Shown here: positions 1 to 64,000 of the stretch, one piece after another
Position numbering within the stretch: position 1 is the stretch's first letter
Layout of the letters: each line of letters opens with the position of its first letter
Assembly (NCBI GenBank): GCA_964030785.1
Contig: OZ034968.1
Span: 57,800,899-57,864,898, forward strand
Reading direction: 5' to 3'
Source of the DNA: Siderastrea siderea
Taxonomy: Eukaryota; Cnidaria; Anthozoa; Scleractinia; Rhizangiidae
DNA length: 64,000 nucleotides
The notes under the pieces: generated by a model
Database searches by the model: none
The model's input: only the letters and a program-made list of their open reading frames with translations
Told to the model about the DNA's origin: nothing
Position numbers and translations under genes: made by a program

Positions 1-299
1 TTTCCATTTAAAGTGAGATGAAAAAGTAGGTTATTTTTTTGTCTGCGATTTAGAGCTGCTTAGGTTGATTTGGTGGAGCAAATCACCCACTTTGCTTAGC
101 CAGGGCCAATGACAGATCTTCATGACCATGAAACTGTGCAGAGAAAATCAGCTGCTTTCTCTGCTTTTAATACCGTCTTGATGACAGGCTGTTTGAGCTC
201 TGATTCAAACTCGTCGTCCTCTTCCACCTCATTTGTTCTCTCTTGTTTTCGAACGGGGCAGATGAATTAAGATCCTCCGCGTTATCAATAATTTGCTCG

Positions 300-722
300 C
301 GTAGGTCATTCCTCCTTGGGATTGGATTTGTCGATGTATCCCAGGCATGCGTCTATGCTATCTTCTGCGGAGATGAACGTCTCAGCATCACAGGAAGAGC
401 CCATCTTGTTCAGTAGCTCTTGCGGGGCCGGTAACTCATCCTCGCCTTCGAAAGGACTGTAATCCACTTCTACCTCCTGTGGATACAATTTCGTTTTCTT
501 GAAACAGTTGACTATCGTAGCTCACGACACCTTACTCCAGGCTTGCTTTCCCCCACGATTGCCACAGTCACGTTAATGGACTTGACAATTTCGCTGGCAT
601 TCTTCGTTCTGTCTACCTTCGAGCAAACGTATCGCAGAAGCTTCCTGTTATACTTCATCTTCCAGTTTGCAGTGATGAAAGCGTCAAGGGGCTGCGTCTT
701 TGACGTTGCGTTTTTGACTTAA
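300..722 (-). pseudogene. Tigger/pogo transposase, C-terminal fragment
   Basis: Translating the minus strand gives a stretch ending near 540-700 with TQPLDAFITANWK and RKLLRYVCSKVD. These are typical of the part of pogo/Tigger (DDE_1, jerky-like) transposases just after the catalytic core. An acidic C-terminal tail follows at 306-488. The reading is out of frame across 540-720, so it is a dead copy. The N-terminal half lies at 5,622-6,359 on the same strand; the two halves are separated by the TTAA-flanked element at 723-5,617. The DNA just across the break encodes MDNAPCQPSS, the block around the second catalytic aspartate. Family assignment is from motif memory, not a search. Confidence 0.7.
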
Positions 723-1599
723 GTGGCGTTCTCGCTAAAAGCGGTCCACTCAATTTCGCGATCAAAAATAGTTTTCAGTTATTTTTTGTTTGTGAAAAGG
801 GTTTGGTACACATGTATCAAAACCACTTTATTTATTTTCCAATTCTTTATTTTTGCTTTGCTACAAGCCAAAAACCAATTTTGCCCGCAACGGGTCTCCG
901 GCGGTGACATCCTCGAAGACCAACGGGCAGATAGTGGGGCGAGGGAAAGTCGGAACTGGCAAAAAAATTATGGGCGAAGAAAAGTCAAGGGCAAAACGAG
1001 AAGCCCCTGGGGAAAATGTTTCTCCACAGCAGTTCCTAACGGTCAAGCCCGTTCTGGCTCCTGATTGGGTCCAGAAAACTTTTGTATTTTTCTGCCCAAC
1101 CAGCGAGCAGCAAGTCTCTGAGTGCGTTTCGCGTGTTCTGACACAGAGTAGTATACGAGGATCATTTGTCCACCATAGTGCTTCGCTTGTTTATCGAAAA
1201 TCTAAGGCTCTTTTTATGAAGAATCTTACCGTAAATGTGCCACGAAGCTTAGGGACACGGAGAAGAATTTGTCACGTTCAAGTGAAAAACCATTTCACCG
1301 GAAAATTTGTGCTGATCGAACGTATCGCACTACATGTTTGCAATTCCCGTGTTCCTTCTGATTCGGGAAAGATCGCAGTCTCTTGTCTAGTTGCTCGTGG
1401 CTTATAAAAGGTAGGATAGAATTGTGCTTGAGGTTCTATAACAAAATGAAGGACCTTTTCCAATTCTATTTCTACTGTCCACTTACCGACTGTTCCAGTG
1501 TTTATTTTTGTATCTCCTAATTTCTTTTGGTCATATTAAAAAATTTCAGTGATTACATATAATATTTAAGCTTACTTGTTTGGTTATAATCCGAAGAAT

Positions 1600-1790
1600 A
1601 TGCCCAGCAAAGGTTTAAGTTTAAGCCCTGTTTCGGATTCTTTTACTTGTTCTTACGTGTCACGTCACCAGACGTGACAATGAAAACAAGACAATGAATA
1701 AATTGAATTAAAGTTTATTAAATGCTGAGTGAATGCTTTGTTCTTTATCTATATACCTTGTCGATACCGTGATACTTAATGCTAGAGTGT
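1600..1790. repeat. Inner inverted repeat, left copy (partner 3,400-3,590)
   Basis: This segment, containing AAGAACAAAGCATTCACTCA on the complementary strand and CGGATTCTTTTACTTGT on the plus strand, recurs inverted at about 3,400-3,590. It continues the arm symmetry of the 723-5,617 element inward, so the element may be one large hairpin whose right arm was later invaded. Confidence 0.6.
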
Positions 1791-3399
1791 ATGTGACCAG
1801 CCAGTGATCCAGAAGGGAATTAATCATGTGATGCTAGTAGCAAAAGAATTCATTTATTCCATGTAGAAGATAATTTTTCTGGATAAGCTCTTTTCATGAC
1901 TAAAATTACTGGCTGAAAGTTCAGGTTTAATGTTGAGGTGATAATGTCTGTGGAAACCACAATTTAAGTGAACTCTGTCAGCTATTTTATGCCTAGCACA
2001 CATTATGTAGTGTGGATTACACGTGCTAGTTATTTTGAACTTGTCTGAGTCACCCTGCCCTCAAAAATCTTGCAATCTGGTTAAATGAAAGCCAGATTTG
2101 TAGCAAAAAGAAGTAGAATTAAATCCCTAACCGTGTGGTTAGAGTGGTATCCCAGGGCTTTTTATGAACTTTCCCCTTATTCTGAATAGCCTAGTGATCT
2201 GTTCCTTATTTACACTGCAAAATTACTTTAATTGCCATTACTGTATGCTTAGAATGGGAATTCATACAGATTGTCTTAACCGACTCAAACAAAAATTTAA
2301 TAAGAATTGTACATTACCCCCCCCCCCCCCCAAAAAAAATGTCTTTTTTGCATGAGATACTTTAAAAAAAACCATTGTGTACATTTTCAAAATTCCAGTT
2401 GTTTTTGTGTGGTTAATTATGGTTAGCTAGGGATAGGTTACTACTACACAGTTCGTAATTATGGGCATGGGCTATGGCATCTTCCGATTCTCCCTTCTTA
2501 AAGACCTTCACCTGACATTCCATTTATGTATGTTTTTTCTCCAACCACATACCCTTCCAACTGACCTCATCTTAAATAGCTGATAAATGCCCTTTCCTTT
2601 GGAGGGGACATAATTTGAGTTATTTAAATTGTCATGGGGCAGTTTTCTTTTGAGCGTTAATTTGAAAACTGAAAGTGTGTTACTAAAATAAGACTTTATT
2701 TTTTATTTTTTTAATGAGAACCAATGAAAACATACAGCCCTATATGTACAGGTATTAACCTCCATATGTTCATTTACCCACCTGAGTTAGACACTTAGAA
2801 TTGTTTAAGTGAAAGAAAGTGTTCAAGTTATATTATCGTAGTGCATCAAGTGACAGCCAAATTGATAAATATGGAAACAAAATTATGTTGTTAAAAGAGC
2901 CATTTAGGATTTCCTCTATTGTACACCGTCATATTTTTGGGCAATGTTCCTGCCCGTTACACCTCCAAACAAAAATATAGAAAGGCTCTAATAACCCCTT
3001 GACTATATGATTAAAGTAACCTTCTTTTTTTAAGAAAGTAATATCAGTTGAAGTGAGGCACCTACACATGTACATCTGTTTAATATTTATGCAATTCGAG
3101 CAGTGAACTGACAATGCTCTAGGTTTTGGAAAGAAAATTGTTATATCAACAATGCAAGTTTATTGCAAATGCATTAATTTGGGGTTTAGCTGCTGGTATT
3201 TTCAGATTGAAGAAAAAACAGTTTGAAATTAAGTGTCCGATGTGCGCACTTAAAACTAGCGATGAGAGCTCACAAATGACTAACTTCCAAGGCTCGACCT
3301 AAGTAGTTACATGGCTTTTTAAATTTCTTTCTGGATCACTCGCTGCTCTCAGCACTTTCCCCTTTTGATTGCTTTCACACGTGTCAACAGCTGTGCCTA
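1791..3399. other. Non-repetitive core of the hairpin element
   Basis: No gene-like open frame is seen. There is a run of about 15 C followed by A at 2,318-2,340, and otherwise AT-rich anonymous sequence. It is the loop between the inner inverted repeats. Confidence 0.5.
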
Positions 3400-3717
3400 G
3401 AATTAAGCATCACTCGATATAAGCTTATATAAAAATAAAGAACAAAGCATTCACTCAGTATTTAATAAATTTTATTTTCAATTTAATTTATTCTCTGCGT
3501 TGATTTACAATAAAATTATGACGTTGTCTGGTGAAGTAACACGTAAAAGAATCCGAAACAAGGGTTAAGCTTAAGCCTTTGCAGAACATATACCTCGGAG
3601 TATAAACAAACAAGTAAATATTAACCTTAAAAAAGGCGGTTATTGTTCATCGTGGTAAATACCGTTAAATAACAAAGAGTATATCGTTTGTCTCACGATG
3701 TAGTCACTTGAGTTGAA

Positions 3718-3762
3718 GATCGCCACGTTTCGACTGCTTACTGCTAGTCTTCATCAGGCGAT
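3718..3762 (-). ncRNA. Hammerhead ribozyme-like motif, probably inactive
   Basis: On the minus strand: ATCGC, CTGATGA, a stem-loop closed by GACT/AGTC, then GAAACGTG followed by GCGAT. Stem I (ATCGC/GCGAT) is intact, but the base before the expected cleavage point is G rather than H (GTG instead of GTC), which should abolish cleavage. Hammerheads are established in the terminal repeats of Penelope-like elements. Confidence 0.6.
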
Positions 3763-4164
3763 GAGGTCGACTGGTTGCGCGTCACCATACGAATCACGAT
3801 GGTCGGCTGTTTCGATCCTCGTTTTTCCGCTGTGAAGTTGTTTCCCGAGAGGTCCGATTTGAAGTTGTTCCCTAGGCGGTTCCCTGATGTACTGGTCTCC
3901 TGTCTCCTGTGTCTCAAGGAAGCTATCCACATAAGACTTCACCCTGATAACATCAATAGGGTCAACAGAATTGAAATTCCTGAAGCGTGGATACCAACGA
4001 TCAAGAAACACAACAGGAGACCGGTACATCAGCGAACCACCGAGGGAACAACTTCAAATCGGACCTCTCGGGAAACAACTTCACAGTGGAACAACGAGGA
4101 TCGAAACGCACCAATCACAGCCGACCATCGTGATTCATATGGTGACGCGCAACCAGTCGACCTC

Positions 4165-4208
4165 ATCGCCTGATGAAAACTGGCAGTAAGCAGTCGAAAC
4201 GTCGCGAT
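4165..4208 (+). ncRNA. Hammerhead ribozyme motif
   Basis: ATCGC (4,165-4,169), CTGATGA core (4,170-4,176), a stem II closed by ACTG/CAGT, then GAAACGTC (4,196-4,203) and GCGAT. Stem I pairs perfectly over 5 bp. There is no loop for stem III: the ACGT between GAA and C is self-complementary, as in minimal hammerheads thought to work as dimers. Predicted cleavage follows C4203. It is the partner of the mutated copy at 3,718-3,762. Confidence 0.65.
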
Positions 4209-5621
4209 CTTCAACTCAAGTGACTACATCGTGAGACAAACGATATACACTTTGTTATTTAACTGCCTTTTTTAAGCTTAATATTTACTTGTTTGTTTAT
4301 AATCCGAGGTATATGCTCTGCATATAATCACTATAATATAATATAATGATATAATCACTGAATTTTTTTATATGGCCAAAGACAAAGAAAAAGAAAGAAA
4401 GAAATTAGAAGAGACAAAAATAAACACTGGAACAGTAAAGGCATCAGAAGAGGTCCTTCATTTTGTTATAGAAACTCGAGCACAATTCTATCCTACCTTT
4501 CATAAGTCACGAGCAACTAGACAAGAGACTGCGATCTTTCGGGTCCCGAATCAGAAGGAACACGGGAATTGCAAACAGGTAGTGCGATACGTTCGATCAG
4601 CACAAATTTTCCGGCGAAATTGTTTTTCACTTGAACGTAACAAGTTCTTCCCCGTGTCCCTAAGCTTTGTGGCACATTTACGGTAAGATTCTTCGTAAAA
4701 AGAGCCTTAGATTTTCGATGAACAAGCCAAGCACTATGGTGGACAAATGATCCCCGTATACTACTCTGTGCTAGAACACACGAAACGCACTCAGAGACTT
4801 GCTGCTCACCGATTGGGCAGAAAAATACAAAAGTTTTCTGTACCCAATCAGGAGCCAGAACGGGCTTGACCGTTAGAAACTACTCTGGAGAAACATTTTC
4901 CCCAGGGGCTTCTCGTTTTGCCCTTGACTTTTCTTCGCCCACTTTTTTTTATTGCCCGTTTCGACTTTCCGTCACCCCACTCCCTGCCCCTGGGTCTCCG
5001 AGGATGCGGTTAGGATCCCCTAAAAATGTACTTTTGCCAAGTTCTAGGGTTATGTAAGTGACCTTTGACACGAGCGATATTTACGTTAACACACTGTCAA
5101 TGGTGGAGATCTAACCTGTTTTCGCTTGTGATCCCGGGAGATACCCGCACGTTTGAGCTTACAAATTGATTAAATGAGGTATGAACTTTGCTCTGATGTT
5201 TTTTAACCCAATTTAGGCCGCAAACGATAGAAATTGTTTATTTTATTTGGCCTATTTTTGGGATTTCATTATAGGCTTCAGAGTAAGTTGTCTTTAACTT
5301 TACCTGATGTGCTCAAAAATTTATCAACGTTTCCCACATTTTTGAGATACTAAGTCAAAGCAAAATTTCGTGACCTGCATTTACTTGGCGGTAGCGCGCC
5401 TCTCAAAAGCAAAAAATTTCAGCCTTTCGATCACCGCCGGAAACCCCGTAGCGGGCAAAATTGGTTTTTGGCTTGTAGCAAAGCAAAAATAAAGAATTAG
5501 AAAATAAATAAAGTGGTTTTGATACATGTGTACCAGACCCTTTTCACAAACAAAAAAATAGAGGAAAACTATTTTTGGTCGCGAAATCGAGTGGACCGCT
5601 TCTAGCGAGAATGCCACTTAA

Positions 5622-6359
5622 TAGTGCTGTTTGAAAAGCTATCGGCATTGCTAGAGGGTTGACAAGGAGCATTGTCCATTAGCAGCAGCATGTTTTGCTT
5701 TTTCCTCTTTAACTTTTTAATCAAAAATCTTTCATGGTCTTGGTATTCATCTATGTCTTTGGGTTGGCATAATAACAGCACCCATATGGGCGTTTATTGT
5801 CCTTCAAATTAGCGAAACAGCGTAGTTTTGCATATTTTCAATGACGATGGGATCCGGCTCCTTTCCCCCCTCAGCAGTTACAAAAAAAAAAGCCCGCGTG
5901 TTCCCCTGTTTGGCCTGCTTTCCGCCCATACATCGCTGTCCCTTTTCGTTCAGGCATATTTTAGGTAGACCTCTCCAAACACTTCCGGTTTTATCTATCT
6001 TCCACACATTCTCTGGGCTCCATTTCGTGTAATCTCTCTTACGCGCTCGTTCCAATTTTCCAGCGTTTCCTTTGCTCCCTGTCCCCGTCCTCGCCAGCAG
6101 TGGCCATTTTTTGAAGGTTGTAATGCTGCTGAAAACGTTGCAACCAGCCATTGGAGGCGGTAAAGCCACTTATACCCAGTTTTTCTGCAACTAGCAGAGC
6201 TAAAGAGAAGTGTATTAAAGGGAAAGGGATTGAACCTCTGAGTGGAGCCTTTCCGTACAAAACATTAATGAGTTCCTCCTCCCGCCCGCCAGGGGGACTC
6301 CGTTCCAGGGTTGTATACATAATAAAACAATTATTCCACTCAATCTCGTCGTGTATCAA
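5622..6359 (-). pseudogene. Tigger/pogo transposase, N-terminal half
   Basis: The minus frame from 6,359 encodes a CENP-B/Tc5-type DNA-binding segment (LGISGFTASNGWLQRFQQHYNL-like, about residues 60-82 of that frame). After a frame change near 6,100 it continues as SPENVWKIDKTG, matching the DETG block of DDE_1 transposases with K in place of the first catalytic acidic residue, and then GGKQAKQGNTRAF. Stops follow near 5,804. MDNAPCQPSS is readable near 5,670. Frameshifts and the changed catalytic block show it is dead. A second copy lies at 44,846-45,420. Confidence 0.75.
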
Positions 6360-6429
6360 GTTTAAATAAGCTGTTCGAGTTTAATAACACTTTGTCAGGT
6401 ACAAAGAATAATATCCTATTATCATTATC

Positions 6430-6511
6430 ATCATTATTATTATTATTATTAATCGCTGCGCCACTTGTTGACTACGACCATTTTTGTTTGGATTGATTGA
6501 TTGATTGATTA

Positions 6512-6595
<84 letters not shown>
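6430..6595. repeat. ATT-rich and (GATT)n microsatellites
   Basis: An ATC/ATT run at 6,430-6,450 is followed by about 26 copies of GATT at 6,491-6,595. The same two-part arrangement follows the other Tigger copy (45,495-45,530 and 45,804-45,905), and a GATT run also precedes the partial unit at 42,111-42,200. Confidence 0.9.
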
Positions 6596-6804
6596 CAGCC
6601 TACGACATTACTGATTACAAAAAGTGGTATAAAATAGAAGTTGAATCAATTACTTAATAACAGCTTATAAAGTTCGTCTTTTTTCCAAATGAGCTACTTC
6701 AGAAAATGCGCACTTAAAGAATTATGTGTTTTCTATCTTCAGAATTAGAAAAGCCAGAAAGGCATCCTGTGTTCCATGACGAGCTTTCAGCCGCCAAAAA
6801 CCTA

Positions 6805-6857
6805 TTATGCAAATTAGCTGAGGGCACATTGAATGTGCCCTCAGCTAATTTGCATAA
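6805..6857. repeat. Perfect 53-bp palindrome with octamer motifs
   Basis: Two 26-base arms (6,805-6,830 and 6,832-6,857) are exact reverse complements around a single G. Each arm contains ATGCAAAT, the classical POU/octamer site, and TGAGGGCACATT. No target duplication was evident. Confidence 0.9.
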
Positions 6858-7286
6858 GTAACTTTATGCCATGGTTTGACACCTTGTAGCTTCATGAAGA
6901 TGGGATGAGGTATTATTTCAATTAGTTGTGTGCTGTAAAAGATGACAATGCTGAGTGATGTAAATTACAATTCATTGCAGATAAAAATAATTTGGCTTCT
7001 CAGTCACTTTGTTTAGTAGCCTGCGTAGCTGGCGGTATTTTTCCTCCCGAAGGCAAAAACGAGAGCAAACAATATCGCATCCTACGCTTACTAATTTAAT
7101 AGGCTAAGCTGGTAATAATGATTACGACAGAGCCATGATGTCGAAAAACATTTATTTTAATTTTTCGGGGTATGATTTTCCTTGCTCCAGCACCAAACAC
7201 TACAAGCTAAGACTTAGGCGAGATGACACAATACATCGCCTATTTAAGCCAGTTATTATCGCTCGATCGCTTTTGATTGCTGCAAC

Positions 7287-7700
7287 GACAGAATAAGCCA
7301 AAGCGCGATGTTATACATTCCGCTTCCAGGTATCTGCTACCCATGGAAGACAGAATAAGTTAAAGCGCAATGTTAGACATTCCACTTCCAGGTATCTGCT
7401 ACGCAAGGAAGACAGAATAAGTTAAAACGTTAGACAACATTCCGCTTCCAGGTATCTGCTACCCAAGGAAGACAGAATAAGCTAAAGCGCAATGTTAGAC
7501 ATTCCACTTCCAGGTATCTGCTACCTAAGGAAGACAGAATAAGATTAAGCACGATGTTAAACTTAACGCTTCCAGGTATATTCTACCCGAGGAAAACTGA
7601 ATAAGCTAAAGCGCAATGATGGCGATCAAGTTTCCAGGTACAGCATATTATCTAAGGAAATCAGAATAAAGAGCGCGATGCTGATATTTCGTCTCAAGGT
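7287..7700. repeat. 62-bp minisatellite, about seven copies
   Basis: The motif GACAGAATAAG recurs at 7,287, 7,348, 7,411, 7,471 and 7,533 and in degenerate form near 7,595 and 7,660. Each is preceded by CTTCCAGGTATCTGCTAC. Spacing is 60-65 bp. The copies are directly adjacent, so this is not a CRISPR-like array. Confidence 0.9.
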
Positions 7701-10099
7701 ATGTACAAAATCGTAATTGTGATTGCTACTTACCAAAGGCCTCGTCTCTTTTTGTCTCGATTCCATAGCGTCGTAGATCGGTCACGTAGTTAAGACGCAA
7801 CGATTTTCAAAACCTCATATTTCCCTCCAGCATTGTGTTACACGCAAAACACAAATGCAATATCATGTTTTGAAGAAAACCTGGTATCACCCAAGATGTC
7901 GCTACAATAATTAGGTTGAAAACCTTCTATACTTGAAATACAGTAAGTAAAATATCAAAAGGAAAACTCAATAAAGCTGGGGAATGTTAATACATGATAC
8001 CAGTGTAGCTCGAATAAATTATAATCGGAGTCATGAAAGCGCCACGTCCCATGCGTCCTCTAACATACATTTCTTCACATAAAAATCAATAGCCTTAGTC
8101 TAAAAACTGATCGATGTCGGGTTCTTTGCTCGACCTACATACAAATCAACGCAACTTAGTAAAGCAAATTAATATGCGCAGCTTTCTAAGAGGCATCGAG
8201 GAGAATTTGCAGGCTTACGTAAATAAATAATAAATTCCCGCCAGATAACTCTCACACAAAATTATGATTCTGTTTTGACAGCCTGCCCAGGAAAATCTAC
8301 TAAAATCACCCGGTTTTGATTGCCACAAAGGACTGTGGTGGCGGTCTAGCAAAGAAAATATATCATAAAACTGAAACGACGAACATCATTACAAACGGCG
8401 TGGCAAGACTGAATAATTCTCTGGTTCTGTTTTGGGTCTCGTTTCCTGGCGTATGGTGACAAATCGTGCAACTTAAACCCTTTCTGTTGTTGGCATTCGA
8501 CAGAGCCAGAAGAAGGTTAACCGAAAATCAGACTAACCTTAAAATTCCCGCACTTGCGCTGACTGCGCTCGTTCTTTCCTGTAATAATTTTTGCTTTACG
8601 ACGTGATCGCTTTTCTCATAATCTTAATGTATGTCACGCTGTTAAATAACCGCACGGACACATGCCGACCGCACGTGTTGATATGATTCTTTACATTGCT
8701 GACAGAAATGATTCGCGTCAAATAACGCTTTTAATGAATACATGCTGCGAATTTTTTTCAGGGCCTAAGTTCCTCATGCAACGGCATCTTCGTTTTCTCC
8801 AGCAAGGAAAAGGCCGCAGGTAGGCCTGGATCTTTGGATGCCCCGGACAGTGGATCTGACAGAAATAAACACAAATAATGAGATGCCTTATCCACGCGCT
8901 TTAGGGGATTTTAGCATAGGAACAGCAGGGAGGACCACAGGAAGGCTTCACAAAGAGCGTAAAGGCCCATGAAAAGGCATAACGGGAAAAAAGTAGAAAA
9001 CACGGCTCCTGGGTACAAGGCTGAATGATGAGAGGGTACCACAATTACAACGTTTAACCATGTTTCGTACTATCAGTTTTGCTGATTTTAATTTCAACTT
9101 ATTTCATGTTTTAGCACCGTTAGAAGAAATCCACACTTATGCAACAAGCTTTAATGAGTTTTAGTGGGTCACTTTTAACGCCACGCTCATGCAACACCAT
9201 TATTTGTCTACAATGGAAGCCTGCCTTAGGTTCAGCCAGTCAATACGGCCACCTCGACTCATTATTCACGGCCACTTTATTTTGGCCACGTCCCCCAAAT
9301 GCCTCATGAGGTTGACGTCAAGTATTCATTTGCATTGTGCATTTATCCCGCTTAACGGTTACTTTGAAATGAAAACACGAAGGAAACGCAAATATTTTTC
9401 TCATTTCTTGTATTAAAATCGTACCTTAAAACACACGATAAACATGAATCGCATGTGGCGGCTTATCACGAAATGCAATTCCTAACGTAAATTTGCAATC
9501 TAATATCTGACATTGCATAAAATTCTTAGGGGTTTTTATTTTGCAGATTGGCGATATTTTGCAATTCTCGGGACGAGAATCCGGGACGAGTGACATTGTC
9601 TACTGGGAACTAACGTTTGCGATTTAAGATAAAAGTAACGTAGAGGAAAGATAACCTTGTCAACTTTTTTGGCTTAAAAAGTTGCCTTTTGCGAAAACGC
9701 ACAAAAGAGACCTTTCACTGACTTATAAAATTTGGCGATACGGTACTTGAACGACAATACACTAGAATTTGTGGACATGTTTGGGTTTCGGAAGGGTCTC
9801 ACTCAGACACCACAAAGCACTGAACCAGAAAAGAAACTCAATGGGAACTAACCAGTGGTGATCGGCCACTAAAAATAAGCCTTGACTATCATGATCACTC
9901 AATTATGGGCCTAAGACAAAATTGAGTTACAAAAAACCTAAACTGAACGTGTCCACTGTGGGAACTCGCATCTAATGTCTTACTCCCCTACTTAGATCCA
10001 CTTGGACAAAACAGGAATAATAATTGCATGAGTGTTTGAGAATTTGAAAGATACGTGTAGGCTAATCTTGACCACTCATAAAACATTTATCACAAGACT

Positions 10100-10390
10100 G
10101 ATAAATGGCAAACATAGCTATCACGCGACAAACCGCCGATCCGGCTCTTACTAAGATACTAACTAAAGGGATTGAGTAATAAAGCAATCAAGAAATTCTG
10201 ATTTAATTTTTAAGTAATCAAGCAATATTTAGCGTCTCATAGACCACAAATAAATGGAAAATAAAGTTATCACGCGACAAACCGCCGACTCCAACTGTTA
10301 CTAAGATACTACTAACTAAAGCGATTGAGTAATAAAGTAATTTTAAAAAAATCCGATTTTATTTTGAAGTAATCAACCAATTTTTCAGTT
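10100..10390. repeat. ~150-bp tandem pair inside the Crypton unit
   Basis: TATCACGCGACAAACCGCCG followed by ACTAAGATACTA...GATTGAGTAATAAAG occurs twice, about 150 bp apart. The same pair is present at 47,278-47,560 and 57,438-57,730, so it predates the spread of the units. Confidence 0.8.
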
Positions 10391-11719
10391 GCTTGTCCAA
10401 TTCAAACAATTGTACGTATTGCTCAGGCTGTTCTTTTTTCTATTAAAAGCATGATTGTTAAAAGTTGTAATTTAGTCCAATGTATTTCCAATAGCACGAG
10501 TTTACTTTGCCAAAAGCAGAGTCAGCCATGTTATCCTTGAATAGAGTGATTTTTTGCGAAGAATTATTTTGCGAGAGTATTGTTCTGCGCACGGTCTTGT
10601 TTTAATTGCTGGTTGAAAGCAAAATTGCAAAAACGGCAAGATAAGATAAGATATTTGTTTGCGGCAAAGTGACGCGCCCCCCTAACCGAATTTTCTCAAA
10701 ACCCTTTTGGTTTTTTAGATCGATTTGCCAAGAAACTGTTAAATATCACGTTTATACATGGTATCAGGTTGCAGCCCCCACACCCTCACTGTTTTTCATG
10801 AATACAAGTAGCTGTATGTTTTCTAACACTGCAAGTAACTGTATCGCTGTAACAATAACAATCTTTACGTATAGTTAGTTAGATAGATTCTGTTGGCACA
10901 TTATTATTATGAGTAATGCAACTCAATAGCAATCGTTTTATAATAAAGCCTCGGGAAGAATATTCATGCGTACAAATTGCCATTAAAGAGAGTGACCCAG
11001 GACATTTTTTCTTCGCCACGCCTTAAAAGGATACCAATCGCCCCTCGCTTCAGATTGCGTTTACTTATACGAGCGGAACAAGGTGATATGGTATACTTCG
11101 AAAGCACCGGTATGTGTATTCTTTCTTGGTAAAACGATAAATTGGAGTAAGTGCAATAAAAAACAAAACCTCGAATAAAAAAAGAAGCAATAATGGGGCA
11201 GTGCTGGAAGCTGACAGAAGTAGTTTAACAAATAAAACTCATGTCGGTCATGGGTCTTGACTTTTTTGCACTGTCAAAAAAGACTGACTTCCAAAGCGTA
11301 AACCAATTCCCATAGCCCTAAAAGTTTATTAGGCGAAGCTTGGGACGCGCGCTGTTGCGACAACTTTTGAAGACAAAATAGTGCATACATGATTGCGAAA
11401 AAAAAGTTTGAGAACTTTCGTGCAGGTTTTCGAATCTTTTTCTAGATGTAAATTTAATTACACGAAGTGGAAGAAAACAATTGTCGCAAGTCTTATTTAT
11501 TAGTCACTTTAACATCGCGCCACACCAAAGTATTAAAGCCTGAGATTTTTGCAGATTTCTCTACGCTGGTAAATATACCACCAAGAGGCCAAAAGAATTA
11601 TCATTACACAATTTTGTGTCATATATATACTAAAAGGGTATTAACACATTCTGTTTCATTAAAAGTATGCCCTAAGCTCGTAACATGTGGCTTGAAATAA
11701 ATTTTCACTCTGTGTTTTT

Positions 11720-12066
11720 CAGTGCCGTTTGCGGAAAAAAAAAACGCGTCTTAGGATAAAGATTGTGAGGTACATTGTACAGACGTTTGAAGACTTGGAC
11801 GATTTCCAAACGAAAAAGAAAATCAAATTAATTAGTTTTGCTAAGTATTTGATGATCTTTACCTTTCACATCAGCATTTTTTGTTGGAAGATGATCTTTG
11901 CTTCAGGCTTGAGCACAACCTGTGCGATAGAAACAAGGAGTGGTTTTCGCCTTATCTACTAAATAAACGTCGGGAGAATCAAGTTAAACAGCCACTCCAA
12001 ACAAAGGACACACCATTTGAATTAGCTTTGAGTAATGACTTACTTGGTCTGTTGCAGACATTCTGA
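11720..12066 (+). pseudogene. Possible upstream exon of the Crypton unit, copy 1
   Basis: A frame of about 110 codons following TTTTTCAG (a 3' splice-like site near 11,720) is recognisable in all three unit copies. It ends with a stop directly overlapping AATAAA (ATTCTGAATAAAATAA). Copy 2 (49,312-49,641) is open throughout. Here the frame shifts near 11,910, and copy 3 has a stop near 60,527. The C-terminal part reads KEWFSPYLLNKRRENQ...LSNDLLGLLQTF. I recognise no domain. It could be the last exon of a second gene of the element, or chance. Confidence 0.3.
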
Positions 12067-12400
12067 ATAAAATAATATGGTGAAATGACTGTCTAGTTGT
12101 GTTTGCAAATCAAAACGACTTCGGTGTCTTATAGTTAAAAACGATAGCCACACCTCCAACGAGGAACTGAAGACGACGTGTAAGGCTTTACAGCGAATGC
12201 TAAACCTTTTATCAGTAAACAGCAATGGACTTTGTGCTTCCGTATTCAATGTTACGTTCATCATATGACCGGATCAATTTGAGTTCGCTTAACTGTGCCT
12301 CACATGATACGCAGATTTAGTTTTTGTAATGTTTTTTATTAGACATGTAGCGAGAATTTTATACCGTAAACGTTGGAAATAGAATTCTATATTTGCTATA

Positions 12401-12464
12401 TTTCACATGTGAAGAAAGCGATACGTCCAATCAGCTTCGCGTACAGCTTTCTTCACATGTGAAA
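12401..12464. promoter_or_regulatory. Inverted repeat with paired E-boxes upstream of the recombinase
   Basis: TTTCACATGTGAAGAAAGC (12,401-12,419) is repeated exactly inverted at 12,446-12,464 with a 26-bp spacer. Each arm holds the palindromic E-box CACATGTG. CCAAT sequences lie in and after it (TCCAATCAG, ACCAATCAG, GCCAATCAG), about 120-180 bp before the ATG at 12,584. It is conserved in copy 2 (49,978-50,040) and nearly so in copy 3 (60,987-61,049). Confidence 0.6.
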
Positions 12465-12583
12465 TTATAACCAATCAGCATCTACAGTGGAATCACCTAG
12501 CCAATCAGAGCAAAGCACTCAAGTGGCTTCCGAGGGGCGCGGTTTCAAAAACAGCGCCAGCTCGAAGTTTGTGTTTCGAAAAC

Positions 12584-13881
12584 ATGGCTTCGGCTTCACG
12601 TTTTGTTCCTCTGGAATTGCCTTTAGATGAGTTTATTGAGGAGCAATCAAACAAAAATAGTATACGTTGAGTAAAACAAACAGGGACGTCTCCTTGCTCA
12701 AAGAATTTTTAAGAGCGAAAGAAGTCGATCAAGAGATTGAAAACTTGGAAGCGAAGGAGCTCGATGAAGTACTGTGTGCATTTATCGTGGAAGTTAAAAA
12801 AAAGGACGGAGGAGAATACGAGCCAACAACATTGAGGTCGTTCATTTCAAGCTTCGACTGCTATTTACGAAAGAAGGGCTATCCCACAACCATCATAGAC
12901 GGACAGGAGTTCAGAAAAACAAGGCAAACACTAGTTGCAAAGCAGAAGGAATTGAAAAAGACTGGCAAAGGAAACAAGTCAAAAGCGGCCCGCGCTCTGA
13001 CTGACGACGAGGTCGATATTCTTTACGGCAAAAACATTTTGGCTCTTTCGTCTCCGGAGTCCTTATTAAACACTTTATGGTTGAACTACACCCAGCAATT
13101 TGGCCTGAGAGGATGCCAAGAGCATAGAGATATGAAGTGGGGTGACATTCAACTAAAAACCAGTGCAGATGGAGTCGAATTTCTCGAATATACCGAGCGA
13201 CAAACAAAAATAAGAAGCGGCGCCGAACCCAAAGATATTCGCGCAGTTAAACCAAAAATGTTTTCTGTCCCAGGCAGTGACAGAGCTCCTATAAAAGCCT
13301 ATCACCTGTATGCTTCCAAAAGACCAGAGCAAATGAAGTCAGACGACAGCCCGTTTTACTTGGCCATAAACTACACCAGAGTCGCCAATTCCTCAAAACC
13401 CTGGTTCAAGGCAGCGCCGATAGGCTCCAACAAATTAAATTCAATCATTAAAACCATGGCTGAAAAAGCTGTTTTGAATACAGAAAACTTGAGCAACCAC
13501 AGTGCCCGGAAGAGAATGATCCAGAAGCTGAACGGCCACCAGGTACCTCCTACTCATATTATGCAAACCTCCGGACATAAAAGCGTTCAGAGCCTCAACA
13601 ATTACAGTTCACTTTCGGAAAAACAGCAGAGGAATATATCCAACATCATGAGTGCTAGCACTTCAGCTTCAGGATTGCTGGCCATTCAAGAAACCGAGGC
13701 AGTCAGTTTGTCGACGGGAAACCAGCAATCGCCTCAGCAGGCATTATCTCTTTTCCAAGGCGCCAACATACAAGGAGGAACATTTAACATTTCGATAAAC
13801 AGTGTAAGTCAACAGAGTCCAAATTTGTCTTTGCACAGTGCGAAGCGCCGCCATTACATGATTGAATCAGACAGTGATTAG
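12584..13881 (+). pseudogene. Crypton-type tyrosine recombinase (DUF3504-like), copy 1
   Basis: The likely start is ATG 12,584 (MASASRFVPLELPLDEF), as in copies 2 and 3. Here five extra bases (AGTAT, about 12,659-12,663) shift the frame. From 12,667 a 404-codon frame is open to the stop at 13,881. Numbering from 12,667, the tyrosine-recombinase set is complete: R148 in FGLRGCQEHRDM, H278-x-x-R281 in NHSARKR, H304 in TSGHKS and nucleophile candidate Y313 in NNYSS. An N-terminal helical SAM-like part precedes it. The family includes Crypton elements and the domesticated KIAA1958/KCTD1/QRICH1-type proteins. Among the three copies this is the best preserved; only the 5-base insertion disrupts it. 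Confidence 0.85.
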
Positions 13882-14124
13882 GGACAAGCGAAAAGATACT
13901 ACTTTTTGTATTTGCGAATTCACGTGTATTTTTTTTGTTTTTACAAAACGAGCTTAATATCTCAACTTTATTCGGATTTAAAGCCGGTTTTTATTACTCC
14001 CGGTGATTTAGATCAGTCTTGAGCAGTTTGCGTATATAAGTCGTTATGGTGTAGAGAGAGAAAAATAAATCTGATTTGAAGGCTATGTTTAATTCTCGTT
14101 ACATCTATAATAAACAAATTACAG

Positions 14125-14261
14125 CATAGAAAGTGCTTTGTACGGATTTTTATTCACTCGTTGCAAAACTTTGGAAAACTCACTTGTACGCTGCGCTCAC
14201 TGGTTCGTTTTCCAAAGTTTTGCAACTCGTGAATAAAAATCCGTACGTCGCACTTTCTATG
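14125..14261. mobile_element. 137-bp foldback MITE
   Basis: CATAGAAAGTGC at the left and GCACTTTCTATG at the right close a hairpin. The arms share GTACGGATTTTTATTCAC and GTTGCAAAACTTTGGAAAAC. The loop region contains CGCTGCGC. It resembles in plan the hairpin at 59,879-60,010. Confidence 0.75.
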
Positions 14262-15480
14262 AATTATAAGTAATCTGTATGTATTTTTTAATATGAATTT
14301 AGCTTACTTTGTGTTTCATCCGACTGACTCGTTTTCCCGATGACTAACTAATAACTTTGAAACTCAACATCAAGTAAAAGCAATAAATATGATCCAAAGG
14401 CAATCCAGAAAAGTTAGAAACGGAGAGCTGTAGGAAGTGCGGTGAGAGAGGATCCTTGCGTCACCACATCTAGGGGGTGGAGGCATACCCTCCTCCCCCC
14501 CTTCCCTGAAAACTTAGAAATCTAATTTCTCTGAAATGATATTTCCTGCATTGAAAATTGAACTACTTACTACAAAAAACACACACACATAACAGGGAGG
14601 AAAACAAAACAGCAGCTTTGATTTGTATGAAATTTAAACGGATTGTAAAGTATTTTTAAACAATTATCCTGCGAAATCGCACGGAATACCACCAGATTCT
14701 TAGCCGACGTAGGCCGAGTTGGCTAAATCAGGGGATATTCCGGAAGATTGAGCAGGGTAATTGCTTTATTATTCAACAAATTCACATCAGTACTATTTAC
14801 AAAATGAGAAAAAACAAGGGTTCTATGATGAAAACGCATAAAACAAGCAAGAGTGGATTTAATAGCGGAGCCCGCTCGCTAGGGCGTCAGCGGAGCACCA
14901 TTGCTAAGGAAATTTGGTAACCTATGAAGCCAAGAAATTTTGGTAGTGACGTAACAGTCACGTGACCGTCCGTCCGTCCATCCACAACACAGGGTCACCA
15001 ATATGAAGTGGCATACACTGGATCTAACCCTGTGCTGAATCCCCTGTTTTTGGCGCGAAATCGCATGGTGACCCGCGTTGTAGCAAAACAAGCAAACACA
15101 ACAAAATTCAAAAACAAATTTGTTAATGGCAAAAAAGTTCAAAAGAATACTCAGTTGTCTTTTTGGTGGGAGGCGGAAAGTTCAATTTAGGCAAAAAAAA
15201 ATTCGGCGATAAAGTTCGGGAGAAAAGTTCAAATTTGCCTTGTCGGTTCTATTGGGAACTCGGTCCGCACACCTGTTGAGTTCGCAGCATTTCGCAGCAG
15301 TTTCGACGCCAAATATGGCACAGCTAGTGTTTTGTTGTTTTTTTTTTCTGTCCACAACAACGATAGTTTTTACGGCCGTCCGAACACATCTTGCTAGGAA
15401 AAACTCCAGTATTTTCATGTTGATAGGCAGGTTGTCACGAAGAAAGAAATAAGTAGTAAAATTAACATCTAAGACAATTA
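14262..15480. other. Anonymous sequence
   Basis: No coding frame, RNA gene or obvious repeat structure is supportable here. There is a GC-richer patch at 14,470-14,520 and short A/T runs. Confidence 0.4.
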
Positions 15481-15483
15481 TAA

Positions 15484-15590
15484 ACGCTCATGGCCTAGTG
15501 GACTAATCGCCAGCCTACGACGCCGTCGAGCCGAGTTCGGGTCCCAGCGAGGACATGAAGTTTTTTTCTTTTTTCTTTTTGTAATTTAAC
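15484..15590 (+). mobile_element. tRNA-derived SINE-like fragment
   Basis: TGGCCTAGTGGACTAATCG resembles a Pol III A box, and GAGTTCGGGTCCC about 40 bases later resembles a B box with one departure from consensus. A T-rich tail follows. It does not fold as a normal tRNA with a clear anticodon arm, so a SINE head is more likely than a gene. Confidence 0.4.
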
Positions 15591-15890
15591 GACTAATTGA
15601 ATGAGAGTATTTTCACACATTAATGAGTGCCGGCAAAAAAGCACACACACACGGCACAAGAAAAAACAAAACCAAAGAGGGGCTTCCTTTTCTCGCCTCC
15701 CCTCCCCCTCCCTGCTCCTTCCATCAGTGGTTCGCTCGCCCCAATTTTCGCGCTGCCAAAAAGTGAAAAATGCCTTGAACGGGCGCAAAACCTACGGAAA
15801 CGCTTGCTACGCAGGCTACCGCTTTTAGGCTTGGCTAAATCTATATATTATCATGTACAGCAAACAAATACCAAAGCAACATTGCAAGTG

Positions 15891-16193
15891 ATTCGCGCCT
15901 ATGCGTGAAGGCGTTACTTGAGTCGAAGATTAGCCAGGGATTTGAAGGTTTTGAAGATTTTATTTGTACTGGACTTTACGGCTTTGTTCCTTCATCGATC
16001 AGTTCGGGAACCGTCCGTTGTTACAATCGTAGTCAAAATTTGTTTTCTATAAATCCTTGAAATCCCACATCGACGACTGACCAACGAAATGTGTCCGTTG
16101 AAGAAGTGAAACTTGTTCTTTTTAAAATTCTTATCACTTAATGTCACCTGACCTTATATTTCCCGCCTCACTAAGTCGAGGCGATAACTGACA
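15891..16193 (-). repeat. Candidate 3' LTR piece of the BEL/Pao element
   Basis: About 303 bp here is nearly identical to 38,999-39,303, in the same orientation. On the minus strand the segment begins TGTCAGTTATCGCC, a normal LTR-type TG start, and lies just downstream of the integrase end. The match stops abruptly at 15,891, so the LTR is truncated or interrupted. LTR identity is inferred from position and repetition. Confidence 0.5.
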
Positions 16194-16364
16194 ATATGGA
16201 AATGTTACGGAATTGTTTGCACAAAATGCAAATCACTCCGCCCCAGTGCGGAAATTAGGTTTAATTAATTATACCTAATTGAGCAACGACTATAAATGTA
16301 ATAGCGTTCAATAATAAGAAACGTCAGAAAATAGCATGTTTATTGCTTCTGGGAACTAGCTTAA

Positions 16365-16592
16365 TTAGGAAACTTCTGCATCTAGTTCCTCCTTGGTTGC
16401 TAGGAGACACAACTTGTGGATTGGCCTGTCGTATTCACCATCCTGGGTCTTGATTCTGGCCTTTCTGAACAAGCCATCCTTTCCTGGATACGTGACAATG
16501 ATACGCGCCAACTTCCACTGAGACCTTTTGTGGTTCTGATCCAACTCCAAAACTAGATCATCAACGTGAACATTTTCCCTGGTTCGGAACCA
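16365..16592 (-). pseudogene. BEL/Pao pol C-terminus (DUF5641-like)
   Basis: The minus frame encodes a short domain with WKLARIIVTYPGKDGLFRKA and a terminal LCLLATKEELDAE. This matches the DUF5641 tail that follows the integrase in BEL/Pao elements. It is out of frame with the integrase, which ends at 16,593. Confidence 0.75.
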
Positions 16593-17750
16593 CTAGTTTC
16601 GTGGTAACAGATTTGGCGCGAAGTATCGCATCCAGCATTTCCAGAATTCATTGACTCGATCTTGTGTGCTTCTCAGAAGATGTCTGGGGTTGATCCTTTC
16701 TTCGGGTTCTGGTTGAGGTAGTGGAAGATGATGACCTATAAGAATATCGTTCGGTGTGATGGGGGGACTTTCCCAGATGTCATTGGAACTTGGATACAGA
16801 GGACGTCCATTGATGATGTAGTTTGTCTCTGACAGAAATGTTCTCCATTGCTCTTCTGTAAAGGCTTGGTTCTTGCACGTAGCATTGAGACTTTGTCTGA
16901 CAGACTTGATGAGAGTTTCCACGACGCCATTTTGATGACTTGCATGAGGTATGTTCCATTGCCACTTGAAATCGCAACAGAAATCCTCAGGTAGAACACT
17001 TTGAATCTTGGGAATGTTCCAGCTCTGCATAATTTCCTTTAAGTAACCTTGCGCACCTACAAAGTTTGTTCCACGGTCGGACCAACAAACACTCGGGTGG
17101 TCACGCAAGCTCGCGAAACGACGGAACGCCATCAGAAAAGCATCAGATGTCTTGTCGTTTACAAGTTCTAAGTGAACTGCCCTTGTTGTCATGCAGGTGA
17201 ATATTACTACTTGAGCTTCTTTCAGAGTCTTCCGATTGAGTTTAATATGCAAGGGACCAAACATGTCAATGGCGGTGTTGGAAAAGGGAGGGAAACCTGC
17301 TGCCACTCGTAAAGATGGGATCTGCCCCATTAGCTGGTCCAGCGGTTTTTTGCGAAGTTTCCTGCAGGTGATGCACTTTGAAGTGAGGGCTTTGGACATG
17401 CTGCGGACTCCTATAATCCAGTATTTCCTCCTGGCTTCATGGATTAAACTCTTGTATCCACAATGTCCACGCTTGTCGTGCAGGTGGCGCAGTAACAGCT
17501 TGACAAGTAGATGGTCGCGTGGTAGGATAACGGGGTTTCTCATCTTCGAGTCGTCCATGAGCGCGAAGTAGTCCGTTTTCGTCCAGGTTTGGAATTAATT
17601 TCTTGTCAATGACAGAGGGATCTAAGTGTAGTTGACTCCACTTGAAGAGTTGATTCTCAGATTCTTTTAATTCTTGTACGGTGATGGGGCCTGTCTTCGC
17701 ATTCTTTTTACTGGCATTTTGAACGAAACGGCGAACGTAAGCGAGTGTTT
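16593..17750 (-). pseudogene. BEL/Pao integrase
   Basis: The minus-strand frame 17,558-16,593 contains the zinc-binding HHCC region (HLHDKRGHCGYKS...CITCRKLR), then a DDE integrase core: AIDMFGPLHI carries the first D, WSDRGTNFVGA the second, and NGVVETLIKSVR the E region. The upstream residues (GPITVQELKESENQLFKWSQ, near 17,690-17,630) belong to the same polyprotein but in another frame, so at least one frameshift lies near 17,555. It would insert element cDNA into the genome; this copy cannot. Confidence 0.88.
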
Positions 17751-18696
17751 ATCGTATCTTTGGAAATGTTGAGCAGGTCTTCAGTAATTGGTGAAGAATG
17801 GGGTTATCTTCTGACTTGACTCGCTCTAGTTTGACGTTGATTTCTGCTGTGGCTGTTTCGTGTTTTATAGCGTTAACTTCTGCTATGGTTGCTTCGTGTT
17901 TGATGGGCATGTTAGTCTTCTCGGAGGTTTTTGTTTCCATTACGACTTCAGTCTCTTCTCCACGAATACTTTGGTCTTCAATTTGAAACTTGGGCCATTC
18001 GGGTTCGGGCAAGTGGAGGAAAGAGGGTCCCTCTAGCCAATCTGTAAGTCGTGATGGTTCGGTTCCTCTGGTAAGAATGTCAGCGGGATTACTCTTCGAC
18101 CTTATGTAACGGAAGTCATCCACTCCGACAGTTTCATGGATCTCTGCTACTCTCGCTGATACGAAAGGTTTAAATTGCCGTGGTGGGGTCCTTATCCAAG
18201 ACAAGACGGTAGAGGAGTCCACCCAGAAGATTCGTTTGCAATCTTGGATGTTCGCGAACTGCAGTGACGTTCTGCAAGTATCATACATCCTTGCAAGTGT
18301 TAAACAACCCATGAGCTCCAGTCTCGGGATCGTCTTCTTTTTCAACGGGGCAACGAAGGACTTGATCAGGACAGGGACGCACTTGTAACTTCCATTCTTT
18401 AACTCCCATCGGAGGAAAATGACTGCACCGTACGCTTTCTCGCCACCATCACAGAATCCCTGGACTTGCGGTACCCCAACTGCATGACTTGGTTTCAACT
18501 TTCGATCGCATTCGAACGCAAGGAGATGATTCATGGTTTGCACATTTTCCATCCACTTCCTTTGAATGCTCGCTGGCAGGATCTCGTCCCAGCTATCGCC
18601 TGAACTCCACAGTTCTTGTAAGCCGATTCTAAATTTATTGCTACGGGTAACACAAGACCAATGGGGTCCCATAATTTGCCAACAAGACCTAAGCAT
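17749..18696 (-). pseudogene. BEL/Pao RNase H and Peptidase_A17 region
   Basis: The frame holds the connection region, an RNase H-like segment (GFCDGGEKAYGAVIF with its first acidic residue; WVDSSTVLSWI; SKSNPADILTRGTE) and a repetitive lysine/glutamate-rich spacer before the integrase. All are characteristic of BEL/Pao pol. A one-base loss near 18,620 shifts it relative to the reverse transcriptase. Confidence 0.85.
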
Positions 18697-19264
18697 CGTC
18701 TCTTTGTCAGGACATCGGTCAGGCCAAGGTCGTTCTTTTTCAGGGTAAACTTGTCTGTCTGTTTATCCCATCGTAGACCCAGTAGATCTGTTGACCGTTC
18801 ATCGTTAGATTGGTCGATTTCTGTCTGGTTAGAATGCCAAGTTTTAATCTGGAAGTGGCCTTTCTCGAGGATGGCGTCAATGTCGTTGATAATCTGCTCA
18901 GCTTTTGCTGCAGTTGCTCTGGACCCACCGATATCATCCACGTACGCATGGTCTTGAAGTTCCTTTGCAGCTTCCAGGAACTCAGCTTGCGATAACTTTG
19001 CCAGAGTATTGATGGCGTTAGTTGCTATGTCGGGAGCTGGTTTATCACCAAAGTTCAATCTGAGCCATTGATACACAGTTGGTGAATCATTTGTCTTACT
19101 TCTCCACAGGAACCTGTGATAAACTTGATCGTCAGGATGCACCAAGACTTGATTAAACATTTTGCGCACATCACCAGTGAATGCCACTTCGTTCCATCGC
19201 CATGCTGCCAGTACATCGAAGAGGCTGTTGATGAAGTTAGGACCTTTCTCGAGATAATCGTTAA
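18531..19264 (-). pseudogene. BEL/Pao reverse transcriptase, C-terminal part
   Basis: The frame from about 19,260 contains FTGDVRKMFNQV (palm block with catalytic D), LRLNFGDKPAPDIA and the catalytic HAYVDDIGGS. It begins exactly at the TTAA (19,261-19,264) where the Kolobok element is inserted. The N-terminal part of the same domain ends at 32,145. Joining the two across one TTAA keeps the frame open (...DGLSL/NDYLEKGPNF...). Confidence 0.9.
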
Positions 19265-19446
19265 GGGGAAACTATCCCGACAATGCGCACGCGCGAACGT
19301 CATCTGTTATCTTTCAAAAAAAACAATAGAACTGTCAGATTGACGCCACAACATTACCCGCGGCCCGCGCGGTGATTTGCTATGTACATCCTCCATTTTA
19401 AACATTTGCTCGCGTTCTAGCCTCAAAAGTTCGAAAGGAAAGTAAA

Positions 19447-20969
19447 ATGCAATCTCAACAAGACGAGGGCGTCGAAGAGGTTAGTCAAACATTTTGTTAT
19501 GATTCCAATGCTCTTTCCTTTTCATCGATTGCTTGTTTGGTTGATTTTGTCGGCCGCGGTTTTGTAGGAAGAACTGTCATGTCGTTGCAAGTCAACGTGC
19601 TCCACCAAGTCAGGAAGGAAGCGTGTCGGTTGTCCTTGTAAAACTGCAAACCAACAATGTACTGCCCAGTGTAGCTGCGGAACACGGCAAAAGCCATGCA
19701 AGAACAAGGCCACGGTAAGTCTACGGCTCATAATAACCGTCCTCAGTAAGATTATGTCTGAATCGCGGAAATTTACACGAATCGTCGGAAACTGTTATAA
19801 GTTATTCTATCCTAGTCCACAAAAATACACTATAGAGATCACAAATATACCGTTGTCATTCTCACAGACTGAACCTGAACGAAGAGAACCAGATAGGGCG
19901 TCAGAGGACCGAGAAAGAGATCTGGAAAACCAAAGAGTAAAGGTCAGTGAATTTCACACGTGTTGAATAATGTAAACAAAGAAGCTCTCGTTTCCTACAT
20001 ACATTCTGTATTCGATATTTTCTCCTGAAAAAGCGCACTTTATGTCGATCAACGTTAAAATCCTCAGCTAATTATAATTTCAGCAGTCCATTTTACGAAT
20101 ATGCTGATAATTTCTGATCTACGAATATTGAACAGCCTTTTTCCCGCCAGAATGCTACTGTTATTCATCATGCGAGGTTAGACCATTTCGAACCGTTGCA
20201 AGTTTGCTTCACTAGGTAATATAACCGATATTCTGAAAAAAAAAATATATGAAGTTGCCTTCTCTCGAAACCTAGGCTGTCATGACCCTTCCTAATTCTA
20301 AATCCAACAATCCAACAATTTGTTTGGGTCTTTAGGAATTCATCCATACCTTAGACGAAGAGATGGCCAAAAAACTTGCAATTAGAGCACTACAAAGGGG
20401 CGTTGGAAGTATGGATTTTATAGACATGCTCCTCATAATGGAAGATCCAGATGAGTCAAGTGACGAGTCCAATACTACCCCCCTGGCCACCTCTCTTGAA
20501 CCCTCCACATCTACTTCGGGGTCATCTCCTATAGCTCACGGTCATCAGCTTACCCCACTGGCTTCAAATGCAGTTATCCCTCGACCAACTTCTTCCCTGG
20601 AAAATTCACCACAGCCTGTGCCTGAATGGTGTAAATGTGGACAGTGTAGAACCATGCCACAGGAAATCGAAAACAAGTGTTGCAAACAGCGGACCTGCGT
20701 TTCTTTGAGTAGGAGATTCCAGAATCAAACTGTGTCTGGACGCAGAGTACCTTCAGCTCAGTTTAAGAAACACTGCAGATGTCAGAAATGATCGTGATGA
20801 TAATAGTAGCAGGGCTTTTCGCAAGGCTGCCTATCGTCATTTCATACTTGACAAGTATGGCTACTTAAGAAAGAACAAGAGAAAGGTTTGCCCATCTTGT
20901 TGTGTGTTGTCCATCCGACGGCACTACCCTTCTGCGACAGGGGTATACATGGGCTTTAGATCTCACTGA
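19447..20969 (+). CDS. Kolobok accessory gene: CXC domain plus P2X7-like ballast domain
   Basis: Four exons by splice signals, all phase 0: 19,447-19,479, 19,568-19,714 (donor GTAAGT), 19,868-19,942 and 20,336-20,969. Exon 2 encodes a cysteine-rich stretch (SCRCKSTCSTKSG, VGCPCKTANQQC, CSCGTRQKPCKNK) like tesmin/TSO1 CXC domains. Exon 3 is charged. Exon 4 has a helical start, a Ser/Pro-rich linker, WCKCGQCRTMP...CC, then, after a one-base frame change near 20,715-20,735, RNTADVRNDR, SSRAFRKAAYRHFIL, CPSCCV and RRHYPSATGVYMGF. Those blocks are the hallmark of the P2X7 receptor ballast domain. No membrane segment is present. Predicted length is about 295 residues. CXC domains usually bind DNA; a role here is unknown. 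The frameshift may be decay or an allele. Confidence 0.75.
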
Positions 20970-21995
20970 CTGTCCAGATTATGGTTAGCTATTCATTTGC
21001 TTCAAGTTACTCTTTCTTGGGATCCATTAGATGGCACAATTACTTACACAGATGTCAAGTGTGTACATTCAATTCACATATTGGGTGTATGTATTCAACA
21101 CATTGTGTGGCAATTCAATAAATGGGCCTGGTGAGGAGGACAACTGTAGTTCAAAATATCAAAATGGTGGGCTTGCCATTAGCCATTTCACAGTTGTATT
21201 AGCGAACTGGCCTTTGGTAGCGAGGCTTGAGTTGACTTTGTTTCGACACAATCCTTATTGCTTTTCATATAAAGATGTATTCTTGTTGAAATAAATGAGC
21301 GAACGTGATATACACATAAAAAGCAAGGTCTGTACATCAAAACAAAGTCATTTCCAGCCTTGTTTCCTCTAAAAGGCCAGGTCACTAAGCACACTGATAA
21401 TTTTTTACACTACAATTGTCTGTCACTTCTGAACAGTGGAGAACCCCAACCATTTTTTTTTAGAGTTCCCGTATTTCTTCTGATTCTTGAAGGAATAAGC
21501 GCAAGTGACTTGGAGCAAGTCTAAGCTTTAACCCAATGTTGCTATTTATGAGACCACAGGAAATAATGTACAAAGAAAAAAATGCCTGGTTGTGTTTATG
21601 GTGCCTGAGAACATATATCTGAATGTTTAAGAATTGTTACAGGTAGCTTTTAATTTGCCTGATCGAGTTGTTTCCAATAACCCATGATACAAACCGATTT
21701 ACAGCTGTATTGCAACAATTTGTTGCATACAAAAATAAACAAAAGGAAACACTGTCATCCAATTTTCCTAGTTATTTCCATTTCATGGGCTATGTAAAAG
21801 CAATCTACAGGATACAGGTAGTTACACATGACAAATAAAATTGCAAATGAAAGTTTCAAATGAATGAATTCTAACAATTATTATGTGTCCTTCCCAGAGG
21901 AAGACACTTGTATTATGTGTCTTTTTTTATATGGATGCCATTACAATAACCTATTTGCACATTACATTCAGAAAATTTAATTGAATTTAATAAAT
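20970..21995. other. Region between the two convergent Kolobok genes
   Basis: This is presumed 3' untranslated and spacer sequence. AATAAA-type signals for the plus gene occur near 21,115 and 21,287. No coding frame or repeat is supportable. Confidence 0.4.
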
Positions 21996-24900
21996 TTAAT
22001 GCTCATTCCCCTGTGGAAATCTAATGCAGTGCCTCTCATACAGCTCCCTTGATGGCACGGGTGGTGCCTCAGCTATTGTCGGAGCAATTCTGCGTGGGTC
22101 ATCTGCATCCATGGCCACACTCCTTTTTACACCACCTTCATCTTCAGAGCGTAACCTGAACACTTTGGCCATCAACATCCAGATGTACTGGTAATCTTTG
22201 CTCTCTTTCAAAATCTTGACATTCCAGGTTTTGGTTCTTTGATTATATTTCCGTGATACAGATGTCTCTCCGTACATATTCACTGCTGTTTTGGTGTCGA
22301 GATGATAATTCCAATCGATTGCAGCGAGTCGCTTGCGAGCAGTCAAACCCTTTTTCCTATAAGAAAACAGAAATTTAGATGAGAAATCTAATAAGGTACA
22401 TTTTGTATCCACCACATTATTTAAGAAGTCCAATTGACAGCTCATGGAGTCAGATAAAGAGAAGTGATACAACAGGTACCCTATTAGAACTGTGGGTGGT
22501 AAACCAAAGAAAGCCCAGTGGAGATTATGTACACAACCACCCCAATCCCCTTGTGGCTCTGTTCACTTGCTGGAAACTCACGAGGCCCCAACCACAAGAA
22601 GTCCCAGTCTCTTACACCTTGCTTGTAGGTGTTCCCTTTTCTAAACTAATCAAAGTAAAGGATTTTCTTACGTGAATGAATGCCTTTTGCTTGCATACAT
22701 CAGAGACATACTGTTCGCACGATCGAGGGCACCTGAGTGTGTCTGTATAAAAAAGAGAACATAATGCAAATTAAGGGACCCATCATTTATTGGGAGGGGG
22801 GGGACAATCATCAAAGTGTAATCTAGCAAATGCTCTATTGATCACAGAACACTGGTAGAAGTGAAATATTCCTAGCTTTGTTGTCTGCAATATATTGGCA
22901 ATTATCCACACAACTATTGAGCACTAGGTTATGCTTACAGTAATGTTGTTATACAGTATACATGTTGTGGTTCAATATTATTTTGTCCTTGGTTCAATTA
23001 TTTTCTTTTGTTTTTAACTCATTTTCATAGGTTACCATAACAAAAACAAAAGAAAATAAAAATTGAACCAAGGATAAGATTGAACTTATTGGAAAAGGCA
23101 ATTATTTTAATGACCAGCTATCAAATTCCTATTGATCTTCTCTTTGCTTGGATGGTGTGACTATGGCAGCCATGTTGTTACCATTGGTGTGTTTGGAAAT
23201 AAGAAGTTTTGGGAAGTTCATTTCAGAACCAATGTCACTGACTGTGAACCAACTAAATATACCTGAATCTTGTATAATGCTCAAAGCTTTCAAGGAGAGT
23301 TGGTTCAAGAATGACAGCTTGGAGTGCTTCAAAGTCCTTATCGCGTCTGTCGAACCAAGGCAATTCCCTCTCATCTGATGGTATTTCGCCATGGGAACAC
23401 TTTCCTCCAATCCATTCATGCTGGTTACAAACGTGATGGAGTAGAGATATCCACATTTCCTAAAAAAAGATAATACGAATCAGTAGAGTACCAAAATAAT
23501 CGCTTTCAACAATTCCATCAGCAAACAGAGTAGGCATAGTCTGTCTGGGTTGAATGACTGTTGACTAGGAAGGCCCTGTAACATTTACAATGCAATTTCT
23601 ACTACTGAAAATGACAAATGTATTTTAGGAATGCAACCGATGATAAGCAAGCAAGAACTTATACAGAGTACTGAAGGGTTTTCATCAATTATAGAATGAC
23701 CTGATTGGTCACAACAAAATCAACATTCCCAGGAATTTTCTTAGGTGTTGACCTTTTTACTGGACACACTGTAATATTCTCTCCCCATATACCCTTCATG
23801 GACATTTTCTCGTAAAAAAATGGAAAAGATGGCTTATTTTGTTGATGGGGTATACTGATTTTTCCCTATCTTTCATAATTTTAGCAGACTTCCTGTTCAA
23901 AAAATGTTAATTTTATAATTGCAATTAGAAGTGTAGGTGAAATAACTATGGATACCTTCATTCGTCTCAGTGCTAGTTCATCATTTTGTGGCTGTATTTG
24001 GGATGCAGTACTGCAGCAGTGCCAGAAATGCCTGATGATGTGTTCAGACCACTTGTTGATCTTCTCCATGCCTTTTGTACTTCCAACCTATGAATATTGC
24101 AAAACTCACATGCCTACCTTTCAAATATTAAATATTATCATAATTCGGTAAATTGTGATCGTCCGGGTGAGTGTAGTCCTGAGAAGGTCTGTTTGAGGTG
24201 ACATTGATTGACGTTTCGACAACCTGAGCGGAAGTCATCATCAGAGTCAAGTGAACTGTAAATCGTCAGGAGATGTTATAAATCTCTGGTCGTTGTCCTG
24301 ATTGGTCGACGATCTCGTGATGTTATTGGTCGTCTGTCAGTTAAGCCGTGATGTTATTGGCTGTGAAGACTAAACGTGATTGGTGCGTTTCGATCCGTCT
24401 TTTGTTAGTCAAATGTTCGTTGGTCTATTGTTAGTCAAATGAGTCAGTTTGTCTATTGTTTGTCTGTCTTGTTATTGTCGGCAATCAGTCGTTTGTAAGG
24501 TGCAGGTAGCTGTTGGCAACGGTTCAGTGGTGTTTGTTCTAAGTTGGTAAACCAGCTTTCCAGAGTGATTCGTTGATAGTAGTCCGTACTGTAGGTGACG
24601 CATTCAGCAGAGTCCCAGTCGATCCTGTGGTTTGTTTTTAAATGGTGCTCGGCAATGTGATTGTTGATATCACCATTTCTAGTCGCTCGTTTGTGTTCAG
24701 TCAGTCGGACGTTCAGATTTCTGCCGGTCTCACCAATATAAGTGGCCTGGCAGTCGCAGCATTTGATTTTATAAACTGCTCCCCGTCTGTCGCTCGGTTC
24801 GTCTTTGTCTTTAACGTTCGTCAGTAGCTGTCGTAAAGTAGTGATAGGTTTGTGAGCAACGCGGATGTTGTAGGGTTGTAGGATTCGTGCAATAGTTTCA

Positions 24901-27900
24901 GAAGTCCCTTTGATGTAAGGTATGGTTGCAGTAGTGACAGGTGTCGCGTTAGTGTTCGTAGCGTTTGGTTCGGAGTTTCTGTAAGTGTTGTGTCTAATAA
25001 AGTCCCGGTTGTAATTGTTCTTGTTGAAAACGTTGTCTAAGTACTTGTTTTCGTCCGTTAAGCTGTCAGGTGAGTCACAAACTAGTTGCGCGCGTCTTGT
25101 CAGGGTCCGTATAGTCGTAGCTTTGTGAGAAGTTGGGTTGTAAGATGATTGGTCGAGTAGTCTGTCAGTATGTGTCGGTTTTCTGTAAATTGTCGTCCGT
25201 AGTTTGTTATTGTCGCGGGTAACTAAGCAGTCTAGAAAAGGTATTTTACCATTTTCCTCGATCTCCTTAGTAAACTGTATGTCGGCGTTTTGTCCGTTGA
25301 GGTGTTCGTGAAAATCGTCGATTTCGTCTTTGTGTACGGCTGTAAAGGTATCGTCAACGTAACGTAGCCAGAGTGGTAGTGTTCGTTTGTAAGTTGCGAG
25401 GGCTAGTTCCTCGATGTTTTGCATAACGATTTCTGCAACAACAACGGAAACTGGTGAGCCCATAGCTGTTCCGTGCAACTGTTTGTAGTGCTTGCCGTTG
25501 TACTGAAAATACGTAGAAGTAAGACAAAGGTTCAGTAAGTCCATTAAGTCGTCTGTAGGTAGCGGTAGTTCAATAGTAGAGTTGTTGATGGCGGTCTCAG
25601 TGCAGTCTAGAGCCAGTTGAAGTGGAATACTGGTGAACAGTGATTTCACATCAAAAGACACTAGTTTGTAGTCGTCAGGTACTTGTACTGTCTTGATTGC
25701 GTCAAGAGGGAGCTTTCAGAATCAGCCAAGGATAACATCAGAAGTAGAATAGCTTCTACTATACAATCAGCCTCTCTACCTGACAGTAACTTGACTAAAG
25801 ACGAACGACAAGCACTAAAACGACTGAAAACCGACGAAAACATTGTCATACTCCCAGCTGACAAAGGACGAGTGACTGTTGTTATGGACAAGACAGACTA
25901 TTACGACAAAATGGACGCACTTGTTAACGACAAACAGACCTACCAAGTACTTAAACGAGACCCGACGCCAGCACTTCAACGCAAACTTAACAGCAAACTA
26001 CTTGACCTCAAGAAAACTGACGCTATTGACATTCAACGCTACAACAGACTGAGGTGCCGTGTACCACAACCACCGAAACTTTACGGACTACCGAAACTGC
26101 ACAAACCTAACATACCCATGCGACCCATAGTCTCATTCTGTGGGTCCCTGACTTACCAACTGTCCAAATACTTGACTACCGTACTGAAACCTTTCACTGA
26201 CGAATCACGACACAAACTACAGTCGACTGAGAACTTTATTGACGCAATCAAGACAGTACAAGTACCTGACGACTACAAACTAGTGTCTTTTGATGTGAAA
26301 TCACTGTTCACCAGTATTCCACTTCAACTGGCTCTAGACTGCACTGAGACCGCCATCAACAACTCTACTATTGAACTACCGCTACCTACAGACGACTTAA
26401 TGGACTTACTGAACCTTTGTCTTACTTCTACGTATTTTCAGTACAACGGCAAGCACTACAAACAGTTGCACGGAACAGCTATGGGCTCACCAGTTTCCGT
26501 TGTTGTTGCAGAAATCGTTATGCAAAACATCGAGGAACTAGCCCTCGCAACTTACAAACGAACACTACCACTCTGGCTACGTTACGTTGACGATACCTTT
26601 ACAGCCGTACACAAAGACGAAATCGACGATTTTCACGAACACCTCAACGGACAAAACGCCGACATACAGTTTACTAAGGAGATCGAGGAAAATGGTAAAA
26701 TACCTTTTCTAGACTGCTTAGTTACCCGCGACAATAACAAACTACGGACGACAATTTACAGAAAACCGACACATACTGACAGACTACTCGACCAATCATC
26801 TTACAACCCAACTTCTCACAAAGCTACGACTATACGGACCCTGACAAGACGCGCGCAACTAGTTTGTGACTCACCTGACAGCTTAACGGACGAAAACAAG
26901 TACTTAGACAACGTTTTCAACAAGAACAATTACAACCGGGACTTTATTAGACACAACACTTACAGAAACTCCGAACCAAACGCTACGAACACTAACGCGA
27001 CACCTGTCACTACTGCAACCATACCTTACATCAAAGGGACTTCTGAAACTATTGCACGAATCCTACAACCCTACAACATCCGCGTTGCTCACAAACCTAT
27101 CACTACTTTACGACAGCTACTGACGAACGTTAAAGACAAAGACGAACCGAGCGACAGACGGGGAGCAGTTTATAAAATCAAATGCTGCGACTGCCAGGCC
27201 ACTTATATTGGTGAGACCGGCAGAAATCTGAACGTCCGACTGACTGAACACAAACGAGCGACTAGAAATGGTGATATCAACAATCACATTGCCGAGCACC
27301 ATTTAAAAACAAACCACAGGATCGACTGGGACTCTGCTGAATGCGTCACCTACAGTACGGACTACTATCAACGAATCACTCTGGAAAGCTGGTTTACCAA
27401 CTTAGAACAAACACCACTGAACCGTTGCCAACAGCTACCTGCACCTTACAAACGACTGATTGCCGACAATAACAAGACAGACAAACCATAGACAAACTGA
27501 CTCATTTGACTAACAATAGACCAACGGACATTTGACTAACAAAAGACGGATCGAAACGTACCAATCACGTTTACAGTCTTCACAGCCAATAACATCACGG
27601 CTTAACTGACAGACGACCAATAACATCACGAGATCGTCGACCAATCAGGACAACGACCAGAGATTTATAACATCTCCTGACGATTTACAGTTCACTTGAC
27701 TCTGATGATGACTTCCGCTCAGGTTGTCGAAACGTCAGTCAATGTCACCTCAAACAGTCCTTCTCAGGACTACACTCACCCGGACGATCACAATTTACCG
27801 AATTATGATATGACTCCTGGGTTCAAACCATTTACAGTATTAAATATTATATTGTATATTCCAAAGAAGTTAGCCTACAATGTATGAATATACCTGTAGT

Positions 27901-30900
27901 CAACAGCAAGTACTTGACAATGTTAGTTTACTACAACTGGAAACAGTGTTAAAACTTATCAAAGTGGTAGCGAGTTACAGCAGCAGCAGCAGTGCTTGTG
28001 TTTTGGTAAGAGGAATGCTTCTAAAAGTTTCTTAACTACCGGGTACAATTTGCATAGCATTTACTGTAATTCCGAAAAGGAAAAAAAATGCAACTTGGAA
28101 TTACACGAGCTCTGCATGTGCATTAAAACATTCATGCCAAAATTTTCAAGATATTTTAAAGGGTAGCTTCGTTGACTGCAGGAGTAGGCTAGGGTGACAG
28201 TATATTTTACATTTTCCAGCTGGACAGATGCAGTCACTGCTTTAGACAGAGCAGCTGATTGAGTCTACAGCCTACTAGTTTTGAGAATGCTGCATGTTCA
28301 AATATACCAAATAATTATGAGAGTATGTGAATACTATAGTGAAGATATACACACCTTTGAAATACACTTTTTTATACTTTTGGCCTTGTGCCAAATGTCT
28401 AAGGAATGGAACACATCTTTGAACATGGTCGCTTGAAGATAAAAAAAAAATATAGCATATTTAATTTCAGGTGTGTTACACTGTACCCTCTACAATAAAA
28501 ATGTAGTTACTAAAATATTAATTACCCTTAAGAAGAGTTCCAAGTATTTTCACTTCAAAATGTTTAGCAAAATTTTCTGGAACACTGCTTATATACTTGG
28601 CCATATATATGTATTAGAACTGAGGTACTAATAGAGAACCCTGTAGGCAAAATAAAGTAACATAACAAATGGAACATGGACATTTTTTTTTTCAATCCCC
28701 AGTTGGTAGGAGGATCATTGAAAGCTTAACAAGGTGCTAATAATTCTCATAAAAGCTTGTGCCTTACCCATTGCTTTCTTGATACTTGCTGACGCATCAG
28801 TGACAAGCTCGACCAAGTTTAGGAGATCTTTCAACCTTCTCAGAATTTTCAACAGCGCCTCCTTTTCCATGTTTACGGATCTCATCTCGACCTCCCTTTT
28901 ATCCATCACCTCTACATCGATAATATAACTGGTGGTCATCTCCATCAAGAAGTAACACAGATTCTTTGCTGTGAAACCAGGCGAGTCACATTGACCATCA
29001 CCACATACTACCAAAGCTTTATCTTTGAGCTCTTTCAATATTTCACCTTGCTGCCACTGCCACCACTCTGTCACAGCGGGGATGAGATAAATATTTTGGG
29101 CACGGTAGAAGGTGGTGGTGGAGACGAAAGACAGGCCCAGGAAATCAGCAAATTTGGCAATTTTATCATAGTTGTTACCGGACATCAAAATTGCAGCTGA
29201 TGCTTGTAAATTGTTGGCCAGTAGACGGTCACCATCACCTTTGTGAGAGGTACAAAATTTTCCACTGTGCCCATCTGGGCATCTCCATTTAATTAGGGCA
29301 CTAGTCCCACAAAGAGTATAATCAACCATAGTGGGCAGCTGACATTTAGTAGCACGGCATTTCTGTGCAAACAGCTGCACCAGGAGATCCAAGGCACAGA
29401 TCACCTTAGTGCCCTGCACAAGTTTGAGTTCTGGCTGGTAGCAAGGGCTTTCTTCCCAGCGGCTGAACTTCTTTTGTTCCCCAGAAGGCTCTTTTACGAA
29501 TGGGATATGTTGGAGGCCTGGTGCATTCTCTTCTTGTCTAGTTTCATCTTTGCTCATCTCTTGCTGGTTTGTTGAAGCATTTCCACCTGTCACATCATGA
29601 TCACTGACTGTCTCCACCGAAGGAACCTCTAAATAGCCAGACAGCTCAAATTCAGAATTTTCATCCATTGCATCATTTTCAGTGTCTTCCTGTTCCCTTT
29701 TAAATTATAACGTAAAATAACACATTAGATTAATGAGTTACGAATTTCCAAGAATTACAATCCCACCATCTGATAACAGCAAGACAACTTAAATTTAAAG
29801 TACAGGTACCTAAGTTTAAGTTACCTTTTCCCTGAGTAACCACTGTCATAAAACAAACAACTTTTATGAGGTCAAGGGTACAATCATACTACACATCAGA
29901 ATTTTTTTTAATGATATTTACTCACATGTCTAGCATATCTTCCTCATCCTCGCTACTTGATGATGTTTCTTTCTCCCTGTCCTCATCAAGCTCTTTCAGT
30001 GCATCGCTCAGGACTGTAGCATTGCTGTATGTAAATAAGGATAAACAATAAATGAGGCCTGATAACAAGAAGGCAAAAACAAAACACACTTTTTTCTTTT
30101 GTACCTCAACTCTAAAATCTCAGTTGTACATTATAGCTCTCTATGAAGCAAATTAGTAGAGACCAGAACTTGTTGAAAAAATGCAACTCCATTTGAAAGT
30201 GCTTTCAAATAAGTGAGGAATTAAGATTTGGATAATCATCAATATCCAGTACTTACAAGTCCACTTCGCTGTCACTATCAGACTCATCACTTGTAGATGT
30301 ATCATCCTCACTGTTGTCCTCACTCGATGGATCGCTCATGTGGACTGTGGATCCAGTGATATCCACATCTGCCTCAAAACTGTTGTATAATACATTTATT
30401 AAATTAATGGCTGTCCACAAAAAAGTACAGTATTTACAAGCTCATATGGATTATGGACACATATTATTCCTGGAGTGTAATCTTAGGGGATAAGTGACTT
30501 TGGGGGTGTTTACATAGATTGTCACCTTCCATTTTACTTTTCATTGTACATATGGTACAATGTATGTTTTTCTCCCTGTATTTGTTTACACAACAAAGCA
30601 GCACACCACTTTGAGTCATACCAGCAGAAGTTTGCACTGGTTCCGGTACCGGATCGAACTCCTCATCTAATTATGAAAATCTACATCATGTGAAAATGGT
30701 TCTTGCTTCCACGTAGTTGTGACTCTATTGACATACACGATACCAGTGCAAAATCTAATATCATTATGAGACATACCTGTGTGAATTCACCCCACTTACT
30801 GTACCGGTTTGAAATTGTAAAACTGGTTTCATGTAAATTACTCACTGCGAGTGTTCTTTAATTTTGCACAGCAATTGAAGGATGGTTAACATGAACATGG

Positions 30901-31919
30901 TACACAGTTTCACCCCTTATTGGACAATGATAAGACTCTCATACAAAATTATCCTGTATAAAGATGTTTGCAAGAATTAACCTGACAACTCACTACATGT
31001 AGCTGACAAGACAATAAAAGAATTCAATTCAATTTCATTTGAACATGGTAAAATTCATCAGAAAAAAATCATGAGGAATACATAATAACAAAGAATACCA
31101 TCATATATCATACTTTACAAGGTGTAACATATTTATTTTCCTTCAAATTATTCACATGTATACCTCGTTTCCTGAATAGTAATGGGGCTCTGTTCTATCC
31201 GTTCTTGTGCAGTATCAGCCCTTCTTTTCACTGGAGTGGAGGTGATTACGCCTTGTATGAACGAAAATAACTACAATGAGACAGTTGTTGCAATTGAACC
31301 TGATTCTACAAGATATTGGCATTTGTTTATGTTTTGCAGACTTGAGGAAAATGCGTTTCATATTTGTTTCACCACTAAACGATCGGCTAGGATGCTTTAA
31401 AACTGAAATACTAATCCCGAGTATATCACAACCCATCTTAGATCAGAGAAAAGCGAAAAGAACGAATAAAGATCGGAGCTATAGCTTACTATTGCCGTCG
31501 CCTGTTCCATCCTCGAGATCTACATGTACATGCAATTTCCCTCTTGCGGCCATGACAGTCATCCTTCAAAATATTGCAAAAAGAAGCACTTTAGACACAG
31601 CATACATTTACGGTTGTCATAATAATTCAGGCAACATAGGATAAGTGTCTACTACTTCACTTTACCTTGCTCTTCTTCGCATTTCCAGCGAAAGCAAATG
31701 CTGGGCGAAGGCTGTATCGGTCGAATACAGGCACGATCCCTTCAGTCGTTTCCATGTCGCATGGATTGCTTTATTCACATATATCCTGGTATGTTGCTGG
31801 TTCCATTTCTTCTTATTTCTTTCTCGATTTTCTGAGCTTTTCTGGAAGCTGCCGGGAGAAAGAAGCCTTCGACCGGCGCCATAGCGCTTCCCTCCTCTCG
31901 GTCCTCCGTCCAACGGCAT
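21996..31919 (-). CDS. Kolobok transposase, 11 exons
   Basis: Exons on the minus strand: 31,919-31,666; 31,563-31,490; 31,251-31,164; 30,379-30,257; 30,024-29,926; 29,696-28,768; 28,431-28,355; 24,087-23,956; 23,459-23,263; 22,742-22,672; 22,356-21,996. All have GT...AG borders and phases that agree except exon 9/10. Exon 1 has the N-terminal block ending FAQHLLSLEMRRRA. Exons 3-5 are acidic and Ser-rich. Exon 6 holds the catalytic signature CGDGQCDSPGFTAKN and LVTDASASIKK. Exon 7 has LDIWHKAKSIKK. Exon 9 has LLHHVCNQHEW plus a Cys/His pair. Exon 10 has SGALDRANSM. Exon 11 has LTARKRLAAIDWN. These blocks in this order are Kolobok transposase. An extra AC in ACACAC at the start of exon 10 breaks the frame; without it the protein would be about 800 residues. 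Confidence 0.85.
24126..24138. repeat. Target-site duplication of the Penelope insertion, left
   Basis: TATTAAATATTAT directly precedes the element and recurs at 27,838-27,850 after its tail: 13 of 13 bases. Confidence 0.8.
24204..24250 (-). ncRNA. Hammerhead ribozyme motif, left arm
   Basis: Minus strand: TTGACT, CTGATGA, stem II (GAC...GTC with inner CC/GG), GAAACGTC, then AATCAA. It is the same motif as in the right arm with one G-to-A change that breaks one stem I pair. Confidence 0.7.
24453..25661 (-). pseudogene. Penelope-like reverse transcriptase/GIY-YIG, inverted partial copy
   Basis: This 402-codon open frame starts inside the reverse transcriptase (MSFDVKSLFTSIPLQ) and runs through LRYVDDTFTA, KIPFLDC and the GIY-YIG endonuclease YKIKCCDCQATYIGETGRN to the natural stop. 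It lacks the whole N-terminal third, so it is only the inverted 3' half of the element. It ends DKQ, whereas the plus copy ends DKP. Confidence 0.88.
25706..27491 (+). CDS. Penelope-like element ORF (reverse transcriptase + GIY-YIG endonuclease), 5'-truncated
   Basis: The open frame runs about 595 codons from the arm junction; upstream codons (25,683-25,705) are antisense sequence of the inverted copy, so no native start is present. Order: NIVILPADKGRVTVV and RPIVS (fingers, typical of Penelope), VSFDVKSLFTSIP (catalytic D), GTAMGSPVS, LRYVDDTFTA (catalytic DD), IPFLDC, then a linker and the GIY-YIG nuclease KIKCCDCQATYIGETGRN...LTEHK. No stop or frameshift in this span. The Penelope-specific combination of telomerase-like reverse transcriptase and GIY-YIG is clear. 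The missing N-terminus means this copy is not autonomous. Confidence 0.93.
27696..27742 (+). ncRNA. Hammerhead ribozyme motif, right arm
   Basis: TTGACT (27,696-27,701), CTGATGA (27,702-27,708), stem II GAC-UU-CC/GG-UU-GUC, GAAACGTC (27,729-27,736), AGTCAA (27,737-27,742). Stem I pairs 6 of 6. Stem III is the self-complementary ACGT, as in minimal dimer-forming hammerheads. Predicted cleavage follows C27736. Hammerheads in Penelope-like elements are established. Confidence 0.8.
27838..27850. repeat. Target-site duplication of the Penelope insertion, right
   Basis: TATTAAATATTAT, identical to 24,126-24,138. Confidence 0.8.
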
Positions 31920-32148
31920 TGAAAACAACGCCAAAAAATTCCGATCTCAAAGAAATTCCAACTTAACGAAAACTATATATCATTAATCTATATCTGGGAG
32001 AAGCTTCAGGGTAATATTGAACTACTGAGCGCGATGTAAGCGGATTTTTGAAGGTTCTATATCACTTCTCGCATCTTTTGAATTCGCGACATCCTGTCAG
32101 GAAATCAAAGTTTGGAGCATGCGCAGTAACGGGATATTGGTCCTTTAA

Positions 32149-32794
32149 GCGAAAGACCATCGTGACCTTTCGAAGATGAGTCAAAGACAAGTCGAACTTT
32201 TGTGGTCCTTTCTGGCGTGAACACGGCTTGCAGTGGTAGGTACCATTCAGGTTTACCATGATCGATTTGTTCAGGTGGAACCTTTTTCACAAAGTCCTGA
32301 TCCAATAACTTTTGAACTTCTTCGTCAACAACTTTAAAGCAACCCTTTTTTTGGAACGACTTTTCAGAGCGATGTCGTAGTTACTCTGTTTGGGGGGTCC
32401 TGCTTCCTTCCAGGGCATCCTCACTTGTATTCTCCCGTCAACTAAGGTAGTTGAAGCTGCGAGGGACTTTACGAACTTGCCCACGTAACACGTTTTCACT
32501 GCATGTACAGAGTTTGGTTGGTTTGACGCCAAGGAGGTCTTGGTGAAGGAGTTTCTTGATATCCTCTACGATACTTACTGTCCCAACTTCTATTGACCGA
32601 ATTTGAGATGTGGTAGAGCTGTTTGACTCAAACTGTCCCAGAACGTACCATCCAAAACAGTTTCTTTTCGCGATAGGTTCTCCTGGTTCTCCGGACACTG
32701 TGTGGATATCAACGAAAGCTTCTACGAAGTCTGTGCCGATAAGGATATCTATGGCACCACCCGAAAGATGCAGCTTATCAGAAACGTTCTTCAA
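32149..32794 (-). pseudogene. BEL/Pao DUF1758 end and reverse transcriptase N-terminus
   Basis: Reading minus: LHLSGGAIDILIGTDFVEAF and FGWYVLGQ close the protease/DUF1758 region. After frame changes near 32,500 and 32,340 come LLDQDFVKKVPPEQ, WYLPLQAVFTPE and VRLVFDSSSKGHDGLSL, the first reverse-transcriptase blocks. The region stops at the TTAA of the Kolobok insertion. At least two frameshifts make it inactive. Confidence 0.85.
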
Positions 32795-32803
32795 ATGGGT
32801 GTA

Positions 32804-33778
32804 TTATCCCACTAATTTTTTAGAAATTGTTTTGGCATTACTGCAAGGTCTCGTAACAGTGTACACTTGAAGGGTCTTCGTAATATCTTCGTCAGTAGGT
32901 GAGGCAAGCGTGATATCGATTACCTGTGAAGGTTCGTTTTTCTTCTTCCCCCCAGCCAAATTCATAGTGAGATGCGTTGCTGATCCATTTAAGCCAAGTC
33001 GTCTAGCTGTATTTTTGGAAAGTAGGCTGATGTTAGATCCAGAGTCTAACATTGCAAGAACTTCGACAAAGTTTCCATTTCTGTTCATGAGTTTAACTTT
33101 TTGAACAGGGCACAAACCAGTGACAGGTTTTAACTTTGCTTTCTGGTACACAGCATTTCCTTGGATGTTGCCATTCGACGTAGTTGAGGGGCCTTGGAAT
33201 TGACTTTGGAATGGTGCTGCTCTTGGATTCGAATTTGTGTTTGTTTCGCCAGTCCTATCATTATGTAGAGACCGGTGGTGGTTTTTTCTGCATTTGTCAC
33301 AGGTTGAGCCATCTGGTTTCTTGCAATCGTTTGTGTGATGCGCTCTTAGACACTTGCGACGTCGCCAATATTGCTTAACAATCTCCCACCTTTGATTGAC
33401 TGTTAAAAGCTGGAACGTAGGACAGGCAGCCAGATGATGTTTGGTCTTACAGCCAAGTGGACATGCTTCATCATCAGTTTCTTCGCCATTGGCGGCATTA
33501 TTTTCTGTCTTCTTAGGACCCTTGTCCCGGCGACTTTCATTCCTTTCCTCAGAGACGAAGCTCTTTTTGCCTCGGGAGCGAATGCTTGCTTGCTGATGTA
33601 ACCAGGCGATGGGGTTGCTAACAGTTTCTTGTTTCCCTTCTCTTTTCATCTCTCTACCAAAATGTGAATTGTCGTTTGGATTGAGTTTGGACAAAAGTTG
33701 GGACATAAGGAATGGTGCTTCTGAAGACTCTAGCACGAGGCACCCATTATCCTCCATATCGTTTACGTAGCAAGACAC
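32804..33778 (-). pseudogene. BEL/Pao gag C-terminus, zinc knuckle and aspartic protease
   Basis: Cys/His knuckles (CPLGCKTKHHLAACPTF; CLRAHHTNDCKK; CDKCRKNHHRSLH) are followed by the aspartic protease active site AMLDSGSNISLL and LGLNG. The in-frame TAA at 32,804-32,806 follows KKLVG, and the same frame continues straight on (YTHLKNVSDK), so this is one nonsense change in the polyprotein. Confidence 0.88.
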
Positions 33779-33824
33779 TGTTGTGGCGAGGTGTGTAAAG
33801 GACTTGGAATCTCGTCTGACTGGT

Positions 33825-34538
33825 TTAAGACAGGTTTATTTCAGACAGCAATTCATCCATTAATTTTCGTCTGTCTGCGAACTCGGTATCCAAGATGTTC
33901 CAAGCGCTGTCAATGGTTTTACAGGTTTTAACCTGGTCAGTCCACCACGAACCCTTTGGCAATGCGTTTCGGAAACGTTGCAATTGTTCATCTTTATCCT
34001 GACCGTATTTCGTCATCCAATGATTGAATTCCTTTTTCCACTTGGCATAAGATCTGCGACCTCCATCCCATGTTGGCACTGGTAATCGTTGTAGACCACA
34101 TAAGTTTAGTTTTGATCCTAAGGTGTCCGCCATTTTTGCTACTGCTGATGTCATTGATGACATTGATGATGTCAGAGCCTCCAGGGTTTCAGAGTCCTTA
34201 CGAGACGCTTCAGAAGAATTTTGTTCCCTTTGATAAGCAGCAAATTTCAAAGCAATTTGAAGAAAATCCGCCTTGGCCTTGTCTCCAAGTTTTCTGGTCG
34301 TTAAAAAAGGTCCCTCGTCTGTGGCAGCGCCTTCATCAACCAGTTTGTCTAAAATCGTTTCTTGCTGCTTTTTGATTTGCCTATATCTCGTCTCTATTTG
34401 AGTGAATGCTGCTTCAAGTGTTTTGAGTTCTGGTTTTACTGAGAAAATTGTTTCAAATTCCTCCATTAGCTCGTAGAGGATGTTTACGGCGTTTTCCATT
34501 TTTCCTGCGAGGGTTTTGACGTCTACTTTAGGCGGCAT
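33825..34538 (-). pseudogene. BEL/Pao gag (DUF1759-type)
   Basis: The frame begins MPPKVDVKTLAGKM and has a coiled-coil N-terminal part (about residues 20-110). It then has the DUF1759 gag core (LPVPTWDGGRRSYAKWKKEF; LPKGSW; AWNILDTEFAD). It stops after LLSEINLS, and a one-base shift brings back the polyprotein (LKPVRRDSKSF). The start is the first ATG after the presumed leader. It would form the particle of the element. Confidence 0.85.
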
Positions 34539-34651
34539 TTTGAACGGAATTCACTTTACGTAAATATGCTTTAACTCCAGCCTCGATTTCATGCGATGTT
34601 ACTACCAGCGGGCTTCGAAGTCTTTGATTTTGACAATCCAGCAACAAAGAT

Positions 34652-37600
34652 AAACATAGGCCCGCAATGCGTGCAGAACCGACGAAGTGTTGGTTCGCCT
34701 CGAAAAGAAAGCAAGCGAGGCGTGCGTGACTGCAGGTTCAAAAACATTCAAGCATCTGTAACAGCAAGTTGCAGCGAAAGTGCGTAACTGTAACTAACGC
34801 TGAAATTTGACCAACTGAAAAAGCGAACAATACCCTGGAAAGGAGGTCAACTGAATTATTCACCCTCTCCTCACCAAACATAGCCCCACAGACTACGCCC
34901 ATGTCCTCATGCATTCTTCACACAAGATCATTTTTCGCTGTCTTTTGGTCGGCCTTCCTCAAAACCCTGAACAAAAAAGCCATCACAATTCTCAAAACAG
35001 ACGCACTTCAAAAAACGGGTGATAAATTTCCCAATATAAAAGTAACCACATCTTTACGATTGATCAGCATGGGCACTGTAACAGCCCAAAAGAATTGAAC
35101 TTTTTCCCACGCCTGGGAACCACGCTTTGTGCACAGTTTCCTTTAATCATGCCATGGGCTCCTAAAGCCAAATTGTGAATGCAAATACGAAATAAATCAT
35201 TGTTACGTACAGGATACAAGAAAGCGCATTATAGATATTTACCAGTCGTTTTGACCCACTCCACCCTCGATAAATGTTTTTACTTGGCTCAACGTGCCGT
35301 GCTAACTGGCGTAACGAAAATTGTGACAGTATTTTGCCCTTTGCGTTACCGAATGACGTAATGTTTAAAATCTGATGACTCAGCTCATCTGTCTAATCGC
35401 TTTGTATATTTAATTGTGTTGAATGAAACTAAAAAATTAAATGTCGATACAAATTTATCCACAACTGAACGTGCTTTTACCGAGAGTTGTGAGGGATATA
35501 TTTATATACTGTTGTGAAAAGGGCACTATAAAAACATGATTATCGTTAAAGACAAACACATCGTCAGAATCTCAACGTGCTAACCGGCGTGACGAAAATT
35601 GTGACAGCATTTTGTCTTTTGCGTTACCGAATGACGTAATGTTTAAAATCTGATGACTCAGCTCATCTGTCTTATCACTTTGAATAATTTGTTGAATTAA
35701 AATTAAAATTTAAAGATAAATTTTGTCCACAATTGAACATGCCGTTACCGAGAGTTGTGAGCTATGTATTTATATACTGTTGTGAATCTGGCACTATAAA
35801 AACAGATTATCGATTAAGACAAACACACCGTCAGAATCAGGAGAAATTAGTAAAAAGGCAAAGTCGTCGGTTTATCTCAAACACGTTAAAGCATGTCTTA
35901 TGACGTGATCGTTAAATCCGGTTTGCTCTTCCGGAGTCAGCAAGTCAGTGTCTCGAACTCTAAAACGAACAAATCGGTTCAAAATCAAAACTAAAGCAGA
36001 AAAATTAAAAAGACTAACTGGTATATCCTTCTGTGCCGCTTATACTATCCAAGAAGATCCAGCCCCGTGTAGTAATTCATTTCCCACCTGCGAATAACCT
36101 TTCTTAACGTTGGCAGCTAAAGACTTTCCAAGTATTAAACATAACCACAACAACATACACCAGAATTTTCCTCTCATAACATTTACTGTGAAAGATTCTA
36201 TCCTTACGATGTCTCAGCAACACTTTGGTCCCACCAGCATCAACAGTGCCACTGGACTTCACCTCCTGTTATTATCATGCAGTCCTCCTTGCTTTCTTTC
36301 ACTAGTATTGCACAGATATTTCAGTCCGGCCAAAGCCAACACTGCTCGACGGACGTGTGCTTCTATACCTACGATACTTTTTATGTGGACCCTTGTCCTA
36401 TCGTGCGTGTGTGTGTGTACTAATCGATGTCTGTGTACAACTTCTTCTCTATATGTTCAGCGGTCAGCACAAAATTATACTACATACAACACAGTCGAAG
36501 CAAATCTTCCACCAAGCCTCCGTCACCTTTCTTGACCTGCCAATTCAAAATGGCGACTCGTCCGCTCTTGTTCTCACGTCATCCCATCCCATCGGCCATA
36601 GCGAAATACACACCTTGTGAGCCTTACACGACGTATTTTGACCGACCAAATCAGTCGACCCTCTTGTCACGACTGCTCTAACTCGACTTCGTCGGTTAAA
36701 CATAGGCCCGCAATGCGTGCAGAACCGACGAAGTGTTGGTTCGTCTCGAAAAGAAAGCAAGCGAGCCGTGCGTGACTGCAGCTTCAATAACATTCAAGAA
36801 TCTGTAACAGCAAGTTGCAGTAAAAGTGTGTAACCGTAACTAACGCTTAAATTTGACCAACTGAAAAGGCGACCAATACCCTGGAAAGGAGGTCAAATGA
36901 ATTATTCACCCTCTCCTCACCAAACAGAGCTCCACAGACCTCATGCATTCTTCACTCAAGATCACCTTCGTTGTCTTTTGGTCGGTCTTCCTCAAAACCC
37001 GGAACAAAAATTCTCAAAACAGACGCATTTCAAAAAATGGGCGACAAATTTCCCAATATAAAAGTAACCACATCTTCACGATTGATCAGTATGGGCACCG
37101 TAACAGCCCAAAAGAATTGAACTTTTCCCCATACCTGGGAACCATGTTTTGTGCACAGTTTCATTTAATCATGTCAAGGGCTCCTTAAGACAAATTGTGA
37201 ATGCAAATACGAAATAAATCATTGCTATGCTCTATCGTACAGGTTACAAGAAAGCGCATTATAGGCATTTACCAGTCGTTTTGACCCACTCCACCCTCGA
37301 CAAATGTTATTACTTGGTTCAACGTGCTAACTGGCGTAACGAAAACTGTGACAGTATTTTGCCCTTTGCGTTACCGAATGACGTTATGTTTAAAATCTGA
37401 TGACTCAGCTCATCTGTCTTATCGCTTTGAATATTTAATTTTGTTGAATTAAACTAAAAAATTAAATGTTGATATACATTTGTCCACAACTGAACATGCT
37501 TTTACCAAGAGTTGTGAGCAATGTATTTATATACTGTTGTGAATAGGGCACTATAAAAACATGATTATCGAGAAAGACAAACACATCGTCAGAATCTCAA

Positions 37601-38694
37601 CGTGCTAACCGGCGTGACGAAAATTGTGACAGCATTTTGTCTTTTGCGTTACCGAATGACGTAATGTTTAAAATCGGATGACTCAGCTCATCTGTCTTAT
37701 CGCTTTGAATATTTTGTTAAATTAAAATTAAAATTTAAAGATAAATTTTGTCGACAACTGAACATGCCGTTATCAAGAGTTGTAAGCGAAGCATTTATAT
37801 ACTGTTGTGAATATGGCACTATACAAACATGATTATCGATCTGGAGAAATTAGTAAAAAGCGAAGTCATCGCTTTATCTCAAACACGTTAAAGCATGTCT
37901 TATGACGTAATCGTTAAATCTGGTTTCCGCAGTCAGCAAGTCAGTGTCTTGAACTCTAAAATCGAACAAATCGGTTCAAAATCAAAAGTAAAGCAGAAAA
38001 ATTAAAAAGAGTAACTGGTATATAATTCCGGGCCGCTTATACTATCCAAGAAGATCCAGCCTCGTGTAGTAATTCATTTCCCACCTGCGAATAACCTTTC
38101 TTAACGTTGGCAGCTGGATACTTTCCAAGTATTAAACAGGAAAACATAACCACAACAACATACACCAGAATTTTCCTCTCATAACATTTACTGAGAACGA
38201 TTCTATGCTTACGATGTCTCAGCAACACTTTGGTTCCACCAGCATCAACAGTGCCACTGGACATCACCTCCTGTTATTATCAGTCCTCCTTGCTTTCTTT
38301 CACTAGTATTGCACAGATATTTCAGCCCGGCCAAAGCTAACACTGCTCGACGGACGTGTGCTTCTACACCTACGATACTTTTTATGTGGCCCTTGTCCTA
38401 TCGTGCGTGCGTGTGTGTACTAATCGATGTCTGTGTACAACTTCTTCTCTATATGTTCAGAGGTCAGCACAAAATTATACCACAACACAGTCGAAGCAAA
38501 TCTTCCACCAAGCCTCCGTCACCTTTCTTGACCTGCCAATTTAAAATGGCGACTCGTCCGCTCTTGTTCTCACGTCATCCCATCCCGTGGGTCATAGCGA
38601 AATACACACCTTGTGAACCTTACACGACGTATTTTGACCGACCAACCGGTCGACCCTCTTGTCACGACTGCTCTAACTCGACTTCGTCGGTTAA
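34652..38694. repeat. 2.05-kb tandem duplication
   Basis: Unit A starts at 34,652 and unit B at 36,697, both with AAACATAGGCCCGCAATGCG. They end near 36,696 and 38,694 with CGACTTCGTCGGTT. Within each unit a ~280-bp segment (CAACGTGC...ACTATAAAAACATGATTATC) is itself repeated in tandem: 35,289-35,571 and 35,572-35,840 in A; 37,319-37,595 and 37,600-37,840 in B. Each sub-repeat ends with a TATAAA-like box. It sits between the gag start and the LTR-like piece at 38,999, so it may be an enlarged leader/LTR or an unrelated insert. Confidence 0.8.
38037..38264 (-). CDS. Possible first exon of a type II membrane protein
   Basis: ATG 38,264 opens a 75-codon frame: a basic N-terminus (residues 11-31), one hydrophobic segment (ILVYVVVVMFSCLILG, about 32-47), then KYPAANVKKGYSQVGNE. 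It ends at SSWIV, where GGATAGTATAAG could be a 5' splice site. The layout suits a Golgi-type II membrane enzyme, but no downstream exon was found. The matching frame in unit A (about 36,080-36,240) is broken by an 8-base loss. It may be a captured gene piece or chance. Confidence 0.3.
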   Translation of the reverse strand: MSSGTVDAGGTKVLLRHRKHRIVLSKCYERKILVYVVVVMFSCLILGKYPAANVKKGYSQVGNELLHEAGSSWIV

Positions 38695-38746
38695 AAATGA
38701 AAACGTCAAACAAATCAAATGTCCTTACTTTTCCTTCGCAAATACA

Positions 38747-38985
38747 ATTCGGCGTAATCTTGATGAAGATTCAGCGTAAGTTGAGGGCGCGATGATTCAG
38801 CGTAATCTGTGGCAGCTCAACTTGTGATGCGAAGTTCGGCGGTTGTCAATAACTCGATTCGGCGTAATCTTGATGAAGATTCAGCGTAAGTTGAGGGCGC
38901 GATGATTCAGCGTAATCTGTGGCAGCTCAACTTGTGATGCAAAGTTCGGCGGTTGTCAATAACTCGATTCGGCGTAATCTTGGAG
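38747..38985. repeat. 110-bp tandem repeat, about 2.2 copies
   Basis: ATTCGGCGTAATCTTG begins copies at 38,747, 38,857 and 38,967 (partial). Within a copy, GATTCAGCGTAA recurs twice. The copies are nearly identical, so the duplication is recent. Confidence 0.9.
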
Positions 38986-38998
38986 GACAAATTTTGAC

Positions 38999-39303
38999 TG
39001 ATTCGCGCCTATGCGTGAAGGCGTTACTTGAGTCGAAGATTAGCCAGGGATTTGAAGGTTTTGAAGATTTTATTTGTACTGGACTTTACGGCTTTGTTCC
39101 TTCATCGATCAGTTCGGGAACCGTCCGTTGTTACAATCGTAGTCAAAATTTGTTTTCTATAAATCCTTGAAATCCCACATCGACGACTGACCAACGAAAT
39201 GTGTCCGTTGAAGAAGTGAAACTTGTTCTTTTTAAAATTCTTATCACTTAATGTCACCTGACCTTACTTTTCCCACCTCACTAAGTCGAGGCGATAACTG
39301 ACA
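38999..39303 (-). repeat. Candidate 5' LTR piece of the BEL/Pao element
   Basis: Nearly identical to 15,891-16,193 and, like it, beginning TGTCAGTTATCGCC on the minus strand. The position beyond the gag start fits a 5' LTR. The 34,652-38,995 material would then be an insertion or expansion within it. No target duplication could be confirmed. Confidence 0.5.
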
Positions 39304-39840
39304 ATATTTACAACACAGAAATAGTGAGAGTGTTTTGGTAACACAGAAAAAGTGTAAATTTTTGCAGCTGTGTGAGCGCCAATTAAGTGAAGTTACCCCA
39401 ACATGTTGTCACTACATTTACACCACAATAGTGTAAACCACCAACAGTTCTGACCTGGATTGGGCCAAAAGAAGCACCTGCGACACAGTGTTAAGTAGAC
39501 GCGAAATTCGGGTAATTTACACCAAGAAAGTGTACTTATGACACCTTACTGAATGTATAAAACACCTTCGAGCTGTGTGCACACCGAAACAAGGTAAATT
39601 TACACCAGAGATATTTTTACACTAATATTGTTTTACATCACCCTTTCAACTTTGTTTAAAAGACACCTTCCACGTGTTGTATTAACACTTCTAGTGCACT
39701 ACAACGCTAACAAAGGTGCACGTGGGTACTTTCAACCTTGTAGTTATCGCTGTTGAAGGCCAGGAGACACTGACAACACTTGTTTCCAAATTTATGTCAC
39801 AATGGATATTCAGTTGGTATACTACACATTAAAAAAAAAT
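39304..39840. repeat. ACAC/GTGT-rich degenerate repeat region
   Basis: TTACACC, AACACAG and AGTGTAAA recur in both orientations at irregular 20-60 bp spacing from 39,307 to about 39,720. No coding frame or clear period is seen. Confidence 0.5.
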
Positions 39841-39928
39841 AATTTATCCGAAAAAACGATTTTTAAGAAATTAAAATTTTTTTCACTGTTTTCCGGGATC
39901 TTTTCCGAGGTTAAGAATATTTAAAATC

Positions 39929-39961
39929 GACGTTTCGATCAGTTTCACTGATCTTCTTCAG
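39929..39961 (-). ncRNA. Hammerhead-like core, decayed
   Basis: Minus: CTGAAGA (fits CUGANGA), a perfect 7-bp stem II (GATCAGT/ACTGATC, 3-base loop), GAAACGTC. The flanks do not pair well as stem I. It is probably the 3' end of a different Penelope-like family. Confidence 0.5.
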
Positions 39962-40422
39962 GCTGTTGTTAAAAATGACAATATGGCGGATTGTTTCTCA
40001 TGTTCAGCTTGGTAACTGCACCAATAAATGTGACTATTATACGACGTATATGAAAAAAGGGCGGGAAAATGTAACGAGGCCTGTCAAGTAATTTTACATT
40101 TGTGATATTTCACTGACTATTACAGTCTCTCTCACGATCGAAGAAGGAGTTCAGGATTGATTTCCATGTTTCAACATGGTCAAAACTGGTCAAAACGATT
40201 TTTACAACGAACAATACGTCTATATGTAGAAACACGAATCTTTTCGTACAACGTTTTTTGGAAACGCACTATAAACTGCAAACAGGCTATTCTAATGCCT
40301 GTAATTCAACAAAATAATGAGATTAAAGGGCATAGACATAAACACTAAGCAGCTACAATGATTCCAGTCCAAACAGTGCAATAATTCCGGTTGAATTATA
40401 GGAAGAATGGATTTGTTATTTC

Positions 40423-40454
40423 GATATTTCGGACAGCAAGCCATCCTTCGTCAG
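40423..40454 (-). ncRNA. Hammerhead-like core, second family
   Basis: Minus: CTGACGA, a 7-bp stem II with two G-U pairs (GGATGGC/GCTGTCC), GAAATATC. The self-complementary ATAT replaces the usual ACGT. Stem I is not convincing. Confidence 0.4.
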
Positions 40455-40459
40455 GGAGT

Positions 40460-42105
40460 TACCTGAGGTTTGTTAACCCATGCTGCTGTGCCAAAACAAT
40501 GAAAATCTAACCTACACAAAAAATTAAAGGCCTTCTAAAAGGCATTTTAATTAAAAGCACTGTTCTGGTTGTTCTAGAAAAGTGAAGTCAATAAATGTAG
40601 ATCGAGTGAGTGATTTTGATGAACTTGAATGTCCTTTCTTCACTAAAAGAACCATTTTTAGCCAATGACGTCGTCATCAAAGCCTAAAAGAACGGTGCTG
40701 TCGATATACGATGTACGGTATCTGTCTTCGTCTGTGGGGCTGGGGGGTATTCTGTGAGACATTGGGTGGGGGTGTGCCACCGGGACACTGAAACCCTTCT
40801 TATCAGATGCCCATACAGCTTATACTGTGGGAGTACGACCCCCGGGCTTTGAAGTGTTTTGCAATCAACAGGAACTATTTAATGTTACTTCGAATGCGCT
40901 GTTTTGTGTACTTCAGGTCTGGCAGTATTTTATTCGAGATGTAGTCCTGCGTTTACTTAGCCGTGGTACAAATGTTCACAGCAGCAAACACATCAGAAAT
41001 TATACACAAGACGGACGCATCAATTTGAGGTCCACGTAAGTGCGTGAATTCACGCACATGTTGTTTCTGTTTTCCTCTATTTCCAAGCGGAATTATTAGT
41101 TTTCGTAGAAGAACATTTTGATTTCCAACCAGCTTGACGGCGTCAATTTTTTTTCGCTTTCTAGTGGAATTACAAAGGAAAGATAAAGAAAGAAAGATAA
41201 ATAATGAGAATCCTGAGCTGAGAAGCAAGCGGTTTTTGCATAAGGTTAATACAACTTATTTATTCTTAAAAAAGCAGGCTGGATATAAATATTTCGGTGC
41301 TGTTTGAAAGCTAAGCAGAACATTTATCCGGCTACAAACACCACAAGTACAACCCGAGACCCAAAACGGGTTCTAAAAATAGATGAACTGTGAGAATCAG
41401 CGTGTTTCGCATAAATTAAACTTCGCATATCAAATTTCATCTCACTTACGCAAATTAGACTAAGTAAAATCGGAATTTGCGGGGGCTTGTTCCTAGCCGT
41501 TCCTAATGCTGAAAAACTTGAATGAAACTAGTATTAAAAATCCAAGTTACAGTGGTGATCAGTTAATTAGAGTAAAATCTTTACAAGATACCAAACTTTA
41601 CTTCGGGGTTATTCATAGTTCAAATCGCATGTTGAACAAATTTGCATAGTTGACAGCTGCTTGTAATTTGAACCTTCGGAATGTAACGCAACGCTTAAAA
41701 CATCTCGAACCGAGCATTCTAATAGAGACCTACTGAATTTACCAAGTTTTGTTCACGCCTATCAGGAGTTGAATACCTAAAAAATGCAAGAAACAGACCT
41801 GTTACGATATGCTGTCTTTGAAGAAAAGGGAAACCAAGAGCTTTATTTACTTCGCACGCAATTCTAATGTCACGTAGTCACGCTGCTCGTTACCCTGTTT
41901 TATGATAACTGAATATGTTGATTCCTTGCTGTAGCGAAGACATGTTACATTAGCCGCAAGTTTTCGGGGAAGGGGGAGAGAGCCGCACAGTCCGCACTGC
42001 ATTAGTGTGAAACCCATAGGTTGTGTTCATAAATTTCACCATATTGCGGAACAAAACGTCATTGACTCTGAACGCATTGCGTGCCTATGTTTTAAATTTG
42101 CTTCC
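40460..42105. other. Anonymous sequence
   Basis: AT-rich with short frames only. I found no supported gene, RNA or mobile-element end in this stretch. Confidence 0.4.
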
Positions 42106-42110
42106 TTCCT

Positions 42111-42138
42111 TGATTGATTGATTGATTGATTGATTGAC

Positions 42139-42183
<45 letters not shown>

Positions 42184-42200
42184 AATTGATTGATTGATTA
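42111..42200. repeat. (GATT)n microsatellite
   Basis: About 22 near-perfect GATT copies. They are followed, as in locus 1, by sequence like 6,600-6,770 (ATTACTGATTACAAGAAGTA). Confidence 0.9.
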
Positions 42201-42359
42201 AAGCATACAGTATTACTGATTACAAGAAGTAGTATGAAATAAAAGTTGAGTGGATAACTTAATAACAGCTAATTTTAAAGGGCGCAAAAAGGAATTAAAA
42301 ATAATACTTATTACAGATTTATAACATCATAATAGTTCTATCTTCCTTAACAGAAAAGT

Positions 42360-42620
42360 CAGCAAAGCATCCAGTGTTTTTCATTATCTTCGTCTTCTCC
42401 ACCACTGAGAAGGCAGCAGGTAGACCTGGGTATTTGGATGTCCCGAACAGTGGATCTGACAGAAACTACTAGACAAATAATGACAGAGATGCCATGCTTT
42501 GAAGGATTTTCAGCATAGGAACGGCTGGCCAGGACCGCAGGAAGGCTTCACAAAGAGCGGAAAGGCCCATGAGACGGCATAACGGGAGAAAAGAAGAAAA
42601 TACGGCTCTTGGGTATACGG
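42360..42620. mobile_element. Start-only fragment of the Crypton repeat unit
   Basis: Matches 8,786-9,020 (GATCTGACAGAAA, AGGAAGGCTTCACAAAGAGC, CATAACGGGA) and stops where the next MITE begins. No recombinase sequence is present. Confidence 0.7.
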
Positions 42621-42914
42621 GTAGCCTGAGAAAACAGCCGACGTTTCGCGAGGTCGCCACTTGAGCCCTCGCAAAACGACGTCTGAGTAACGAGGGCAGA
42701 AATTCCATACTGATGACGTGCACTACCCAGATGTTGGTAGTGCTTCTGATTGGTTGTGCCACGAGGGAATTTTCTTTCAACCAATCATAAACACTACCAA
42801 GATCTGGGTAGTGAACCTGATCAGTATGGAATTTCTGCGCTCTTTACTCAGACGTCGTTTTGCGAGGGCTCAAGTGGCGACCCCGCAAAACGTCGGCTGT
42901 TTTCAGACGAAAGA
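42621..42914. mobile_element. ~290-bp foldback MITE
   Basis: Long inverted arms (AACAGCCGACGTTTCGCGAG left; the right arm reads the same as reverse complement with few changes), containing CTCGCAAAACGACGTCTGAG and GAAATTCCATACTGAT. The centre has ATTGGTTG/CAACCAAT. It ends the unit fragment at 42,620. Confidence 0.75.
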
Positions 42915-43424
42915 GGGGGCCATCCACCCCCCTTCAGCCGTCCTCTAAACCTACCTATGATATCAATCTCGGATAAGAGAACTATAAATAATATATGACA
43001 GCAATCAGTCAGTGTTTCACAGTTTGTTTCGTGCGATGTCGGTTTACTTTAAGTTTGAATGTTAGAGCTTGTACTGATTCACCTGATATTAAGGTGCAAT
43101 GACATCAATCCGTTGTGATGTCAAATATGTGGTCATTTCCTGGTTCTTACAAACAAAAGTTTAAAGAACAGTTGTCAAGCGTAGCACAGATCAGCTATTC
43201 TTTGTTCATGACCAAATTATGAGTTGTTAGCAATTCGCTTTGCGACTTTCAAACCAGGTTACTCGAACAGCAGATTTTTTTTTCGCAAAACCTTTGTAGG
43301 GAACTTTGAAATATTCTTATTTAAGCTTTTTATGTTTCGACCAATCAAACAAGTCGATATTTTTGGTATACAGTCCTTTTTCACCAGAGTTAAAATTATG
43401 TAGTGTGTCATACGATCAATCTTT

Positions 43425-43645
43425 CGTCAACGTCATTGGATTATCACGCGATAAGCACTCTTTACTGGACATTACATACACAAACAAAATTGGATTACCT
43501 CACCGTCATCAGATGATCAGGAGATAAGCACTCTACAGGAAAAAATGGATTACGTCACCGTCATTGGATGATCACGCGATAAGCACTCCATACTGGAGAT
43601 TGCAGGGGGGAAAATGGATTACTTCACAACATCGGATGATCAAGA
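43425..43645. repeat. Imperfect tandem repeat, 55-72 bp unit
   Basis: GTCATTGGATGATCACGCGATAAGCACTC recurs in varied form near 43,430, 43,500, 43,555 and partly 43,625, separated by AAATGGATTAC. About 3.5 copies. Confidence 0.75.
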
Positions 43646-44450
43646 TATTTCTCGAGGCCTATTTTGTTTTCAATCCACTTAGCATTCAAGACTTTGGATC
43701 TTAAAAAAAATTCCATTCCTTTTTCACATTTATAAACGTTATGCAGTGGAACCCCACCATTATGACATGTTTATTTTCGCCCAAGCCTAAGCTCGATCAT
43801 TTTTTTTTTCAAAAAGAATATATATATATGTGCAAATATGCTAATCTCATCTCGATGTTCTCTTCTCACTGGACAATTCGCACAATGGCGTGGACATGGC
43901 TAAGGCTACTGTGTTGGGGTGCGACGTTTTATGTCTGAAGCGTGGCAATTTCTTCTTACTCACCGTGCACGCCTCCCCGACACAGTAGATTTTGTCTTGT
44001 ACGAATTATTTAGCATATTTGCATATATTTGTGCGCAGAGGTCGGCGGTCGAATACCGACATTTGATTTCTTATACAAGAAGCTCAAAATATTGCCGTTT
44101 ATGGTGACAAAATGTTGGGAAAGATGGAACTTTTCCGGCGTATAGTTGTTTTTCGACTATGGATTCATTCAGGATTGAGGAAATTGTGAGTGGAAATGGC
44201 GCATTTCAAGAAATATAGCTCATTTAGTGAAAAGAGGTATGCTTTTGTGCGGGTGAAATGGCAGATCAGTGTGCAACCTTTGCATAATATTATAATACTA
44301 ATTGGGAGCAAAAATTAGAAAGACGCTTATTCTCGCTCGGAGAGCGAATTTTTGCCCTAGATAGCAAGTACGTAACATATAAACAAAGAAACACTGTTTA
44401 TTTCATAAAATTTTATTAATTTTCAGTCATAACTCAAGCTTTGGCTACCT
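43646..44450. other. Anonymous sequence
   Basis: No gene, RNA or repeat could be supported; short open frames only. Confidence 0.4.
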
Positions 44451-44454
44451 GTGG

Positions 44455-44845
44455 AGCAACTAGACAAGAGACTGCGATCTTTCGGGTCACGAATCAGAAC
44501 GAACACGGGAATTGCAAACAGGTAGTGCGATACGTTCGATCAGCACAAATTTTCCGGTGAAATGGTTTTTCACTTGAACGTAACAAGTTCTTCTCCGTAT
44601 CCCTAAGCTTTGTGGCACATTTACGGTAAGATTCTTCATAGAAAGAGCCTTAGATTTTCGATAAACAAGCGAAGGCGGACAAATGATCCTCGTATACTAT
44701 TCTGTGTTAGAACACACGAAACGCACTCAGAGACTTGCTGCTCACTGATTGGGCAGAAAAATACAAAAGTTTTCTGGACCCAATCAGGAGCCAGAACGGG
44801 CTTGACCGTTAGGAACTACTCTGGAGAAACATTTTTCCCTGGGGC
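44455..44845. mobile_element. Arm fragment of the 4.9-kb hairpin element
   Basis: Matches 4,510-4,900 (GAGACTGCGATCTTTCGGGT; CAAATTTTCCGG; CAATCAGGAGCCAGAACGGG) and breaks directly into Tigger sequence at 44,846. The second locus thus inherited the element-in-Tigger arrangement and lost the rest by deletion. Confidence 0.75.
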
Positions 44846-45420
44846 TGGCATAATAACAGCACCCATATGGGCGTTTATTGTCCTTCAAATTCGCGAAACA
44901 GCCGGTAGCTTTGCATATTTTCCAATGACGATGGGATCCGGATCATTTCCCCCCTCAGCAGTTACAAAAAAAAGCCCGCGTGTTCCCCTGTTTGGCCTGC
45001 TTTCCGCCCATACATCGCTGTCCCTTTTCGTTCAGGCTTCTATTAGGTAGACCTCTGCAAATACTTCCGGTTTTATCTATCTTCCACACATCCTCTGGGC
45101 TCCATTTCGTGTAATCTCTCTTACGCGCTCGTTCCAACTTTCCAGCGTTTCCTTTGCTCACGTCCCCGTCCACGCCCGCAGTGGCCATTTTTTGAAGGTT
45201 GTAATGTTGCCGAAAACGTTGCAACCAGCCATTAGAGGCGGTAAAGCCACTTACACCCAGCTTTTCTGCAACTAGCAGAGCTAAAGAGAAGTATATTAAA
45301 GGGAAAGGGATTGAACCTCTGGTGGAACCTTTCAGTACGAAACGTTATTGAGTACCCCCTCCCCCGCCAGGGGGACTCCATTCCAGGGTTGTATACAGAA
45401 TAAAACAGTTATTCCACTCA
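44846..45420 (-). pseudogene. Tigger/pogo transposase fragment, copy 2
   Basis: The minus frame (45,224-44,955) encodes RFRQHYNLQK, TKWSPEDVWKIDKTG and GGKQAKQGNTRAF, collinear with 5,804-6,169. DKTG again replaces the usual DETG. Upstream DNA to about 45,420 matches 6,180-6,340. It is shifted and truncated. Confidence 0.75.
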
Positions 45421-45803
45421 ATCTGGTCGTGAATCAAGTTTAAGTAAGCTGTTCGAGTTTAATAACACGTTGTCAGGTACAAAGAATAATATCACATTAT
45501 CATCATCATCATCATCATCATTATTATTACTATTAATCGCTGCGCTACTTGTTGACTACGAGCATTTTCGTTTGGAATACATCAATTAAAATGTCGTCTG
45601 TGCTGTGTGTTTGCTTCTTGTTAATCTTCTTACTCGTTTCATGACATCTCACATCCTGTCTGTTAGATTGTTCATTTGATTTCACTTCTTCTTACAAGTT
45701 AGTAGAATAAACTGATTCTATCTACCCTTCGTTGTTTCTTTACTGACAGAACCAATTTTCATATTGCTTGCTAGATTGATTGAATAACTGGTTGGTTGGT
45801 TGG

Positions 45804-45905
<102 letters not shown>

Positions 45906-48900
45906 AGTTCAAGAAAAATAACAAAAAAAAAGAAAAAAAATTAATAACCCATGCCGGTTCTGTCTTCCTGATAAGTAACGCCAGAAAGGCATCCTGTGTT
46001 CTTCAACATCTTCGTTTTCTCCAGCATTGAGAAGGCAGCAGGTAAGCCTGGGTCTTTGGATGCCCCGGACAGTGGATCTGACAGAAATAAACACAAATAA
46101 TGAGATGCCTTATCCACGCGCTTTAGGGGATTTTAGCATAGGAACAGCAGGGAGGACCACAGGAAGGCTTCACAAAGAGCGTAAAGGCCCATGAAAAGAC
46201 ATAACGGGAAAAAAGTAGAAAACACGGCTCGTGGGTGCAAGGCTGAATGATGAGAGGGTACCACAATTACAACGTTTAACCATGTTTCGTACTATCATTT
46301 TTGCTGATTTTAATTTCAACTTATTTCATGTTTTAGCACCGTTAGAAGAAATCCACACTTATGCAACAAGCTTTAATGAGTTTTAGTGGGTCACTTTTGA
46401 CGCCGCGATCACGCAACACCATTATTTGTCTACAATGGAAGCCTGCCTTAGGTTCAGCCAGTCAATACGGCCACCTCGACTCATTATTCACGGCCACTTT
46501 ATTTTGGCCACGTCTCCCAAATGACTCCTGAGGTTGACCTCAAGTATTCAAAGTAACCGCTTAACGGTTACTTTGAAATGAAAACACGAATGAAACGCAA
46601 ATATTTTTCTCATTTCTTGTATTAAAATCGTACCTTAAAATACACGATAAACATGAATCGCATGTGGTGGCTTATCACGAAATGCAATTCCTAACGTAAA
46701 TTTGCAATCTAATGTCTGACATTGCATAAAATTCTTAGGGGTTTTTATTTTGCAGATTGGCGATATTTTGCAATTCTCGGGACGAGAATCTGGGACGAAT
46801 GACATTGTCTACTGGGAACTAACGTTTGCGATTTAAGATAAAAGTAACGTAGAGGAAAGATAATCTTGTCAACTTTTTTGGCTTAAAAAGTTGCCTTTTG
46901 CGAAAACGCACAAAAGAGACCTTTCACTGACTTACAAAATTTGGCGATACGGTACTTGAACGACAATACACTAGAATTTGTGGACATGTTTGGGTTTCGG
47001 AAGGGTCTCACTCAGACACGACAAAGCACTGAACCAGACAACAAAACCTAATGATACCAGTTGGACTAACGGAAACTCATTGGGAAGTAACCAGTGGTGA
47101 TCAGCCACTAAAAATAAGCCTTGACTATCATGATCACTCAATTATGGGCCTAAGACAAGATTGAATTATAAAAAACCTAAACTGAACATGTCCACTGTGG
47201 GAACTCGCATCTAATGTCTTACTCCCCCACTTAGACCCACTTGGACAAAACAGGAATAATAATTGCATGAGTGTTTGATAAATGGCAAACATAGCTATCA
47301 CGCGACAAACCGCCCACTCCGGCTGTTACCAAGATACTAATTAAAGGGATTGAGTAATAAAGCAATCAAGAAATTCAGATTTAATTTTTAAGTAATCAAG
47401 CAATATTTAGCGTCTCATAGACCACAAATAAATGGAAAATAAAGCTATCACGCGACAAACCGCCGACTCCAACTGTTACTAAGATACTAACTAAAGCGAT
47501 TGAGTAATAAAGTAATTTTAAAAAAATCCGATTTTATTTTGAAGTAATCAACCAATTTTTCAGTTGCTTGTCCAATTCAAACAATTGTACCTATTGCTCA
47601 GGCTGTTCTTTTTTCTATTAAAAAGCATTGTTAAAAGTTCTAATTTAGTCCAATGTATTTCCAATAGCACGAGTTTACTTTGCCAAAAGCAGAGTTAGCC
47701 ATGTTATCCTTGAATAGAGTGATTTTTGCGAAGAATTGTTTTGCGAGAGTATTGTTCTGCGCGCGTTCTTGTTTTAATTGCTGGTCGAAAGCAAAATTGC
47801 AAAAACGGCAAAAATATATATATCTCGTGAAAAAATTCCTGCAGCACTGTACTCTTTTTTGTGTTCTCCCTCAACTTTCTTTTATGCCGACATGATCCTT
47901 TTCTATCCTCTCTTGTTTCTATTCAGTACTGGACAAGCCTAACCCAGCCTCATTAATTAACACTGCCAACTTGTTAATACGGACAAATTTTCCTGGCCCG
48001 TTGTCCACCGGATAAACTGTACTTTATTGAACGAGCAGTGTGGAACACACAAAATTAATAAAAGGTATAATCCAGCATACATCTTATTCAAGTATAGTCG
48101 CCAAAGCAATTTTGTTTCTCTCAAATTACCAAGAAATCAATGATGTAATGTGACAAAGCATCACAAACTGTACTATCCTCCCACGTGTGAGAGTTCTGGT
48201 TTTGAAGACCTAAAAGTTATGGACCGTACAAATTTAAGATATTTGTTTGGGACAAAGTGACGCGCCCTCCTAACCGAATTTTCTCAACACCCTTTTGGTT
48301 TATTGGATCGATTTGCCAAGAAGTTGTTAAATATCACTTTTATACATAGTATCAGGTTGCCGCCCCCACACCCTCACTGTTTTTCATGAATACAAGTAGC
48401 TGTATGTTTTCTAACACTGCAAATAACTGTATCGCTGCAACAATAACAATCTTTACGTATAGTTAGATAGATTCTGTTGGCACATTATTCTTATGAGTAA
48501 TGAAACTCAATAGCAATCGTTTTATAATAAGGTCTCTGGAAGAATATTCATGCGTACAAATTGCCATTATTAAGAGAGTGGCCCAGCACATTTTTTCTTC
48601 GCCACGCCCTGAAAGGATAGCAATCGCCCCTCGCTTCACATTTCGTTTACTTATACGAGCGCAACAAGGTGATATGGTATACTTCGAAAGCACCGGTATA
48701 CGTATTCTTTCTTGGTAAAACGATAAATTGAAGTAAGTGCGATAAAAAACGAAATCTCCAATAAAAAAAGAAGCAATAATGGAGCAGTGCTGGAAGCTGA
48801 AGTAGTTTAACAAATTAAACTCCTGTTGGTCATGCGTTTTGACTTATTTTTACTGTCAAAAAGACTGCGAGGGCTTCCAAAGCGTAAACCAATTCCCACA

Positions 48901-49311
48901 GCCCTAAAAGTTTATTAGGCGAAGCTTGGGACGCGCGCTGTTGCGACAACTTTTGAAGACAAAGTAGCACATACATGATTGCGAAAAAAAAGTTTGAGTA
49001 CTTTCGTGCAGGTTTTCGAATCTTTTTCTAGATGTAAATTTAATAACACGAAGTGGAAGAAAACAATTGTCGCAAGTCTTATTTATTAGTCACTTTAACA
49101 TCGCTCCACACCAAAATATTAGAGCCGGGAAGACCAGATTTTTGCAGATTTCTCTACGCTGGTAAATAATTATACTACCAAGAGGCCAAAAAAAAATTAA
49201 CATTACACAATTTTGTGTTATATATACACCAAAAGGGTATTAACACATTCTGTTTCATTAAAAGTATGCCCCAAACTCATAACGTGTGGCTTGAAATAAA
49301 ATTTTCACTCT

Positions 49312-49641
49312 GTGTTTTTCAGTGCCGTTAGAAAGATTGTGAGGTACATTGTACAGACGTTTGGAGACTTGCACAATTTCCAAACGAAAAAGAAAATTAA
49401 ATTAATTAGTTTTGCTGGGTATTTGATGACCTTTACCTTTCACATTGGCATTTTTTGCTGGAAGCTGATCTTTGTCTTCGTTCTTAAGGACAACCTGCGC
49501 GATAGAAGCAAGGAGTGGTTTTCGCCTTATCTACTAAACAAACGTCGGGAGAATCAAGATAAACAGCCACTCCAAACAAAAGACACACCATTTAAATTAG
49601 CTATGAGTAATGACTTACTTGGTCTGTTGCAGACATTCTGA
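49312..49641 (+). CDS. Possible upstream exon of the Crypton unit, copy 2
   Basis: This is the only fully open version of the frame described at 11,720-12,066: about 109 codons, lysine-rich start (KIVRYIVQTF), a hydrophobic middle (LISFAGYLMTFTFHIGIFCW), then KEWFSPYLLNKRRENQ. The stop overlaps AATAAA. It could be a terminal exon after TTTTTCAG at 49,320. No known domain. Confidence 0.3.
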   Translation: MFFSAVRKIVRYIVQTFGDLHNFQTKKKIKLISFAGYLMTFTFHIGIFCWKLIFVFVLKDNLRDRSKEWFSPYLLNKRRENQDKQPLQTKDTPFKLAMSNDLLGLLQTF

Positions 49642-50160
49642 ATAAAATAATATGGTGAAATGACTGTCTAGTTGTGCTTGCAAATCAAAACGACTTTGGT
49701 GCCTTAATTAGAAACGATAGCCACACCTCCAACGAGGAACTGAAGACGACGTGTAAGGCTTTAAAGCGCATGCTAAACCTTTTAGCAGTAAACAGCACTG
49801 GACTTTGAGCTTCCGCATTCAATGTTACGTTCATCATATGACCGGATCAATTTGTGTTCACTTAACTGTACCACCTCACATGATACGCCGACTTAGTGTT
49901 TGTAATGTTTTTTATTATATATATAGCGAGAATTTTATACCGTAAACGTTGGAAATAGAATTCTATATTTGCTATATTTCACATGTGAAGAAAGCGATAC
50001 GTCCAATCAGCTTCGCGTACAGCTTTCTTCACATGTGAAAAATATAACCAATCTGGATCTAGAGTGGAATCACCTAGCCAATCAGAGCAAAGCACTCAAA
50101 TGGCTTCCGAGGGGCGCGGTTTCAAAAACAGCGCCAGCTCGAAGTTTGTGTTTCGAAAAC

Positions 50161-51441
50161 ATGGCTTCGGCTTCACGTTTTGTTCCTCTGGAATTGCCGT
50201 TAGATGAGTTTATTAAGGAGCAATCAAACAAAAATACGTTGAGAAAAACAAACAGGGACGTTTCCTTGCTCAAAGAATTTTTAAGAGCGAAAGAAGTCGA
50301 TAAAGGGATTGAAAACTTGCCAGGTAGAAGAGAAGGAGCTCGCTTTAGTTAAGTTTTACGCTTTTGCAATACTGTATGTACTTATAGTCATTCAAATAAA
50401 GCTTGTTGTTGTTATTGTTGAAGTATTGTGTGCATTCATCGTGGAAGTTAAAAAAAAAGGACGGAGGAGAATACGAGCCAACAACATTGAAGTCGTTCAT
50501 TTCAAGCTTCGACTGCTATTTACGAAAGAAGGGCTATCCCACAACCATCGTAGACGGACAGGAGTTCAGAAAAACCAGAGAAACACTAGTTGCAAAGCAG
50601 AAGGAATTGAAAAAGACTGGCAAAGGAAACAAGTCAAAAGCAGCCCGCGCTCTGACTGACGACGAGGTCGATATTCTTTACGGCAAACACATTTTGGGTC
50701 TTTCGTCTCCGGAGTCCTTATTAAACACTTTATGGTTGAACTACACCCAGCAATTTGGCCTGAGAGGATGCCAAGACATAGAGATATGAAGTGGGGTGAC
50801 ATTCAACTCAAAACCAGTGCAGATGGAGTCCAATTTCTCGAATATACCGAGCGACAAACAAAAACAAGAAGTGGCGTCGAACCCAAAGATATTCGCGCAG
50901 TTAAACCAAAAATGTTTTCTGTCCCAGGCAGTGACAAAGATCCTATACAAGCCTATCACCTGTATGCTTCCAAAAGACCAGAGCAAATGAAGTCAGACGA
51001 CAGCCCGTTTTACTTGGCCATAAACTAGACTAGAGTGGCCAATTCCTAAAAACCCTGGTTCAAGGCGAGCGCCGATAGGCTCCAACAAATTAAATTCAGT
51101 CATGAAAACCATGGCTGAAAAAGCTGGTTTCAATACAGAAAACCTGACCAACCACAGTGCCCGGAAGAGAATGATCCAGAAGCTGAACGACCACCAGGTA
51201 CCTCCAACTCATATTATGCAAACCTCTGGGCATGAAACGTTCAGAGCCTCAACAATTACAGCTCACTTTCGGAAAAACAGCAGAGGGATATATCCAACAT
51301 CATGAGTGCTAGCACTTCAGCTTCAGGATTGCTGGCCATTCAAGGAACCGAGGAAGTCAGTTTGTCGATGGGAAACCAGCAATCGCCTCAGCAGGCATTA
51401 TCTCTTTTCCAAGCGGCCAACATGCAAGGAGGAACATTTAA
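50161..51441 (+). pseudogene. Crypton-type tyrosine recombinase, copy 2 (5' part)
   Basis: Starts ATG 50,161 (MASASRFVPLELPLDEFIKEQ). A ~110-bp replacement at 50,321-50,430, with a LINE-like AATAAAGCTTGTTGTTGTT tail, destroys the frame. Later frames still show FGLRGCQ (50,755), TKTRSGVEPKDIRAV and NHSARKRMIQKL, with extra shifts near 50,780, 51,040 and 51,235 and an in-frame stop in the FYLAIN region. The 3' end lies beyond the insert at 56,512. Confidence 0.8.
50321..50430 (+). mobile_element. Short retroposon tail-like insert
   Basis: Relative to copy 1, this replaces 18 bases by about 110. It ends ATTCAAATAAAGCTTGTTGT plus (GTT)-rich sequence, a pattern common at 3' ends of non-LTR retroposons. 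Confidence 0.4.
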
Positions 51442-54400
51442 GAGGCTGTCTCCCTAAGAGTGTTCCACTCGATCTCGGACTCAGAAATAGATTTCCTTCA
51501 AATTTCTACCACAAATACTACTATCTATCCCTACTACTGAAATGCACTTGAAATGATCCAAAAGTTTATTTTGCTCCGGTTTGAGGATTTGATTGTCAGT
51601 ATACCGTAAGTGACTAAAATTTGGCTATTTTGGGCGCCGTAGTACGGGGTTTTTCAATTATCGTTTAAAAAGACTTCGCACCATCACAACCTTCAAATTT
51701 ACACCCATTTGATAGCTTATTACTTCTTTTTACCGCTCCTGTGTCATTTGGACATTTTCCCGATCGAAATCGTGTGAAAGTAAAAATGATAAATGAACTA
51801 ATCTAATAAGTCACTCGAACTGGACGAAATAGTGCTTGTGAAACATGCCAAAATTCTCAGTTGAGGCACTTAGGCCAGACGTAAAAACCCGTTCTAGACA
51901 TAGACTAAGCACTATTTCCTAGAATTATACAATAAAACTTGCGGCAGATTGCGATTCTGAGAAATTGTGTCGAAGTTTAGTAAGCCATTTTCGCCGATGG
52001 TGTCTTGCGTGACATGAATTTCCATTCAAGTGTTGTTATATATATCCGCCTAATTAAAGAGATGTCGATGGTGGTTCAAAACATTATACAAAGTACTTTT
52101 CCTGTTTTTGCTATGAAACCGATTCTGGAGGTCCAAAACCTCGAATAGATACTGTAGTTACTTTATTTGCGAAACCTTGTTCGATAAATAACTCTCCCCT
52201 CCGGCAAAGGATTCGGCGGTTTCATCATAGAGGTGATGAAAAAGTCTTTTTGTCTTGGTCATGAGATAACACGAGGAAGCTATAATCTCTATAGTGCTTT
52301 CAGCTATACTTTAAATTCGCCAGTTCCAGTCGCCGTGAGTCTTAAAGGGAAACAAACGAGAAAGAAACCGATTCCAACCTCAACCTGGGAGTTGCGTTAC
52401 ACTCTGATCAGTAACGCGATATACAAATGTTCGTCAACAACATTTTATTTTTAACTTAAAAATAACAATGACAGCGAGCAGCTAATACGGCAAGAGCTTT
52501 AGGATATATATATAAAATAACTGTCTAAGGAGAGGCTTGTCACAGAGGGTTGTCATTTCTCGCAGTCAGGATACAAAATTAATTTATATTTTAAATTTTG
52601 TCCTTTTCCACCCTCCCCTACCCTAAGAATGTATTTTCTAAACGGTTTATTCTGATTGCACGAACAAAGGTAACAAGAGTTCAAGTTATAGTACAACAAA
52701 AGGTCCTAAGACACATCTTTAGACTCGCAAACTGTACTTATTTTAGGAAGGTGGTGTACTGACTGAAGCTGGAGCAGGGAGGAGCCATTAGGTCCCGGAA
52801 ACCATCTCTGCTGGTCTACAGTCGTTCCGTATATATTTCTTTACCCTGCGACACTCTAAGCCCCGTACGTAGTAGAAAGGAAATAACTTTGCTTGACTAA
52901 CTGAAACTAGCTCTAAATAAAGGAACCCTGTAGAAGACAGAGGCCATAACGGCTGAATTCCTCATCCAGCGGCTTTCCCCTTTCAAAGTCAATAAGGGAG
53001 TAGCCATGAAAGGGGAAGGGGGGGGGGGGGAGCGGAGTAAAGTTATGTCCTAGTAGGCGCAGATGCGACGCAATATCCAAATGACGTTAATAATTTATCC
53101 ACGTGCGTCAATGATTAAGGTCAGTATTCGCCAAACCTTTTTCTTTTTTTTCTTCGACTGATTTTCTTGTGAAATAATCGATGCCTGCCTGACACGCGAA
53201 AGAGGCTCTTTGCTTGTGCGCGAGCCTCCCTTATCCTTACTTGTAATTTTCAAGCTCATTCTATTTGTGCCCGTCCGTTTCACCCAACCAGCAAGAAATA
53301 GCAGGCTGTTTTCGCTTGTGTTGTTTCTGTAATATGGGATATGTTTTGGGTCTGTGCTTTTTGCCTCAGCTTCCCACATTCCTCTAGGCTATTTTTTTCT
53401 GTCGGCGTTAACCCTCATACGTACAAGCAATCTCATTCCCCCACTGTGATACAAGGGATGGGGTTGATGGACTCTTGGATTTCGTTTTGTTACAATATTT
53501 CGAAAAAATTGCGCCTTTTGAAGATAGCCTTAAAGTGCTCTACGAGATGAGGTAGAAAGTAGATATTATCATACAAAAACGGTCGAAATTGAAAATTTTT
53601 CATGCTAGACGAGTAAAGAAGGAGATATGCTGTTTGTCGATATCGTATACTTTCTCACCGAAAAATGTTGAAAAACATGCATTTTATATCAAACTTTGCC
53701 ATAATGTGGCTAACGGATACATGCGTAAAGCTTCTGAAAACGGCAGGTGCTGACAAAAAATCTGTTTGAAGGAATTGATATCCTGCAGGCCTCCTCCCCC
53801 TTCTACGTCCCAGGATCATAATTAAGCATCATTTTATTTACAACACCGACACTCGTGAATAACGTCTTTCACCAAATGAATCAGGTCCGCATTTCGATCT
53901 TTTGCTCGATAAAGAACCTCAAAATGGTGAAGTATTGTTTTTAGCATGGCGACACTGAATATGCCTATTTTTTCTGTTCTTATAATAGTCACAAAAAACT
54001 GATCGTAGGCGTCAAAACTATGGGATTTGTGAGCCCGATTTCTTCATTTATATCGTCCACCAAAGCGCAGCAGCCTCATACCAGAATTGACGGCCTCAAT
54101 GTCTTGATTTTCATCTTCTTCTGGCCGCACAGTCGCATCCGTTGATGCAGTGCTAGCATCCTGGCCGCGGGACTTCTGTCGTGAAGCTAAACGTGAAAAG
54201 AAGCTGGTAATCTGGGTCTTCGTGAGCCATTCTTCTTTTTCAAACAGCCTTTCTTTTCTTTTATTTCGTGCATTACGTATGCTATTTGCTTGAACTTGAT
54301 CTGGGTCAGCCGTTTTCCCACGACCAACTTTGCCGTGGTCTTGTGGTCAGGATTCAAAATTAATTTATAGTTTAAATCTTCTCCTTTTTCACCTTCCCTC

Positions 54401-56511
54401 ATCCTTCAGAATGTACGTTCTAAAGTGTTCATGTTGATCGCACGAACAAACATTACAGCACTTCAAGTTGTAGTACGACAAAAGGTCTAAAAGTCACATT
54501 TTAGACGTGCAAACTGTACTTAGTTTAGGAAGGTTGGGGTAGACTGAAGCTCCACAGGGAAGAGCCACTAGGTCCCGGAAACCACCTGAGCTGTTCTAGC
54601 CTGCGACACTCTAAGCCCCGTACGTAGTAGAAAGGAAATAACTTTGCTTTACTAAGTGAAACCAGCTCCAGTAAAGGGAACCCCAATGAAGACAGAGGTC
54701 ATGACGGCTGAATCACTTATTTAGCGACTCGTTCCTTTTAAAGTCTACGAGGGAGTGGCCCTGAAAGGGGTGGGGAGGGGTATGTCTTAACAGACGCGGA
54801 TGCGACGCAATATCCAAATGATATTAATAATTTATCCACATGCGGCAATGATTTAGGCCAGTGTTCATCAAAGCTTTCGTTTTTTCTTTGAGATGTTGTC
54901 GTGCAATGTCGTTGTCTGACAAGCGAATAAGTCTCTTTGCTTGTGCGCGAACCTCCCTAATTTTCAAGCTTATTCCCTAGTTTGCAGTTTGCCAGTTTGT
55001 CCGTTTCGCCCTTCACGGGCTGTTTTCGCTTGTGCAGTTTCGGTCATATGGGATACGTTTTGCGTCTGTGCTTTTTTCATCAGCTTATTGCATTCCTCGA
55101 GGCGGACGGAGACTTCGCGTGCAGGCCACTCTGAATACGGACTTCGAGTTAAAATATGCTTTTTATATACTCATATACTCACTCGGTTCCACAATATAAA
55201 ATTTTCGCTATCTTAAATGATTCGTACTAATACTGCCGGACGAATTGACTCGAAAAGCATAACGCTTGCATCCTGAGAACCACAAAGTTTATACTGCTTG
55301 AGACCACTGATCTGCGGAATCATTCGATTTTTCTGAAAAGTTTTGAAGACCAGAGCTTTTTTCCATTCTCATATCAATTCTAAACTGGCGGAATGACGTT
55401 GCTAAGTTCACAGATTGAAAACGTTGAGTGAAATCGATTGTAACAGAGTAATATTTACGCTAGTCCGCTATACACTCAGTCCCATGTTCCAAGTTTGTAT
55501 TCCATAATCCGAAGTCCGTTGTCCGCAGCCCGGAAATGCAATTTTTACTGGCCTGTTTATATTTTGTAACACAAGTCGCGAAACATTTAATTCATCGGTT
55601 GTTCTCCAGAAATATAGCGACTGGATCTCGGTACCTTTCCTTATAAATCGCCACTTTGTCGTCTTCGTATCTTGTGATGAACAAAAAGACTGTACGTTGC
55701 ACATTTTATGAACCGCCAAAGCGTTCGACGGAAAGAGTGTTAAATAACAAGGTAGGCGTCAAATGAGGTGATTTCTCAGGTCAAGGAGCATAAGAATAGA
55801 TGTTGATATAGCAACATGAGAAAGAACAGGCCATTGTATGTAGAAATTTAATCAGATTTCTCTTCATTTGGGTAGAATTATTGATAAATTAAGCGACCAT
55901 AAGAAGACAACAAGTCTTCCGACTGGAATGGTAGTCTATGTCACGCAAGACACCATTGGCGAAAATGGCTTACTAAACTTCGACACAATTTCTCAGAATC
56001 GCATTCTGCCGCAAGTTTTATTGCATAATTCTAGGAAACAGTGCTTAGTCTATGCCTAGAACGGGTTTTTATGTCTGGCCTAAGTGCCTCAACTGAGAAT
56101 TTTGGCATGTTTCAAACGCAAATTTTTAACCAGTTCGAGTGACTTATTAAATTAGTTCATTTATCATTTTCAGTTTCATACGATTTTGATCGGGAAAATG
56201 TCCAAATGACACAGGAGCGGTATAAAGAAGTAATAAGCTATCAAATGGGTGTAAATTTGAAGGTTGTGATGATGCGAAGTCTTTTTAAACGATAATTGAA
56301 AAACCCCGTACTACGGCGCCCAAAATAGCCCAATTTTAGTCACTTACGGTATACTGACAATCAAATCCTCAAACCGGAGCAAAATAAACTTTTGGATCAT
56401 TTCAATTGCATTTTAGTAGTAGGGATAGATAGTAGTATTTGTGGTAGAAATTTGAAGGAAATCTATTTTTGAGTCCGAGGTCGAGTGGAACACTCTTAGG
56501 GAGACAGCCTC
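51442..56511. mobile_element. 5,070-bp TTAA-flanked element with ~575-bp inverted repeats
   Basis: TTAA at 51,438-51,441 and 56,512-56,515. The ends read GAGGCTGTCTCCCTAAGAG on both sides (inverted), and the arms match to about 52,016 and 55,939. Copy 1 of the Crypton supplies the empty site: ACATTTAACATTTCG at 13,781-13,795. No transposase-like frame is present, so it is non-autonomous. Internally, 52,564-53,390 and 54,346-55,100 are direct repeats. Confidence 0.92.
52564..55100. repeat. Internal direct repeat of the TTAA element
   Basis: About 0.8 kb starting GTCAGGAT(A/T)CAAAATTAAT and including CACTCTAAGCCCCGTACGTA occurs at 52,564-53,390 and again at 54,346-55,100, diverged by indels. 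It is an old duplication within the element. Confidence 0.8.
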
Positions 56512-56690
56512 TTAACATTTCGATAAACAGTGTATTTCAACAGAGTCCAAATTTGCCTTTGCACAGCGCGAGGCGCCGCCATTACATGATTCAATCAGAC
56601 AGTGATTAGGGAGAAGCGAAAAGATACTACTTTTTTGTATTTGCGAATACAATTCACGCGAATTAATTTTTATAAAAGGAGCTTAATATC
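56512..56690 (+). pseudogene. Crypton recombinase copy 2, 3' end
   Basis: Continues from the TTAA with the coding end of the recombinase (HYMIQSDSD then stop, near 56,580-56,608) and a short 3' flank matching 13,788-13,970. Copy 3 then begins. Confidence 0.85.
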
Positions 56691-59194
56691 TCTTTTTCTC
56701 AGTTCCTGTATTAAAATCGTACCTTAAAATACACGATAAGCATGAATCGCCTGTGGTGGCTTAACACGAAATGCAAGTCCTAACGAAAATTTGCAATCTA
56801 ATATCTGACATTGCATAAAATTCTTAGGGGTTTTTATTTTGCAGATTGGCGATATTTTGCAATTCTCGGGACGAGAATCCGGGACGAGTGACATTGTCTA
56901 CTGGGAACTAACGTTTGCGATTTAAGATAAAACTAAAGTAGAGGGAAGATAATCTTGTCAACTTTTTCGGCGTAAGAAGTTACCTTTTGCGAAAACGCAC
57001 AAAAGAGACCTTTCACTGACTTCTGAAATTTGGAAAGGCGATACGGTACTTGAACGACAGTACACTAGAATTTGTGGACATGTTTGGGTTTCGGAAGGGT
57101 CTCACTCAGACACGACAAAGCACTGAACCAGACAACAAAACCTAATGATACCAGTTTGGACTAAAGGAAACTCAATGGAAACTAATCAATGGTGATCAGC
57201 CACTGAAAAAAAAAGGTTTGACTATCATGATCACTAGGATATATATGGGCCTAAAACAAGGTTGAATCATAAAAAACCTAAACTGAACATGTCCACTGGG
57301 GGAACTCGCATCTAAAGTCTTACTCCCCCACTTAGTCTTCTGGGACAAAACAGGAATGATAATTGCATGAGTGCTTGAGAATTTGAAAGATACGTGTGCG
57401 ATAATCTTCACCACTCATAAAACATTTATCACAAGACTGATAAATGGCAAACAAAGCTATCACGCGACAAACCGCCGACTCCAGCTGTTACTAAGATACT
57501 AACTAAAGCGATTGAGTAATAAAGTAATCAAGAAAATCAGATTTAATTTTTACGTAATCAAGTAATATTTAGCGTCTCGTAGACCACAAATAAATGGCAA
57601 ACAAAGCTATCACACGACAAACCGCCGACTCCAACTGTTACTAAGATACTAACTAAAGCGATTGAGTAATAAAGTCATGAATCAAAAAAATCAGATTTTA
57701 TTTTTAAGTAATCAAGCAATATTTAGCTTCTCCAATTCAAACAATTGTATCTATTGCTCAGGCTGTTCTTTTTTCTATTAAAAAGCATTGTTAAAAGTTC
57801 TAATTTAGTCCAATGTATTTCCAATAACACGAGTTTACTGTGGCAAAAGCAGAGTTAGCCATTTGTTATCCTCGAATAGAGTGATTTTTGTGAAGAATTA
57901 TTTTGCGAGAGTATTGTTCTGCGCACGGTCTTGTTTTGATTGCTGGTCGAGAGCAAAAATGCAAAAACGGCAAAAAAATAGATATATCTCGTGAAAAATT
58001 CCTGCAGCTCTGTATTCTTTTTTGTGTTCTTCCTCGTTTTTCTTTTATGCCGACATGATCCTTTTCAATCCTCTCTTGTTTCTATTCAGTGTTGAACAAG
58101 CCTAACCCAGCCTCATTAATTAACACTGCCAATCAACTTGTTAATACGGACAGATTTTCCTGGCCCGTTGTCCACCGGATAAACTGTACTTTATTGAACG
58201 AGCAGTGTGGAACACACAAAATTAATAAAAGATATAATCCAGTATAGATCTTATTCAAGTATAGTCGCCAAAGCAATTTTGGTTGTCTCAATTTACCAAG
58301 AAATCAGTGATGTAATGTGGCAAAGCATCACCAACTATGCTATCCTCGCACGAGTGAGAGTTCTGGTTTTGAAGACCTAAAAGTTATGGACCGTACAAAT
58401 TTAAGATATTTGTTTGGGACAAAGTGACGCGCCCCCCTAACCGAATTTTCTCAATACCCTTTTAGTCTTTTAGATCGATTTGCCAAGAAGCTGTTAAATA
58501 TCACGTTTATACATGGTATCAGGTTGCCGCCCCCACACCATCACTGTTTTTCATGAATACAAGTAGCTGTATGTTTTCTAACACTGCAAATAACTGTATC
58601 GCTGTAACAATAACAATCTTTACGTATAGTTAGATAGATTCTGTTGGCACATTATTCTTATGAGTAATGAAACTCAATAGCAATCGTTTTCTAATAAAGT
58701 CTCTGGAAGAATATTCATGCGTACAAATTGCCATTTAAGAGAGTGGCCCAGCACATTTTTTCTTCGCCACGCCCTGAAAGGACAGCAATCGCCCCTTGTT
58801 TCACATTGCGTTTACGTATACGAGCGAAACAAGGTGATATGGTATACTTCGAAAGCACCGGTATGTGTATTCTTTCTTGGTAAAACGATAAACTGAAGTA
58901 AGTGCGATAAAAAACAAAATCTCGAATAAAAAAAGAAGCAATAATGGAGCAGTGCTGGAAGCTGAAGTAGTTTAACAAATAAAACTCCTGTTGGTCATGC
59001 GTCTTGACTTTTTTGTACTGTCAAAAAGACTGACTTCCAAAGCGTAAACCAATTCCCACAGCCCTAAAAGTTTTTTACACGAAGCTTGGGACGTGCGCTG
59101 TTGCGACAACTTTTGAAGACAAAGTAGCGTATACATGATTGCGAAAAAAACGTTTGAGAACTTTCGTGCAGGTTTTCGAATCTTTTTCTAGATG

Positions 59195-59859
59195 TTTATA
59201 ACATAGAGGGCAAAATTACTGAATGCTGATTGGTTGAGACAGAGGGCATTTTTTCTTAATTTTTCTTCGGACGAGGGTAAAATTACTAATTCGTGATTGG
59301 CCAAGCGCCAAAAATTACTCGCATTTGATTGGCTGAGCGCGAGAGCGCGCCATTTGCATTTTGTAGGCGTCTTGAAACGAACTGAACACGCATTTTGAGT
59401 TGTTCAAGACAAGGATCGCTTCAAAGTTTGACTTTTAACCGAGAAGGTTGGTAAAAATGGTATGGAAATCGGGTGTTTGCTTGAAGAGGAATTCGAAAAG
59501 GTGAACCTATATGTGTTACGGGAAACAGCAAATTGTTATTTGTTTTAAAACTACTGAAAACTTACAGCGACGTGGTCGATAGTTATTCCAGCGAGAGGAA
59601 GCTTCGCAACTCAGGTGAATAAAATTTACTTAGTTAATTGAGTTATAAGTGTGTTTTGTCAATGAACTAGAACTGTATTTATCTCTTAAGATGTACATAA
59701 TGGTCGGTCTTTCCTGTTCTGTGCGCTGAGCAGCAGTTAAAATGCTTGTTTGGTGAATTGTTTACGAGCGGGTACTTTTACAATTATTCTGATGGCCGGC
59801 TGATTGTGTTTCAACGTGCATGGAAAGTTTTCCGAAAATTTTGCCCTCTGTGTTATAAA
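59195..59859. mobile_element. ~665-bp MITE in Crypton unit copy 3
   Basis: Ends TTTATAACATAGAGGGCAAA at the left and, inverted, TTTATAACACAGAGGGCAAA at the right. It is absent from copies 1 and 2 (TTTTTCTAGATGTAAATTTAAT there). No coding frame. Confidence 0.7.
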
Positions 59860-59878
59860 CAAGTAATCGCATTGAGTC

Positions 59879-59945
59879 CTCGTAGAATTAAGGATAAATT
59901 TCACTTGTATTTTCAAAGTTTTCACAAATTGCCCTCGTCGCTGCG

Positions 59946-59980
<35 letters not shown>

Positions 59981-60010
59981 ACGTGACAATTTATCCTTAA
60001 TTCTACTCGG
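59879..60010. mobile_element. 132-bp foldback hairpin
   Basis: The arms share GTAGAATTAAGGATAAAT and GTATTTTCAAAGTTTTCACA. The loop is CGTCGCTGCGCGAC. It sits within the same copy-3-specific insertion as the MITE to its left. Confidence 0.75.
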
Positions 60011-61170
60011 CCTCATGCTATTACATATACAAATTTAATAACACGAAGTGGAAGAAAACAATTGTCGCAAGTCTTATTTATTAGTCACTTTAACATCGCG
60101 CCACACCAAACTATTAAAGCCTGAGATTTTTGCAGATTTCTCTACGCTTGTAAATATACCACCAAGAGGCCAAAAGAATTATCATTACACAATTTTGTGT
60201 GATATATATACTAAAAGGGTGTTAACACATTCTGTTTCATTAAAAGTATGCCCTTAAACTGGTAACATGTGGCTTGAAATAAATTTTCACTCTGTGTTTT
60301 TCAGTGCCGTTTGCGGAAAAAAACAACGCGTCTTAGGAGAAAGATTGTGAGGTACATTGTACAGACGTTTGGAGACTTGGACGATTTCCAAACGAAAAAG
60401 AAAATTAAATTAATTAGTTTTGCTGCGTATTTGATAATCTTTACCTTTCAGATCTGCATTTTTTTTTTTTGGAAGCTGATCTTTGTCTTCAGGTTTGAGC
60501 ACAACCTGCGCGATAGAAACAAGGAGTAGTTTTCACCTTATCTACTAAATAAACGTCGGGAGAATCAAGTTAAACAGCCACTCCAAACAAAGGACACACC
60601 ATTTGAATTAGCTTTGAGTAATGACTTACTTGGTCTGTTGCAGACATTCTGAATAAAATAATATGGTGAAATGACTGTCTAGTTGTGCGTGCAAATCAAA
60701 ACGACTTCGGTGTCTTATAGTTAAAAACGATAGCCACACCTCCAACGAGGAACTGAAGACGACGTGTAAGGCTTTAAAACGCATGCTAAACCTTTTATCA
60801 GTAAACAGCACTGGACTTTGAGCTTCCGCATTCAATGTTACGTTCATCATATGACCGGATCAATTTGAGTTCGCTTAACTGTACCTCACATGATACGCAG
60901 ACTTAGTGTTTGTAATGTTTTTTATTATATATATAGCGAGAATTTTATACCGTAAACGTTGGAAATAGAATTCTATATTTGCTATATTTCGCATGTGAAG
61001 AAAGCGATACGTCCAATCAGCTTCGTGTACAGCTTTCTTCACATGTGAAGAATATAACTAATCAGCATCTAGAGTGGAATCACCTAGCCAATCAGAGCAA
61101 AGCACTCAAATGGCTTCCTAGGGGCGCGGTTTCAAAAACAGCGCCAGCTCGAAGTTTGTGTTTCGAAAAC

Positions 61171-61652
61171 ATAGCTTCAGCTTCACGTTTTGTTCCTCTG
61201 AAATTGCCGTTAGATGAGTTTATTGAGGAGCAATCAAACAAAAATACGTTGAGTAAAACAAACAGGGACGTCTCCTTGCTCAAAGAATTTTTTAAGAGCG
61301 AAAGAAGTCGATAAAGAGATTGAAAACTTGGAAGCGAAGGAGCTCGATGAAGTACTGTGTGCATTTATCGTGGAAGTTAAAAGAAAAGGACGGAGGAGAA
61401 TACGAGCCAACAACATTGAAGTCGTTCATTTCAAGCTTCGACTGCTATTTACGAAAGAAGGGCTATCCCACAACCATCATAGACGGACAGGTGTTCAGAA
61501 AAACCAGTGAAACACTAGTTGCAAAGCAGAAGGAATTGAAAAAGACCGGCAAAGGAAACAAGTAAAAGCGGCCCGCGCTCTGACTGACGACGAGGTCGAT
61601 ATTCTTTACGGCAAAAACTTTTCGGGTCTTTCGTCTCCGGAGTCCTTATTAA
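61171..61652 (+). pseudogene. Crypton-type tyrosine recombinase, copy 3, truncated
   Basis: The equivalent of the start is ATAGCTTCAGC at 61,171 (ATG to ATA). An extra T near 61,290 and the loss of one base near 61,563 shift the frame. The sequence stops at the TTAA following GAGTCCTTA, before the catalytic arginine block. Only the N-terminal third remains. Confidence 0.85.
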
Positions 61653-64000
61653 GAGCCGTTGTCAGTAACTTTCGAGAATCCGGCGACAGAGCCGAAAATT
61701 CGAATTTCTTTTTATTTGCCCAAAAGAACCCTTTTGGTGAACTATTTTCAAAAATAATATTTAAAAGTTCCAGCGAGTTTTTATTTTGGCAAAAAAACGG
61801 AAAGTTCGAAATTGGCCGAAACAGGCCTTCGGACCCGATGTAAATTATGCAGATTAGTGCATTTTCAAAACGCTCGTACGAGACAACGAAAACGTGCCTG
61901 GAATTAATCTTTTCACAGTTTGTTAGACATCCCTTAAAGTTGCTTTCAAACTAAACTTTCATCGATCTAAACGTTCTTTCCTGGATATCCAGGCGCGTAA
62001 AGAGGACAGTATTTTCTATTCCGTTGATACACTGAATTTTACCAATTTTTAGAAGACCATATCATCGGGGGTATACGAATATCTAGGTAATAAAAGGGCT
62101 GTTTTGAATCGGAAATGCTTGTTGTTTATCATATAAAAATATTTAGTTTGGCCCGTTAAAAGCGAGCTCGCGAGGTGAAAATATGTGGCGTGCACTTTGA
62201 CAGATTTCGCCATTTCCTTATTGTAATCCTATTTCAAGTCAAATATGCTTTTCAGACAAAACGGTCGACGTTTCTGGTCTGTACTTTTATATTGAACGTA
62301 ATCTAAAGCATTTTCTTAGCTTAAATCTAGTTACAAAGCGATGATTTGACTTTATTTTGCGCGAGTTTCAAATAAAAGAACAATTAGACGATGAAAGATG
62401 CTTGTCGACAATGTGATGTTTTGATAACCCGATGTTAGTACCTTGTCACGCGTATATTTAGCTTTTCAGACATTTCCAAACTACTTAACTGCCGTTACTT
62501 TAAGGCAAATATTAAACTTTTAAACGTTAAAGTACGTGAATTCGACTGAAAAGAAAACCTAAAATAAATTTGCCATTAAGTCACTTTACGATAAAGGCAT
62601 TCAGCGGGCATAGATGTTATCAGAAACATGTTATCCTCATGCAAATGAAAGGCGTCTGCGCGATGTTTTTGTGTTGCTTTATAAACCTTAACCGCTAGCG
62701 CGTAGATAGCATGTTTTTGCAGTCCACTTGCTAAAATACATTTGCCAATGAAGCTTAGTTTTGATATTGGTTTGGTAAGGTTTTGAAAATCAGTATAATG
62801 CAATCAGGCCATTTACACTGACTCATTGAGTCATTCCGCGATCAGAACAGATAACTCTATAACCAGCCTTAGAAAATCATTTCACTGTTCAGATATACGG
62901 TGATTTACTTACCTGCAATGTTGGAATCAGTTTCTCGTCCCTCACAAAGTAATTCTTGGCTGAAATTTCGTACAATGGGCACGTCGGACAAAAATGATCG
63001 ATGCCGGCCAAAAGCGAGTTGCATGTCGCGTGACAATTGAAATGTGATACAGTAGCGCGGGAGAGAAATGACCAGGAAATGACTGTCAATATTTGCGTTT
63101 CTTGTGACAGGTTTTCTTTCTTTCGTTCCTTCTTTAATAATAATAAAGAAAACCTTTCAGGTTAAACTCGATAAATCAAAACAAGAGTCACGATAGCTTC
63201 ATTATTTATACATGAGGTGAAGTCATAAAAAATCTATCCTGTGCGAATTTTGGGGATGCTTTTTATGGGGCCAGTAATTCGGAAGGTCCGGTGTTAAAGT
63301 CTTGTCAGTCAAACTGAACGAACTAATCGGAAAATCAACAAAGCACAGCAGTTTCGGAACTTCAATACCGTATTTTTCAATACCTTTTGAAAGTAACATT
63401 TTGTTCGGAGAGCTAGTATATGTAAATTCACAATGGCTGACGTGCATTCTTTTCGTCCTTATCTCGCCTCACCACCCCGTGCGCAGCAAGCTCAAAAGAT
63501 TCACAAGATTTGCAATGTGTTACCCTTAGAGAATGCAATAAGGACGTTCACCCACACCTGAAGTCATTAAAAACTGGTCCCGATGAAGGAAGTTCTGACA
63601 AAATGGCGTCTGATTTCTGGCAAGGGCAGGTACGGTTTCTCGTTTGACTAAAAAAGGAAACTTTTTCGTAGCCTTCTTTTTTTTAACAAATTGATGGTTT
63701 GTACTAATTAGTTCAGTTACTTCCAGGGATATTTACCGCTAAAAGTTCACACTCGGGGATGACTATATGCCCTCACCACCGTGAAAAGTAGGGCTTTCGT
63801 TGGAGAAGTGGAAAGGTGAGATGCTCTGTCCCCAGTGAAGTGGCAGGGCATAAATCTCCCACAACTAATTAAGGGAGACCGCGGAATGAACAGTGCAGAA
63901 TCGTCGTTCATTTCAATCACAGTGGGCGAACTTCATCTTGTGGGAACTCGGAAGTCAATTAAAGTCAATGCCGTAAGAACTTACTGTTAAGTGCAAACTG
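61653..64000. other. Unrelated sequence after a TTAA break, to window end
   Basis: From GAGCCGTTGTCAGTAACTTT the sequence no longer matches any Crypton copy. The break lies exactly after TTAA, so this is probably the left end of another TTAA-targeting element whose right end is outside the window. No gene-like frame is supported. A small hairpin-prone TTTCTTT/AAAGAAA stretch occurs at 63,110-63,155. Confidence 0.45.

Follow-up and report, generated by a model that had tools for sequence, protein, structure and literature searches.

The Kolobok element and its two convergent genes

In silico analysis of the window (the whole stretch of 64,000 nucleotides examined here, from the coral Siderastrea siderea) revealed a Kolobok element carrying two genes in convergent orientation: a transposase on the minus strand and, on the plus strand, the accessory gene KolX, in which a CXC-like, cysteine-rich exon precedes a ballast domain of the P2X7 type. 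The features of the element are as follows:

19261..19264, TTAA target duplication, left
19265..32144, Kolobok element, 12,880 bp including a later insertion, with TTAA flanks and imperfect terminal inverted repeats
19265..19292, plus strand, left terminal inverted repeat, imperfect, aligned to the reverse complement of the right end (TATCCCG and TGCGCA common to both)
19447..19479, plus strand, KolX exon 1 (predicted), starting at ATG 19447; donor GTTAGT, phase 0
19568..19714, plus strand, KolX exon 2 (predicted), holding the nine-cysteine CXC-like segment at 19580-19705; alignable with relatives
19868..19942, plus strand, KolX exon 3 (predicted), charged linker; the same linker block occurs at locus L057
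20336..20969, plus strand, KolX exon 4, helical part with EFIxTLDE and P2X7-type ballast, placed by PF20478 matches in two frames and by alignments; frameshifted here
20727..20734, plus strand, frameshift site, 4 extra bases relative to intact relatives
21996..24087, minus strand, transposase exons 8-11 (24087-23956, 23459-23263, 22742-22672, 22356-21996)
24136..27810, later insertion within transposase intron 7, with long inverted arms
28355..28431, minus strand, transposase exon 7, DxxH motif LDIWH
28768..29696, minus strand, transposase exon 6, DDE core with GDGQCDSPG and TDASASI; 128 relatives in the genome
29926..31919, minus strand, transposase exons 1-5 (31919-31666, 31563-31490, 31251-31164, 30379-30257, 30024-29926); no THAP found
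32117..32144, minus strand, right terminal inverted repeat, imperfect
32145..32148, TTAA target duplication, right

A preliminary description had placed the KolX gene inside a Kolobok and convergent with its transposase, and this location is borne out by the TTAA on both sides and by a transposase on the opposite strand. The ends of the element, GG at 19265 and CT at 32143-32144, are of the 5'-RR ... YY-3' type that forms part of the Kolobok definition in the available text of PMC9587614. The TTAA target sites at 19261-19264 and 32145-32148 mark an insertion into a BEL/Pao element: the empty site restores the BEL frame, which, after removal of 19265-32144 and one TTAA, is open across 58 joined codons, GHDGLSLNDYLEKGPNF. 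This BEL/Pao-like retrotransposon, named from its frames, occupies 16365-19264 and 32145-34538 on the minus strand and is split at the TTAA.

The transposase is encoded by 11 predicted exons running from 31919 down to 21996, with GT-AG borders and phases that agree at all joins except that of exons 9 and 10. At this join (22672-22742) the frames disagree, reflecting either a small indel or a wrongly placed border. The translated exons contain GDGQCDSPG, TDASASI and DIWH, as expected for the DDD/E + C/DxxH arrangement with the third catalytic residue not placed; a DxxH motif is described for Kolobok in the accessible part of PMC9587614. Comparison with Pfam gave a Mutator-like transposase match at E 3.2e-5 (23.5 bits, below the cut-off of 26.5). 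The protein begins with a basic stretch, and no THAP domain was matched by Pfam at E<=10 in the window transposase, its exons being joined by a model.

Several further observations concern the element and its surroundings. In the insertion at 24136-27810 the inverted arms measure 1335 nt (100%) and 236 nt (99%); both strands carry long frames resembling reverse transcriptase, and it is these frames that suggest a Penelope-like element. The first ~155 bp of the Kolobok (19265-19419) recur at 39 more genomic places with 85-89% identity; among 13 of these end copies that were inspected, TTAA lies just outside in 11 and ATAA in 2, and no second inverted end was found within the flanks of ~1.5 kb. 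Outside the element, a 110-bp unit is present in 2.1 copies at 38747-38982, with 99% matches.

The KolX gene, its ballast and its transposase partner

All borders of the four predicted KolX exons are GT-AG, the three introns are each of phase 0, and exons 1-3 share one frame with the start of exon 4 (20336). On the strength of the ATG at 19447, these borders and the phase-0 introns, the gene is real and has four exons as first described, its splicing being predicted. The earlier statement that it is phase-consistent fails in exon 4, where the Pfam family PF20478 matches in two different frames: profile positions 53-118 in the first (E 7.1e-8, 33 bits) and 115-192 in the second (E 1.3e-13, 51.8 bits), both above the cut-off of 23.5. 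The junction at profile positions 115-118 corresponds to 20727-20734, where the intact relatives P0002, P0003 and P0005 have a single codon and a frame open throughout, and where the nearest genomic copy reads through as RRFQKLCL. With its 4 extra bases, the window copy therefore carries a frameshift in a gene that is otherwise conserved, and it would be a decayed member of a putative THAP-less lineage. The KolX body of this copy has a single close relative in the 831-Mb genome, with 84% identity; the one other close copy, on the window's own contig (C3:2083348-2084854), is eroded and has internal stops.

The assignment of exon 4 to a P2X7-like ballast, also made in the preliminary description, holds. 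In addition to the PF20478 matches, a profile of 18 relatives (the window read-through included) retrieved P2X7 chains first from the PDB, at E 1.2e-16, and an alignment of 58 relatives shows eight cysteines conserved in 90% or more of them. With PF20478 above cut-off in both halves of exon 4, the gene shows the KolX accessory protein characteristic of the Kol0 lineage. Its best named matches come from the stony corals Montipora foliosa, Acropora millepora, Porites lobata and Oculina patagonica; no relatives were found in the contigs of IMG/VR or GTDB, and no P2X channel was found in the KolX gene.

This half of the gene is already known. According to the available text of Kojima and Bao (2022), KolX of Kol0 Kolobok has a ballast fold resembling the P2X7 C-terminus, P2X7 and Nanor derive from KolX, and P2X7 is proposed to be a fusion with KolX (PMC9587614). 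The ballast of Kolobok KolX and the origin of P2X7 from it have thus been on record since 2022, and the suggestion of a transposon-borne ballast independent of the receptor, proposed in the same source, gains support from at least 150 ballast matches in the genome (the best 150 of 411, all above the family cut-off and many paired with a transposase). The window KolX shares with the published one its status as a Kolobok accessory protein and its ballast, and differs from it, as far as the accessible text goes, in the CXC-like exon in front. A ballast with conserved cysteines is likewise common to the window KolX, the P2X7 cytoplasmic ballast (PF20478) and the Nanor/ZCD proteins; in the available text of PMC7016195, ZCD proteins are typically without other conserved domains, apart from two mite exceptions with TolA and THAP, and the word CXC does not occur there. 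The same text places the P2X7 ballast in one exon, exon 13. One exon also holds the ballast of CXC-type KolX (in the window, and from protein P0008 compared with L057). At the two THAP-type loci inspected, L084 and L085, the ballast is divided among several exons, its pieces falling in different reading stretches.

The association of KolX with the transposase extends over the genome. With the transposase core exon as query, 128 matches were obtained. A convergent KolX lies within 12 kb of 60 of them and a tandem one near 4; no divergent pair occurs, and for 64 no KolX is listed, against 0.55 expected by chance; for the best 50 transposase matches the figures are 38 convergent and 12 with none listed. 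In the opposite approach, 59 KolX or CXC loci with ~1.5 kb of flank, several of them close copies of one another, yielded a transposase piece in 20, downstream and convergent in all 20. At L079, a locus of another family, TTAA and identical inverted repeats of 16 bp enclose the CXC-like segment, KolX and pieces of a convergent transposase, some of which contain stops. The six loci L024-L029 have near-identical CXC segments, and one of them is likewise bounded by TTAA plus identical 16-bp inverted repeats and has convergent transposase exons.

These data bear on the reading that the Kolobok harbours the gene by chance, either as a passenger or as a domesticated host gene. The single close relative of the KolX body (84%) would suit it, as would a group of six KolX-like PF20478 loci at C1:28,742,189-31,385,663 with no listed transposase nearby. 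Against it stand the convergent pairing across families, seen in 20/20 informative loci, the near-identical segments of L024-L029 and the locus bounded by TTAA and inverted repeats. The reading is very improbable and was rejected, being contradicted by the genome-wide pairing of KolX with the transposase. The six C1 loci themselves lie on one strand within 2.6 Mb, match an equal range of the profile and have no CXC among the matches listed; they are possibly duplicated, domesticated KolX.

The nine-cysteine segment

Exon 2 encodes the pattern C-x-C-x3-C-x10-C-x-C-x6-C-x3-C-x-C-x6-C-x-N. This nine-cysteine pattern has one match in the six frames of the window (19580-19705) and none in 100 mononucleotide shuffles. 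The CXC superfamily has been defined by Zheng et al., in the part of the paper available, by nine cysteines, an asparagine two places after Cys-9 and the spacing formula CX[C/H]X2-13CX4-7CXCX5-60CX2-4CX1-2CX2-15CXN (PMC3447885). Nine cysteines in the CXC order, with the asparagine two places past Cys-9, are present in 22/22 distinct variants, which were collected with a pattern requiring the nine cysteines and the asparagine (53 of 60 loci matched it). The full formula fits 0/22, because the interval from Cys-3 to Cys-4 is 8-11 residues and not 4-7; the other intervals fit. The net charge of the 22 variants is +6 to +11.

Profile searches gave the P2X7 C-terminal family above cut-off and nothing above cut-off for Pfam CXC, so that only the ballast half of the pair proposed in the preliminary description was recovered in this way. 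The Pfam tesmin/TSO1 CXC model does not match the window segment at E<=10, and the CXC segment alone, from five relatives and as 14 variants, retrieved nothing above cut-off from Pfam or the PDB. Below cut-off, TCR was matched by 3/14 variants (best E 0.54) and preSET_CXC by 1/14 (E 0.68); the unrelated family NIR_SIR scores better in the same search, at E 0.023. The sole PDB sequence match, a rhamnose-binding lectin at E 0.13, was taken as chance. In pairwise hhalign comparison, the second EZH2 repeat reached a probability of 59%, with a score attained by 0/50 shuffles of either kind, followed by LIN54 CXC-2 at 19% (1/50 shuffles with fixed cysteines reach the score) and LIN54 CXC-1 at 0.5%, no better than shuffles; the order of EZH2 before LIN54 was repeated in another comparison. 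The minor-groove tyrosine described for LIN54 CXC in the available text of PMC4974476 is missing in 22/22 variants, which have G, S, A or R before Cys-4 instead, the place being read from the LIN54 sequence. As to the Zn3Cys9 fold of the CXC superfamily, an AlphaFold2 model of the CXC segment alone (pLDDT 66.7) found no PDB match by Foldseek, and hence none by VIA-align; the model of P0008 has a pLDDT of 55.

With the profile cut-offs and the full published spacing not reached, the tyrosine missing and the Foldseek search empty, the segment is called CXC-like here rather than a member of the CXC superfamily. The original CXC label stands for the number and order of the cysteines and for the signature asparagine, and fails on the profile cut-offs and the complete formula. 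Compared with the CXC domains of EZH2 pre-SET, MSL2 and LIN54/tesmin, as far as these are covered by the available sources, the KolX segment is alike in its nine cysteines in the same order, its C-x-N end, its shortness and its basic character; it differs in the longer Cys-3 to Cys-4 interval (8-11), in the absence of a LIN54-type tyrosine, in being single and not tandem, and in remaining below profile cut-offs.

One alternative is that the segment lies outside the CXC superfamily and is a zinc or metallothionein-like cluster that KolX evolved independently. The unmatched formula, the sub-threshold TCR and preSET_CXC scores exceeded by NIR_SIR, the lack of any CXC chain in the PDB sequence searches and of a structural match for the model are all in its favour. 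It is unlikely. Against it, the nine cysteines in CXC order, the other intervals and the C-terminal asparagine fit in all 22 pattern-selected variants and the EZH2 comparison beats every shuffle.

The preliminary description proposed that the segment and the ballast form a pair, and this pair is present at other Kolobok loci of the same genome. A CXC-like exon precedes KolX at every one of the 30 best-scoring KolX loci, with the intact nine-cysteine pattern at 25, by exon search at 4 more and in frameshifted form at 1 (L018). The 49-residue exon used as query gave 102 matches in the 831-Mb genome. In 81 of these a same-strand KolX follows within 3 kb, at a median distance of 322 bp, where chance would give 0.03 pairs. 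None of the remaining matches has KolX nearby in another layout; 21 are without KolX among the best 150 of 411, one of them being the second close copy, whose KolX is decayed. Conversely, a CXC match lies upstream of 82 of the best 150 of 411 KolX matches, a count made with the window exon as query, which misses short-form variants. The gene is therefore not absent from other copies, an absence that had been named beforehand as an argument against the pair.

At the protein level, at least 7 of the 120 matches listed of 173 have all nine cysteines before KolX (P0001, P0003, P0004, P0008, P0014, P0015, P0099), and three more of those listed (P0009, P0017, P0020) hold the end of the segment; absence from the others means little, because many start inside exon 4 or are short contig predictions. 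All parts share one frame in P0008, and L057 aligns to this protein in three collinear blocks with introns between, a layout therefore read as a spliced gene. In distinct copies of equal length, chosen by the cysteine pattern and thus biased towards intact ones, dN/dS is below 1 in 25/25 pairs (0.05 < dS < 1.5), with a median of 0.11.

A CXC-like segment in KolX or Kolobok was not found reported in the open-access literature, as far as its text was available, and the terms "CXC" and "cysteine-rich" are absent from the main text of PMC9587614. The claim that the pair is undescribed in Kolobok hence falls for the ballast and stands for the CXC-like part, which these results suggest is the new element of the finding.

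THAP, the CXC-like exon and the possible role of KolX

A THAP domain for DNA binding is usual in Kolobok transposases, those of Xenopus among them (PMC6004289, available text). The window transposase resembles these in its Kolobok-type DDE core and differs in having no detected THAP, and its KolX has a CXC-like exon that is missing in the THAP class, which also occurs in this genome. Using the best 150 of 860 THAP candidates, a same-strand THAP was located no more than 6 kb upstream of 38/128 transposases; where present, it lies 0.8-2.5 kb upstream of the transposase core. Among the matches listed, the 61 transposases with a convergent KolX comprise 0 with both THAP and CXC, 13 with THAP only, 30 with CXC only and 18 with neither; at least 7 of these 18 do hold a CXC-like exon at the KolX locus (six in the short form, one past the 12-kb limit) and pass to CXC only. 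In any orientation, a listed THAP match lies within 12 kb of 1/102 CXC matches.

Inspection of 5' regions gave the same division. The nine-cysteine pattern occurs in 0/7 KolX 5' regions of THAP-type elements (7 of 13 inspected); in 6/7 the ballast frame has an upstream ATG followed by an acidic stretch, and the ballast start was not found in the seventh. In the 5' regions (2.5 kb) of CXC-type transposases, a C2CH pattern within one open frame was present in 0/4 and a Pfam THAP in three frames in 0/3 (L083 left out), a search that could miss an intron-split THAP. In similarity to the window transposase, those with THAP come 52nd or lower; the split between THAP and CXC therefore follows ancestry and may represent a single event. 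The Fisher value of 5e-5 is not to be relied on, as its calculation counts related copies as if they were independent. One coral genome thus seems to hold two Kolobok classes, one without detected THAP and with a CXC-like KolX, the other with THAP and a short KolX without CXC.

Since the CXC-like KolX goes with transposases seemingly without THAP, KolX may do part of the DNA recognition. We tentatively prefer to read the gene as an accessory gene, KolX, belonging to a THAP-less Kolobok lineage, with the CXC-like module serving in DNA or chromatin binding; the CXC domains of MSL2 and LIN54 bind DNA, according to the available text of PMC3447885 and PMC4974476. The transposition machinery would then have KolX as its second subunit. 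Contact with the element ends or the target chromatin, which THAP would provide in the other lineage, would fall to the CXC-like module where THAP is lacking, and the helical and ballast parts may serve assembly. The missing LIN54 tyrosine and the unreached CXC cut-offs and spacing speak against a recognition role, and DNA may be bound by the N-terminus of the THAP-less transposases themselves.

The last point belongs to a further alternative, in our estimate not much less probable than the preferred reading, in which the module is a structural zinc cluster or one for protein or chromatin contact, like the EZH2 pre-SET CXC, and DNA is recognised by the basic N-terminus of the transposase and not by KolX. 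The hhalign preference for EZH2 repeats over both LIN54 repeats agrees with it, as do the lack of the tyrosine and the basic stretch with which the window transposase opens; the strong positive charge of the segment argues against it, together with the fact that the CXC-like exon is not listed wherever THAP is present.

The literature on KolX, in its available text, gives no role for this protein. As the P2X7 tail is proposed to come from KolX, a putative nucleic-acid-binding module that seems to alternate with THAP hints at the function of KolX. With more reserve than for the preferred reading, it is conceivable that in one large lineage of coral Kolobok DNA recognition moved from a THAP transposase to a CXC-like KolX, making a two-protein transposase, and that P2X7 carries the tail of a transposition cofactor. 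Judging from the pairing in this one genome, many coral proteins labelled "P2X purinoreceptor 7 intracellular domain" may be transposon proteins and not relatives of the receptor.
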